Shown here one piece after another: positions 1 through 41,694 of a stretch of 41,694 nt of DNA. The notes beneath the pieces are model-generated. The model was not told the origin of the DNA. It made no database searches and saw only the letters and a list, made by a program, of their open reading frames with translations. The translations under genes and the position numbers were made by a program. The stretch comes from a virus: IMG/VR virus record IMGVR_UViG_3300028883_000019, positions 1 to 41,694 of that record, one strand, 5' to 3'. Each line of letters opens with the position of its first letter. The first letter of the stretch is position 1.

Positions 1-127
1 GAAGCGCGGTTGTAGGCCACCTCCTGGGCGAAGCGCGCCTTCTCCTTGAGAGCGTCCTCCTCGTGGATGAACCCGGCCGCGGCGCTTGCATCTAGGTCTG
101 CGCCGTACTGGGCGATCTCCTCCTCCA
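1..127. repeat. Left copy of the 127-bp contig-end overlap
   Basis: Bases 1-127 are identical to 41568-41694. An exact 127-base overlap between contig ends is what a de Bruijn assembler with k=127 leaves on a closed circle. It therefore most likely marks a circular or circularly permuted molecule rather than a biological terminal repeat. It lies within a coding sequence that reads through the junction in frame. Confidence 0.95.
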
Positions 128-629
128 TGTTGATGTCGGGGTTGTTCATGGCGGAGAACAGGTACTGGTCGTGTCGCTTCTGGAGCCCCACCACATGGGC
201 CTTGACCTGCCGTCCGAGTACGTCGCGCTTGGCGTCGGCGGTGAACTTCGCCGACGCCAACTGGAAGTACAGCCCAATGCGTTCCGTGGTGAGTGGCGAG
301 CCATCCTCGCCATCCGGCCCTCCGGCCAGCTTGAGCGCCTCCTCCTGGATTGACGCGCCGCCCTCCTCCGCCAGCTTGGCGGCCTCGGAGATGCTGGTCG
401 TCTCCTGGAGCCGCGTTTCCAGTTGGCTGAAACGCTCCCCCATCAGCACCCTCGCCTGGAGGATGCGGTCGGTCTGGTCGGCCTCGTAGAACTTCGCGGC
501 CACATCGGCCCACGTCCCCGCCAGGTTGGAGAGCGCCTGCACCGCGCGGCCAGGGTCGGCGACCCGAGCGTGCGGCACAGCGCCCCCGTAGGCGCCGGGG
601 TTGGTGAACAGGGTAGAGTCCTGGGCCAT
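1..629 (-). CDS. Internal virion protein, gp15-like (N-terminal part, continues across the contig junction)
   Basis: The reading frame opens at ATG 629 (protein begins MAQDSTLFTNPGAYGG) and stays open to base 1. It continues in frame at the right end of the window down to 40646, giving one 516-residue protein once the 127-bp overlap is collapsed. The sequence is mostly charged helix-forming residues, for example around QARVLMGERFSQLETRLQET, with no recognised enzyme motif. Its position, between a gp14-like small protein and a 1190-residue gp16-like protein and after the tail tubular genes, is that of T7 gp15. By analogy it would be ejected with the genome and help form the periplasmic channel. 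The function rests on synteny, length and composition. Confidence 0.75.
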   Translation of the reverse strand, partial: MAQDSTLFTNPGAYGGAVPHARVADPGRAVQALSNLAGTWADVAAKFYEADQTDRILQARVLMGERFSQLETRLQETTSISEAAKLAEEGGASIQEEALKLAGGPDGEDGSPLTTERIGLYFQLASAKFTADAKRDVLGRQVKAHVVGLQKRHDQYLFSAMNNPDINMEEEIAQYGADLDASAAAGFIHEEDALKEKARFAQEVAYNRA

Positions 630-631
630 GG

Positions 632-1186
632 CTAGTTGAACAGCATGGAGTCATCCCAGCCCGAGCCTGGGCCGGGGGTGCGGTATCCGCCCGTCATCAA
701 CTGATACTGCCCGTAGCGCGACAGGCCGGTGGCAAAGGCGCCAAGCCATCCCGCAGCGGCAGTGAATCCGGCCTCAGACCGCAGGCGCTCGGCCTCGGCG
801 CTTCCCGTCACCCTGGCCGCCATGCCCTGGGATTCACGGTAGGAGGCGGCTGCTTCGGCGTTGGTGACCGCCATCCCGGCGGCACGCTCATCCTGCCAGA
901 CCTGATCGGCGATGGCGAGCAGGGGTGACCCTCGCAGTTCCAGGCCGCCAGCGGCGACACCAGCGACGGCGGCGCCCTCCCCCCGGCGCGAGGTGCGCCT
1001 GATCTGTTGCGAGTGCTCCGCGCCTGCCTTGCGCTCCATGCGGGCCTGGAACTGCGCCTGCTCCATGCTGATCTGGCCCTGGGTTTCAGCGATGCGGGCC
1101 TGCCGCTGCATGGCGCGGGCAGAGGCAAGCCCACCGAGAATCTGGAGCCCGACCTGTGCGGTACTGGCAAAGACAAAGGGGAACAC
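632..1186 (-). CDS. Internal virion protein, gp14-like
   Basis: This 184-residue protein starts at GTG 1186, just after the TAG of the upstream tail gene. It begins with a hydrophobic segment (FPFVFASTAQVGLQILGG). A long Gln/Ala/Arg-rich helical region follows (ARIAETQGQISMEQAQFQAR) and then an Ala/Gly-rich C-terminus. This composition and the position before the gp15-like and gp16-like genes match the T7 gp14 type of internal core protein, which enters the outer membrane during DNA ejection. No catalytic motif is visible. The start is uncertain because the ribosome binding site is weak. Confidence 0.65.
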   Translation of the reverse strand: MFPFVFASTAQVGLQILGGLASARAMQRQARIAETQGQISMEQAQFQARMERKAGAEHSQQIRRTSRRGEGAAVAGVAAGGLELRGSPLLAIADQVWQDERAAGMAVTNAEAAASYRESQGMAARVTGSAEAERLRSEAGFTAAAGWLGAFATGLSRYGQYQLMTGGYRTPGPGSGWDDSMLFN

Positions 1187-1187
1187 G

Positions 1188-4142
1188 CTAACCGGATGGT
1201 TTGAGTTCCGCTTCCATGTGGTGGACGAGGCTCAGCAGACTGGCCGGGTTCCCGTGGGTGGGATAGATGGCGTACTGCGGGCGCGTGATCGTGGCCGCCG
1301 AGGCTGCCGGAATCGTCACCCGCTCCACGTCCCCGGTGTTGAGCCCCGAGTCGAGCGGCACCGCGTATAGAGTGCTGGAATCCGGGCCGATTCGCAAGGC
1401 TGAGGTCTCCAACACCTCCAGCGTGACCTCGTGTACGGTGATGTGCGCCTGGGGCTCCTCGGCGAAGCGTACCGGGGCCACCTGGATCGGAGAGGAATCT
1501 GCTACGTCGTAGCCGACCAGCACCACGGAGGCCGCGCTGGAGATGGTGATGGCACCGCTGGATACGGTCTTGTCGGCCTGCGCTGCACCGTCTGCCCAGA
1601 CCTGCACCGCCTCGCCCTCTAGGTGATCCAGGCCGCTGATCGCGGTGGTACTGGGGCCGTCGTACTTCACGGCGCTGTCCAGATGCCACGCATCCTCGAT
1701 GTCAACGCCGGTTGCCGTGTCGTCGAAGGGCTCCTGCATGGCCTCGACATACTCCACGGTGGATCCGTTGATGGTGCGGCGCACGATGGCAAATAGCTGG
1801 TCGAAGCCCTCCGAGGGCAGCACGGCGATGGATAGTACGCGAGGCTCGTCGGCGCCGTCCAGGGAGCCGCCCAGCGTGTGGAGGTGCCAGCCGGACGCCT
1901 GGGTCTCGGGATGCACCGTGAGCCCGATGAGCTTGCCGTCGGCGCGCACTGCCCACAGCACCGAGGACGGAACCGCCGCGAAGGCCATCTCCTTGATGCC
2001 GGTCTGCGTGACGTGATCGGCGAGCAGGGTTAGGTCGGGCTGATTGAACGCCCCTTGGTTCGGGGCCAGCCCGCGCACCCGCAGGCCGCCGGACTGGGCG
2101 TACACCACCACGTCGCCCACGATGACGGGGAGCACGGCAGAGGCGTCGAACTCGGACGCCAGGCGCACGGACAGCGAGAGCGGAGAGAAGGCGGCATTCT
2201 CGTCGCTACCCTGGGAGATGAACGGCCCGGTCGCCATGCCGGAGACCAGTTGCCGCGCCCCGGCCAGCCAGCGCACGCGGGAGAGGCGGCGCGTGGCGAT
2301 GGTAAAGGCCATTCCGTTGTCGGGGACCACAGTGTCGTCGAATTGCGTGGGCTGGAACTCCTCGAAGGAGCCCACTACGGAGGCCCAATGCCCCTGCGGC
2401 TCCGCGTCAGTCGCGGCGAACACGAGGCGCTGCTGGTAGAACGACACCGCCGACGGGTAGCCGGACGTGGCGGAGAACGCCCCAAGCGCCCAGCGCGCCG
2501 TGGCGGAGGTGTCCGCAAGGTCGGACCCGATGACGGTGGCCGTGGCCGTGGTGGCGTTGGTGACCGCTGTGATGACGCACCAGCCCCATTCCGGGGACTC
2601 GAACAACCGCACGGCGCGGCCTACGTCGGTGGACTCGAACAGGTCCGCGCTGGCGGTGAGCGTGATGCTGCCGGTGGCGGCGGACGGCGTGATCGTCAGA
2701 GATGTGGAGTTCTCCGGCTGGTAGGGGCCGTCTTTCAGCAGGTAGCTCGTCGGCAGGCCGCTCACGTCCTGCATGTTCGCCAGGGTGAACGACGCCTCGC
2801 CGGTGCGCGTCAGCTTGCGCGTAGCGTAGTTGGGGTGCGTCAGGTACATCACGTCGTTCGCCTGCGCCCATTGCAGGTCGGCGATCTCCCCACCTGACCA
2901 CGGCGTCGTGACTTCAAGCGGCGTGCCGGGGCTGGATTCCACGCGGGAGTCGTTGCGCCAAAAGCGGATATACAGGTGGCCGAACTCCATCATGTACGGC
3001 GCGCCCGTAGAGCCTGCGAAGGGGATCAGGCGACGGCCCGTGGTATCCTCGAAGATCGTGAACAGGTCCGCATCGGATGTGTCGTCGTCGCCCACGATGA
3101 CCAGGATGCCGTTGCCGAACCGCGCTCCATTCAGAGAGCCCGTTGCCCCGCTTATCTGGTTGGCGCTATTGTTCCACGTTCCCCCATCATCGAGGGAGTA
3201 GAAGTACACCCCACCCGTGTCGAATACCGCGATCAGGATTCCACCGTATCTTGCGAATGCCTGGATGACGGCCCCCCCTGGCGATGATTGCACAGTGGTC
3301 CAGGTGCCGTTACCATTTCCTCGGTAGATCAGGTTTGTCCCTATGTAGAATAGCTCGGACGTGTCGTCATAGAAAACGGCCTGTGACCCCTGGCCCGTCA
3401 ATGCGGACCATGTGTCGCCATCGTCTGTGGATATTCTATGACTGTCGGTCGTATCCGAAACAGCGATGATAACCCCGCTGGTGGGGTCAATCGCAATATC
3501 CCACAGGTCCACTCCGGGAGCATCCTCCTCAGTCCATACGGTGCCGTTGGTGGAGCGCAAGATAATCCCAGAACTCTCACCCACAGCCAGGAATGATGTT
3601 GCAGTCCACACCACACCGCGTAGGTGCGGAGTTCCAGTAACCGCCTGACTTTCGGTAGTCCATGTGTCTCCGTCGGAAGAAATCATGATGGTGGTATTGG
3701 TTGCCCCATCGTACTCCCCTACGGCGACAAACAATGACCCGCTCCACGCGACCGCATACAGATCGGCGTCCTCCGTTGGGATCGTCCCAGCAGCCGCCCA
3801 TGTCACGCCGTCGTCAACCGAGCACACGATGACCGGGTTAGTGCCGTTGGAGTCGCCCACAGCCACCCACATCCCCAACTCCTCGGCGTACACTGCATCG
3901 TTGAGGTCGTAGGCCCCCGTGCCGCTACTGCGCTCCGTAGCCGCGAATGCCGAGACGGTCTTGCACGCCCCCAGGTACTTGAATCCTGGGCGGCGGCTGA
4001 TGGACCCCTGCGGGTTGATGATCCAGTTGCGAAGTTGGGCCAGCCCTTCCTTGTAGGCGGGGCTGTCGGTGCGGCCGAGGGCGCGGGGGGACAGTTCCCC
4101 GACGGCGAACGTGGACTGGCGGACGGCGGCGTTGCTCGCCAT
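1188..4142 (-). CDS. Tail tubular protein B (gp12-like) with an inserted beta-propeller
   Basis: The 984-residue protein opens with the family's N-terminus (FAVGELSPRALGRTD, then NWIINPQGSISRRPGFKYLG), as in T7-like tail nozzle proteins. The usual continuation of that domain (RRLIPFAGSTGAPYMMEFGHLYIRFWRN) appears only at about residue 370. Between them, residues 62-368 hold a separate domain with six Asp-box-like repeats (S-x-D-G-x-T-W; e.g. SVDDGVTW 108, SSDGDTW 155, STNGTVW 197, STDDGDTW 238, SLDDGGTW 316), which implies a beta-propeller. The rest, residues 370-984, is the normal tail body. It lies directly after the gp11-like gene. The family forms the distal tail tube; the propeller may bind surface glycans, which is inference. 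The insert DNA is visibly less GC-rich than its surroundings. Confidence 0.88.
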   Translation of the reverse strand: MASNAAVRQSTFAVGELSPRALGRTDSPAYKEGLAQLRNWIINPQGSISRRPGFKYLGACKTVSAFAATERSSGTGAYDLNDAVYAEELGMWVAVGDSNGTNPVIVCSVDDGVTWAAAGTIPTEDADLYAVAWSGSLFVAVGEYDGATNTTIMISSDGDTWTTESQAVTGTPHLRGVVWTATSFLAVGESSGIILRSTNGTVWTEEDAPGVDLWDIAIDPTSGVIIAVSDTTDSHRISTDDGDTWSALTGQGSQAVFYDDTSELFYIGTNLIYRGNGNGTWTTVQSSPGGAVIQAFARYGGILIAVFDTGGVYFYSLDDGGTWNNSANQISGATGSLNGARFGNGILVIVGDDDTSDADLFTIFEDTTGRRLIPFAGSTGAPYMMEFGHLYIRFWRNDSRVESSPGTPLEVTTPWSGGEIADLQWAQANDVMYLTHPNYATRKLTRTGEASFTLANMQDVSGLPTSYLLKDGPYQPENSTSLTITPSAATGSITLTASADLFESTDVGRAVRLFESPEWGWCVITAVTNATTATATVIGSDLADTSATARWALGAFSATSGYPSAVSFYQQRLVFAATDAEPQGHWASVVGSFEEFQPTQFDDTVVPDNGMAFTIATRRLSRVRWLAGARQLVSGMATGPFISQGSDENAAFSPLSLSVRLASEFDASAVLPVIVGDVVVYAQSGGLRVRGLAPNQGAFNQPDLTLLADHVTQTGIKEMAFAAVPSSVLWAVRADGKLIGLTVHPETQASGWHLHTLGGSLDGADEPRVLSIAVLPSEGFDQLFAIVRRTINGSTVEYVEAMQEPFDDTATGVDIEDAWHLDSAVKYDGPSTTAISGLDHLEGEAVQVWADGAAQADKTVSSGAITISSAASVVLVGYDVADSSPIQVAPVRFAEEPQAHITVHEVTLEVLETSALRIGPDSSTLYAVPLDSGLNTGDVERVTIPAASAATITRPQYAIYPTHGNPASLLSLVHHMEAELKPSG

Positions 4143-4144
4143 AG

Positions 4145-5248
4145 CTACCTTTGTCCTGGTGTCCAGCCGCTGTGCCGGGCCGTGATCCAGTCATCCTCGA
4201 CGTAGGCGTCCTCGCCGTCCTCCTGCGAGTCACGAGTGGCCGCCTTGTCCTCGGCCTCGGTCAGCAGGTCTTTGATGAGCGACTTGCGCTCGTCGGACGC
4301 GCCGAGGGGGATCGCCAGCCGCCACGCAAGGCGCAGGCCGATCAACTCCTGGAGAAGCGGGTCGAACGTGGTGGGGTCGGTGTTCTGGTACTCGTAGCGG
4401 ATCGGCGCCTCCGCCCCGTCGTAGAGCAGATAGCCGTCCTCCAGCTTGTAGTTCTGGTCGCCGTCGTTCACGTCCAGAAAGGCCAGGCAGTCAACGGGGA
4501 GGGGCCAGCCGTACTTGAAGCCAAAGGGCGGGAACGTCGGCTGCACTGCCGCCGTGGTGGTGGCCGCGTAACCGATCTTGGCGTCGTTCTGGCTCAGTTG
4601 CGCGCCCCAGGCGTACACGGTGCCCTGCGCCGACGCCGTGGCCCCGGCCGGGTAGATGGTCACTGTCAGGGTGGTGCTGCCGTCAGCGACGTTCGCCAGG
4701 GTGACGTGGAACCGCCACCACCCGCCGCCCACGGATTCCAGTGTCCCGGCGGAGACCGTCGGGGTAGCCGCCCAGGTGATGTCCACGGCTTGCGACGCGC
4801 CGCTGGAGCCGCCGGAGAAAGCGAGCAGCAAGCGCGTCACAGCCGCAGTGCCCTGCTTGAGATAGACCGACAGCGTGTACTGCTTGTCGTCGTTGGGGAC
4901 CGTCACAGCCTGGGCGATGGTGCCCGCATTGCCAGCGTCTGCGTCGGTCAGCAGCGTGGCCGTTGTGGTGCCGTCGGGCGCCCGCGCGTTGTCGTTGGAG
5001 GCGGTGGCGTTGGTGGCTGTCCATGTGGTGGCAAGGGCCTGGGACTGGAGCAGCAGGTTCTCGCCCAGCACCGTGCGCTTGGTGCTGACGTTCCAGGGGT
5101 GCTCGCGCAACACCTTGTCCCGCTCCTCGGGATAGGCGTTGTTGCACAGATCGTCCTCGTAGGTCCCGTCGGAGCCGAGCGTGGTCAGTTGTCGCTTGCC
5201 CAGCGCGTCGAGCGCCTGATTGCAGATGGTCGTCGCGGAGGCGGTCAT
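4145..5248 (-). CDS. Tail tubular protein A (gp11-like) with an inserted jelly-roll domain
   Basis: The 367-residue protein starts with the gp11 signature (ATTICNQALDALGKRQLTTL, then ERDKVLREHPWNVSTKR at about 42-58). In the family this runs on into the region seen here at about 240 (FGFKYGWPLPVDCLAFLDV). Residues 63-235 are an insertion resembling the carbohydrate-binding-like domains of phage structural proteins: APDGTTTATLL, YTLSVYLKQGT, GGGWWRFHVTL and VYAWGAQL. The C-terminal helical part (LIGLRLAWRLAIPL) is typical of the gp11 ring. Its role would be the adaptor between portal and tail nozzle. Start ATG 5248 gives the canonical N-terminus. Confidence 0.87.
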   Translation of the reverse strand: MTASATTICNQALDALGKRQLTTLGSDGTYEDDLCNNAYPEERDKVLREHPWNVSTKRTVLGENLLLQSQALATTWTATNATASNDNARAPDGTTTATLLTDADAGNAGTIAQAVTVPNDDKQYTLSVYLKQGTAAVTRLLLAFSGGSSGASQAVDITWAATPTVSAGTLESVGGGWWRFHVTLANVADGSTTLTVTIYPAGATASAQGTVYAWGAQLSQNDAKIGYAATTTAAVQPTFPPFGFKYGWPLPVDCLAFLDVNDGDQNYKLEDGYLLYDGAEAPIRYEYQNTDPTTFDPLLQELIGLRLAWRLAIPLGASDERKSLIKDLLTEAEDKAATRDSQEDGEDAYVEDDWITARHSGWTPGQR

Positions 5249-5271
5249 CGGGCAGGCTCATGCAAGCGGCG

Positions 5272-5308
5272 GGCGGGGTGCCGACCAGTGGGATGCCGAC
5301 ACCCCGCC
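5272..5308. other. Perfect 9-bp inverted repeat between head and tail genes
   Basis: GGCGGGGTG (5272-5280) and CACCCCGCC (5300-5308) can pair around a 19-nt loop. The repeat sits in the 76-bp gap between the second head-protein gene and the gp11-like gene. There is no T-run after it on either strand, so it is not a standard intrinsic terminator. An attenuating or RNA-processing hairpin that lowers tail-gene expression relative to head genes is possible. Confidence 0.5.
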
Positions 5309-5324
5309 ACCTGGGGGAGCGCCT

Positions 5325-5738
5325 CTACGATCCTGCGCGCCGACCGATGAAGGCCAGCGAAAGCGTGCCGGACGCCGGGAGCGTCGCCGTGCCGTCGTTG
5401 GAGATCAGAATCTCCTCGGCTGCCTCCAGCACCGCCGGGATGATGGCGACGACCTCCGTGGTGGCAGTGAACACACCGCTTGCACGGTACTTGGTCGCCG
5501 TCCCGGTGATCCCGATGCTGATCTTGGCCGTGCTCAGCGTCGGCCCGGCCATGACGTACAGTATGGGCGTGAACCCCGCCGGCAACGTCACCATGTCGAT
5601 GGTTTTCGACTTGGCCTGCGTTGCCAGCGTGAGCACACCGTAGAAGATGTCGCAGTCGCCGAACTGCCAAACCCCAGGATCGTAGGGCTCGTTCTCGTTC
5701 TCGGGCGACTGCGTTTCCGCCGTGTAGTCACCAGCCAT
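5325..5738 (-). CDS. Putative capsid decoration/head protein, paralogue B
   Basis: The 137-residue protein aligns along its whole length with its neighbour at 5750-6172. Shared blocks include AGDY/SGDY at the start, TLATQAKSKTID, STAKISIGITGTATKYRAS and EEILISNDGTATLPASG near the end. It has a beta-rich composition and only one cysteine. It lies just downstream of the major capsid gene and upstream of the tail tube genes. BPP-1-like phages carry a cement protein beside the capsid protein, so a decoration or minor head role is reasonable. The function is inferred from position. Confidence 0.6.
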   Translation of the reverse strand: MAGDYTAETQSPENENEPYDPGVWQFGDCDIFYGVLTLATQAKSKTIDMVTLPAGFTPILYVMAGPTLSTAKISIGITGTATKYRASGVFTATTEVVAIIPAVLEAAEEILISNDGTATLPASGTLSLAFIGRRAGS

Positions 5739-5749
5739 GGGTCACCTCG

Positions 5750-6172
5750 CTAGTGGCGGCCCACGATGGCGAACAGCCGCAGCTCGCCGGAGGCCGGCAG
5801 GGCTGCGGTGCCGTCGTTGGAAACCAGGATTTCCTCGTCGGCGGTCAGTGCCGTGTGCGTGGCGGCGGCGTTGAACCACGTCACGGTATCCGTGGTGGTG
5901 TACGTCGCCGACGCCCGGTACTTGGCGGCGGAGCCGGAGATGCCGACCGACACCTTGGCGGAGCCCAGGGAGGTGTCCGTCAGGAAGCCGAAGATGTACG
6001 GAATCTCCCCGGCCTTGATGGTGAAGAAGTCGATGGTCTTGGACTTGGCCTGGGAGGCCAGCGTGATCGTACCGAAGTACAATCGCGCATTGACGCCCAG
6101 GAAGCCAGGATCGACGACCGCCCCCGTGGTTTGCAGGACGGTGGATTGGTCGCTGCTGTAGTCGCCAGACAT
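5750..6172 (-). CDS. Putative capsid decoration/head protein, paralogue A
   Basis: This 140-residue protein is a clear tandem paralogue of the protein at 5325-5738. They share TLASQAKSKTID, GSAKVSVGISGSAAKYRAS and DEEILVSNDGTAALPASGEL. It starts at ATG 6172, 12 nt after the major capsid stop. Strong beta propensity with no signal peptide or membrane segment fits a small virion protein. The pair may be a cement protein plus a variant copy, or alternate subunits. Which of the two is abundant cannot be told from sequence. Confidence 0.6.
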   Translation of the reverse strand: MSGDYSSDQSTVLQTTGAVVDPGFLGVNARLYFGTITLASQAKSKTIDFFTIKAGEIPYIFGFLTDTSLGSAKVSVGISGSAAKYRASATYTTTDTVTWFNAAATHTALTADEEILVSNDGTAALPASGELRLFAIVGRH

Positions 6173-6184
6173 GGGCTGTTCTCT

Positions 6185-7111
6185 CTACAGGAGGGTGGTG
6201 GCGTGGCAGGCGATCTCGGCAACCTTGGAGTTGTCGAGCCTCACGGAGCCCATCGTCCAGTCGGTGAGAATCTGCCAAGCGTTCCACTTGTCGGCACGCT
6301 TGTCGATGCTCACCGTCAGGTCCTCGTTCATGTCCAGCGTTGCCGCATCTTCGTACCACAGGTAGATCAGGCGGCTGTCCGAGGAGTCGGTGGTGATGAG
6401 CGAGTCCTCCAGCAGATGCCACTGAATCCCGAGCAACTCCCTGATTTTCCCGGTGCGGAACGCGGTGGCCTCGTCCGACCCGACGTACAGGGTGGAGGAG
6501 GTCTTGGTGCTGGCGATGAGGGTGTTCTTCTCACGGGCGCCCATCAGGCCGTGCAGCGTACGGCCATCGCCGTCGCCGCTGGCCCCCTCCAAGGCCGCCA
6601 GGGCCTCCAGAATCTTGTAGTAGGTCAGCCCGGCGTTGCCGGTCCCGCCGGCCTCGTCGTAGGTGTGGCTGTCCACCGCGACCTGGAAGTTCGCATCGAA
6701 GGACGATGTTCCGGTGCCGGTCTGGCCGGTGACGGCCGTTCCGCCCAGCGCCGAGATGATGAGGCTGTCCTTCTGGCGGTTGAGCGCGGCGACCTGCACC
6801 TTGGCGTAGGCGCCGTTGGGGTCTCCCACCTTGGAGCGCAGCTTGTCGAACTTGTCGATCAGGTCGGACGCGCCGAAGTTCCGCGAGACGGACCAGCGGT
6901 CGTCATGCGGAGTAGGCGTGTACGGGGTGTCTTGGTGACGACCGGTGCGTTCGACCGGCGTAACCTTACCCAGCAACTCGTGCCGGGTCTTTTGACCGTC
7001 GGTCATCCCTCGGATGACGGAGCCCTCCAGCTTGGAGGGCATCTGCTGCGCCTGGAAACGGAACTGAGTCTTGTACTCGTAGGCGAGCATCAGAGCAGCT
7101 TGATCGGACAT
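6185..7111 (-). CDS. Major capsid protein
   Basis: The 308-residue protein matches the podoviral capsid protein type found in BPP-1-like and related phages. The N-terminal part contains YKTQFRFQAQQMPSKLEGSV, followed by the conserved region PTPHDDRWSVSRNFGASDLID. A long middle segment has FDANFQVAVDSHTYDEAGGT and ILEALAALEG, and the C-terminus has LIYLWYEDAATLDMNEDLTVSIDKR. Length and position (scaffold upstream, head and tail genes downstream) suit an HK97-fold shell protein. The start at 7111 follows a 192-nt untranslated leader, the longest gap in the structural block. Confidence 0.85.
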   Translation of the reverse strand: MSDQAALMLAYEYKTQFRFQAQQMPSKLEGSVIRGMTDGQKTRHELLGKVTPVERTGRHQDTPYTPTPHDDRWSVSRNFGASDLIDKFDKLRSKVGDPNGAYAKVQVAALNRQKDSLIISALGGTAVTGQTGTGTSSFDANFQVAVDSHTYDEAGGTGNAGLTYYKILEALAALEGASGDGDGRTLHGLMGAREKNTLIASTKTSSTLYVGSDEATAFRTGKIRELLGIQWHLLEDSLITTDSSDSRLIYLWYEDAATLDMNEDLTVSIDKRADKWNAWQILTDWTMGSVRLDNSKVAEIACHATTLL

Positions 7112-7303
7112 ACGGAGGTCCTCGCTGAAAAGCGTGTGAACATCTCACGGTTTCCAGGAGGTTGTCCGTGTTACCGGCCTCCGTATGCTCTGATGCCCTC
7201 AGAACTTGCAGAAGGGGGGTCCTTTCACCCTGTCAGCCGGGCCTCTGTGCAAGAGGGGTGTCCGGCGCTGCTGTACGACGTGTACAGGGGCAGTTGTGGT
7301 TTG
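7112..7303 (-). promoter_or_regulatory. Leader region of the major capsid gene with a 17-bp dyad
   Basis: This is a 192-nt gap with no convincing gene in an otherwise tightly packed operon. It contains the perfect dyad CTGTAC-N5-GTACAG at 7271-7287. Nearer the capsid start is a short GTGA-N5-TCAC repeat (7136-7148), and the ribosome binding site (AGGA) sits in a self-complementary GAGGACCTC stretch. No good -35/-10 pair was found on the minus strand. An internal promoter read by a phage or host factor, or an RNA stability element boosting capsid expression, would explain the spacing. Confidence 0.4.
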
Positions 7304-7609
7304 TCAACTGCCCGGCAGCACCACTTCCACCTCGGTCGCCGCGCTGCCCTCGTCCTCGGAGTTGGTCGCGGTGATGGTGACGTACAGGCGGATGCCCTCG
7401 GGCAGCCCCTCCAGCATCACATCCGGGTCCACCAGCAGGTCGTACTTGGCGATGTACTGGTCGGTCGCCACGCCGGTCTGGTGATCGACGTACACCGTGT
7501 AGGTGTCCACCTCGGGGTCCGCCGTCACCGCGTCGGCGTTGACGTACATCGACCCCGGATGCGGGCCGGGCTTCGCGGCGAGATTCGCGGGGGCGTCTGG
7601 CGCAGCCAT
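7304..7609 (-). CDS. Small fibronectin type III-like virion protein
   Basis: The 101-residue protein has the FN3 pattern over nearly its full length: DAPANLAAKPG at the start, then VDTYTVYVDHQTG, LLEGLPEG-type turn residues (MLEGLPEGIRLYVTITATN) and a final strand EGSAATEVEVVLPGS. There is no signal peptide. It is encoded just before the capsid protein, where such single-domain proteins are often capsid decorations with weak sugar or surface binding. The fold assignment is fairly firm; the role is inferred. Confidence 0.65.
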   Translation of the reverse strand: MAAPDAPANLAAKPGPHPGSMYVNADAVTADPEVDTYTVYVDHQTGVATDQYIAKYDLLVDPDVMLEGLPEGIRLYVTITATNSEDEGSAATEVEVVLPGS

Positions 7610-7612
7610 GGC

Positions 7613-8323
7613 TCAGGCTCCAAGCAGATTGGGTGATTGCACGGGTGGGCCGTCAGGCCCCCACAGGCGCTTCTCCGGCGGCACCAGTTCCGGCTCGGTT
7701 TCGAGCATAGCACGCTCCGCCTCGGACATGCCAAGGGGGGCTCCCCCGGCAAGGTAGTGGAGCAGGGCGGTCATCTCGCGCTGCTGCTCCTGCGGCGGTC
7801 CTTTGGTGATCTTCACCCGCGTCAGCCGGTACTCCTCGGCGTGCGGATGCACGGCGGCGGTCTTGATGCCGCTCGCGTTGAGGCAGTCCCCCTCGCCAAA
7901 TGCCTTGCGGCAGGCCAGCGGGCGCACTTCGTAGATCGAGCAGCACTTCTTCTGCTTGTCGTAGAACACGCACTTGATCTGCCGGGCGTACCAGTCCTCG
8001 CACGCCTGCGTGTACTCCGCGCCACCGATGCCGCCCGCGTCGTCGGCGTAGTTGGACATGAAGTCCGCCAGCGCGTCGGCGCGCATCTTGACGAGGCCCA
8101 TGATCGCCTGAAACTCCTCCTGCGAGTGGCGGTTGCGCAGCCAGTGCAGGATTCCCAGCGCCTCGAAGGGGCTGATGCCGACGATCAGGTCGCAGCAGCG
8201 GTGCCCGTGAGGGCACTCGCCGCACTGCGCCTCGGTGTAGGTGCCGGGACCGGCCAGTGCGAGTTCGCGGCTGTGCCCCTCGCCGAAGTTCACGGCGTGG
8301 CGCGCCATCCGGTCGGAGTTCAT
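7613..8323 (-). CDS. YkgJ-like cysteine-cluster protein
   Basis: This 236-residue protein carries the cysteine arrangement of the YkgJ/zinc- or iron-binding cluster family. It has CGECPHGHRCC near residue 37, then a helical stretch. A second group follows: CEDWYARQIKC, KKCCSIYEVRPLACR and GDC around residues 120-165. The segment CSIYEVRPLACR is the family hallmark. Members bind a metal or Fe-S centre, but their biochemical role is poorly known. Finding it between scaffold and capsid genes is odd. The start overlaps the scaffold stop (ATGA), indicating coupled translation. It could assist assembly or modify a virion or host protein; nothing in the sequence decides this. Confidence 0.65.
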   Translation of the reverse strand: MNSDRMARHAVNFGEGHSRELALAGPGTYTEAQCGECPHGHRCCDLIVGISPFEALGILHWLRNRHSQEEFQAIMGLVKMRADALADFMSNYADDAGGIGGAEYTQACEDWYARQIKCVFYDKQKKCCSIYEVRPLACRKAFGEGDCLNASGIKTAAVHPHAEEYRLTRVKITKGPPQEQQREMTALLHYLAGGAPLGMSEAERAMLETEPELVPPEKRLWGPDGPPVQSPNLLGA

Positions 8324-9117
8324 GCGACCCCCGGCACGGTAGCATCGACGGTACCGCCCTTGGTGGCGATCTTCGCGGCCTCGTCCATCAGGCGGCGGTA
8401 CTGCTCCTTGTACTGCTTGTGCTTGAGGTGCATGGGGTTCTCCATGGCCTCCTTGTACTCCGCGCTGGAGAGCAGTTCTTGCAGTTCGCCCTCCACGGTC
8501 GCCTGATCGCGCTCACCGGCGCCGCCACCACCGCCCAGCAGGTTGTCCTCGGCCATTGCTTTCCCCAGCGTGTTGAATGCCTCGATGAACCACGGCTCAT
8601 GCACGAGTCCGATGGCCTCCGCTTCCTGAATCTGCTCCGCCGACATGCGGGCCTCCATCGCCTGGCGCATGGCGCCCATTTCCTTGTCGTACTCGTCGCC
8701 CCATTTCGCCTTGTAGGCGGTCTCGCTCGACTGCTGGAGCTTGGCGATGTCGTCCTTGAACTTCTGGGACGATGCGTCGCTGGCGGCCTTGTTGGCCTCG
8801 GAGAGCCTGCCGTGCAGCGCGGCGGCCTGCTCTGCGGTCAGGTTGGCCGCGTGCGCCGCTTGCAGGAACTCCGGCACCGCGCCGTTGATCTTGTAGCCGT
8901 CCGGCGCGGCGGGGCGACCCAGGCGCTCGTACACCTTCTGGCGCTCGGTGGCGTCCGACGGCGGCTCCAGGTCGTACATCTTCTGGTTGCCGCGCGAGTC
9001 GATCAACTGCTGGGCGTTGACGTGACTCTTGGCGAGCGAGGCCACGTCTTTGTGCTTGGTGATGTGCTCGCTGGACTTAAGATCGTCCGGCAGCGTGTCG
9101 TACCAGGGTTCCGTCAT
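8320..9117 (-). CDS. Capsid scaffold protein (putative)
   Basis: The 265-residue protein is charged and almost entirely helical. Its N-terminus resembles other phage scaffolds (WYDTLPDDLKSSEHITKHKDVASLAKSHVNAQQLI, then a Pro-rich GRPAAPDGY turn). A long Ala/Glu/Lys/Gln helix follows at about 95-165, then a Gly-rich linker (LLGGGGGAGE) and a C-terminal helix with basic residues (HLKHKQYKEQYRRLMDEAAKI) of the kind that contacts the capsid shell. Its position between portal and capsid genes supports the call. It overlaps both neighbours by 4 nt. Confidence 0.78.
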   Translation of the reverse strand: MTEPWYDTLPDDLKSSEHITKHKDVASLAKSHVNAQQLIDSRGNQKMYDLEPPSDATERQKVYERLGRPAAPDGYKINGAVPEFLQAAHAANLTAEQAAALHGRLSEANKAASDASSQKFKDDIAKLQQSSETAYKAKWGDEYDKEMGAMRQAMEARMSAEQIQEAEAIGLVHEPWFIEAFNTLGKAMAEDNLLGGGGGAGERDQATVEGELQELLSSAEYKEAMENPMHLKHKQYKEQYRRLMDEAAKIATKGGTVDATVPGVA

Positions 9118-9383
9118 GTTTCTTCTCCGGCTTCCCGCTCGACGGCCTCCATCATCGACAACTCGTCGGCGGTCAGGTTGACCTGCTTGTACACATACAG
9201 CACCACTTCGCGCTGGCCTTCGGACCGCTCCCCGCCGTCGTGCGGCGTCAGGATGTGGTAGCGATTCGCCAGATCATGCAGCACCAACTTGAAATCTGGA
9301 TGCTCGGCCAGCCGCTTCCACGCGGCGGCGATGTCGGATTGCCGCGTGCCGGGCCGCCACGGGCCGCGAAGCCAGAACGCCAT
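9114..9383 (-). CDS. Bbp19-like small phage protein
   Basis: This 89-residue protein shows the pattern of the Bbp19-like family found beside podoviral portals: AAWKRLAEHPDFKLVLHDLANRYHIL, a short variable loop, then EGQREVVLYVYKQVNL. It lies between portal and scaffold genes, the usual family position in BPP-1-type phages. The molecular role is unknown; a portal- or packaging-associated function is plausible. It overlaps the scaffold start by ATGA. Confidence 0.65.
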   Translation of the reverse strand: MAFWLRGPWRPGTRQSDIAAAWKRLAEHPDFKLVLHDLANRYHILTPHDGGERSEGQREVVLYVYKQVNLTADELSMMEAVEREAGEET

Positions 9384-9386
9384 CGG

Positions 9387-11024
9387 CTACGCACTCCGCG
9401 CGAGGCTGAGGGCGCGGGCGTTCTTCTCGTTGGCGTCCGACTGCACCTGCAACTGCTCTGCCTCCATAGCCGCCTGCTGTTGCGCGGCCTCCCCGGCAAC
9501 CAGTGCGTCGTACTCGTCCTGTGTGTTGAGGATCGAGCGCGGCACATGGTGCGCGTCGGCCAGGGCGTCCACCGTGCGTGCCGGGTTGACCTTGGCGACC
9601 ACACGCGGATCGAATTGGCTGATGAGTCCCAGCGAGGCGTAGAAGTTCATGATCGTGTCCGCGTCGTGACTGCCCAGGGCGATGGCGAGCGGGGAGATGT
9701 ACTCCGGGATGACGCGCGTGCGCTGCAACTCCGGCGGGGGCGGGGGCAGAATCTTGGAGCGCAGCAGGATCATGTACGAGCGGCGTACCAGCGGGAACAG
9801 GAACTCCGCCCGCAGCCGCGCGAGCATCGGCCCTGCGAACTGGAGTTGCTGGCGCTGCCGTCCGGCGAACTCCGTGGCGCTCATGTGGTTCTTGGCGCCG
9901 TCCGGCGTCACGATGGGTGGCAACTCGAAGGCGTCCAGATGGAAGTGCTTGTCGATCTTCGAGTATAGCTTCTCCTCGTAGGCCACGCCGTGGGATACAT
10001 TGCCGGAGAACGGAACCTGCTGGATGCGCGGGCCGCCCTGCATCGGCCAGTCGGCGTACCAGAACCCGCCGGGGTTCATGTTCACGCGCGGCTGCACAGT
10101 GCCGTCCCCGGCCACGATGACGTTGGGATCCACCGACTTGTGGATGCCCCGCGCGGTGTCCCGCGCTACCTTCTGGAGCATCTTCACGTCACCCAGGGCG
10201 TTCTCGCCGCAGCCGTACCCGTACTGCGAGTTCTGGGCGCGGCGCCAGCGCGGGAACAGCATCGGGTCCTCGAAGAACCCGCCCGGCTTGCGCAGCAACA
10301 TACGAGGCTTTTCGATCAGGTAGATCGAGATGATCGGGTGCCCGGCGAGCGACGGCGGGTCGGTTTTCTTGCGGCGGCGCACGATGTGGCAGCACGGGAA
10401 CTGCTGACCAGGCTTGTTCTTGAGGGCGTCGAGCACCTCCTTGGGCAGCCGCTCCGTCCCGAACATCGAAAACAGTTGCCACGCGGTCGGCTTCCAACGC
10501 CGGTAGTCCGCGATGGACTGTCCGCGCTCGTCCGTGTCCATGGCGCACTCGCCCAGGAACACCGACTGGAAGTAGGGCTTGCCCTCGTGCTCCCCGATGA
10601 ATACCGGCGAGTTCCCGAAGTACCCGATTTGCAGGTAGAACTCCTCGGACATCTGGTAGAAGGCGGACGACGGCGAGTGAAAGCAGTCCAGCAGTGTGCG
10701 CTCGGTCATCTCCAGGTAGGACTTGACCGAGCCGATCTCGCCGATCTTCGGGTCCGCCACCCGCAGCCCGAGCCAGCGGTAGCCCTCCGGGGTGAGCAGT
10801 CCGGAGAGCGACCGCGCGAAGCGTCCCCCCGCTTCGATCCCGTGCGCGTCGATGATCTTGAAGTCGCGGCGCTGGCCCGGCGTGCGCTGCGTGGTGAAGT
10901 CGGCGAACTGCGGGGCCATCACGTCGGCGATGTCCTGCCACTTCGGGTCGTGCTCGCTGCGCTGCGAGAACGCCTGATCGACCTCCCTGATGAGACCGTC
11001 GATCCATTCGCTTTCGGATGGCAT
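9387..11024 (-). CDS. Portal protein (head-to-tail connector)
   Basis: The 545-residue protein is a podoviral head-tail connector. It shows WQDIADVMAPQFADFTTQRTPGQRRDFKIID near the start and the conserved SGLLTPEGYRWLGLRV. A central part contains FSPSSAFYQMSEEFYLQIG-type residues and GYGCGENALGDVKMLQKVARDTARG. Further on is PIVTPDGAKNHMSATEFAGRQRQQLQF, followed by a Pro-run (LPPPPPEL) and a Gln-rich helical tail. Length matches the family (about 520-560). A dodecameric ring would anchor the terminase and the gp11-like adaptor. Confidence 0.93.
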   Translation of the reverse strand: MPSESEWIDGLIREVDQAFSQRSEHDPKWQDIADVMAPQFADFTTQRTPGQRRDFKIIDAHGIEAGGRFARSLSGLLTPEGYRWLGLRVADPKIGEIGSVKSYLEMTERTLLDCFHSPSSAFYQMSEEFYLQIGYFGNSPVFIGEHEGKPYFQSVFLGECAMDTDERGQSIADYRRWKPTAWQLFSMFGTERLPKEVLDALKNKPGQQFPCCHIVRRRKKTDPPSLAGHPIISIYLIEKPRMLLRKPGGFFEDPMLFPRWRRAQNSQYGYGCGENALGDVKMLQKVARDTARGIHKSVDPNVIVAGDGTVQPRVNMNPGGFWYADWPMQGGPRIQQVPFSGNVSHGVAYEEKLYSKIDKHFHLDAFELPPIVTPDGAKNHMSATEFAGRQRQQLQFAGPMLARLRAEFLFPLVRRSYMILLRSKILPPPPPELQRTRVIPEYISPLAIALGSHDADTIMNFYASLGLISQFDPRVVAKVNPARTVDALADAHHVPRSILNTQDEYDALVAGEAAQQQAAMEAEQLQVQSDANEKNARALSLARSA

Positions 11025-11036
11025 CTTGTCGCTCGG

Positions 11037-11309
11037 CTAGGAGAAGAACCCGTCATCATCGGCGGGGGCGGCCTGCGCTGCTGCGGCGGGCATGGCGACC
11101 TCCTCGTCCTTCGGCACCTCGGCCTTGGCGGCCTTGGCCTCCGCCCGCTTCGGGCGCCACTGCGCACACCACTGCTGCGCCTCCTTGATGACTGGCGTGG
11201 GCATGAAGTGGCAGTGCAGGCCCCGGTCTCCATACATCGACTTCGCTGGCATCGGGCGCCCACAATCGCAGTTTCCGCACTCCTCGGCAGCCTTCTTCGC
11301 TTTCGCCAT
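11037..11309 (-). CDS. Small Cys/His protein of unknown function next to the portal
   Basis: This 90-residue protein begins with a Lys/Ala-rich helix, followed by a putative metal site (CGNCDCGRPM, then HCHFMPTP and QWCAQW at residues 11-50). An Ala/Lys/Glu-rich linker ends in the acidic tip DDDGFFS. Its start codon shares one base with the stop of the preceding gene. Function is not recognised. The acidic-aromatic tip resembles the end of the phage RecT protein in this genome. Confidence 0.5.
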   Translation of the reverse strand: MAKAKKAAEECGNCDCGRPMPAKSMYGDRGLHCHFMPTPVIKEAQQWCAQWRPKRAEAKAAKAEVPKDEEVAMPAAAAQAAPADDDGFFS

Positions 11310-11911
11310 CAGAGTCCCTGTGATGGATCGTTTGGAACGGACACCGGGCGGCTCCTGGCGCGCTTGAGGCGCTGCTCCAGGGTGGTCCGCAATGTGGTCA
11401 CGTCCTCGCGGCCAGCATAGCGCCCCGCCCGCTCTCCCTGAAGTGCGGTGAGGCGATCCAGCAAGCCCTGCACCGCGTTGATCTCCTTGTCGCTGCGGAA
11501 CCCCTTGTCGCGCAGCTTCCCGAGTTCCGTGGTGATCGTCGACAGGCGGTCCACAACCTTGAACTCCTCGCCGGTCTGGATGCGGCGGTGCTCTGCGGTC
11601 AGAGACGCCTCTCGCTCCTGCGCGGCCTCGTAGGCAACGCGCTGCGGGTCCTCGGGCGGCAGTGCCAGCATCCGGGCACGCAGGGTGCGGTCTGTCAGAT
11701 TCGGAGCCGCGCTGCCCACGTTGACCGATCCGCCATAGCCGCGCCGGTCGGCCAGCGTGTTGCGGCGCAGGTCCGTCGTCGCACGGGAGAGCGTTTCCTG
11801 CCGCTCGGCCTCCAGTTCCACCTTCTGCTGCTGCCCGCGCTGGAACGCTAGGTACGCACCCATGCCGCCGTCGCCACCACCGCCACCGAAGAAGATGTCA
11901 AAGAGGCCCAT
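11309..11911 (-). CDS. Unknown helical protein between large terminase and portal
   Basis: This 200-residue protein starts with a Gly-rich hydrophobic segment (MGLFDIFFGGGGGDGGMGAY). It continues with long charged helices that look coiled-coil forming (GQQQKVELEAERQETLSRA; QEREASLTAEHRRIQTGEEF; TTLRTTLEQRLKRARS). It lies 3 nt after the large terminase. The Gly-rich start resembles minor virion or internal proteins, but no family is recognised. Confidence 0.5.
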   Translation of the reverse strand: MGLFDIFFGGGGGDGGMGAYLAFQRGQQQKVELEAERQETLSRATTDLRRNTLADRRGYGGSVNVGSAAPNLTDRTLRARMLALPPEDPQRVAYEAAQEREASLTAEHRRIQTGEEFKVVDRLSTITTELGKLRDKGFRSDKEINAVQGLLDRLTALQGERAGRYAGREDVTTLRTTLEQRLKRARSRPVSVPNDPSQGL

Positions 11912-11914
11912 TGC

Positions 11915-13450
11915 TCACCACTGGAATACGTTCTGGTCGCTGGTGCCTTCGGCGACCATGGACACGCGCATCTTGGACTGGATGCGGGGATCGACGATGC
12001 GGGCCTTGCCCCGACACAGGAACCCATACCGCCCCGCCGACATCAGGTCGTCGTTCTTCGATACGATGGAGTTGTCCTCGGGCTTGCGGTGGTACATCCG
12101 CATCTCCATCAGGAACTTCTTGCAGTGCGGGAACACCTTGAAGCGCCCCTCCTGCATGGCGAGAAGCATCTGGCGGATGCCGGGCTCGATGGCGATGGTG
12201 CCCTCGTCGTTGAGCGCGTGCGTGCTGAGCATCCGCAGGTCATGGCCCGGCCCAGCGTAGATGTTGCGCAGCGTTTCCGATCCGGCACCGTATTTGTGGC
12301 TCCGGTTGCCATCGTGCGGCCACGCCACCGGAATGTCCGGCTCGTGGCGGGAGCGGATCGCCGAGGCGTGAACGGCGGTCTCGGTGTCGGGCTCCTTGTA
12401 CTCATCATAGACGTAAACGCTGCGCGAGTCCGTGTCAATCGCCAGCCACACCGCAGCGGTGGGGTGATTGACCCCGCCCGAGCCGAAGTCCATGCCGATG
12501 ATGCGCGGCCAGAACGGAGACAGCGGCACGGGGTGCTCCAGCACCACCTTGGACTCGGCCACCGGGAACACGGCCCCGGCTCCCAGGATCGGTTTGCCGG
12601 TGGTGCGCAGTTCCCGCTGGTGCGGCGGGATCGCTCCCAGCAATTGCTCCAGTTCCTTCTTCTTGAGGTGGGTGCGCCCGTCGGGGAGCTTGGCGTCGTC
12701 AGTGCCCGCGAAGATCAGCAGTTGCCCGTCTTTCAGGTCGTGCATGAACTGCGAGAGCACTTCGGTCTCGCCAGCCTCGGGCGTGAACGTCATCTTGACC
12801 CAGCCCCCGGTGGCGATCATGCGCGCCAGGGATTGCTCGTAGTAGCGCGCGGGCGGCTCCTCGTCGAGATGGATCAGGCCTACGGACTCGCCCGTCCAGT
12901 CCAGCAGGCTCGCGTCGTAGGACTTGAACACGATATGGACGATGAACCCGGCTGCGTGCCGCACCTGGATCGAGTCGATGGCGTTGGCGACGCCGCGCTT
13001 GGGCACCGGCTTTGCGGCGATGCGGTCCTTGGGAATGAACCCGGTGCCGAGCAGGTCGGCCTGGCGCGGATCTCCGCAAAGCTGCTTTTGCCCGATGTCG
13101 CGCACCTTGTCGTTGTTCGGGCCGCCGACCCAGATTTCCGGGAAGCGCCGTAGGTGCTCGGTCAGGTTGGGGCCGTTCCACCACTTCGGGTAAAGCCCGG
13201 TGGCGTGGATGGCGTCGTCGGCGTAGCCGCCGATGGACTTCCCGAGTTGATTGCCCGCCGACAGGAGGACCTGCTTGGCGACTGCGGGCTCGTCGCCCTG
13301 CGGCGAAAACACGCCCTGCTCCCAGCGCCCCGAGATGCAGTCGTGGTACGCCCTCTGGAACGGATACGGCTCATACCCGCGGAGGCGGTTGAACTTCGCG
13401 CGGACGCGCAGCGCCTCCAGGTTCTCGTGGGCCGACGAGATCGTGTCCAT
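11915..13450 (-). CDS. Terminase large subunit
   Basis: The 511-residue protein has the two-domain terminase layout. The ATPase has a Walker A variant SAGNQLGKS (64-72) and Walker B GLIHLDEE (191-198) followed by PPARYYEQ. The motif FTPEAGETEV (about 222-231) is the coupling region. The nuclease domain starts at IIGMDFGSGGVNHPTAAVW (D321), with a later acidic segment near VYVYDEYKE. It packages phage DNA through the portal. The Walker A and nuclease style is that of P22 gp2-like terminases, often headful packagers, which agrees with the circularly permuted assembly. The small subunit gene lies about 3 kb upstream, separated by other genes. Confidence 0.93.
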   Translation of the reverse strand: MDTISSAHENLEALRVRAKFNRLRGYEPYPFQRAYHDCISGRWEQGVFSPQGDEPAVAKQVLLSAGNQLGKSIGGYADDAIHATGLYPKWWNGPNLTEHLRRFPEIWVGGPNNDKVRDIGQKQLCGDPRQADLLGTGFIPKDRIAAKPVPKRGVANAIDSIQVRHAAGFIVHIVFKSYDASLLDWTGESVGLIHLDEEPPARYYEQSLARMIATGGWVKMTFTPEAGETEVLSQFMHDLKDGQLLIFAGTDDAKLPDGRTHLKKKELEQLLGAIPPHQRELRTTGKPILGAGAVFPVAESKVVLEHPVPLSPFWPRIIGMDFGSGGVNHPTAAVWLAIDTDSRSVYVYDEYKEPDTETAVHASAIRSRHEPDIPVAWPHDGNRSHKYGAGSETLRNIYAGPGHDLRMLSTHALNDEGTIAIEPGIRQMLLAMQEGRFKVFPHCKKFLMEMRMYHRKPEDNSIVSKNDDLMSAGRYGFLCRGKARIVDPRIQSKMRVSMVAEGTSDQNVFQW

Positions 13451-13459
13451 GCGCCGACG

Positions 13460-13717
13460 CTACTCCGGCGCGGGCGCGGCGTCAACCGGCAGGGCGGCCT
13501 TGATGGCTGGGATGTTATCCATCTCCGCACACAGTACAGCGGCTTCGACTTGCACATCGCTGCCAGCAGCAGCCTCGTTCAGTGCTCCTTTCACCTCCCG
13601 CAGCAGGCGCAGCAGTTCGGCGCGGTCTTGAAGCACTGACAGGGTTCCATCTCCGCGTTGCAGCGCAGACAGGGCGGCAAGATACTCCTCCTCACTCAGA
13701 ATCTTCTGCTCGCTCAT
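13460..13717 (-). CDS. Small helical protein, unknown function
   Basis: The 85-residue acidic protein begins MSEQKILSEEEYLAALSALQ and continues in amphipathic helices (DRAELLRLLREVKGALNEAA). It overlaps the upstream gene by ATGA and ends 9 nt before the large terminase start. No family is recognised. Confidence 0.5.
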   Translation of the reverse strand: MSEQKILSEEEYLAALSALQRGDGTLSVLQDRAELLRLLREVKGALNEAAAGSDVQVEAAVLCAEMDNIPAIKAALPVDAAPAPE

Positions 13718-14583
13718 TTGGACTCCTTGGCTTCTGGGGCTGGGTGGAGGGCTTCCTCAGCTGTGAGGCCAATTCCAGCGATGCGTGCTAGTTGCTGCGC
13801 ATAGTCCCGGCACAGAAGTTCTTGGTGTTGGAACTCCTGTCCTTCGGTGCGACACTTTTCTGCGGCGCTCCAGTAGTGGCGAGCGAGTGTGCTGACCGCA
13901 TGCTCCAACTCCAGCACGCGGCGGGCCAGGGCGTCGTGGGCGGACAATACGTCACGCCCCTCCTGTTCCAGCAGCACCACGGGGTGATTCAGCGCCCATA
14001 GCCTCGCCCACGATTCCCGAATCTCCTCCACCCGCGTGTCGTCGCTGGGCGGCTTGTCGAGAGCAATCGCCTCCTCCACCAAGTCATTGAAGCGCGTTAG
14101 GGCCTCGCTGGGAGAGGGGCTGGCATGGGCTTGCTTGCCTTCCCACTGATAGCCCCCGTCTCCGACCTCGACGTGCAACTCAGGGGCTTGCTGCGGTGTC
14201 CATGCTGGGATCATGTGGTGCCCGGCTCCTTCGCACGATTCTCCGGCTACCTTGTCGCACGTCCAGCAATATGCGCCTCTAACATACCCAGCAGGCGGCT
14301 CTTGCTGAGGGGGCTGGCGGCGGTCTGTCTGCCCAGCCATAGTCACTCCTGGGTGCGTCCATTCGCGTGTTCCATCTGGGTTGGTGAACAGCAACTCGCG
14401 CTTGCCTTCCCTCCGCCTCTCCTTCCCGTCCCAGGCCAGCCCGTGGTTGCAGGGGGAGCCGTCGGTGTGGTGGGGTGTGCCTAGCTCATATTGAAGATGC
14501 CCGCCATTGTACCCGCAGAACCGGCCTAGGCGGATACGCTGCGAGCACAACTCCAGGTCAGCCTTGCAGCGTTGGGTGGTCAT
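13714..14583 (-). CDS. Cys-rich protein with C-terminal coiled coil, unknown function
   Basis: The 289-residue protein is chosen from ATG 14583, which overlaps the upstream stop by ATGA. It has scattered cysteine pairs in the first half (RCKADLELC, RFCGYNGGH, YCWTCDKVAGESC). The second half is helical and charged (about 180-289), with LSAHDALARRVLELEHAVSTL and YAQQLARIAGIGLTAEEAL. It may be a fusion of small accessory domains like those common in late-gene small-protein blocks. Function is not recognised. Confidence 0.5.
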   Translation of the reverse strand: MTTQRCKADLELCSQRIRLGRFCGYNGGHLQYELGTPHHTDGSPCNHGLAWDGKERRREGKRELLFTNPDGTREWTHPGVTMAGQTDRRQPPQQEPPAGYVRGAYCWTCDKVAGESCEGAGHHMIPAWTPQQAPELHVEVGDGGYQWEGKQAHASPSPSEALTRFNDLVEEAIALDKPPSDDTRVEEIRESWARLWALNHPVVLLEQEGRDVLSAHDALARRVLELEHAVSTLARHYWSAAEKCRTEGQEFQHQELLCRDYAQQLARIAGIGLTAEEALHPAPEAKESK

Positions 14584-14891
14584 AGCTTCGCTCCGGGTAG
14601 GCGGGAGAGGGCGCAGCCCTGTAGATGGTTGCGGACTTCCGACACATGAACACAGCACAAGCGGCAGTACCTTGCTGTGCGGTCCTTGCCATCCTGGATC
14701 ATGTGAACTTGGGGGTCGAGGGCTTGATTCTTGAGCGCCTCCGCATTCTCCACGGTCCCGAACAGGTCGCGGTAGCGGAGGAGTTCGGCAGCAATTCTAG
14801 TTTGGTCCTCTTGCGAGACATGCACCCACCCTATGGACTCATTGGGCCGTTCTGCAATCTCGCGTAGAGTGTCTAGGTCTGTCTGCTTCAT
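14580..14891 (-). CDS. Small protein with C-terminal zinc-knuckle-like cysteines
   Basis: A 103-residue protein from ATG 14891, overlapping the previous stop by ATGA. It is helical at the N-terminus (MKQTDLDTLREIAERP). Near the C-terminus CRLCCVHVSEVRNHLQGC gives a plausible Cys/His metal site. No family is recognised; such proteins are frequent in phage accessory blocks. Confidence 0.5.
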   Translation of the reverse strand: MKQTDLDTLREIAERPNESIGWVHVSQEDQTRIAAELLRYRDLFGTVENAEALKNQALDPQVHMIQDGKDRTARYCRLCCVHVSEVRNHLQGCALSRLPGAKL

Positions 14892-15142
14892 CCCCGATCC
14901 TCCGCGCTGAGAGCCTCCATCACCGCGTCGTAGAGCGCATCGCTCTCCTGGATGGCAAACAGCGTCTCCTCGTCCAGCGGGCCGTCGCCTTCTGCGTGGA
15001 CAATTTCCAGTTCCGGGTCCTCGCCGGGGTGGGCCTTGTCGTTGGGGTAGTAGACGGGAGGGCAGCCCGGAGTGACCTCTACGGTCAGGGAGTAGAAAGA
15101 ATCCCCCCACGGGAGTTCTATGTGGGCGGTTCGCTTAGGCAT
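14888..15142 (-). CDS. Small acidic protein with PKRTA N-terminus
   Basis: This 84-residue acidic protein starts MPKRTAHIELPWGDSFYSL, with a beta-rich first half and an acidic helical C-terminus (EETLFAIQESDALYDAVMEAL). The PKRTA opening recurs in the proteins at 18586-18756 and 18749-19006. Start ATG 15142 overlaps the end of the upstream gene. Function unknown. Confidence 0.5.
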   Translation of the reverse strand: MPKRTAHIELPWGDSFYSLTVEVTPGCPPVYYPNDKAHPGEDPELEIVHAEGDGPLDEETLFAIQESDALYDAVMEALSAEDRG

Positions 15143-15425
15143 CTTGAGCCTCCGCGTTGGAGCCGTGCTTGCGCCGATCCTCCCACTGAATCGCAGCCAC
15201 GGCGAGGGCGGCGACCTTGACCATCGACCGGCGGAAAACATGAGGATTGAAGGGCCACATCACGGCGCGGCCTGCGTAGCGCACGATATACGCAATCCAG
15301 TCATGTGAATTGTGAGTGTCGTCGTGTTGCGGGCCACCCCACTTACGATCTTGGTAAGCGCGCTCGATCCGCACTTCTTCTAGTGCGGCTTCGATATCGC
15401 CGGGCTTGTCAGTCACGATTGGCAT
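15135..15425 (-). CDS. Conserved phage protein of the ERAYQDRKWG type
   Basis: This 96-residue protein carries the pattern seen in many phage hypothetical proteins: VRIERAYQDRKWGGPQHDDTHN, HDWIAYIVRYAGRA and SMVKVAALAVAAIQWEDRR. Start ATG 15425 is used; it lies inside the 3' end of the upstream gene. Its role is not known. Confidence 0.6.
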   Translation of the reverse strand: MPIVTDKPGDIEAALEEVRIERAYQDRKWGGPQHDDTHNSHDWIAYIVRYAGRAVMWPFNPHVFRRSMVKVAALAVAAIQWEDRRKHGSNAEAQDA

Positions 15426-15855
15426 CTGAATCCTCCGCGCTGGGGTTGAGGGCTGCACGCGCAACCTCTTGCGCTTCTTCCGCATAGATCAGCCGTGCCT
15501 CTGGCTCTGCGCAGCGGCACTTTTCCTGGCAGCCGCATTGTGGATTGGCGATGCGCTCCAGCGCCTCCCTCAACCTCATGATCTCCTTGGCGGCTGCGGG
15601 GGCGAAGGTGCGGGCGGTGGCGATGAATGGAGCATCGGCAGCGGCTCGCTCGTCGTATGTCTTCTTCTTGGTTTCCGAGTTGTAGCTGATCCACCCGGAT
15701 AAACCGATGATAAGCGCCTCCCCTCGGGGGCGTACCACGGCGTGACGCTCCCCGACAAACATCGGGTACTTCGCATCATGCTCCCACGGCCCCGGCGTAG
15801 CCTTCTCCGCCAGTGCCAGCATTTCCTTGCAGCGCTGCTCGTCGGTTGGGTTCAC
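15409..15855 (-). CDS. Conserved phage accessory protein with ATPGPW motif
   Basis: The 148-residue protein has the widespread phage motif pair: LAEKATPGPWEHDAK near residue 17 and DAPFIATARTFAPAAAKEIMRLREALERI near residue 75. Between and after these lie a variable beta segment and a Cys cluster (PQCGCQEKCRCAEPEAR). It starts at GTG 15855, overlapping the upstream TGA (GTGA). It belongs to a broad group of small accessory proteins of unknown biochemical role. Confidence 0.6.
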   Translation of the reverse strand: MNPTDEQRCKEMLALAEKATPGPWEHDAKYPMFVGERHAVVRPRGEALIIGLSGWISYNSETKKKTYDERAAADAPFIATARTFAPAAAKEIMRLREALERIANPQCGCQEKCRCAEPEARLIYAEEAQEVARAALNPSAEDSDANRD

Positions 15856-15971
15856 GGCTTCCTCCGCTTGAGCTTCTTGGCTTGTTTTCGGTGTGTGTAC
15901 TGAAGCGCCAGCCAGTTCATGGAAACCCAGCGCTTGCCGAGACGCCGCGCGGCGATGGATTTGGTTTTCAT
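15852..15971 (-). CDS. 39-residue highly basic protein
   Basis: A short gene from ATG 15971 to TGA 15852 encodes a very basic peptide (MKTKSIAARRLGKRWVSMNW, ending KKLKRRKP). It overlaps the upstream stop by ATGA and its own stop overlaps the next start (GTGA), so it is firmly embedded in the operon. Nucleic-acid binding is plausible from charge alone. Confidence 0.55.
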   Translation of the reverse strand: MKTKSIAARRLGKRWVSMNWLALQYTHRKQAKKLKRRKP

Positions 15972-16408
15972 AGGTGCCTCAGCCTCGCGTAGTTGACGTC
16001 AAGCTCGTACCCGGTGGGCCGGTCCGCCCACTTCATGCACTGGCCTCGGTTCCACATCCAGGCGCTGGCGTAGTTGTCCCAGCGGGAGAAACCCAACGCG
16101 GCGCAACGCTCCTGCTTCCAGGCCATGACGCGCCGTGCGCAGTCTCGGGCCAACTCCCCATCCCACTGCTCGGCCCAGCCGTCGATGCAGCCCGCCTTGT
16201 GCGCGGTGCTTGGCTTAATCTGGTAGCAGGTGCGCTCACCGTCCCCACCCTCCCTGCGATCCGTACACCGGCTGCTTTCCACGTCGCGGATGCCCAGGAG
16301 CACCGGCTCCACGCGCGTGAAGGTGCGGTCCAGCGCCCAATGCCGCTCCGGGGCATAGCACGCGGTGCACCAGGCGACCAGCAGGGCGGCCAGCGCCATG
16401 GCGCGCAC
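15968..16408 (-). CDS. Exported SLT-like lysozyme/transglycosylase, Cys-rich
   Basis: The 146-residue protein starts with a signal-like segment (MRAMALAALLVAWCTACYAP). The rest matches the soluble lytic transglycosylase pattern: Glu44 in RDVESS, then CYQIKPSTAHKAGC (61-74, the QI-PSTA motif) and YASAWMWNRG (113-122). It has eight or more cysteines, suiting a disulfide-bonded periplasmic enzyme. It would cut the glycan strands of peptidoglycan. GTG 16408, with GGAG 8 nt upstream, shares its first base with the previous stop; ATG 16399 is the alternative. Its place in the terminase block rather than with the endolysin is unusual. Confidence 0.6.
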   Translation of the reverse strand: MRAMALAALLVAWCTACYAPERHWALDRTFTRVEPVLLGIRDVESSRCTDRREGGDGERTCYQIKPSTAHKAGCIDGWAEQWDGELARDCARRVMAWKQERCAALGFSRWDNYASAWMWNRGQCMKWADRPTGYELDVNYARLRHL

Positions 16409-17142
16409 TAGATGAACTCCGGCTCGTCCTCGGTTTCCTGTGGCGCCTCCAACACCAGCGCGTCCGTCTCCTCCACCCGCTCCGGCGTCACGTCGATGAT
16501 GTCATCGTAGCGGTAGGCGTCGTAGTCGCCCGCGATGAGCTTCGCCAGGAAATACTCGCGGTGCTCAGCGAACTCGGTGATGATGCGGGCGCGGCGGGCT
16601 GCTTCCACGCCAACCTCCTGCACTACGATGTCGATCCGCTTGCGGAAATCCACCTCGCTCGGGTCCTGCTCCCGCAGGTGAAGCTCCTGCATCCGTGGCA
16701 GCCCGAAACGGTCCATCACCGTCTCCGCCGCGCGCTCGGCCACCGTCGCCATCGCCGGGCTGGCAAGGACATGCGGCTCCTCGCGCTCCTCGGACACACC
16801 GTTCTTCATGTGCCGCGTTACCGTGACGGTCTTTCCGGGCTGGTAGGCCTCCATGATGTGGACCAGCGTGGCGTGCGCCAGCGGCAGCGACGCCTTGCCG
16901 ATGTGAGGCATCGCCTCGGCGATCTCGTCGGCGAAGCGGTATTTCAGCCTGCGCCCGATGTCGGCGGCCTTATCCGGCGGATATCCGGCGTCGATGGCCG
17001 CACGCTTGTGGTCTCCGATCTCCAGGAACCGGTAATACCAGTACACCTCCTTGCGGTCGCGCTCGCGGCCCGAGGGGTGGATTTGTACCTTGCCTTGTAG
17101 CGAGCCCGGCAGGGACAGGGCGATTTCAGGAGTGGAGGGCAT
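16408..17142 (-). CDS. Terminase small subunit (putative)
   Basis: The 244-residue protein from ATG 17142 contains a helix-turn-helix-like region, YRFLEIGDHKRAAIDAGYPPDKAADIGRRLKYRFADEI at about residues 38-72. This is the A-x-A-G-Y/F pattern of many small terminase subunits. A central helical region and an acidic C-terminal tail (QETEDEPEFI) follow, where small subunits often contact the large subunit. It would recognise the packaging site on phage DNA. The large subunit gene is downstream on the same strand, with ten genes between them. Confidence 0.65.
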   Translation of the reverse strand: MPSTPEIALSLPGSLQGKVQIHPSGRERDRKEVYWYYRFLEIGDHKRAAIDAGYPPDKAADIGRRLKYRFADEIAEAMPHIGKASLPLAHATLVHIMEAYQPGKTVTVTRHMKNGVSEEREEPHVLASPAMATVAERAAETVMDRFGLPRMQELHLREQDPSEVDFRKRIDIVVQEVGVEAARRARIITEFAEHREYFLAKLIAGDYDAYRYDDIIDVTPERVEETDALVLEAPQETEDEPEFI

Positions 17143-17144
17143 GG

Positions 17145-17288
17145 CTACGAGATGAGCTTGGCGTACATGAGGAGCAGAACAATCCCTGTGGCGAAAACGC
17201 CCCATATGCGAGGTTCGGCTATTGCCCCTAGTGCCATGAATAGCAGGACCGCCATCTGAGGCCACGTCAGTGCTTCGACGAAGCTCAC
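17145..17288 (-). CDS. 47-residue membrane protein
   Basis: GTG 17288 to TAG 17145 encodes MSFVEALTWPQMAVLLFMAL and continues to ...GVFATGIVLLLMYAKLIS. This gives two hydrophobic segments separated by AEPRIWG. It begins 1 nt after the stop of another two-segment membrane protein, with GGTGG upstream. It may be a small holin-like or accessory membrane protein. Confidence 0.5.
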   Translation of the reverse strand: MSFVEALTWPQMAVLLFMALGAIAEPRIWGVFATGIVLLLMYAKLIS

Positions 17289-17289
17289 G

Positions 17290-17478
17290 TTACCACCAGT
17301 GCGCAAGCCCCGCCAAGGCGGCGGCGAGCGCGGTGCAGAGGTAGTGCCACAGGGCCAGGTCGTCGGAGACGGCGCGGCGCCAGTCTCCGTCCTGGCGCAT
17401 CTCGCGGATGATCAGCATCAGCGACGTGAGGCCGATGGCCGCGAACCACAGCGCGGCGAGGTAGAGGATGAGGGTCAT
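17290..17478 (-). CDS. Small two-segment membrane protein
   Basis: This 62-residue protein begins with a strong hydrophobic segment (MTLILYLAALWFAAIGLTSLMLII). A charged loop (REMRQDGDWRRAVSDD) and a second hydrophobic segment (YLCTALAAALAGLAHWW) follow. It overlaps the upstream gene by ATGA. The topology is holin-like, but it lies far from the endolysin, so the role is open. Confidence 0.5.
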   Translation of the reverse strand: MTLILYLAALWFAAIGLTSLMLIIREMRQDGDWRRAVSDDLALWHYLCTALAAALAGLAHWW

Positions 17479-17792
17479 GGCTTCTTGCTCCGCATGAAGG
17501 CAACACAGTGCTCTGCGAACTCGCGGTCAAGAACAGTGCCGATGATTACTCCGTTCTTGAGCACCGCCCACTTGTCTCCGTCCTTGCAGACCTCCCAGGT
17601 GTCGCTGTGGAGCCCGGCGGCGCGGAGGTGGGCTTCCAGCGCCCTCGACTCGTCAGTGCCACACCCACGCGCATGTATCTCGCCGAGCACTTCGGGCACC
17701 CGCTCCAGGGCGGTGAGAAGTGCGACCAGTGTAATTGAATGTCCGCAGGACCGCGCGCTCCTCGCCGCGATCACAGCCTCTTTCAGGTCCAT
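17475..17792 (-). CDS. Unknown small late-operon protein
   Basis: A 105-residue protein from ATG 17792. The N-terminal half is helical (MDLKEAVIAARSARSCGHSI, LVALLTALERVPEVLGEIHA). The C-terminal half is beta-rich (TWEVCKDGDKWAVLKNGVIIG). It has AGGTCC-type spacing upstream and overlaps the next gene by ATGA. No family recognised. Confidence 0.5.
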   Translation of the reverse strand: MDLKEAVIAARSARSCGHSITLVALLTALERVPEVLGEIHARGCGTDESRALEAHLRAAGLHSDTWEVCKDGDKWAVLKNGVIIGTVLDREFAEHCVAFMRSKKP

Positions 17793-17793
17793 G

Positions 17794-18042
17794 TCAGTCT
17801 CCTTGTTCACGGCGGCGCTTCTCGGCCAGCATGGCTTCGGCGGCGTCGTAGCAGTAGATGGCGCGAGCTTTCTCCATCTCCGGAGAGCCCCAGTGCATGG
17901 GTATTTCCCGCGCGGCGGCTTCTGCGTAGCGGGCTGCAAACCAGTCCAGGAGGGTCATGCCTGGGTGGGGCGGCCAGATGATTGTGCCGTCCATGCCCTT
18001 GTCGGATGGAAACGCAGGCCCGCCGTCGTCGTGCTTTGGCAT
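17794..18042 (-). CDS. Conserved phage protein of the GGPAFP...GMTLxDWFA type
   Basis: The 82-residue protein has the widespread phage pattern DGGPAFPSDKGMDG, PPHPGMTLLDWFAARYAEAAA and a C-terminal helix YDAAEAMLAEKRRR. Start ATG 18042 is the family start. Many temperate and lytic phages carry homologues of unknown function in their small-gene blocks. Confidence 0.65.
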   Translation of the reverse strand: MPKHDDGGPAFPSDKGMDGTIIWPPHPGMTLLDWFAARYAEAAAREIPMHWGSPEMEKARAIYCYDAAEAMLAEKRRREQGD

Positions 18043-18043
18043 G

Positions 18044-18412
18044 TCAGTCCTCGCTTGGGGGTGGCGGCAGGGGTTGCCAGTGGGTGGGCTCGCAGCGCTC
18101 ATTGTACGCTTCACATTCCGCGCACCACTCATAGAACACGCGGTCCGCAGTCTCCAGACGCGCAACGGAAGCGGGCGGGTCTGCTCCCGGCGGCGCGGGG
18201 ATAAGCACGGCCACGCCAATCTCCGGCAGCCTCTCCCCGACCGGAATCCAGCGGCGGCCCATGTGCCGGTCGATGATGGTGGCGAACTTGCTTGGGTCTC
18301 GGTATGTTACGTAGTTGCCCAAACGGTACTTTACGCCATCTATTTCGAGAGTCCCGTCTTCAATTATGTCGACGCATTCCTCCGCAGCCGCCCACGCATC
18401 TTTGCTAGGCAT
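18044..18412 (-). CDS. DUF551-containing phage protein
   Basis: The 122-residue protein (ATG 18412) carries the DUF551 signature in its second half: RRWIPVGERLPEIGVAVLIPAP at about 64-85 and the ending EPTHWQPLPPPPSED. The first 60 residues (AAEECVDIIEDGTLEIDGVKYRLGNYV) are an extra N-terminal part. DUF551 proteins are common in phages and their role is unknown. Confidence 0.7.
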   Translation of the reverse strand: MPSKDAWAAAEECVDIIEDGTLEIDGVKYRLGNYVTYRDPSKFATIIDRHMGRRWIPVGERLPEIGVAVLIPAPPGADPPASVARLETADRVFYEWCAECEAYNERCEPTHWQPLPPPPSED

Positions 18413-18593
18413 CGACCACCTCCGCAAGCAGTGCGTCCATGGCCGCAAACTGCGCGACCTGTCGCGTGAACAGCCTGATGCCCTCGTCGGCCCCCAGCAT
18501 CGCCCAACGCCAAGCGGCGTGCGCCATCGCGTCGGCCAGGTCCAGGCGGGCCTGGAGCCCCTCGCGCGTCGTCAGAAACCACGGCTTAGGCAT
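18405..18593 (-). CDS. Unknown 62-residue helical protein
   Basis: This protein begins MPKPWFLTTREGLQARLDLA and is helical to the end, with Trp/Ala-rich stretches (AHAAWRWAMLGADEGIRLF). It overlaps both neighbours by 8 nt. No family recognised. Confidence 0.5.
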   Translation of the reverse strand: MPKPWFLTTREGLQARLDLADAMAHAAWRWAMLGADEGIRLFTRQVAQFAAMDALLAEVVDA

Positions 18594-18756
18594 CGTCGCC
18601 CCCCTTGCGCATCCTAGCGTAGCGGGCCTCCGCCTTCTCGGCCAGGTACGCAGACGGCGTCTTGCCCGCGCGCAGCGCCTCCTCTCGGATCTGCTGGCGT
18701 ACCTCGGGGTAGGTCACAAAGCTCACCGTGGCGGTGCGCTTGGGTTTCTCAGGCAT
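18586..18756 (-). CDS. Ribbon-helix-helix-like small DNA-binding protein
   Basis: A 56-residue protein from ATG 18756. It has the short ribbon-helix-helix layout: a strand TATVSFVTYPEV, a helix RQQIREEALRAG, the turn KTPSAYLAEKAEARYARM and a basic tail. Length fits Arc/CopG-like regulators. It could repress a phage promoter, perhaps within the late unit. It shares the PKRTAT start with the next gene upstream. Confidence 0.55.
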   Translation of the reverse strand: MPEKPKRTATVSFVTYPEVRQQIREEALRAGKTPSAYLAEKAEARYARMRKGGDDA

Positions 18757-19006
18757 AATGCTCTCCCTTGACAAGCGCAATGACGCGGCGGGCGCGCTCC
18801 ATCCGGTCCCCAGCCTTCACTCGCCAGGACACCTGGCCAAGCTGGACGCCATTGGAGAGGTTGTCGAGCCCCGCGCTGTCGATGATCGAGACGAGCCCCT
18901 CCAGCGCAAAGAGCAGGTCCTCGTTCTCCTTGGCTATTTTCGCGTTCAGCCGGACCCGGAGGGAGGTGGTCGCGGTGCGCTTGGGGGTGTCGTCGGGGTT
19001 AGGCAT
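18749..19006 (-). CDS. Small protein with PKRTAT N-terminus
   Basis: An 85-residue protein from ATG 19006 begins MPNPDDTPKRTATTSLRVRL and continues in a helix (NAKIAKENEDLLFALEGLVSI). The opening is close to that of the ribbon-helix-helix protein immediately downstream, at DNA level too (CCCAAGCGCACCGC in both). This suggests partial duplication. A DNA-binding role is possible but not shown. Confidence 0.5.
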   Translation of the reverse strand: MPNPDDTPKRTATTSLRVRLNAKIAKENEDLLFALEGLVSIIDSAGLDNLSNGVQLGQVSWRVKAGDRMERARRVIALVKGEHYA

Positions 19007-19223
19007 CGGTGGTCTCCTTAGCCAGTTCACGCTCACAAATCTTGCAGCGGCGGTGATCCGGCGCGGCCTCCACGAGCACCTCGACGACGAGCCCGTGCGG
19101 CAGTCGCGCAAACCGGGGATCATCACCGTACAGGCTCCCGACGATGTAGTGCGCCGCAGCCGATGGGGTCGCCTTGGCGACGTACCACCCAGAGTACCGA
19201 CCTCCTGGATATGCAACGGGCAT
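18999..19223 (-). CDS. Unknown small protein with C-terminal CxxC
   Basis: A 74-residue protein starting MPVAYPGGRYSGWYVAKATP, beta-rich, ending in a helix with RRCKICERELAKE. The single CxxC could be half of a metal site. It overlaps the next gene by 8 nt. No family recognised. Confidence 0.5.
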   Translation of the reverse strand: MPVAYPGGRYSGWYVAKATPSAAAHYIVGSLYGDDPRFARLPHGLVVEVLVEAAPDHRRCKICERELAKETTDA

Positions 19224-19225
19224 GG

Positions 19226-19426
19226 CTAGGCTCCCGCGTGCAGCAAGCGGAACTCGCGCAGCGTCTCGTACGGCGCCAGCAGGCGCGCGTCACGGACGAC
19301 CTCCTCGTGGTGCGGCGCGCACAGCCGCAGGGACGAATCCGGGCAGTCAGCCCATACCGGCGTCAGCGGCATCGCGAACTGGTACACGCGAGTGCATCCG
19401 CGCACGTCACATCGGAAATCAGGCAT
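19226..19426 (-). CDS. Small zinc-binding-like protein
   Basis: A 66-residue protein with cysteines and histidines spaced as a metal site: C6 and C11 (RCDVRGC), C28, then CAPHH at 36-40. This is followed by a helix (EEVVRDARLL). It is part of the late-operon small-gene block. The partner, DNA or protein, is unknown. Confidence 0.5.
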   Translation of the reverse strand: MPDFRCDVRGCTRVYQFAMPLTPVWADCPDSSLRLCAPHHEEVVRDARLLAPYETLREFRLLHAGA

Positions 19427-19432
19427 GGCTGG

Positions 19433-19657
19433 TTACCTCTCCTCGATCTCGCAAATCTGGGCGCGCAGAGCGTCCGCCGCGCGGATCACACTGGTAGGGC
19501 ACCCCGGCACCGCCGCGACGACGGACAGAAGCTGCTTGGCGGCATCGACCAGGGAGTAGGTGCCTGGGTGGTGCACCTGGCACGGCGCCCCGTCGATACG
19601 CCTTGTGTGTCGCGGCTCGGCGCCGACCACTGTTACCCACTCGCATGTGCAGCGCAT
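19433..19657 (-). CDS. Unknown 74-residue protein
   Basis: From ATG 19657 the protein begins MRCTCEWVTVVGAEPRHTRR, with a Cys pair, then a helical C-terminus (LVDAAKQLLSVVAAVPG; IRAADALRAQICEIEER). The start lies 2 nt after the upstream stop. Function not recognised. Confidence 0.5.
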   Translation of the reverse strand: MRCTCEWVTVVGAEPRHTRRIDGAPCQVHHPGTYSLVDAAKQLLSVVAAVPGCPTSVIRAADALRAQICEIEER

Positions 19658-19659
19658 GG

Positions 19660-19926
19660 CTACTCGCCCCCCACATGCTTGGTGGGCTTTCCGTCGGGGT
19701 GGCGCGAGACCGAGGCGACCCACTCCTTCCCGTCGTACACGCCAGGGAAGTACACATAGTGCGTCGTCCACACGGTGAAGGCGCAGCCCTCGCTGGAGCC
19801 GTATCCGTTGTGGAACTCGTCGTCGAGCCAGCCGGTCGCAAGTTCGGGCGCGGCGGCGACCACGTCGTCGAGGGTCTCATCATGCCACTCCATCTCCTCC
19901 GTTATCAATTCGCGCCAGGTTGCCAT
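19660..19926 (-). CDS. Conserved phage protein, first gene of the late operon
   Basis: The 88-residue protein belongs to a recognisable group of phage hypotheticals: TWRELITEEMEWHDETLDDV at the start and LDDEFHNGYGSSEGCAFTVW, VYFPGVYDGKEWVASV and HVGGE after it. It is acidic. It is preceded by an ideal ribosome binding site (AAGGAG, 6 nt spacer) and, about 30 nt further up, by the strong promoter at 19956-19983, which makes it the first gene of the long minus-strand unit. Role unknown. Confidence 0.65.
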   Translation of the reverse strand: MATWRELITEEMEWHDETLDDVVAAAPELATGWLDDEFHNGYGSSEGCAFTVWTTHYVYFPGVYDGKEWVASVSRHPDGKPTKHVGGE

Positions 19927-19955
19927 GTCGTTCTCCTTGGTTGATGTGCCCCCAC

Positions 19956-19983
19956 CTTATAGCCTCTGCGTTGGGTGTGTCAA
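19956..19983 (-). promoter_or_regulatory. Sigma-70-type late promoter
   Basis: On the minus strand TTGACA (19978-19983) is followed, after 16 nt, by TATAAG (19956-19961). These match the consensus 6/6 and 5/6. Transcription would start near 19949 and enter the small-gene and structural block. It is the best promoter match found by eye in the window. Host RNA polymerase would suffice to read it, in line with the absence of a phage polymerase. Confidence 0.75.
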
Positions 19984-20252
19984 GTTTTTCCTTGAGGGGT
20001 CCTGGTGTGAGGATGGGACATCATACGCACCGCCAACCCGCGTTTTTGGGGGCCGGGGTCGCTCGCCAGCCACACGGCCTGGGGCGCCGCATTTCCGCGA
20101 TTGCTGCGGTAATGTATGTTATCGTCAGCTATCGGTGACGCGGAAGCGGGGATTCCCGTTTCGATGCGCATGGTGGCGGGGGTGCGAAGTGGTCGATCGA
20201 GCGCGCCAAACGTGTCCACTGTGTCAAATCCACCCCAATTGAGACAGTCTCA
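19984..20252. other. Non-coding stretch upstream of the late promoter
   Basis: This is the left part of a 533-bp region (19927-20459) without a credible gene. It carries degenerate TGTCAA/TGTCCA sequences (20213-20227). A perfect 13-bp palindrome TGAGACAGTCTCA (20239-20251) abuts the iteron cluster. It could hold operator sites for late transcription or part of the origin. Confidence 0.5.
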
Positions 20253-20536
20253 TTGTCACCACTGTCACCACTGTCACCACTGATTTCCTATATATTGCTA
20301 CGCGCGCTCCACGTGCTCTACCCCCCCCCTACACTCCAACCACAACATTTAGTAGGAGGAATATAGTGGTGACAGTGGTGACACGCCCGGATTTGGCGGC
20401 TTCACGTGTCACCACCTAGTGGTGACAGCGCCAGCTTGCACCACCTATATGTGGTGACATTACGAGAATTTGCCGCCTTGCAGGTGGTCCAACTCAAGGT
20501 CTTTGTCTGCCACGTAGGCCCAGAATCTGTCACCAC
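20253..20536. repeat. Iteron cluster: nine copies of TGTCACCAC, candidate replication origin
   Basis: The 9-mer TGTCACCAC occurs in perfect tandem at 20253, 20262 and 20271. Its reverse complement GTGGTGACA occurs in tandem at 20366 and 20375. An inverted pair with a 3-nt spacer lies at 20407 and 20419. Another copy at 20451 ends at the primase stop codon, and one more (20528) is inside the primase gene. Between them are an AT-rich stretch (TTTCCTATATATTGC, 20283) and a run of nine C (20321-20329). Tandem iterons, an AT-rich spacer and an adjacent primase-helicase gene are typical of a replication origin. Binding sites for a transcription regulator are the alternative. Confidence 0.7.
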
Positions 20537-22490
20537 CTTTTCGAAATTGCTTGCGGTGCCAGCCCACCGGGCCGAGCATGATTCTGCCCACACGCATCGT
20601 GTCGGCTTGGGTGCGGCGCTCCATTGGCACCTTGAGCATGTCGAGCACATCGTCTGCGGTGGTGTACATCCTGCCACGTAGGAATGCCCAGATCGCAGCC
20701 TCCCACGGATCGGACTGGCGTCGGCTCTCCTGCCAGGCGATGACGTCGCCGATGTTGTCTGCCGCGGGCTCTACCCACCACGTGGCGCCGCTGTCGAAGT
20801 AACGGTGTGCTTCGGCTACCAGTTGGTCTCGGTCGCGGGCCAAGTCATCTAAGCGGATGCGCCCGCAGGGCATGGGCCACCACCTGCGGTTGCCGGTCGT
20901 GTCCTTGAGGTACTGGCGCTCATTGGTGGAGCCTGCAAATACGGTCCTGCGGGGAGCCTCCCTGACGTGGCGCCCGTAGGGTGGGCGGTAGTGGTCCACG
21001 CGGCGGGTGATGAATGCCTTGACCTTCTCTAGCTCAATGCGCTTGGCGTTGACGGCCTCAAGCTCGGCGATCTCCATGCACCACGTGCCGACCAGGGCCA
21101 GCGGTGCGTCCTTGTGATCCAGGGAGGGTAGGGAATCGGAAAACCAGCCCGCGTCATGAGGATCAAACAGCACCCGCAGCGCCGATGACTTGAGCGTCCC
21201 CTGCGGGCCTTCCAATACCAGCACGTGGTCCACCTGGCACCCTGGTCGTATGGCGCGCGCCACGGCGGATATCATCCAGAGTTTGGCAAGCTCTCCGCTC
21301 AAGCTGTCCGGGTCGGCGCCAAAATAGCGTGCCAGCCCGGCAAGGCGGGGCTTGCCGTCCCATTGCAGGGCCTGGACGTGATCTATCAGGGCATCGTGCG
21401 GATACCGATGGGCAACGGTGGTCGCGGCGTTCGACGCCATGTCGATGCCAACGAGTACGTCGTGGTGCTGTAGCCATTCCGCCAGGCGCGCATCGTCGTA
21501 GTCTGTCCATCGCTGGCCCCGCGTGGTGCCCCACGGCGTGCCCCGCTGGATCAGCAATCGCTCTGTGAACGTGTCCCACGAGACCATGCCTTGCAGCGCG
21601 GGTGCGGCCTGTACGGCATAGATAGCGTTCGCCAGGATCGCCCTAGGCCCCTTGTCCCCGCAAAGCAACCCCTCGGGCCAGGGCGGCACCTGATCCGGGC
21701 TTGTGGCGTGCGCTGGCGCTGTGTATGTGGCGCTTTCGCCAGCTTGCGCTGGTGTCCATTCGGGTGTGGCCTTGATGGCCGTGGTGATATCGCCTCGCTT
21801 GGCGCCTGCGGTGATCCAGTCGGCGGCATCCTTGTGCGGGTGCGGAGGCTCCAGGACGTACACGGCAGAGGCGATGCCGTGCAGCGCCGCGGCTACCTGT
21901 TGCGCGTGCTTCCGGCCCGGCGCGTCTCGGTCGGCGATGATGGCAACGCGCTTGCCCCGCAGAAACTCGTTGTACTCGCGCCGCCATTTTCCCGCGCCGC
22001 CGACGTTGCACGTCGCGGGAAGGCCAAGCTCGCGGATGGCCTCAACGTCTTTCTCGCCCTCGACGATGACGGCCTGATTGGCCTTGACTAGATCGGGCAG
22101 GCGGTACAGCACACGGCGCACGCCTTTGAGGCTCCATTCCTTCCCGTCCTTGTGCGCGGGATTCGGGCGCCACTGGCGGAACGTCTTAGGCTCAAAGCGG
22201 GCCACGGTGAAAAGGTGGCGGCCCTCCTCATCGTGGTACGGGTACTCGGCAACGATCTGGGATTTGCGTTGGGCGGTGCCGTTGAGACGCGCGAGGATCG
22301 GCTTGAGCGCCGTTGTTACCTGCGCCTGGTCACAGCCCGCACGGCAGACCCAAAGCGTCTTGCCGTCCTTGTCCGTAATGCACAGACTCGCGTGCTGGTC
22401 ATCGTGGCAGGGGCATGGGACGTAAAGCCCGTCTGCGCGCTGTTCAGGGTCCGGCGTGATGGCACGGGCTAGCTGCTCCGCTGGCGTCAT
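20460..22490 (-). CDS. Primase-helicase: zinc finger, TOPRIM and VapE-type ATPase
   Basis: The 676-residue protein joins a DnaG-like zinc site (CPCHDD at 26-31 and CRAGC at 49-53), a TOPRIM domain (VIVEGEKD 141-148; VAIIADRDAPGRKHA 182-196) and a C-terminal VapE/virulence-associated-E-type ATPase. The last has a P-loop GPQGTLKSS (428-436), Walker B-like CMEIAELEA (471-479), and the family segment FAGSTNERQYLKDTTGNRRWWP (about 514-535). It would prime and unwind phage DNA for host DNA polymerase, since no phage polymerase is present. Its 3' end runs into the iteron cluster. The start overlaps the upstream 63-residue gene by ATGA. Confidence 0.88.
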   Translation of the reverse strand: MTPAEQLARAITPDPEQRADGLYVPCPCHDDQHASLCITDKDGKTLWVCRAGCDQAQVTTALKPILARLNGTAQRKSQIVAEYPYHDEEGRHLFTVARFEPKTFRQWRPNPAHKDGKEWSLKGVRRVLYRLPDLVKANQAVIVEGEKDVEAIRELGLPATCNVGGAGKWRREYNEFLRGKRVAIIADRDAPGRKHAQQVAAALHGIASAVYVLEPPHPHKDAADWITAGAKRGDITTAIKATPEWTPAQAGESATYTAPAHATSPDQVPPWPEGLLCGDKGPRAILANAIYAVQAAPALQGMVSWDTFTERLLIQRGTPWGTTRGQRWTDYDDARLAEWLQHHDVLVGIDMASNAATTVAHRYPHDALIDHVQALQWDGKPRLAGLARYFGADPDSLSGELAKLWMISAVARAIRPGCQVDHVLVLEGPQGTLKSSALRVLFDPHDAGWFSDSLPSLDHKDAPLALVGTWCMEIAELEAVNAKRIELEKVKAFITRRVDHYRPPYGRHVREAPRRTVFAGSTNERQYLKDTTGNRRWWPMPCGRIRLDDLARDRDQLVAEAHRYFDSGATWWVEPAADNIGDVIAWQESRRQSDPWEAAIWAFLRGRMYTTADDVLDMLKVPMERRTQADTMRVGRIMLGPVGWHRKQFRKGGDRFWAYVADKDLELDHLQGGKFS

Positions 22491-22678
22491 CGCAAAGCCT
22501 CATGTTGCCAGTGCTTGCGGTCGCAATAGTCGCGCACTCGATGCGGCGCCCATCCGACCATATAGCGCAGTATTGGCGCCGCTCGTGTTACCACGTTGCG
22601 CCCGTCGTCTAGGCGCGAAACGACGGCGCCCGCGCAGAAGTGTGGCGCCGTGATCCGGAATACGCCAAGCTCCGTCAT
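22487..22678 (-). CDS. Small conserved phage protein upstream of the primase
   Basis: The frame from ATG 22678 (with GGCGGAAC before it) gives 63 residues: MTELGVFRITAPHFCAGAVV, then APILRYMVGWAPHRVRDYCDRKHW. The PHFCAG...APIL-YM-GW...VRDYC pattern is found in other phage proteins of unknown role. The frame remains open upstream to ATG 22870 (127 residues), but that extension is Arg/Ala/Pro-rich without a visible ribosome site, so the short form is preferred. It is coupled to the primase by ATGA. Confidence 0.6.
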   Translation of the reverse strand: MTELGVFRITAPHFCAGAVVSRLDDGRNVVTRAAPILRYMVGWAPHRVRDYCDRKHWQHEALR

Positions 22679-22869
22679 CCGTTCCGCCTGCAAAAGAGGG
22701 CGCCGCCGCGCAGCCGGTTGGGAGCCGTGCGCAGGGAGGGTGCGCAGCCGCGCGGCGGAGCCTTTCTCTATGATCTGATTGCCCGGCTCCCGCCGCGACA
22801 CTACGCCGGCCTCGGGCGCCGTGTCAATCCACGTCGAGTGGCACGCCCTGTGCATGTGCTGGCGGAGCA

Positions 22870-22920
22870 TGAAAAAAGTTGTTGACAAATGGAATACGCG
22901 GGCGCAGGATAGTGTTGACA
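22870..22920 (+). promoter_or_regulatory. Early rightward promoter/operator with shared 19-bp element
   Basis: A 19-bp element ending in TTGTTGACAA (22870-22888) is matched at 18 of 19 positions by 28419-28437 in the other control region. It contains a consensus -35 box TTGACA (22882-22887). At 17 nt the -10 candidate is the weak CAGGAT (22905-22910); a GATAGT follows at 22908. A second TTGACA lies at 22915-22920. TTGT-TG-ACAA is itself a short dyad. This is a likely promoter and operator for the small-gene array. Confidence 0.55.
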
Positions 22921-22938
22921 GAGTAGTTACCGACCACG

Positions 22939-22950
22939 CTCTACAGGGAG
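22939..22950 (+). promoter_or_regulatory. Repeated translation leader, copy 1
   Basis: CTCTACAGGGAG, starting 20 nt before ATG 22959. It belongs to a 16-base stretch (ACGCTCTACAGGGAGC) identical in copy 2. It includes TACAGGGA, an exact match to the UACARGGA core of the CsrA RNA-binding consensus, overlapping the Shine-Dalgarno box. Confidence 0.75.
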
Positions 22951-22958
22951 CCGAGACC

Positions 22959-23114
22959 ATGAAACTTCATCTTACCTGCAAGGCTTGCGGCGACTGGATA
23001 GAAGACGACCGTCCAGCCGAAGCAACGGAATGCCGTCCTTGCTCCGCTACGCGCAAGGATCACAATGCACGGCAAGCGGCCAAGCGGCGGCGGAAGCACA
23101 AGCGGCCAGCCTAA
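22959..23114 (+). CDS. 51-residue zinc-ribbon-like protein
   Basis: ATG 22959 opens MKLHLTCKACGDWIEDDRPA and continues ECRPCSATRKDHNARQAAKR to a very basic tail. The four cysteines (CKAC...CRPC) form a plausible zinc ribbon and the C-terminus could bind nucleic acid. It is the first gene of the rightward small-gene array, behind leader copy 1. No family is recognised. Confidence 0.65.
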   Translation: MKLHLTCKACGDWIEDDRPAEATECRPCSATRKDHNARQAAKRRRKHKRPA

Positions 23115-23146
23115 CCCAAGCTCAACAGAGAGCCCGCCACCAAACG

Positions 23147-23158
23147 CTCTACAGGGAG
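23147..23158 (+). promoter_or_regulatory. Repeated translation leader, copy 2
   Basis: CTCTACAGGGAG, 18 nt before ATG 23165, identical to copy 1 over 16 bases including its flanks, and again containing the CsrA core TACAGGGA. Confidence 0.75.
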
Positions 23159-23164
23159 CAGATC

Positions 23165-23353
23165 ATGAAAGCGAAAATCACGCATTACCGAGTTATGGTC
23201 AACTCAGCAGCGGCTTGCGGCGCGCACAAAATGTCGCGACAGACACCCTACACGGAGCGTGTCACCTGTTCCGTCTGCCAGGAATGGATTCTGCGCCCAA
23301 ATGCTCCGGTAACGGCGGAAGGTCAAGAGCGCCTGCGGCAAGCAATGCGCTAA
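23165..23353 (+). CDS. 62-residue Cys/His small protein
   Basis: The protein begins MKAKITHYRVMVNSAAACGA and contains H21 and a CSVC pair (VTCSVCQEWIL) at about residues 34-40, a possible metal site. The C-terminus is helical (TAEGQERLRQAMR). It follows leader copy 2. Function unknown. Confidence 0.6.
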   Translation: MKAKITHYRVMVNSAAACGAHKMSRQTPYTERVTCSVCQEWILRPNAPVTAEGQERLRQAMR

Positions 23354-23357
23354 CCCC

Positions 23358-23376
23358 AGCGGGCACCCCGCCCGCT
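23358..23376 (+). other. Intergenic hairpin after the second small gene
   Basis: AGCGGGC (23358-23364) pairs with GCCCGCT (23370-23376) around a 5-nt loop. It starts 4 nt after the stop codon within a CCCCAGCG box and ends 6 nt before the next CTCTA leader. Confidence 0.6.
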
Positions 23377-23381
23377 TCATT

Positions 23382-23394
23382 CTCTATCCGGGAG
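23382..23394 (+). promoter_or_regulatory. Repeated translation leader, copy 3
   Basis: CTCTATCCGGGAG, 22 nt before ATG 23404. The surrounding 20 bases (TTCATTCTCTATCCGGGAGA, 23376-23395) are identical in copy 4. Confidence 0.75.
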
Positions 23395-23403
23395 ACACAG
23401 ATC

Positions 23404-23583
23404 ATGAAAACGATTCGCACGGAATGGCACTTCACCACGGAACAGATCAAGGCCCAAGTGGAAGCCGCGACGGGACGCCGCGTCTCTCACGTGTTTCGCG
23501 CTAGCGGGCTCTACGCTTCCATCACGTTCGCCGACGGTGGCAAGGCCACGGCTTATGACGGCCAACCCCTCCGGCTCCAATAG
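23404..23583 (+). CDS. 59-residue small protein
   Basis: The protein begins MKTIRTEWHFTTEQIKAQVE and has a helix, a short strand (RRVSHVFRASGLYASITFAD) and a C-terminal GGKATAYDGQPLRLQ. The alternation of helix and strands suggests a small alpha/beta fold. No family recognised. It is behind leader copy 3. Confidence 0.55.
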   Translation: MKTIRTEWHFTTEQIKAQVEAATGRRVSHVFRASGLYASITFADGGKATAYDGQPLRLQ

Positions 23584-23599
23584 TCCCTCGCAGTTCATT

Positions 23600-23612
23600 C
23601 TCTATCCGGGAG
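23600..23612 (+). promoter_or_regulatory. Repeated translation leader, copy 4
   Basis: CTCTATCCGGGAG, 19 nt before ATG 23619, identical to copy 3 including the upstream TTCATT. It precedes a 29-codon micro-gene. Confidence 0.75.
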
Positions 23613-23618
23613 AATCCC

Positions 23619-23708
23619 ATGTTCGACTCCACGATTACCCTCAACGGCCTGGCCTACCGCCTGACGGTGGTGGACCTCGTTTTCTGCTACCAACTCGTGC
23701 GGAGCTAG
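23619..23708 (+). CDS. 29-residue micro-protein
   Basis: ATG 23619 to TAG 23706 encodes MFDSTITLNGLAYRLTVVDL followed by VFCYQLVRS. It has a full leader copy and a good ribosome site, and the next gene starts 5 nt after its stop. It could be a real mini-protein or a leader peptide whose translation couples to the gene behind it, which is the only array member lacking its own leader. Confidence 0.5.
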   Translation: MFDSTITLNGLAYRLTVVDLVFCYQLVRS

Positions 23709-23713
23709 AGACA

Positions 23714-23932
23714 ATGGGACGCAAGCGCACTGTGCCCAAGGCCGCAACCTACGGGAACGCAATCCGCTGGCTTGCCGACAATGGCCAGTATGAAATCACG
23801 GAAGATGGCAACACCGGACAGACGGACGGGCTTGTGACCACGCTTCTAGTCGCCGACCTGTTTGGCGCCGATCCGCGAAGCGTGGCGATTGATGTTGTCC
23901 GCACGTCTCGTGGTGCCGGGCCATTCGCATAA
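23714..23932 (+). CDS. 72-residue small protein without its own leader
   Basis: From ATG 23714 the protein begins MGRKRTVPKAATYGNAIRWL and continues ADNGQYEITEDG...VATLLVADLFGADP-like residues (VTTLLVADLFGADPRSVAID) to RTSRGAGPFA. It follows the micro-gene by 5 nt with a distant GGAG, so it probably depends on coupled translation. The pattern resembles small phage proteins with a helix-strand-helix fold. Function unknown. Confidence 0.6.
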   Translation: MGRKRTVPKAATYGNAIRWLADNGQYEITEDGNTGQTDGLVTTLLVADLFGADPRSVAIDVVRTSRGAGPFA

Positions 23933-23951
23933 CCCGCTAGCCCCCAGCACG

Positions 23952-23974
23952 GCGCCCTGAGCGAATCGGGGCGC
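23952..23974 (+). other. Intergenic hairpin after the fifth small gene
   Basis: GCGCCC (23952-23957) pairs with GGGCGC (23969-23974), just after a CCCCCAGCACG box in the 91-nt gap 23933-24023. Confidence 0.5.
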
Positions 23975-24004
23975 TACTGGTGGGAATCAGCCCGCCGATG
24001 GAAA

Positions 24005-24017
24005 CTCTAGATGGGAG
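24005..24017 (+). promoter_or_regulatory. Repeated translation leader, copy 5
   Basis: CTCTAGATGGGAG, 19 nt before ATG 24024, identical to copy 7 (24809-24821). Confidence 0.75.
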
Positions 24018-24023
24018 TCAGAC

Positions 24024-24284
24024 ATGAGAGCATACCACACTGCAAACGCAATTCTCGACGATTGCGGTTCAGTATTCGGGCCGTGTCAATCTGGGCCTGT
24101 CCCGCTGGCGGCGTCTCCCCGCATTCGCCAAGAGGCATCGTGCCCTGATGTGCCATTGCTTCGCGAAAAGCTCAAGGCTAGCGGATGGAAGCGTATCGGT
24201 CTTTCCGCCGGGAAAGCGGAGCGATACGTGCAAGGCAAGTTTGACGTTGTGATTGAGCCTTGGGGAACCGTCTACCTGTTCTAA
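24024..24284 (+). CDS. 86-residue small protein
   Basis: The protein begins MRAYHTANAILDDCGSVFGP. A variable loop with two more cysteines follows, then a C-terminal alpha/beta part (LLREKLKASGWKRIGLSAGKAERYVQG, FDVVIEPWGTVYLF). No family is recognised. It is behind leader copy 5. Confidence 0.6.
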   Translation: MRAYHTANAILDDCGSVFGPCQSGPVPLAASPRIRQEASCPDVPLLREKLKASGWKRIGLSAGKAERYVQGKFDVVIEPWGTVYLF

Positions 24285-24296
24285 CTCCCAGCGCGT

Positions 24297-24320
24297 GGCG
24301 CCTGTCTTGTGACGGGCGCC
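24297..24320 (+). other. Intergenic hairpin after the sixth small gene
   Basis: GGCGCCTGTC (24297-24306) pairs with GACGGGCGCC (24311-24320) with one G-T wobble and a TTGT loop. It lies after a CCCAGCGCG box that follows the stop. No T-run follows. Confidence 0.6.
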
Positions 24321-24362
24321 CGGTGGTGGGCGTTAGCCTATCCCTCCCGGCGGGCTGCCGGG

Positions 24363-24376
24363 CTCTATGATTGGAG
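24363..24376 (+). promoter_or_regulatory. Repeated translation leader, copy 6
   Basis: CTCTATGATTGGAG, 23 nt before ATG 24386. It is the most divergent spacing of the set, but CTCTA and GGAG are kept. Confidence 0.65.
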
Positions 24377-24385
24377 CGTGAGACC

Positions 24386-24739
24386 ATGAACAAGCGCGAA
24401 CGCGAACAGTACCATTTCGAATTGGGCCGCTTTGAACGGTACGCCAAGGATTCCCGCCTGTCTCGGCAGATCATGGCGGATTTCGACTCGCTGCGGCGCA
24501 TCGGCAAGGCGATCAACCTGCATAACGAGCGGGAATGTAGCGTGGAAGGGTACGACGTGGACGCCGGTGAACGGCGCATCGAGACCAAACTCAAGCGGGC
24601 CGCCGCAATCCTGCGGAATGGGTACAACGGCCTTGCGCTGGCAACGCAGGGAGACCCGCGCGGCTGCGGCCTGACGGTCTACGTGGACGACGGCCAGCCT
24701 TACGAGTGGGGCCGTCAGTCTGTGGTGATGTCTGAGTAA
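24386..24739 (+). CDS. 117-residue helical protein, largest of the small-gene array
   Basis: The protein begins MNKREREQYHFELGRFERYA and is strongly helical and charged for about 85 residues (IMADFDSLRRIGKAINLHNE; RRIETKLKRAAAILRNGYNG). It ends in a beta-rich tail (GCGLTVYVDDGQPYEWGRQS). It is behind leader copy 6. No family recognised. Confidence 0.6.
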   Translation: MNKREREQYHFELGRFERYAKDSRLSRQIMADFDSLRRIGKAINLHNERECSVEGYDVDAGERRIETKLKRAAAILRNGYNGLALATQGDPRGCGLTVYVDDGQPYEWGRQSVVMSE

Positions 24740-24753
24740 CCCCCAGCGCGTAA

Positions 24754-24775
24754 GGGCATCGGGCGACCGGTGCCC
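24754..24775 (+). other. Intergenic hairpin with GNRA-type loop
   Basis: GGGCATCGG (24754-24762) pairs with CCGGTGCCC (24767-24775), nine pairs with one T-G wobble, closed by the tetraloop GCGA. It follows the CCCCCAGCGCG box after the stop. An RNA-level structure is likely because GNRA loops stabilise RNA. Confidence 0.65.
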
Positions 24776-24808
24776 CTCGCGGTGCGGGTTAACGCACCTT
24801 GCAGGTAA

Positions 24809-24821
24809 CTCTAGATGGGAG
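24809..24821 (+). promoter_or_regulatory. Repeated translation leader, copy 7
   Basis: CTCTAGATGGGAG, 20 nt before ATG 24829, identical to copy 5. Confidence 0.75.
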
Positions 24822-24828
24822 TGAGATC

Positions 24829-25080
24829 ATGGGTAAGCATACACAAGCGGTGCGCGGAGACGGCTTTGACCATGACGCGGGCGGATTCTCCCATATATGG
24901 ATAGGGAGTAAGAAATATCCTGCCCACATCATCGCAGCGGCGCCGGATATGCTGGAGGCGCTGAAAGATGCGGCCTATGGCATCCGCTACTGCTACGAGC
25001 ACGGCATCGAGGAGGGCATGGACTGGCGGAAGTACGTTGCTGCGATGGACGCCGCAATCGCCAAGGCGGAGGGCAAATAG
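24829..25080 (+). CDS. Conserved small phage protein with AAPDMLEAL motif
   Basis: This 83-residue protein contains the block HIIAAAPDMLEALKDAA and the ending AAMDAAIAKAEGK, a pattern seen in very many phage small proteins. The first 35 residues (MGKHTQAVRGDGFDHDAGGF and on) are variable. Function is unknown despite wide distribution. It is behind leader copy 7. Confidence 0.7.
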   Translation: MGKHTQAVRGDGFDHDAGGFSHIWIGSKKYPAHIIAAAPDMLEALKDAAYGIRYCYEHGIEEGMDWRKYVAAMDAAIAKAEGK

Positions 25081-25116
25081 CAGCGCACTCAACGCTGATT
25101 GGATGCACAGCACGGG

Positions 25117-25131
25117 CCGGGCCGATCCCGG
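25117..25131 (+). other. Short intergenic hairpin after the eighth small gene
   Basis: CCGGG (25117-25121) pairs with CCCGG (25127-25131), 5-nt loop, directly before leader copy 8. It is a weaker version of the other gap hairpins. Confidence 0.4.
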
Positions 25132-25134
25132 AGG

Positions 25135-25148
25135 CTCTAGGATGGGGG
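25135..25148 (+). promoter_or_regulatory. Repeated translation leader, copy 8
   Basis: CTCTAGGATGGGGG, 19 nt before ATG 25154. By analogy with the other copies, the internal ATG at 25142 is part of the leader box, not the start. Confidence 0.65.
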
Positions 25149-25153
25149 CGAAT

Positions 25154-25402
25154 ATGCCTACTCAAGAACACGTTCTATACGTCAATCGCTTCGGCTACAA
25201 AGAACGCCCGCACTATGGGGTGTCCCTGCGCCAGCGGGATACGGGGCGATACATGAGCTTTGCCAGTGCGCTGAGCCTGGACGCTGCCGTGGCCCATGAG
25301 GACCTAAAGCGGATCGTCGCAGGGATTCAATGTCCCCGCTGCGGGTACTGGAAAGACCATCCGGTCGGGTGCGGGGACCTGTACTGCCCATTCGGATTGT
25401 AG
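25154..25402 (+). CDS. 82-residue protein with C-terminal zinc ribbon
   Basis: From ATG 25154 the protein begins MPTQEHVLYVNRFGYKERPH with a beta-rich first half, a helix (LDAAVAHEDLKRIVAGI) and a C-terminal metal site CPRCGYWKDHPVGCGDLYC. The start is set by the leader pattern; ATG 25142 would add four residues. No family recognised. Confidence 0.6.
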   Translation: MPTQEHVLYVNRFGYKERPHYGVSLRQRDTGRYMSFASALSLDAAVAHEDLKRIVAGIQCPRCGYWKDHPVGCGDLYCPFGL

Positions 25403-25590
25403 CCTAGCAGCGCCGCACCTAAGCTCCATCGGCAACGGTGGGGCTTGAGGGCTGCACTGTGTAGCTCGCGCCTGAAAGACCGGCCGCCATAAACTCCTGT
25501 GTTATCAGGGCGGTAACGGTAATTTTAGGCCAAAGACCGGCACCCCCCATTCGGGTGCTCGCGCCGTGGTGAACGCGGCGCCGTGCATTA
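25403..25590 (+). other. Longest gap in the small-gene array, no gene seen
   Basis: About 190 nt without a gene. AAAGACCGGC occurs twice (25477 and 25533), and an AT-richer core (GGTAACGGTAATTTTAGG) lies between. A hairpin GCACCC/GGGTGC (25540-25558) lies ahead of leader copy 9. It might hold a small RNA or a remnant gene; nothing firm. Confidence 0.4.
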
Positions 25591-25603
25591 CTCTATCTAG
25601 GGG
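25591..25603 (+). promoter_or_regulatory. Repeated translation leader, copy 9
   Basis: CTCTATCTAGGGG, 19 nt before ATG 25610. CTCTA is kept; the purine box is GGGG rather than GGGAG. Confidence 0.65.
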
Positions 25604-25609
25604 CCTGGT

Positions 25610-25777
25610 ATGATCCGCCACCTAAAGCAGGGCGTCCCCTGCACCCTGCCAGACGGCACGCGCCTTACGCTGCTGGGCAAGGCCAAGGGCCACGGGGACC
25701 GGCAGACCGTGCGTGTGGAGAGCCCGCCAAATACGCGGGATGCTCAGGACGTGCACCGGAGCGAACCCACCAAATAG
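25610..25777 (+). CDS. 55-residue small beta-rich protein
   Basis: ATG 25610 encodes MIRHLKQGVPCTLPDGTRLT, LLGKAKGHGDRQTVRVESPP and a hydrophilic tail (NTRDAQDVHRSEPTK). The order 'strand, G-x-K-G, strand VRV-SPP, then VHR-E' faintly recalls CsrA (VLGVKG, VRIG--AP, VHREE). It lacks the CsrA N-terminus, so this is only a suggestion. It is behind leader copy 9. Confidence 0.5.
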   Translation: MIRHLKQGVPCTLPDGTRLTLLGKAKGHGDRQTVRVESPPNTRDAQDVHRSEPTK

Positions 25778-25790
25778 GCGCACTACTCAA

Positions 25791-25802
25791 CCGGCGGGCC
25801 GG
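25791..25802 (+). other. Short hairpin after the tenth small gene
   Basis: CCGGC (25791-25795) and GCCGG (25798-25802), 2 nt apart, lie in the gap before leader copy 10. The loop is too short for a full stem, so four pairs at most would form. Confidence 0.35.
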
Positions 25803-25819
25803 AGGTAATCACCGACTCG

Positions 25820-25832
25820 CTCTAACGGGAGG
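25820..25832 (+). promoter_or_regulatory. Repeated translation leader, copy 10
   Basis: CTCTAACGGGAGG, 18 nt before ATG 25838, with the strongest Shine-Dalgarno box of the set. Confidence 0.75.
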
Positions 25833-25837
25833 ACCCC

Positions 25838-26056
25838 ATGACACGGAAGCTAATCATCGCCCCAACGCGCCGCATCGCCGTGGAATACCAGGAGCGGCAC
25901 GAGGAGTGGCGCGACGCCTACATCGCCACAACCCCGCATAAACTACGGGGCGTGAGCAGCGACATCGAGATATGCTATCTCGGCGTCCCTCCTGGCCGCG
26001 TGGGATGGGAAATGGGCCGGATGTACGACCTGCTGATGCTCAAACGCCGTGCGTAA
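25838..26056 (+). CDS. 72-residue protein, last of the small-gene array
   Basis: The protein begins MTRKLIIAPTRRIAVEYQER and continues IEICYLGVPPGRVGWEMGRM to a short basic end. Alternating strands and helices (LIIAP...EICYLG) suggest a small alpha/beta fold. Its end overlaps the convergent nuclease gene by 17 nt. No family recognised. Confidence 0.55.
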   Translation: MTRKLIIAPTRRIAVEYQERHEEWRDAYIATTPHKLRGVSSDIEICYLGVPPGRVGWEMGRMYDLLMLKRRA

Positions 26057-26390
26057 TCGCCGACTCAGCGTCCTCGACGGACCGGACGACTGCCGCGATG
26101 CCCCCGGCCTCCCGCACCGCCCGCAGCCACGCATCCTGCTCGGGCGTGGTGCGCCCGGATCCCTGTTTCAGCTCCAGGCTGGTGAACACCGCCACGCGGC
26201 GGCCCACCATGGATGGCGTGACCTCGATGGTCGTCCACCCGATCAGGTCGGACGAGCCGGGGTGCAGGCCGTAGACGACGGTGTGGCCCGACGGGTACTT
26301 GGCAACGCCCACGTTGTTGCGGAACACCCTCGCACTCAACCGGCTGGCGGCCTGGCGGATGCGATTCAGGAGGGTGGTTTCGCTAGCCAT
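26040..26390 (-). CDS. VRR-NUC domain nuclease
   Basis: From ATG 26390 the 116-residue protein is a stand-alone VRR-NUC domain: RIRQAASRLSARVFRNNVGVAKY, GSSDLIGWTTIEV (with the D of the active site), then FTSLELKQGSGRTTPEQDAWLRAVREAGG (E-x-K) and IAAVVRSVEDA. These PD-(D/E)XK nucleases can act on Holliday junctions or flaps and are common beside phage helicases. The frame stays open upstream to GTG 26579 (179 residues), and no clear ribosome site precedes ATG 26390, so a longer form is possible. Confidence 0.8.
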   Translation of the reverse strand: MASETTLLNRIRQAASRLSARVFRNNVGVAKYPSGHTVVYGLHPGSSDLIGWTTIEVTPSMVGRRVAVFTSLELKQGSGRTTPEQDAWLRAVREAGGIAAVVRSVEDAESAITHGV

Positions 26391-26550
26391 GTTGGTCAAG
26401 CATAAGGCGGGGTCCCCGCTCAAATCCCCGGAGGCATGAGGCATCAGCGGCCTACTCCCGTTACCTAGGCCGGTTTCGACTTGAGCCCTGCTGCGGGCCA
26501 GTGCCCGGTGCAGCCACGGCGGGTATCCCGGCTCTCCGACATCCCCCGCC
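26391..26550 (-). other. 160-nt gap or 5' extension of the nuclease gene
   Basis: The nuclease frame is open through this stretch, but the encoded residues (e.g. GEPGYPPWLHRALARSR) match nothing recognised. A perfect 13-bp palindrome GCGGGGTCCCCGC lies at 26407-26419 just before the preferred start. It may be a leader with a regulatory hairpin. Confidence 0.35.
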
Positions 26551-26832
26551 TTACGCTTGAATCTTCGGCAGCCACTCACCCCTCATGCCGACGATCTTGG
26601 CCTGCGGGAGCTTCCGCCGCAGCCAGCGGCGGGCCTTAACGATGGAGTCGTGCTGCGCTGTCTCCACGATGCTAACGCGACTCTCGTATCGCTCCGTCGC
26701 CGGGTTCCACAGCGTCCATCCCGCCACGGTACTGAATTGGCCGACGCCGTGAACGTACGCAGTCAGGTGCCCGCGATGCCCTGGCCGCTTGGCCGTCGGC
26801 TCGGGGACGATGGTGGTCTGTTCCGTGTTCAC
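26551..26832 (-). CDS. 93-residue protein between helicase and VRR-NUC genes
   Basis: Starts at GTG 26832, overlapping the helicase stop (GTGA). The middle shows a beta-rich core (VGQFSTVAGWTLWNPATERY) followed by a basic helix (DSIVKARRWLRRKLPQAKIV). No family is recognised. Tight coupling to the helicase suggests a shared DNA-processing task. Confidence 0.5.
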   Translation of the reverse strand: MNTEQTTIVPEPTAKRPGHRGHLTAYVHGVGQFSTVAGWTLWNPATERYESRVSIVETAQHDSIVKARRWLRRKLPQAKIVGMRGEWLPKIQA

Positions 26833-28214
26833 GCGCTCCTCCTCTGCCTCGCCCGCCAGACGTGATGCGCCCAGCCGGGCTGGTATCCGCGCTCCTTACC
26901 GAGCGCAATCAGGTCCTCCAGGGTTTGCGCGCGGCCTACCTGCTGCCGGGCCTGCCGCCGCATGAACTCGCGCTGCTCCGGCGTGATCTCCGCCAGATCT
27001 CCATCCGCCTGCTCGATCTCGCGCACCTTGGGCTGGTACTCCTCCCCGCAGTATGGGCACACCCGCATGATGGGCCGGAACGCCGCGAAGCATCCCGCGC
27101 ACGTCCTCACCGTCTCTACGGGGTCCTTGACCTTGCCCGCAGGCAGCCCGTCCAGGCTCCATTCTCGCTCGTCGTCCGGGAAGCCGTGCCGCGCCACGTT
27201 GCCGACGTGATCCAGGATCAGCGCATAGTCCTTGCCCGGCGCTGGCCGCAGCACCCGCCCGACCTGCTGGAGACACAGCCCAAGGCTTTGTGTGGGCCTC
27301 AGCAGGATCGCCGCCGCCACGATGGGGATGTCCGTGCCCTCGGAGACGATCTCACAGGACGTGAGGACGTTCAATTCCCCGCGGCCGAGGGCTTCGATGC
27401 GTGCTCGGCGGACCTGCGGAGAGAGCGTGCCGTCGATGGACTCGGCGCGGTATCCGTGCGCACGGAACTGCTCGGCGGTGTGCTCGGCGTGCTTAACGGA
27501 GGCGCAGAATGCAATTGCGGGTTGGCCGTCGCAGAGGCGCCGGTAGTGCTGAACCGAGTCCCCGATGATGCGTGGCTTGTCAACACGCGCTGCGAGTTCG
27601 CCTTTCGCATAGTCTCCTCCCTGCTTGCGGATGCCCGTCAGGTCCAGCGTGGAGGGCGGCGCGTACACCCGGTAGTCGGACAGGTAGCCCCGCTGGATCA
27701 GGTCGCCCACCGTCGGCCCTGTCACCAGATGGTCGAATACCTCGCGCAGCCCGCGCCCGTCCAGGCGCAATGGGGTGGCCGTCACCCCCAGCAGCCGCGC
27801 CTCGGGGCAGGCGTCGATGATCTTGCGCCAGGTGCCCGCTGTGGCGTGGTGTGCCTCGTCCAGCACCAGTAGGCGTAGGCGCCGGAACTGAGGTTGGCCG
27901 ATGCGCCGCACGAGGGTCTGCGCGGAGCACACCAGCACGTTGTGCATGGGGCTGGCGTGGCGCCCGGCGGCCACGATCCCGTGATCCAGGCCCAGGCTGT
28001 GCAGAGCGCGCGAGCACTGATCCAGAAGCTCTTGGCGATGCACGATGACCGCCGTGGGCACGCTGCGGGCCGCCGCACCCTCGACGACGTGCGAGAACAG
28101 GACGGTCTTGCCGGAGCCCGTCGGCGCCTGGTAGAGCACGGCCTTGTGCCCCTGGCGGTACGCGGCGCGCAGGCGGTCGAGGTCGGCTTGCTGGTAGTCG
28201 CGGAGGGGGAGCAT
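26829..28214 (-). CDS. SF2 DEAH-box helicase
   Basis: From ATG 28214 the 461-residue protein begins MLPLRDYQQADLDRLRAAYR. It has motif I APTGSGKT (30-37), motif II DEAH (119-122), motif III VTATPLR (144-150), motif VI QQVGRVLRPAP (316-326) and a C-terminal four-cysteine zinc site (CAGC 372-375, CPYC 386-389). This is the layout of phage DEAD/DEAH helicases that work in replication or recombination. It is followed by a small gene and a VRR-NUC nuclease, a common trio. Start ATG 28214 lies 2 nt after the HTH gene; a longer frame to 28457 would cover the regulator and is rejected. Confidence 0.88.
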   Translation of the reverse strand: MLPLRDYQQADLDRLRAAYRQGHKAVLYQAPTGSGKTVLFSHVVEGAAARSVPTAVIVHRQELLDQCSRALHSLGLDHGIVAAGRHASPMHNVLVCSAQTLVRRIGQPQFRRLRLLVLDEAHHATAGTWRKIIDACPEARLLGVTATPLRLDGRGLREVFDHLVTGPTVGDLIQRGYLSDYRVYAPPSTLDLTGIRKQGGDYAKGELAARVDKPRIIGDSVQHYRRLCDGQPAIAFCASVKHAEHTAEQFRAHGYRAESIDGTLSPQVRRARIEALGRGELNVLTSCEIVSEGTDIPIVAAAILLRPTQSLGLCLQQVGRVLRPAPGKDYALILDHVGNVARHGFPDDEREWSLDGLPAGKVKDPVETVRTCAGCFAAFRPIMRVCPYCGEEYQPKVREIEQADGDLAEITPEQREFMRRQARQQVGRAQTLEDLIALGKERGYQPGWAHHVWRARQRRSA

Positions 28215-28216
28215 GG

Positions 28217-28411
28217 TCAGGCAGAGCGACGAGCTTGCTTCGGGTCCACGGCCAGAATCTTGTTGAGCGCGGAGACGCGCGGGGAGCGGCCCTTGACCGT
28301 CCAGTGCCACCAGTTGGTCGGGTCCACGCCCGCCAGCCCGCACAGCACGCGGGGCGGGACGCCGCACTTCTTGGCGTGCTTCTCGATCAGGGCGATGGCG
28401 TCGATCTGCAT
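28217..28411 (-). CDS. Cro/CI-like HTH regulator
   Basis: The 64-residue protein (MQIDAIALIEKHAKKCGVPP, then RVLCGLAGVDPTNWWHWTVKGRSPRVSAL) has the lambda-repressor-type helix-turn-helix. The order is helix with LI-KHAKKCG, turn GVPPRVL, recognition helix about VDPTNWWHW, and a basic end. Size matches Cro rather than a two-domain CI. It is transcribed away from the rightward operon, directly beside the TTGACA boxes and dyad in 28419-28488. It is therefore the best candidate to regulate both divergent promoters. Confidence 0.7.
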   Translation of the reverse strand: MQIDAIALIEKHAKKCGVPPRVLCGLAGVDPTNWWHWTVKGRSPRVSALNKILAVDPKQARRSA

Positions 28412-28418
28412 GGTGGCT

Positions 28419-28488
28419 TGAAGAAAGTTGTTGACAAGAGGTAATCGTCTCTGGCATTGATAGTTTCAGAGATTCAGCACCCTGTCAA
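28419..28488. promoter_or_regulatory. Divergent promoter/operator region beside the HTH gene
   Basis: The plus strand has TTGACA (28431-28436) inside a 19-bp element nearly identical to 22870-22888. The minus strand has TTGACA (28483-28488) facing the HTH gene. Between them is a perfect dyad TCTCTG-N13-CAGAGA (28448-28453 and 28467-28472) centred at 28460. -10 boxes are not clear. The layout is that of a small phage repressor operator. Confidence 0.6.
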
Positions 28489-28499
28489 GAGGGAGAGCG

Positions 28500-28715
28500 A
28501 TGAGCCCCGCCCACCCAAGCCTCAAGGAGATCATGCTCGCCGAGGGCATCATGCGGCGCATGGCCAACGCGGAGAAGATGATTGGGTCCGAGGACGCCTA
28601 CGCCTACGGAGATGCGACGTTTCGGCTCAAGCACTTCCTGCTCCGGCACGTCCCCGAGATCGAGCAGGCGTTCCAGAGCGGGGAAATGACGGGTAAGCCG
28701 GAGAATATACACTGA
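28500..28715 (+). CDS. Unknown 71-residue helical protein
   Basis: Preceded by AGGGAGAGCG, the protein begins MSPAHPSLKEIMLAEGIMRR and is helical throughout (FRLKHFLLRHVPEIEQAFQS). It is the first gene of the recombination operon; its stop overlaps the next start (TGATG). No family is recognised. Confidence 0.55.
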   Translation: MSPAHPSLKEIMLAEGIMRRMANAEKMIGSEDAYAYGDATFRLKHFLLRHVPEIEQAFQSGEMTGKPENIH

Positions 28716-28966
28716 TGACCCAGCCCTGGGAACTCCACGCCAAGGAGGACATCGGCCTCGTCGCCGCCGTGATCCGGCAGGCCGTCGAAGTCTCCGGCGG
28801 GCAGGGGTTGTTCCGCCTGGGCGCGACGCTCAACCTGGAGCGAGAGGCCCGCGAGTTCCTGTTCTCCGACTGCTTCGACGCTTGGGTGGAGGCCGCTGGC
28901 TGCGACCCTGAGATCATCCGCGCCGAGATCATGCGGCGCTGCCCATGGGTGAGGCCGCCATGCTGA
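28715..28966 (+). CDS. Unknown 83-residue protein upstream of csrA
   Basis: The protein begins MTQPWELHAKEDIGLVAAVI. The rest is helical, with EREAREFLFSDCFDAWVEAAGCDPEIIRAEIMRRCP, which resembles the small phage DNA-binding-like proteins found near replication genes. It overlaps the csrA start. Function not known. Confidence 0.55.
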   Translation: MTQPWELHAKEDIGLVAAVIRQAVEVSGGQGLFRLGATLNLEREAREFLFSDCFDAWVEAAGCDPEIIRAEIMRRCPWVRPPC

Positions 28967-29148
28967 TTATCACGAGACACATTGGCGAGTCCATCTGGGT
29001 CGGCGAGAACATACAGATTCACGTCCTGAACGTAAAGGGCCGCATCGCCCGTCTAGGCCTGACGCTCCCCAAAGACATCGGCGTCTACCGATCCCTCGAA
29101 CATTGGGCTGCCGCCATGGAGCAGAAACGCAAGGAGATGCCGCGATGA
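28960..29148 (+). CDS. csrA: CsrA-family translational regulator
   Basis: From ATG 28960 (GAGG upstream) the 62-residue protein follows CsrA closely: MLIITRHIGESIWVGENIQI (compare LILTRR-GE), VLNVKGRIARLGLTLPKDIGVYRSLEHW (compare VLGVKG, VRIG--APK, VHREE). The N-terminal basic residue R6 and the Arg of VYR (family VHR) are kept, the two RNA-contact sites. A hydrophilic tail (AAMEQKRKEMPR) completes it. CsrA dimers bind GGA motifs in mRNA leaders and usually block ribosomes. Phage copies are known but uncommon. It is coupled to the nuclease gene by ATGA. Likely targets in this genome are the CTCTA-GGGAG leaders; host transcripts are the alternative. Confidence 0.85.
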   Translation: MLIITRHIGESIWVGENIQIHVLNVKGRIARLGLTLPKDIGVYRSLEHWAAAMEQKRKEMPR

Positions 29149-29942
29149 CCCTCTCCGCCCGCTGCTCCATGCTTCCCGGATGGGGGGACTGCGCCAGGCG
29201 CGCGGCGGCCAAGCAGTGGCCGGGCCTCGTCACGGGCGCAGGGTTCGAGTTGCGCGAGACACTGCCCTCGGTCGGCGCGGCCATCGGCACAGCGGTCCAC
29301 AAGATCGTCGAGGGCGCGACGCTGGGCAAGGACGGCACGGGCGCAGCCGTGGATGCCTTCAATGAGCAGATCGCCAAGGGCTGCGAGTGGGACGACCGCA
29401 CCAAGAACGCCATCACGGGCGAGGCGCAGATCAAGTCGCTGGCGAAAGCGATGGCGCCGCACCTGACCGACCTCAAGCCGGTGCTGTTGGAGCAGAAGTT
29501 GACCGCCGGACTGCGCAACGGGTGGAAACTCACCGGGCACCCCGACATCTACGAGGAGACGCGGCGCCTGACCGACTACAAGACCGGCAAGCCGTGGGCG
29601 TACAAGTCCCAGATGGGCGCGTACACGCTGCTGCTGGAGGCGCACGAGTTCACCGTGGAGGAGGCTCGGGTGCTGTTTGTGCCCCGCGTCGGTCCGCGCA
29701 CCCCGCAGCCGCCGCCGTCAGTGAAGGCGTGGAAAGGCATCGAGTTGCGCTGGATGAAGGCCGCCGCCTATGAGACGCTGGGGCGCATGACGATCCAGGT
29801 GGAGCAGTTCGAGGAGTCCAGCGACCCGCTGGTGATCCCGGCGAACCCCATGTCCATGATGTGCGGGCCGAAGTACTGCCCGGCGTGGGGCACGGAGTTT
29901 TGCCGCGAGCATGAGAGTGAACCTGAGGAGCCCAAGACATGA
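29145..29942 (+). CDS. RecB/Cas4-type PD-(D/E)XK exonuclease
   Basis: From ATG 29145 the 265-residue protein has the nuclease core: GTAVH (H52), a Glu near 116 (LLEQKL), GHPD (D134), DYKTGK (D144, K146) and SQMGAY (Q156). Cys16 and a C-terminal cluster C240, C245 and C253 (CGPKYCPAWGTEFC) are spaced for a 4Fe-4S cluster, as in Cas4 and AddB. It sits directly before a RecT-type annealase (ATGA overlap), the usual exonuclease-annealase pairing, and would resect DNA ends to load RecT. Confidence 0.85.
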   Translation: MTLSARCSMLPGWGDCARRAAAKQWPGLVTGAGFELRETLPSVGAAIGTAVHKIVEGATLGKDGTGAAVDAFNEQIAKGCEWDDRTKNAITGEAQIKSLAKAMAPHLTDLKPVLLEQKLTAGLRNGWKLTGHPDIYEETRRLTDYKTGKPWAYKSQMGAYTLLLEAHEFTVEEARVLFVPRVGPRTPQPPPSVKAWKGIELRWMKAAAYETLGRMTIQVEQFEESSDPLVIPANPMSMMCGPKYCPAWGTEFCREHESEPEEPKT

Positions 29943-30829
29943 CCGACACCAACCTACCCGCCGTGCCAGAGCAGCCCGACAACGCCCCGGTGATGGCGTT
30001 CTCGTCCATCGCCAGCTTCGAGAAGGCGCAGCGCATGGCGAGGGCCCTGTCGTCCAGCGACCTCGTGCCGCAGATGTACAAGGGCGACAAGGGCCTCGCC
30101 AACTGCCTGATCGCCATGGAGGTCGCCGCACGCACGGGCTCCTCGATTCTATCCGTGGTTCAGAACCTCAACATCATCCAGGGCAAGCCGTCCTGGGGTT
30201 CCAGCTACGTCATCGGCGCGCTGAACTCCTGCGGGCGCTTCACGGCGATCAACCTGGTGGTGGACGGGGAGGGTGACGCGCGGGGCTGCACGGCCACGTC
30301 GGTCATCAAGGACACTGGGGAGCGCGTCGAAGGCCCCCGCGTGTCGATCAAGATGGCGAAGGACGAGGGCTGGTACGGGCGCGCGGGGTCGAAGTGGAAA
30401 ACAATGCCAGACCTCATGTTGCGCTACCGGGCGGCCGCGTTCTTCGGGCGCCTTTACGCGCCGGACATCCTAATGGGGATGCAGAGCCAGGAGGAGGCTG
30501 AGGACATCGCCCCGCCGCGCGTGGTCAACCCCACGGTGCAAGACCCGGACGACGTGAAGGATGCGGAGGCCCTGGCGGAGCGCCACACCGACGCCGCAGA
30601 GCAGAACGACAACGGCGAATCGAAGCCGACGACACGCCGTCGGCGCAAGAAGAAAGGGGCGGATGCACCCACGGACGGAGGCCAGGAGGCCGCCGCCACG
30701 GATGGCACCGCAGAGGGAGAGGGGGCCGAGCCCCCGCCGCCCCCCGTCAAGGACCCGGAGATCGTCGAGGAGGGGGATGGGAAGGTGCCATTCACCGTGG
30801 ACGACGGCGATCAGGACGGGTTTTTCTAG
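29939..30829 (+). CDS. RecT-family single-strand annealing protein with SSB-like tail
   Basis: The 296-residue protein carries the RecT core: LVPQMYKGDKGLANCLIAME, SILSVVQNLNIIQGKPSWGS, and KWKTMPDLMLRYRAAAFFGRLYAPDILMG at about 155-183. The C-terminal third is low-complexity (RRRRKKKG, Ala/Gly/Glu-rich, a PPPPP run). It ends in an acidic-aromatic tip, DDGDQDGFF, resembling the DDDIPF tip by which SSB proteins recruit partners. The protein would anneal ssDNA made by the adjacent nuclease. The tip function is inference. Confidence 0.82.
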   Translation: MTDTNLPAVPEQPDNAPVMAFSSIASFEKAQRMARALSSSDLVPQMYKGDKGLANCLIAMEVAARTGSSILSVVQNLNIIQGKPSWGSSYVIGALNSCGRFTAINLVVDGEGDARGCTATSVIKDTGERVEGPRVSIKMAKDEGWYGRAGSKWKTMPDLMLRYRAAAFFGRLYAPDILMGMQSQEEAEDIAPPRVVNPTVQDPDDVKDAEALAERHTDAAEQNDNGESKPTTRRRRKKKGADAPTDGGQEAAATDGTAEGEGAEPPPPPVKDPEIVEEGDGKVPFTVDDGDQDGFF

Positions 30830-30891
30830 GCGGCCCGGCGCCACCGCCAAGAAGGTTACTCGGCGCCTACCTCAATCAGAGATAAAACCTG

Positions 30892-31047
30892 ATGAGCACA
30901 CCAAAAGAACACGTCGAAAGCCTGATCCGGAAGGCCGATGAGGCGATCTCGGGAGCAGATGCGATGCACTATGCGCAGGCCGCGCAGAACGCGGCCAATG
31001 CGCTCTGTGCCTTGAAGGCCGCCGAATCGACGCCTGACGCCGAATAG
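30892..31047 (+). CDS. 51-residue small helical protein
   Basis: ATG 30892 encodes MSTPKEHVESLIRKADEAIS, GADAMHYAQAAQNAANALCA and a short tail, a single amphipathic Ala-rich helix pair. It lies 62 nt after recT with a weak ribosome site. Phages often carry such proteins; function unknown. Confidence 0.55.
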   Translation: MSTPKEHVESLIRKADEAISGADAMHYAQAAQNAANALCALKAAESTPDAE

Positions 31048-31058
31048 TCTTACCGCTA

Positions 31059-31204
31059 CCAGCCGACGGGCTAATATCGGCTGGGACGACCGCAAGGGAC
31101 CAAGTAGCCGCGTTGAGCGACCAGCGTGGGCGAAACACCCCTGGCCGCAAGGTTAGGTCGCCGTCACCTCCTAGCTGCCCAGGCGTCGCCATTGGTCGCC
31201 TGGG
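31059..31204 (+). ncRNA. Candidate structured RNA or attenuator (two hairpins)
   Basis: The 184-nt gap 31048-31231 holds two perfect inverted repeats. CCAGCCGA-N10-TCGGCTGG lies at 31059-31084, and CCCAGGCG-N11-CGCCTGGG at 31178-31204. Between them are two GGGAC sequences near 31084-31110. No T-run follows, so ordinary termination is unlikely. GGA motifs in the linker could bind the phage CsrA, which is speculation. Confidence 0.35.
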
Positions 31205-31231
31205 TGGCACCTCAATACGTAGGAGCAATAC

Positions 31232-31456
31232 ATGCACACCATCGTCATTAGCCTGGCGGTATTTTTCTCGCTGTGGGCCGCCTGCGGATTTTTCGCTTAC
31301 GGCGCCGCGAATCGCTGGTGGGAAACGGAGTTCCCCGGCCTGGCCCACAAGGGTGTTGTTTGGATGTGCGCGATAGGAGGCCCCTTTGGGCTTCTTGTGG
31401 CGTTTCTGATGGGGGATCAATTCCGGCGCGGCTTCCAATGGAGGCGATCTGCATGA
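31232..31456 (+). CDS. 74-residue two-segment membrane protein
   Basis: With AGGAG 7 nt before ATG 31232, the protein begins MHTIVISLAVFFSLWAACGF, a strong transmembrane segment. After a short loop a second follows (GVVWMCAIGGPFGLLVAFLM), then a basic tail. It overlaps the Rad50-like gene by ATGA. A membrane protein inside the recombination operon is unexplained. Confidence 0.55.
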   Translation: MHTIVISLAVFFSLWAACGFFAYGAANRWWETEFPGLAHKGVVWMCAIGGPFGLLVAFLMGDQFRRGFQWRRSA

Positions 31457-33111
31457 ACCTCACCATCCGCCACTTTAGCGGCATCGAGTCCGCAGACCTC
31501 GACTTCGACCGCATCGCCGTGGTGTGCGGCCCCAATGCGGCGGGCAAGACGACCATTGCCCGAGCCCTCGGGGCGCTGCTGACGGGCGAGCCCATCCCGA
31601 TTCCGGGGCTGCGCAAGCAGGACTCCGCCATGCTCCTGCGGGGCGGTGGCGCCAAGTCTGAGATTGCCCTGGCCGACGAGGAGGGCACGTCTCGCATCGC
31701 CTACCCGGCGGCCAAGCTGTCAACCGAGGGCAGCCCTCTCAGCGCCACGCGCGTCGCCTGTGGGCTGGACAGCATCGCCACCATGGAGCCCAAGGTACGG
31801 GCGGACTACCTCGCGCGGCTGCTCGGCACGGAGCCGGACAAGGACGCCCTTGCCTCCGCCTGCGAGCCGCTGGGCCTCAAGCCGGAGCACATCGACAAGC
31901 TCTGGGAGTTGGTGTCCACGGCGGGCTGGGATGGCGCCCATGCGCAGACCAAGCAGACCGGCGTGACGCTCAAGGGCCAGTGGGAGGAGCGCACGGGCGA
32001 GCGCTACGGCTCCAACAAGGCCGAGGGGTGGCTGCCGGAGTATTGGGCGACAGACCTGGAGGCGGCCAGTGAGGATTCACTGAAAGCAGCCGTGGTGGAA
32101 GCCCAGGAGTTCGCCGAAGCCGCCGTGGCGTCAAAGGCGGTGGACGAGTCGGAGCGGGCGCGGCTAGAGGAGTCGGCCAGGCTCGTCCCGGTGCTCCAGG
32201 GCCGGGCGGAGAACGCCCGCAGGTCGATGAACAGCGTCGGTGAGGAGTTGAAGTCCGTCGCGGCTGAGACGACTGCGCGCTCCAAGCCGGTCCAGCCCTG
32301 CCCGGAATGCGGCGCCAAACTGGCGGTGGTGGACGGCCGGATCGTACACCAGCCGCAGGGCGGCGGCGACGCCCCGGAGATCAAGGAACTGGAGGCCCGC
32401 GTGGTGAATCTCCAGAAGGCGTATGAATCTCACGCCGAGGGGGTGCGGCAGCACGAGCGGGACCTGGCCGTGGCAGAGCAGGCCGCTAAGGATCTTGCTG
32501 ATCTGAATGACCCGCGGGAGGCTACCTCGGCGGAGCAGGTGAATCGTACCCGCGACGAGCGGGACCGTGTGGAGCGGCGGCTGGCGGCGTTCCAGACCAA
32601 GCGCCGCGCTGACTCACTGCACGCCAGCATCACCAAGAACGTTGCTATCCAGGCGTTGCTGGCCCCGGACGGGCTGCGGCAACAGGCGCTCGGGAAGGCG
32701 CTGGCGAAGGCGAACAAGGGCCTGGCGGACTGGTCCGCTGCCGCGAAGTGGGCGTCCTGCGAGATCGCCGATGACCTCACCGTGACCTACGGCGGGCGGC
32801 ACTACATGCTGTGCTCGAAGTCGGAGCAACTGCGGGCGCGCGTGCTGCTCCAGGTGGTGTGCGCGCTGGCCGACGACAGTGATGCCCTGGTTATCGACGA
32901 GGCTGACATGCTGGATCAGGGGGGCCGCAACGGGCTCCTGACGCTGCTGATGGGGGTGGACCTGCCCACCCTGGTCTGCATGACCCTGGTGGATCGCAAG
33001 GGCTTCCCGGCAAGGGAGGAGGCCGCCGCACTGGCGACGGCGCTGGCGGCGAAGAAGGTGGGCGGGGTGTGGTGGGTCGAGGATGGGAAGGCGGAGGTGC
33101 TACATGGCTAG
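31453..33111 (+). CDS. Rad50/SMC-like ATPase
   Basis: From ATG 31453 the 552-residue protein has Walker A GPNAAGKTT (26-34), two coiled-coil arms and a central CPECG (about 282-286) like a half zinc hook. Near the C-terminus are a signature-like SKSEQLRARVLLQ and Walker B ALVIDEADMLD (about 477-487). This is a short Rad50/SbcC-type protein. The partner nuclease SbcD/Mre11 is not in this genome, so it may work with the RecB-type nuclease two genes upstream or act alone in replication. It overlaps the next gene by 8 nt. Confidence 0.8.
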   Translation: MNLTIRHFSGIESADLDFDRIAVVCGPNAAGKTTIARALGALLTGEPIPIPGLRKQDSAMLLRGGGAKSEIALADEEGTSRIAYPAAKLSTEGSPLSATRVACGLDSIATMEPKVRADYLARLLGTEPDKDALASACEPLGLKPEHIDKLWELVSTAGWDGAHAQTKQTGVTLKGQWEERTGERYGSNKAEGWLPEYWATDLEAASEDSLKAAVVEAQEFAEAAVASKAVDESERARLEESARLVPVLQGRAENARRSMNSVGEELKSVAAETTARSKPVQPCPECGAKLAVVDGRIVHQPQGGGDAPEIKELEARVVNLQKAYESHAEGVRQHERDLAVAEQAAKDLADLNDPREATSAEQVNRTRDERDRVERRLAAFQTKRRADSLHASITKNVAIQALLAPDGLRQQALGKALAKANKGLADWSAAAKWASCEIADDLTVTYGGRHYMLCSKSEQLRARVLLQVVCALADDSDALVIDEADMLDQGGRNGLLTLLMGVDLPTLVCMTLVDRKGFPAREEAAALATALAAKKVGGVWWVEDGKAEVLHG

Positions 33112-33571
33112 GTACGCATCCAACACAAGTGTTTCGAGCGCCAAGAGCCGGGACGAGATCGAATCCACCCTGCGGCGCTACGGGGCCGACCAGTTCCAGT
33201 ATGGCTGGGACGAGGAGCGCGGTGCTGTGGTGGCCTTTCGGGCGCATGGCCGCGCCGTGAAGTTTCTGCTTCCGATGCCGAATCCGAACGACGATGAGTT
33301 CACAAAGACGCCCAGCAAGGGCTACAAGCGCCACCCTGACGACGCCGCGAAGGTGTACGAGCAGGCGATCCGTCAACGCTGGCGTGCGCTGGCGCTGTGC
33401 ATCAAGGCCAAGTTGGAGGCAGTGGAGGCGGGCATCGTCAGCTTCGACGACGAGTTCCTGGCGCACTTCCTCCTTCCGAACGGGCAGACCGTCGGCCAGC
33501 GATGGGGCGCCGAGTACCAGAAGATGGTTGAAGGCGGGCATGTGCCGAGCCTCCTTCCGGCCCCCGACTAG
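33104..33571 (+). CDS. Conserved phage protein downstream of the Rad50-like gene
   Basis: From ATG 33104 (GGAGG 6 nt upstream) the 155-residue protein shows a pattern known from many phages and prophages: SRDEIESTLRRYGADQFQYG, a beta region (AVVAFRAHGRAVKFLLPMP), YEQAIRQRWRALALCIKAKLEAVEAGI, and EFLAHFLLPNGQTVGQRW. It is the last rightward gene; its stop overlaps the convergent membrane-protein stop. Function unknown; position suggests a DNA-metabolism role. Confidence 0.7.
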   Translation: MARYASNTSVSSAKSRDEIESTLRRYGADQFQYGWDEERGAVVAFRAHGRAVKFLLPMPNPNDDEFTKTPSKGYKRHPDDAAKVYEQAIRQRWRALALCIKAKLEAVEAGIVSFDDEFLAHFLLPNGQTVGQRWGAEYQKMVEGGHVPSLLPAPD

Positions 33572-33771
33572 CCCCCTAGATTCTTCCAGTTGACGATGCC
33601 CTTATCTACCATCGCCTGCCCGCCGCAGTAGACGGACACGATGCCGCCCACCGCCAGGAACGCATTGCCATCAACCCCGCCAATCTTCGCCAGGAGCACG
33701 ATGGCAGACAGCCCGGCAGCGGCCATCCAGAACTTCTTGGACTTCCAGCCCGGCTTCTCGGTTGAGGTCAT
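33568..33771 (-). CDS. 67-residue holin-like membrane protein
   Basis: The protein begins MTSTEKPGWKSKKFWMAAAG, then two hydrophobic segments (FWMAAAGLSAIVLLAKIGG; NAFLAVGGIVSVYCGGQAMV) joined by a short Asp/Gly turn, and a basic-polar end. It is the last of the leftward membrane-protein run and starts by ATGA overlap with the gene before. Topology and context fit a holin, but several neighbours fit equally. Confidence 0.6.
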   Translation of the reverse strand: MTSTEKPGWKSKKFWMAAAGLSAIVLLAKIGGVDGNAFLAVGGIVSVYCGGQAMVDKGIVNWKNLGG

Positions 33772-34247
33772 GTCCGAATCTCCATCGCTGCGCCAATCAG
33801 GAAGTAGGCCATCCAGAACAGGATGATGACCACGCCCAGGTCCACCACGCCCACGGATACGAGCACCACCTTTTCCTCGGCGGTCACGTCGTCATCCCGG
33901 AACGCGGCCCGTGCCAGGTCGGTGAACTTGTTGGCAACCATGGCCGCCCCGTAGGCGCAGGCAATCACGCCGACGATGCACACCAGAAAGATGATCGTGG
34001 TCAGGCTGCTTTGCACGGCCTTGATGAGCACCACCTTCCAAGTGGCCTCCGCCACCGAGGACCCGATGTCCCCTAGGAAGTCCAGGAGCCCGGCATGCGC
34101 CTCGCTCGCGCTGCAAGCCAGGATGATGAGCGCAGCGGCGATGATTGCCAGCAAGAATCCAGCCCACACCTTGGCGGCCAGCCATTCGCGTTGCGATCCC
34201 GCCCGGTCGTACTCGCGCTGTAGCGCGGCAAAGTCCTCGTGGTTCAT
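33768..34247 (-). CDS. 159-residue multi-pass membrane protein
   Basis: From ATG 34247, with GGAGG 5 nt upstream, the protein has a charged N-terminus (MNHEDFAALQREYDRAGSQRE). Hydrophobic segments follow at about 26-50 (VWAGFLLAIIAAALIILACSA), 80-105 (TIIFLVCIVGVIACAYGAAM) and 130-153. An upstream GTG (34301) would extend it but has no ribosome site. It overlaps the downstream gene by ATGA. It may be part of lysis or membrane remodelling; no family is recognised. Confidence 0.6.
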   Translation of the reverse strand: MNHEDFAALQREYDRAGSQREWLAAKVWAGFLLAIIAAALIILACSASEAHAGLLDFLGDIGSSVAEATWKVVLIKAVQSSLTTIIFLVCIVGVIACAYGAAMVANKFTDLARAAFRDDDVTAEEKVVLVSVGVVDLGVVIILFWMAYFLIGAAMEIRT

Positions 34248-34297
34248 GCTGCCCTCCGCGTATTCGGCCCGGACACGCCGGGCTTGGTACAGCAGTC

Positions 34298-34363
34298 TCA
34301 CCGGCAGTCAAGTTGCTGTTCTTCCGGGAGGTAGATTCGACTGATATCTTGCCAGTAACTCAT
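34298..34363 (-). CDS. 21-residue micro-gene in the membrane-protein run
   Basis: ATG 34363 to TGA 34298 encodes MSYWQDISRIYLPEEQQLDC plus R. The start overlaps the stop of the preceding gene by ATGA, like its neighbours, which argues for translation. It is too small to assign a role; it could simply keep ribosomes moving toward the next gene. Confidence 0.35.
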   Translation of the reverse strand: MSYWQDISRIYLPEEQQLDCR

Positions 34364-34599
34364 GGCCCGCACCCCCATATCTTGACCGCCTGCCAGCCCG
34401 CCGTCCGCACGATCAGCGCCGCGCCGAGCAGGTAGATGCCCGCCAGTTGGGCGTGGATCACTGCCTTGAACATCGCTGTCCCGTTGCGCTGCTTCTTCTC
34501 CCTGAGCATGTAGGCCATCAGAGAGCCCAGAGCGACGATGCCGAGTATCTCGGGACGCTTCGCGGCTGCCTCGACGAGCAGTTGGAGCCATTCCATCAT
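34360..34599 (-). CDS. 79-residue holin-like membrane protein
   Basis: From ATG 34599 the protein begins MMEWLQLLVEAAAKRPEILG, then a hydrophobic segment (IVALGSLMAYML), a basic loop (REKKQRNGTAMF) and a second segment (AQLAGIYLLGAALIV). The start overlaps the previous stop by ATGA; an upstream GTG 34623 is less likely. Two segments and a charged loop next to the endolysin fit a class II holin. Confidence 0.6.
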   Translation of the reverse strand: MMEWLQLLVEAAAKRPEILGIVALGSLMAYMLREKKQRNGTAMFKAVIHAQLAGIYLLGAALIVRTAGWQAVKIWGCGP

Positions 34600-34838
34600 T
34601 CCACCCACCCCCGCCGAGGCCACACAATCGCCTCGATCTTGGTGATGCGGTTGTCCTGACGGTCCAGCCGCTTCTCCTGCGATACGGACTTTTCGGCCAG
34701 CACGGCCACGTCCCGCCCGATGGTGTATCCCCAGGCTGCCATGGCGATGGCCGTCGTCAACGCCGCCGCGACAAACTGCACCGCGAGGGTCTGGAGCAGT
34801 CGCCTGTCGAGGACCGAGCCGTTGCTTTGGCCGTTCAT
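34596..34838 (-). CDS. 80-residue membrane-anchored coiled-coil protein (spanin- or holin-like)
   Basis: From ATG 34838, which overlaps the endolysin stop (ATGA), the protein has a short polar start (MNGQSNGSVLDRRLLQ), one transmembrane segment (LAVQFVAAALTTAIAMAAWGY) and a charged coiled-coil tail (SVSQEKRLDRQDNRITKIEAI). This topology suits an inner-membrane spanin or an antiholin-like protein. No outer spanin lipoprotein was found. Confidence 0.6.
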   Translation of the reverse strand: MNGQSNGSVLDRRLLQTLAVQFVAAALTTAIAMAAWGYTIGRDVAVLAEKSVSQEKRLDRQDNRITKIEAIVWPRRGWVE

Positions 34839-35347
34839 ACGCGCCTCAGTTCGACGTGGGGATAGTCGTCGAATCCCTGATCCGTGAGTATCTCGCCGTC
34901 TCCATCCCAGTCCACTCCAAATCGAAGAACCCAACGCTCCCCGGTGTTCTGGAGGTGCGCGTCCAGGTAGCGGTCTCCGACCTCCTTGACGTGGCGCATC
35001 ATCCAGGCGAACTGCGCGTACTTCGCCACGGCATCCTGGATGAAGCCTCGCGCCCCACCAGCGATAACACGACGCTCGATCTCTGTCCATGTGGGAACGA
35101 CTAGCCTGCGGCCATGAACATAGGGCCACAGGTCGGCGGCGTAGGCGTAGCCATCATCCTGAACGATGTGCCAGGAGTTCATCGTGGTGCTGACACCGTT
35201 GCGCACGTTCTCGGCTTGCTGCTCCTCGGTGCGGGCGCCCTGGTCAATCCGGAAGTCCACACCGACGATGGCGGCGTTGAGGACGCCCAGCAACAGCGGG
35301 TGCAGATGCTCCATCTGCGAGATGCTATGAGCGCTGAATTGTGCCAC
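34835..35347 (-). CDS. Endolysin, M15-type peptidase
   Basis: The 170-residue protein has the M15/VanY-like layout: helix QMEHLHPLLLGVLNAAI, then FRIDQGARTEEQQAENVRNG (the GxRt substrate region), NSWH (H60) with GYAYAADLW (D72), and the C-terminal PHVEL (H164). These are the zinc ligands of phage L-Ala-D-Glu endopeptidases of the T5 lysin kind. There is no signal peptide, so a holin would be needed; the small membrane proteins behind it supply candidates. It would cut the peptide cross-links of the cell wall at lysis. Confidence 0.83.
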   Translation of the reverse strand: MAQFSAHSISQMEHLHPLLLGVLNAAIVGVDFRIDQGARTEEQQAENVRNGVSTTMNSWHIVQDDGYAYAADLWPYVHGRRLVVPTWTEIERRVIAGGARGFIQDAVAKYAQFAWMMRHVKEVGDRYLDAHLQNTGERWVLRFGVDWDGDGEILTDQGFDDYPHVELRRV

Positions 35348-35612
35348 GGGCAGCCTCCTTGGCTCGTTCCTCTGCGTAGATGCGGCGGATACGGTCGTCC
35401 TCAGATTTCTCGCGCGCGGCCTGCTCGTCGGCCATACGCTTCTGCATGGCCTTCCGCTCCGGGCTGATCCCCTCCGGCCCCAACTCGTGCTGGCTCTTGG
35501 TCTGGTCCCACTCGGCGTCAGTAGCGGGGATGAACACCGCCTCCATCTTTCCCGTGTCGGGATTGCGGCGCTTGCGCATGTGCGTGGGGCGCTTGGTCAT
35601 GAAATCGGTCAT
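35325..35612 (-). CDS. Unknown 95-residue charged protein upstream of the endolysin
   Basis: The protein begins MTDFMTKRPTHMRKRRNPDT, then VFIPATDAEWDQTKSQHELG, and ends in a long charged helix (KRMADEQAAREKSEDDRIRR and on). It overlaps the previous gene by ATGA and the endolysin by 23 nt. A structural or chaperone role for the preceding tail protein is possible; no family recognised. Confidence 0.5.
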   Translation of the reverse strand: MTDFMTKRPTHMRKRRNPDTGKMEAVFIPATDAEWDQTKSQHELGPEGISPERKAMQKRMADEQAAREKSEDDRIRRIYAEERAKEAARGTIQRS

Positions 35613-36250
35613 GCGATCCTCTTGTCACCGTACAGGGCGGCGTCGAACGAGAGTGTAGCGCCTGATTCCATCGCTACGAGAAAGCTGGCGATGGCGGCTG
35701 TAGTGGAGATGTATCCACTAACCCATTGATCCCAGCCGCGCGAGCCCGCCGCGATGATCCCCCACATGTGGCCGACCATCGCAATGTAGCCAGTTGAGGC
35801 GTCCTGCCAATCCGCGAACCGGATGTCCGCGTGCATGACTTCGCCGGAATCCGCTCCAATAGCCTCCGTCGACCCTGTACCGCCGAAGCGAAATTCAGAC
35901 CCTCCTGTATAGTCGCTCTGACCGTGGACGCTGCTATAGCGGTGGACGTGATAGCTCTGCTGGTAGTTGGCGGACAGGCCGTTCACTGTTACAAATCCCA
36001 GTCGGTCGTCTGTACCAGACTGCCAACTCCGTATGCAAAGCAGCAGGTCCTTGTAGTTGGTGGCCTCCGCGTAATCTGTCAGCGTGTAGCCGAAACTGGA
36101 TTGCCCGCTTACCGTGTCCCAGCCTGCGAGGAGTAGCTCATCCGGGCGCCACAGCGGATACCCCTGCGGCCTGGCCTTGGTGGCCCCGACGCGGACCTCA
36201 GCAAAGACCGCTCGGGTCCCGATCCGTTCGATGCGCGGGCTAGTCGCCAT
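35609..36250 (-). CDS. Putative tail-associated receptor-binding protein
   Basis: From ATG 36250 (GGAG 9 nt upstream) the 213-residue protein is beta-rich. It resembles C-terminal domains of phage tail proteins: YKDLLLCIRSWQSGTDDRLGFVTVNGL, NYQQSYHVHRYSS and a final ISTTAAIASFLVAMESGATL. The middle is Gly/Ser-rich. It lies between a gp16-like/minor-virion block and the lysis genes, where podoviral fibres or small receptor-binding proteins are often encoded. No other fibre gene is visible in the window, so it is the main candidate along with the gp12 propeller. A TTG at 36271 is rejected as start. Confidence 0.55.
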   Translation of the reverse strand: MATSPRIERIGTRAVFAEVRVGATKARPQGYPLWRPDELLLAGWDTVSGQSSFGYTLTDYAEATNYKDLLLCIRSWQSGTDDRLGFVTVNGLSANYQQSYHVHRYSSVHGQSDYTGGSEFRFGGTGSTEAIGADSGEVMHADIRFADWQDASTGYIAMVGHMWGIIAAGSRGWDQWVSGYISTTAAIASFLVAMESGATLSFDAALYGDKRIA

Positions 36251-36671
36251 CCCACCACGCTCCGGCGTCAAATCCCGCGCACTCGTGCGACGCCACCGTG
36301 TCCACCTTGAGCAGATGGATCAGGTTCTCCAGGGCGCTGATCTGCATGGGGGTGTACCTGCCGTCTCCGGAGCCGACGAGCAGGATGGCGACGCTGGTGG
36401 TGTCGGTCACGGCGTCCCCGCTGTGAAACCCAGCCTGCTCCACGGGGCGGGCCTCCTGAATCTTGCCGTCCCACTCGGGGTCGTAGGCGTTCCCTCCGCT
36501 GACGGCGTTGCCGTTGCAGAGCACAAAGTGGACGCCGAGCCCATTGCGCCCCACGCAGTGGTGCGGGACATCCAGCAGGTCGTCCACCGTGCCCCAGTCG
36601 CGCCCGGATGCGTGAACCAGCACCGAGCGGATGTCGCGCGTGGCGACTCCGGAGGGGTTCTTTGCGGCCAT
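36240..36671 (-). CDS. T7-lysozyme-like amidase fold, possibly degenerate
   Basis: From ATG 36671 (AGGAGG upstream) the 143-residue protein follows the T7 lysozyme/amidase-2 pattern: SVLVHASGRD (H20, compare VHCS), GVHFVLCNGNAVSGG, AGFHSG, TSVAILLVGSG, YTPMQISALENLIHLL and ASHECAGFDAGAWW. At the second zinc site the usual A-H-H-E...C reads A-S-H-E-C with the intervening loop missing. The Tyr of GYHF is Val. It may therefore be inactive or use H129/C131 instead. Its place among virion genes suggests a virion-associated protein rather than the lysis enzyme. Confidence 0.65.
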   Translation of the reverse strand: MAAKNPSGVATRDIRSVLVHASGRDWGTVDDLLDVPHHCVGRNGLGVHFVLCNGNAVSGGNAYDPEWDGKIQEARPVEQAGFHSGDAVTDTTSVAILLVGSGDGRYTPMQISALENLIHLLKVDTVASHECAGFDAGAWWDGD

Positions 36672-36678
36672 GGGCCTC

Positions 36679-37074
36679 CTATGCAAGCAGGTAGGCTTGC
36701 ACCGAATAGGTCAGCGTCGTGCCGCCGGTATGCGTGGACACAGCCCTGATCTGCGGCGGCAGCACGTCGCTGACGCTGACGTTGGCGGTCTCGCCGATGC
36801 CTGGGTAGACGTGCAGGGCGGTGTGCCCCACGGCAGCGATGGCGCCAGTGACCGCGCCTGGGATGTCATACCACGCCTCCGCCGTCTCGTCGTAGCCTTG
36901 CAGCTGGACAGCGATAGACACGGTGTCCGGGTCGAGGGTCACGTCCACAAAGACGATGGCGCCCCTGCGGCCCTTCATTTCCACGGCATCCCCGTTGTGC
37001 GGAGACGCCGCAGTGGTGCGGGCGGCGCTGTCCAGCAGTGAGACGTGCCTTTGGGGTGGGAGTGTGCGGTCCAT
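36679..37074 (-). CDS. Small beta-sandwich virion protein
   Basis: The 131-residue protein has a pattern seen in phage minor structural proteins: GAIVFVDVTLDPDTVSIAVQ, an AWYDIPG turn, ALHVYPGIGE, VSDVLPPQIRAVSTH and a final TLTYSVQAYLL. These suggest one beta-sandwich domain. It is encoded right after the 1190-residue internal virion protein and before the amidase-like gene. Exact role unknown. Confidence 0.6.
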   Translation of the reverse strand: MDRTLPPQRHVSLLDSAARTTAASPHNGDAVEMKGRRGAIVFVDVTLDPDTVSIAVQLQGYDETAEAWYDIPGAVTGAIAAVGHTALHVYPGIGETANVSVSDVLPPQIRAVSTHTGGTTLTYSVQAYLLA

Positions 37075-37083
37075 CGTGGCCTC

Positions 37084-40000
37084 CTATCGCTGTGCGGCCT
37101 GTTGATGCTTCTCCAACACCTCGCGCTGGTGTTGATCGACGAGGGCTTTCAGTTCCGGGAAATCCTCCAGCAGTTGATTCCGGGCCAGGACGCGGTGCTT
37201 GGCGATGATGCCCTGGATCATGTCCACCTTACCACCTTCCGGGCCGTCTGTGGCGGATGCGTACACGCCGCTCAGCGGGTGCGCGCCCTCGACCAGCGCG
37301 TTCAACTCATCGAACGCGCCCAGGCCCGTCACGAGGTCCTTGGTGCTGTTGCCGGAAAGCTCGACGTAGCGGTCGTAGACCCAGGGGTGGTTCTCCAGGT
37401 TGATGACCGCGCCGTTGAACGAGACCTTGCGATTCGGCTTGCCCGGGTAGTATTCGAGCCGCTGCATCTCCTTGTCGATAGAGTTCGGGTTCTCGCGGGT
37501 GGAGTAGATCGGCGACATCACGTCGTACATCCACCCGATCCCGGAGCGGTACTCGATCTCGCGGCCCCAAAAGTCGCGGACGTTCGGCAGGCCCTTGCCC
37601 CACCCTGGCGTCTTGGACTGCACCGCCTCCAGCATCCCATTGACCTCTTTCAGGTAGGGATCGCTGGCGCGCGCGACCTGGGCCACCCCGGATGGAACGA
37701 GTGATCCGGCCAGCTTCTCGACGTAGTTGGTGCCGTACCGCTCAGGATCCTGCACCGCCTCGACGACGTTGGCGAGGCCCTGCATGTAGGTCTTGTTGAT
37801 GAAGATTTCCCCAAAGGACAGCGCGGCTGCCGACATCACCTCGTCGATTTCAGTGGGGTCCTCGGTTTCCCGCAGCGACCACATGGCGAACTCGCCGATG
37901 TTGGCGCCGAGCGCCAGTATCTCGCCAACCCCGCCCACGCGGGAATACTGGTAGTAGCGGTCTCCGACCTTGATGGACCACGGCTGAATCCCTTGGCGCC
38001 GCATCCCGTCGCGGCTCCTGGCGTCCGGCGCCCCACCCCCAGTCAGGTGGCCGCTGTACACCATATCCATCGCTGTCAGCATGGCCGCCGTGCCGAGCGC
38101 CATCTTGGTACGGGCCAGTTGCCCTCGGGCGCCCTCGGCGGCCAGATCGGCGCGGATGTTCTTGGAGAGCAGACCCAGCGGCGTGCGCTCCCCAAAGCTG
38201 TACTTGAGGATGTTGGTGGGCGTGCGGATGAACGGGAACACGATCCGCCCGCCGGTAACGAGATTGGCCCAGCGGGTGAACGCCTGTCCGGCTTCGCCGA
38301 GAGGCCGTGTGAACGTCTGGTACAGGGCGTTGTCCACCGCCGCCATGCGTATTTCCTTGGGCGGGTTGGCGACCAATTCGGCCACCCGGCGCTTGAGCGC
38401 GGCCCCCTCTAGGCCCTGCCCGGCGGCGCTGCGAAACGCCTGAGCGTGGAGTTCCATCCGGTAGCCCATCGTCTTGAAGAACTGATCCTCGACATTCAGG
38501 GCTAGGCCCGGCGTGCGGGCCGCCGTCCCCGTTGCGTCCGCCGCGTTACCGAGCCAGTTCTTGGGGTCGCGCATCGTTCCCGTGCGCAGACCGAAGTTCT
38601 CGCCAGTGATCGCCTTCTGCACCGGCGTATCCAGCTTGGTCATGTCCATGCCCGGCGGGCGCAGGCTCACCCCGTCATCGAGCACCGGCAGGCCGCGCAC
38701 CTTGCGGGCCTTCATGCGCAGGTCCTTGGCGAGCATCCGCCAGTTGTCTTTCAGGCCCTCCATCACGCCAATCATCTGGTGCATGGCCTCGCCCACCATC
38801 ACTCCGTCCGTCTCCCCCAGCGCGCGGGCCACACGCCCGGCCGCCGCTCGCTCGGCGATGGAGTTGGCGATGACGATGGAGTTGGACCCCATATTGACGG
38901 CGTGCGTCAGCGGGTTGGACAGCAGGCCGTTGATCCACGCCTCCAGGAATGCGTCGTACACCTTCGCCCCGGCACCACGCTCCGCCAGCTTGCCAAGGGC
39001 CGCGTCGTCCAGCAGGCCAGCAGCATCCGCCGCGGCAATGCGCTGTGCGAACTTGCGGGACAGCACGTCGCCCCCGTGGGCGTCCATGATGGCCGACAGC
39101 GCGCGGGCCTGCTCCTCACCGGCGCCGACGGGAATCTTCCATGACTGGAGAGCGCGGGCCGTCTCAGTGCGGGCGGCGATGACCTCTTTCTGGATGGCAT
39201 GGTGCGTCGCCATCATCTTGCGGAAGTTGAACTGGTCCACCATCCCCGCGTTTGGGTCAGCGGCCTTGGCGGCCAGTTCCCGCACCTTGGCGCCGGAGGA
39301 CACCCATAGCTTGCGGGCGGCCACGGCCCATTCCGCGCTCTTGGGCTCTCCCGCGTTGCGTTGGAGCAGGTCGCCCACGTCCATGCCCATCGCGTCGGCG
39401 AGTTCCTTGGTAGCGGCGTTGGTCTGCACGCCTCGCCGGGCCTCGTCGATGCCCGACTTATGTAGGTCGGCGGTGGTCTGGAGCACCGCCTTGATGTCCT
39501 CGTCCGTGTCGATGCGCGCCCAGTTGATGAACACGCCGCGCCCGCCGTCCGCTTCGATCAGTGAGCCAGCAGGCAGCGCCTCGGCTAAGTCCGCCTCCTC
39601 GCTGATAAGCCGGGCCTTCTCCGCGTCGGTGAGAGGCACCCCGCCCGCCTCCTGCTCGGCCTTCTTGAGCTTGCGGGCCACGGTGGCGACGCGGCGCCCC
39701 TTGGCGCCCCCAGTGGACAGAGCCCGCATCTCATCCGTGACCTCCACCGCCTCCATCAACGGCTTGCCGCGCGCCCCCAGGTCGTCGAATGCCTCCGCCT
39801 TGAGGGGGGCGGTGCCGTGGATGTCATCGATGGCCGCCGTCACCCCGCGCGCCGCCCGCGAGGCCCGCAGCACGCGCAGGCCGCGCATGAAGCCCTCGAC
39901 CATCATGCCGGGAACGGCGCCCTGGACCACGTTCTTGATGCGCCCCACGACCTCGGGGTCCTCCTTCTTGTGGGCCAGGAACTCCGTGATGTCGTTGCGA

Positions 40001-40656
40001 AGCACCGGGAACGACTGCACCAATTCGGCGATGTTCTCCTCGGAGGGAGCGAACGCCGTGCCGTCGGAGATGGCCCCGGAGATCATCGAAGCCGTCCAGG
40101 TGCCCACCCCGACGGCTTTCATGGCCTTGGCCGGGCCGGCCATGCCGGTCGTGAACTGCGTGATCTTGCGGCCCATCATGCCGAGCGTGGTGGTGGGGTC
40201 CTCCACTTCCGGCAGCGCGTCCGAGGCCGCCTCCTTCACGTCTCCGGAATCGACCTTCCCGGATGTCTTGGCCTCGGTCATCCGAGCCCCGCCCGGCAGC
40301 ACGGCAGCGGCGAGCATCCCGGTCACCTCGCCATCCGCCGCCGCGTCCGTCACCCACTCATAGTAGGAGGCCAGCGAGTTCAACTGCTCCTGCGTGGCGT
40401 CGCGGATGCCGCCGATGATGGACTTGACCGGCAGTTCCCGCATGAACGTGAACGCCTCCTCCGCCGTGGGCACGGGCACCCCGTGCAGCATGGACATACC
40501 ACCGAGCTTGCGAGAGTCCTCGCCCGTGGTGGCGGGTCGGCCCGGACCGGTTGGTGCACCTCCTGCCGCTGTGCGGTGGAACTGCTGCTCCGTCTCCGCC
40601 TGCTGGCGCTGCCGGGCCTGCTCGATCAGGTCGGCGTACATGGAATCAGCGGCCAC
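37084..40656 (-). CDS. Large internal virion protein (gp16-like), 1190 residues
   Basis: The protein is long, Ala-rich and mostly helical, with an N-terminus of charged helices (MYADLIEQARQRQQAETEQQ) and several amphipathic stretches. The C-terminal third contains PWSIKVGDRYYQYSRVGGVGEILALGANIGEF and DFWGREIEYRSGIGWMYDVMSPIYSTRENPN, which resemble the C-terminal module of large polyvalent internal proteins of podoviruses (LPD38-like). No lysozyme motif was found, unlike T7 gp16. By position (after gp14- and gp15-like genes) it should be ejected to form the DNA channel. It starts 10 nt inside the end of the gp15-like gene. Confidence 0.8.
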   Translation of the reverse strand: MAADSMYADLIEQARQRQQAETEQQFHRTAAGGAPTGPGRPATTGEDSRKLGGMSMLHGVPVPTAEEAFTFMRELPVKSIIGGIRDATQEQLNSLASYYEWVTDAAADGEVTGMLAAAVLPGGARMTEAKTSGKVDSGDVKEAASDALPEVEDPTTTLGMMGRKITQFTTGMAGPAKAMKAVGVGTWTASMISGAISDGTAFAPSEENIAELVQSFPVLRNDITEFLAHKKEDPEVVGRIKNVVQGAVPGMMVEGFMRGLRVLRASRAARGVTAAIDDIHGTAPLKAEAFDDLGARGKPLMEAVEVTDEMRALSTGGAKGRRVATVARKLKKAEQEAGGVPLTDAEKARLISEEADLAEALPAGSLIEADGGRGVFINWARIDTDEDIKAVLQTTADLHKSGIDEARRGVQTNAATKELADAMGMDVGDLLQRNAGEPKSAEWAVAARKLWVSSGAKVRELAAKAADPNAGMVDQFNFRKMMATHHAIQKEVIAARTETARALQSWKIPVGAGEEQARALSAIMDAHGGDVLSRKFAQRIAAADAAGLLDDAALGKLAERGAGAKVYDAFLEAWINGLLSNPLTHAVNMGSNSIVIANSIAERAAAGRVARALGETDGVMVGEAMHQMIGVMEGLKDNWRMLAKDLRMKARKVRGLPVLDDGVSLRPPGMDMTKLDTPVQKAITGENFGLRTGTMRDPKNWLGNAADATGTAARTPGLALNVEDQFFKTMGYRMELHAQAFRSAAGQGLEGAALKRRVAELVANPPKEIRMAAVDNALYQTFTRPLGEAGQAFTRWANLVTGGRIVFPFIRTPTNILKYSFGERTPLGLLSKNIRADLAAEGARGQLARTKMALGTAAMLTAMDMVYSGHLTGGGAPDARSRDGMRRQGIQPWSIKVGDRYYQYSRVGGVGEILALGANIGEFAMWSLRETEDPTEIDEVMSAAALSFGEIFINKTYMQGLANVVEAVQDPERYGTNYVEKLAGSLVPSGVAQVARASDPYLKEVNGMLEAVQSKTPGWGKGLPNVRDFWGREIEYRSGIGWMYDVMSPIYSTRENPNSIDKEMQRLEYYPGKPNRKVSFNGAVINLENHPWVYDRYVELSGNSTKDLVTGLGAFDELNALVEGAHPLSGVYASATDGPEGGKVDMIQGIIAKHRVLARNQLLEDFPELKALVDQHQREVLEKHQQAAQR

Positions 40657-41694
40657 GCTTCACCTCCCTGAGCCTGGCGTCACGCGCCTGGACAGCCGTT
40701 TGCAGCCGTGTGAGCAGGTCCATCTGGCTCCGGAACTCCTCATCGCTGATGGCGTTGGCATCGTACTGCCCTTTCACCTCAGCGATCCGCTTGTCCACGT
40801 CGGCCTGGACGACCTTGGACGACACTGGGAGGCCGACCTGCGGGGCCAGGATAACCAGTTGCTCGCTCAGGTCCACCAAGGCGTACTTCTCCACCGTGTT
40901 GCGCGAGAACTCGTCCACCTCGGCCTGGGTGGCTGCCGGGTGCTGCGCGGCCCAATGCTCGTACTCGTTGAGGGCTTCGGCCATCAGGCGCACGTTGATG
41001 ACCTTGGCGCCAGGGATGGCGCTCACGTCCAGGGAGCGGCGCACATAATCGAATCCGGCGGCGATGGGGCTCTTGAGGCCATTGGACTTGAGGAGTTCCT
41101 GGTTCTTGCTCAGGTAACTGGAGGCGGTGGCGCCGGAAATGCGCCGCGCGGCGTGGGCGTGCAGAATCTCCTGCCGGACTGCCGTGCGGTCGGCCCCCGG
41201 CGCGTAGATCGACGCCAGCAGTTGCGCGGTGGCCGCCGGGTCATCCTGTACCGTGGTGCCGTCGGATTCAGCCAATTTCACCAGTTCCTTGAAATCGGTC
41301 TTGGACAGGCTCTCCCGGTTGGCGCGCACCTGCTCCATGGTCAGCGTGCCCTCGGCGTACTTGTCCCACAGGTCCATCGCAGCCTCGTCCTCGCGGGATT
41401 TGAGCGCGGCTTTTTCACGCTTCTCCGCGGAACCGAGACCGTTGAGCGCCCCGACGATCAGGGAGCGGCGCTGGTCCCCGTCCATGTCCTTGAAGTACGC
41501 CGGCTGGCCGTCCTCGGAGGCCGTCAGCATGGCGAGAGCCTGCACCGGCTGTGCCGTGACCAGCACGGAAGCGCGGTTGTAGGCCACCTCCTGGGCGAAG
41601 CGCGCCTTCTCCTTGAGAGCGTCCTCCTCGTGGATGAACCCGGCCGCGGCGCTTGCATCTAGGTCTGCGCCGTACTGGGCGATCTCCTCCTCCA
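40646..41694 (-). CDS. Internal virion protein, gp15-like (C-terminal part, continues from the left end)
   Basis: The frame is open to the right edge and joins 1..629 through the identical end overlap (codon 204 is at 41585-41587). The C-terminal 313 residues begin VAYNRASVLVTAQPVQALAM. They are Ala/Leu/Gln-rich helices with EVDEFSRNTVEKYALVDLSEQLVI and ending TRLQTAVQARDARLREVKRG. No catalytic motif is seen. The full 516-residue protein precedes the gp16-like gene, overlapping it by 11 nt. Confidence 0.75.
   Translation of the reverse strand, partial: EEEIAQYGADLDASAAAGFIHEEDALKEKARFAQEVAYNRASVLVTAQPVQALAMLTASEDGQPAYFKDMDGDQRRSLIVGALNGLGSAEKREKAALKSREDEAAMDLWDKYAEGTLTMEQVRANRESLSKTDFKELVKLAESDGTTVQDDPAATAQLLASIYAPGADRTAVRQEILHAHAARRISGATASSYLSKNQELLKSNGLKSPIAAGFDYVRRSLDVSAIPGAKVINVRLMAEALNEYEHWAAQHPAATQAEVDEFSRNTVEKYALVDLSEQLVILAPQVGLPVSSKVVQADVDKRIAEVKGQYDANAISDEEFRSQMDLLTRLQTAVQARDARLREVKRGR
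41568..41694. repeat. Right copy of the 127-bp contig-end overlap
   Basis: Identical to bases 1-127. Removing it gives a closed circle of 41,567 bp and an uninterrupted internal-virion-protein gene. Confidence 0.95.

Follow-up and report, generated by a model that had tools for sequence, protein, structure and literature searches.

A predicted seven-bladed propeller inserted in the tail nozzle protein of a podovirus

The nozzle protein encoded by the viral DNA examined here (IMG/VR record IMGVR_UViG_3300028883_000019, whose whole stretch of 41,694 nucleotides is called the window) is interrupted near its N-terminus by a domain that is compositionally foreign to it and is predicted to fold as a closed Asp-box-type beta-propeller of seven blades, with YCF48 as the nearest fold. 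As gp12-type nozzles already own a native seven-bladed propeller (PMC6702177, PMC9509320), the insert would be a second one, placed just N-terminal to the first. The window carries an exact terminal direct repeat of 127 bp (1-127 and 41568-41694) and the internal virion protein reads across its ends, which makes it probable that the whole genome is present.

The nozzle and the site of insertion

The 984-residue protein matches phrog_376, a tail family, over its core (E 1.6e-150) and, by sequence profile, the Carin-1 'Tail Nozzle' 8ck1 (E 3.7e-74). In the full-length AlphaFold2 model the nozzle core has a pLDDT mostly above 90, as do residues 370-984 specifically, and the best PDB matches of the model are nozzles; a fold search gave a TMq of 0.62 and an E of 4.9e-47 against 8ck1 and retrieved T7 gp12 as well. 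The gene lies between those for an adaptor and an internal virion protein (phrog_418, 632-1186), an order as in T7/Carin-1-type phages. By profile, predicted fold and gene order, the protein is thus a podoviral T7/Carin-1-type nozzle (TTPB), which shares core fold, gene order and native central propeller with the Carin-1 nozzle, T7 gp12, the Pelagibacter phage TTPB and Bbp13 of BPP-1. T7 gp12 forms a platform from its N- and C-terminal parts plus a seven-bladed propeller, and its fibre dock, on the outer surface, runs from the end of that propeller to the platform (PMC6702177). The domain names used for residues 370-984 (Table 1) are borrowed from T7 gp12 by analogy (PMC6702177).

The first-pass annotation had placed an insertion in tail tubular protein B at 3038-3956, with a break after RRPGFKYLGACKT and a resumption at RRLIPFAGS about 300 residues later. 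The alignment bears this out and refines the limits slightly: with the last letter of RRPGFKYLGACKT at residue 62 and the first of RRLIPFAGS at residue 370, the insert comprises residues 63-369 (3036-3956 on the minus strand). In HMMER, query residues 8-62 pair with 8ck1 13-67 and residues 370-515 with 8ck1 72-207, and because the alignment breaks there, the 307 extra residues stand in place of 4 in 8ck1. The full-length model puts the insert between a strand at 54-59 and a strand at 371-375. The native, channel-lining propeller is retained downstream, which rules out that the insert is merely the native gp12 propeller.

Table 1 Features of the nozzle and adaptor genes in the window
Feature	Position	Strand	Extent	Basis
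Nozzle / tail tubular protein B (TTPB, gp12)	1188..4142	(-)	984 aa, with inserted propeller	phrog_376, 8ck1
N-terminal platform segment	3957..4142	(-)	residues 1-62	aligns with 8ck1 13-67; pLDDT mostly above 80
Inserted Asp-box beta-propeller, predicted seven-bladed	3036..3956	(-)	residues 63-369	absent from homologues except L096; profile, AlphaFold2 model, fold matches, GC3 outlier
Native propeller, nozzle tip, fibre dock, C-terminal platform	1188..3035	(-)	residues 370-984	aligns without a break to homologues and 8ck1
Adaptor / tail tubular protein A (TTPA)	4145..5248	(-)	367 aa	phrog_394, E 2.7e-34
Second inserted domain, in the adaptor	4544..5062	(-)	adaptor residues 63-235	relative of RcGTA head-spike fibre Rcc01080

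Comparison with gp12 homologues, a check proposed in that annotation, indicates that the region is not an integral part of the nozzle. Only one of about 125 homologues examined at the site (some of the contigs near-identical) has a domain there, namely IMGVR_UViG_3300005253_000488, here L096; in the other podoviral nozzles examined, the platform segment leads into the native propeller with no domain in between. The site is empty in seven diverse phage homologues and in all IMG/VR and GTDB genome relatives that cover it except L096; the four nozzle relatives from a genome-contig scan are all without the insert. L070 and L144 also lack a propeller there, although their tblastn range starts inside the insert. 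When viral contigs were scanned with a single protein as query, either the entire nozzle or the insert, no relatives came up, alignments being required; against PDB sequences the insert had chance matches only. The literature searched yielded no description of a TTPB with an inserted domain, which is weak evidence since it took in few subscription papers. Other nozzle relatives carry their extra domains mostly elsewhere, at profile positions 100 and 522; these modules are typically 70-80 aa, single or doubled, e.g. roughly 78 aa in L038, L046 and L069.

Fold and composition of the insert

Strict matches to the Asp-box pattern (S/t)-X-(D/n)-X-G-X-(T/s)-(W/f/y) occur five times in the insert (20,000 shuffles: mean 0.02, maximum 2) and nowhere in the rest of the nozzle protein. 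The Pfam BNR score of the insert, 16.3, lies below the cut-off of 27. A blade profile built without the window sequence scores 63 bits on the insert, against 9.4 for the best of 1,000 shuffles, and reports three blades when used alone; the seven matches within the window are partly circular, since the blade profile that gives them includes the window's own blades. It is the alignment and the AlphaFold2 model that support a count of seven. Alignment and profile give six Asp-box-like blades plus a seventh that lacks the box, and the insert modelled with 34 viral relatives (pLDDT 78.6, pTM 0.84) has 28 strands (7x4), of which the first falls outside the first blade and completes the last, closing the ring. 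The propeller that the first-pass annotation expected from structure prediction is thus recovered with its six Asp-box-like blades, but with seven blades rather than six repeats in all. Blades are degenerate, at 10-43% identity to one another; the reading frame is unbroken, none of the seven blades is lost and the ring still closes.

Foldseek matched the insert model to YCF48 and to designed seven-bladed propellers (E 1e-9 to 6e-11, TM about 0.7) and, among viral models, to phage BNR/DUF6242 proteins. While YCF48 and other Asp-box propellers, the best PDB fold matches, share the predicted seven-bladed Asp-box-type fold, they are 16-19% identical to the insert and the role in photosystem assembly is irrelevant here. 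As the first strand closes the last blade, in sequence and in the model, the N- and C-termini of the insert should lie side by side, and adjacent termini would let a loop of the nozzle carry it with no disturbance to the rest. Confidence for the insert is low in the full-length model (pLDDT about 40-75), which makes its orientation relative to the adaptor-nozzle groove tentative.

The insert is compositionally foreign in the nozzle protein. Its GC content is 0.587 and its GC3 0.691, against a GC3 of 0.90 and 0.87 in the flanks, and composition changes at both ends. The amino acids of the insert would predict a GC3 of 0.862 (SD 0.020), so the observed value is 8 SD lower; the GC drop read from the letters in the first-pass annotation therefore holds also in the codon profile. 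The insert has a net charge of about -34.

Related propellers and the adaptor insert

The L096 nozzle, at 49% identity the closest homologue found, carries a propeller at the same site, and its phage resembles that of the window in having an adaptor insert too. Unlike the seven diverged blades of the window, L096 has four that are 70-83% identical to each other and encoded by a 129-bp tandem repeat (87% matches). Short-read assembly can collapse near-identical repeats, so four may be an undercount. As the first blade and the junction resemble those of the window, the insertion is probably common by descent and the other L096 blades re-amplified. The acquisition suggested in the first-pass annotation thus fits the foreign composition and the absence from other homologues but, given the propeller of L096, is not unique to this phage; with only one other such nozzle found, cases at this site seem few. 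The L096 nozzle has, unlike the window's, an additional NLL-type insert near its C-terminus. In the L096 adaptor (2142-3674) a further repeat array (YDSKSFxVATEE...FKPDGTKLYV, YVTN-like) is nested within the insert.

A search with the insert blades, by pattern over virus collections, yielded 49 loci, L096 included. Related propellers are carried by tail fibres (L109, L094, L114, L129, L136 and Caulobacter phage Percy), by Dit proteins (L124, L138, L117, L135), by minor-tail relatives (L101, L127) and by a protein with a head-fibre-type N-terminus followed by a seven-bladed Asp-box propeller (L104, 2297-3349). Since the carriers came from a pattern search of virus collections, the enrichment on virion proteins is one without a matched background. 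Many carriers have 7 or 14 blades, and the count is a multiple of seven in 17/44 other viral carriers, above chance, with counts approximate and some contigs redundant. The nearest sequence relatives in named phages are the Percy tail fibre and a propeller protein of Limnohabitans phage DC31; the Percy propeller, however, is the C-terminal part of a fibre and is not placed inside a tail-tube protein. The P22-gp10-like L095 (phrog_578; 2834-5449) has a seven-bladed propeller inserted in a tail/stabilisation protein, but the nozzle family and the site differ. Where L095 has its propeller, its P22-gp10-like relative L159 (3055-6678) carries other repeated domains, and L159 has an apparent further propeller at a second site.

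The adaptor of the window is also enlarged, with 367 aa against about 190-275 aa in the homologues aligned. Its insert matches Rcc01080 (PDB 6tb9 F3, E 5e-4) and is missing in most adaptor homologues; RcGTA head fibres fasten particles to the host capsule (PMC7296036). That no classical fibre gene is visible, as the first-pass annotation had remarked, holds at the profile level: the late genes scanned gave no tail-fibre profile. Two small ones (35609-36271 and 36679-37074), possible appendages, have no profile match, and fibre genes could have diverged beyond recognition. Between the capsid and adaptor genes, two neighbouring genes (5325-5738 and 5750-6172, minus strand) encode proteins of 137 and 140 aa that resemble each other, apparent tandem paralogues. 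Two lysis-type genes, one amidase-like and one endolysin-like, are found at 36240-36686 and 34835-35347 (minus strand).

A possible adhesion role and its alternatives

Podoviruses are usually thought to recognise their hosts via fibres or spikes docked on the tail. In the phage of the window, a mobile, autonomous propeller grafted in the nozzle probably acts as an adhesion module beside the fibre dock, most likely by binding the host surface, a role argued from the carriers of related propellers. Within a T7-type nozzle, the graft would occupy the linker that leads from the N-terminal platform segment into the native channel propeller. Because entry and exit of the native propeller are adjacent and the insert sits at the entry, it should emerge near the fibre dock, a placement that follows the topology of T7 gp12; T7 docks its fibres in the groove between adaptor and nozzle. 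Six nozzle copies would then display six propellers around the tail, adjoining this groove. The most likely target would be a molecule on the host surface, probably a glycan of the envelope or capsule, and nozzle propeller and adaptor insert may together aid adsorption. TTPA and TTPB are able to bind a host receptor (PMC7241545), and the phi11 RBP contains a propeller (PMC4901313). The tail tube itself may thus be an adhesion device, like the 'evolved Dit' of siphophages, in which a binding domain is inserted in an annular tail-tip protein and promotes adsorption (PMC10688798). Here the carrier is phrog_376, a podovirus nozzle, and not phrog_33, and the domain differs, making this a functional analogy only. 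It is possible, if doubtful, that there is no separate fibre at all, the grafts on both walls of the groove replacing fibres and the site being a hot spot of blade-array exchange and re-amplification that changes host binding.

Alternatively, the propeller could be a docking platform that anchors a small appendage protein, such as the product of either unmatched late gene, with no host contact itself. Propellers are common as protein-binding scaffolds and the T7 nozzle carries its fibre dock where the native propeller ends (PMC6702177), but the candidate genes are small and only putative appendages, and in L109 and Percy the related module is the distal part of a tail fibre, there the would-be host-contacting end; we regard docking as unlikely. 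A little less likely again is a domain that stabilises or thickens the tail, or a near-neutral insertion that binds no ligand. Degenerate blades, foreign codons and the many relatives that live without the insert would agree with this, whereas an intact frame and closed ring, the retention of a propeller in L096 with blade amplification and the repeated occurrence of related modules on exposed virion proteins speak against it.

A sialidase or other glycan depolymerase on the nozzle seems very improbable, even though many Asp-box propellers are glycosidases (PMC2716378). No glycosidase profile matches, the insert contains only 7 Arg, 0 Lys and 2 His in 307 residues, and the nearest fold is the non-enzyme YCF48. 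A GH33-type sialidase, with six blades, an RIP motif and a family profile, was rejected, since the insert has a predicted seven blades, no RIP and no such match. Of the receptor or sialic/glycan-binding module proposed in the first-pass annotation, a host-surface role thus remains plausible and the sialic part does not, Asp-boxes being structural and not sugar-binding sites (PMC2716378). The shift in composition at both ends might also point to a chimeric contig, and the native propeller might have been misread; with one uninterrupted ORF, a native propeller present in addition, and an independent contig (L096) whose propeller lies at the identical site and agrees in junction and first blade, an artefact is scarcely credible.

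If the insert is indeed an adhesion module, host recognition would reside in the same polypeptide that gates DNA, and a binding module borne on the nozzle, together with blade turnover in the sister phage, would carry the evolved-Dit principle over to phages with short tails. Similar phages may be found by a simple sequence mark, a domain located between platform and propeller.
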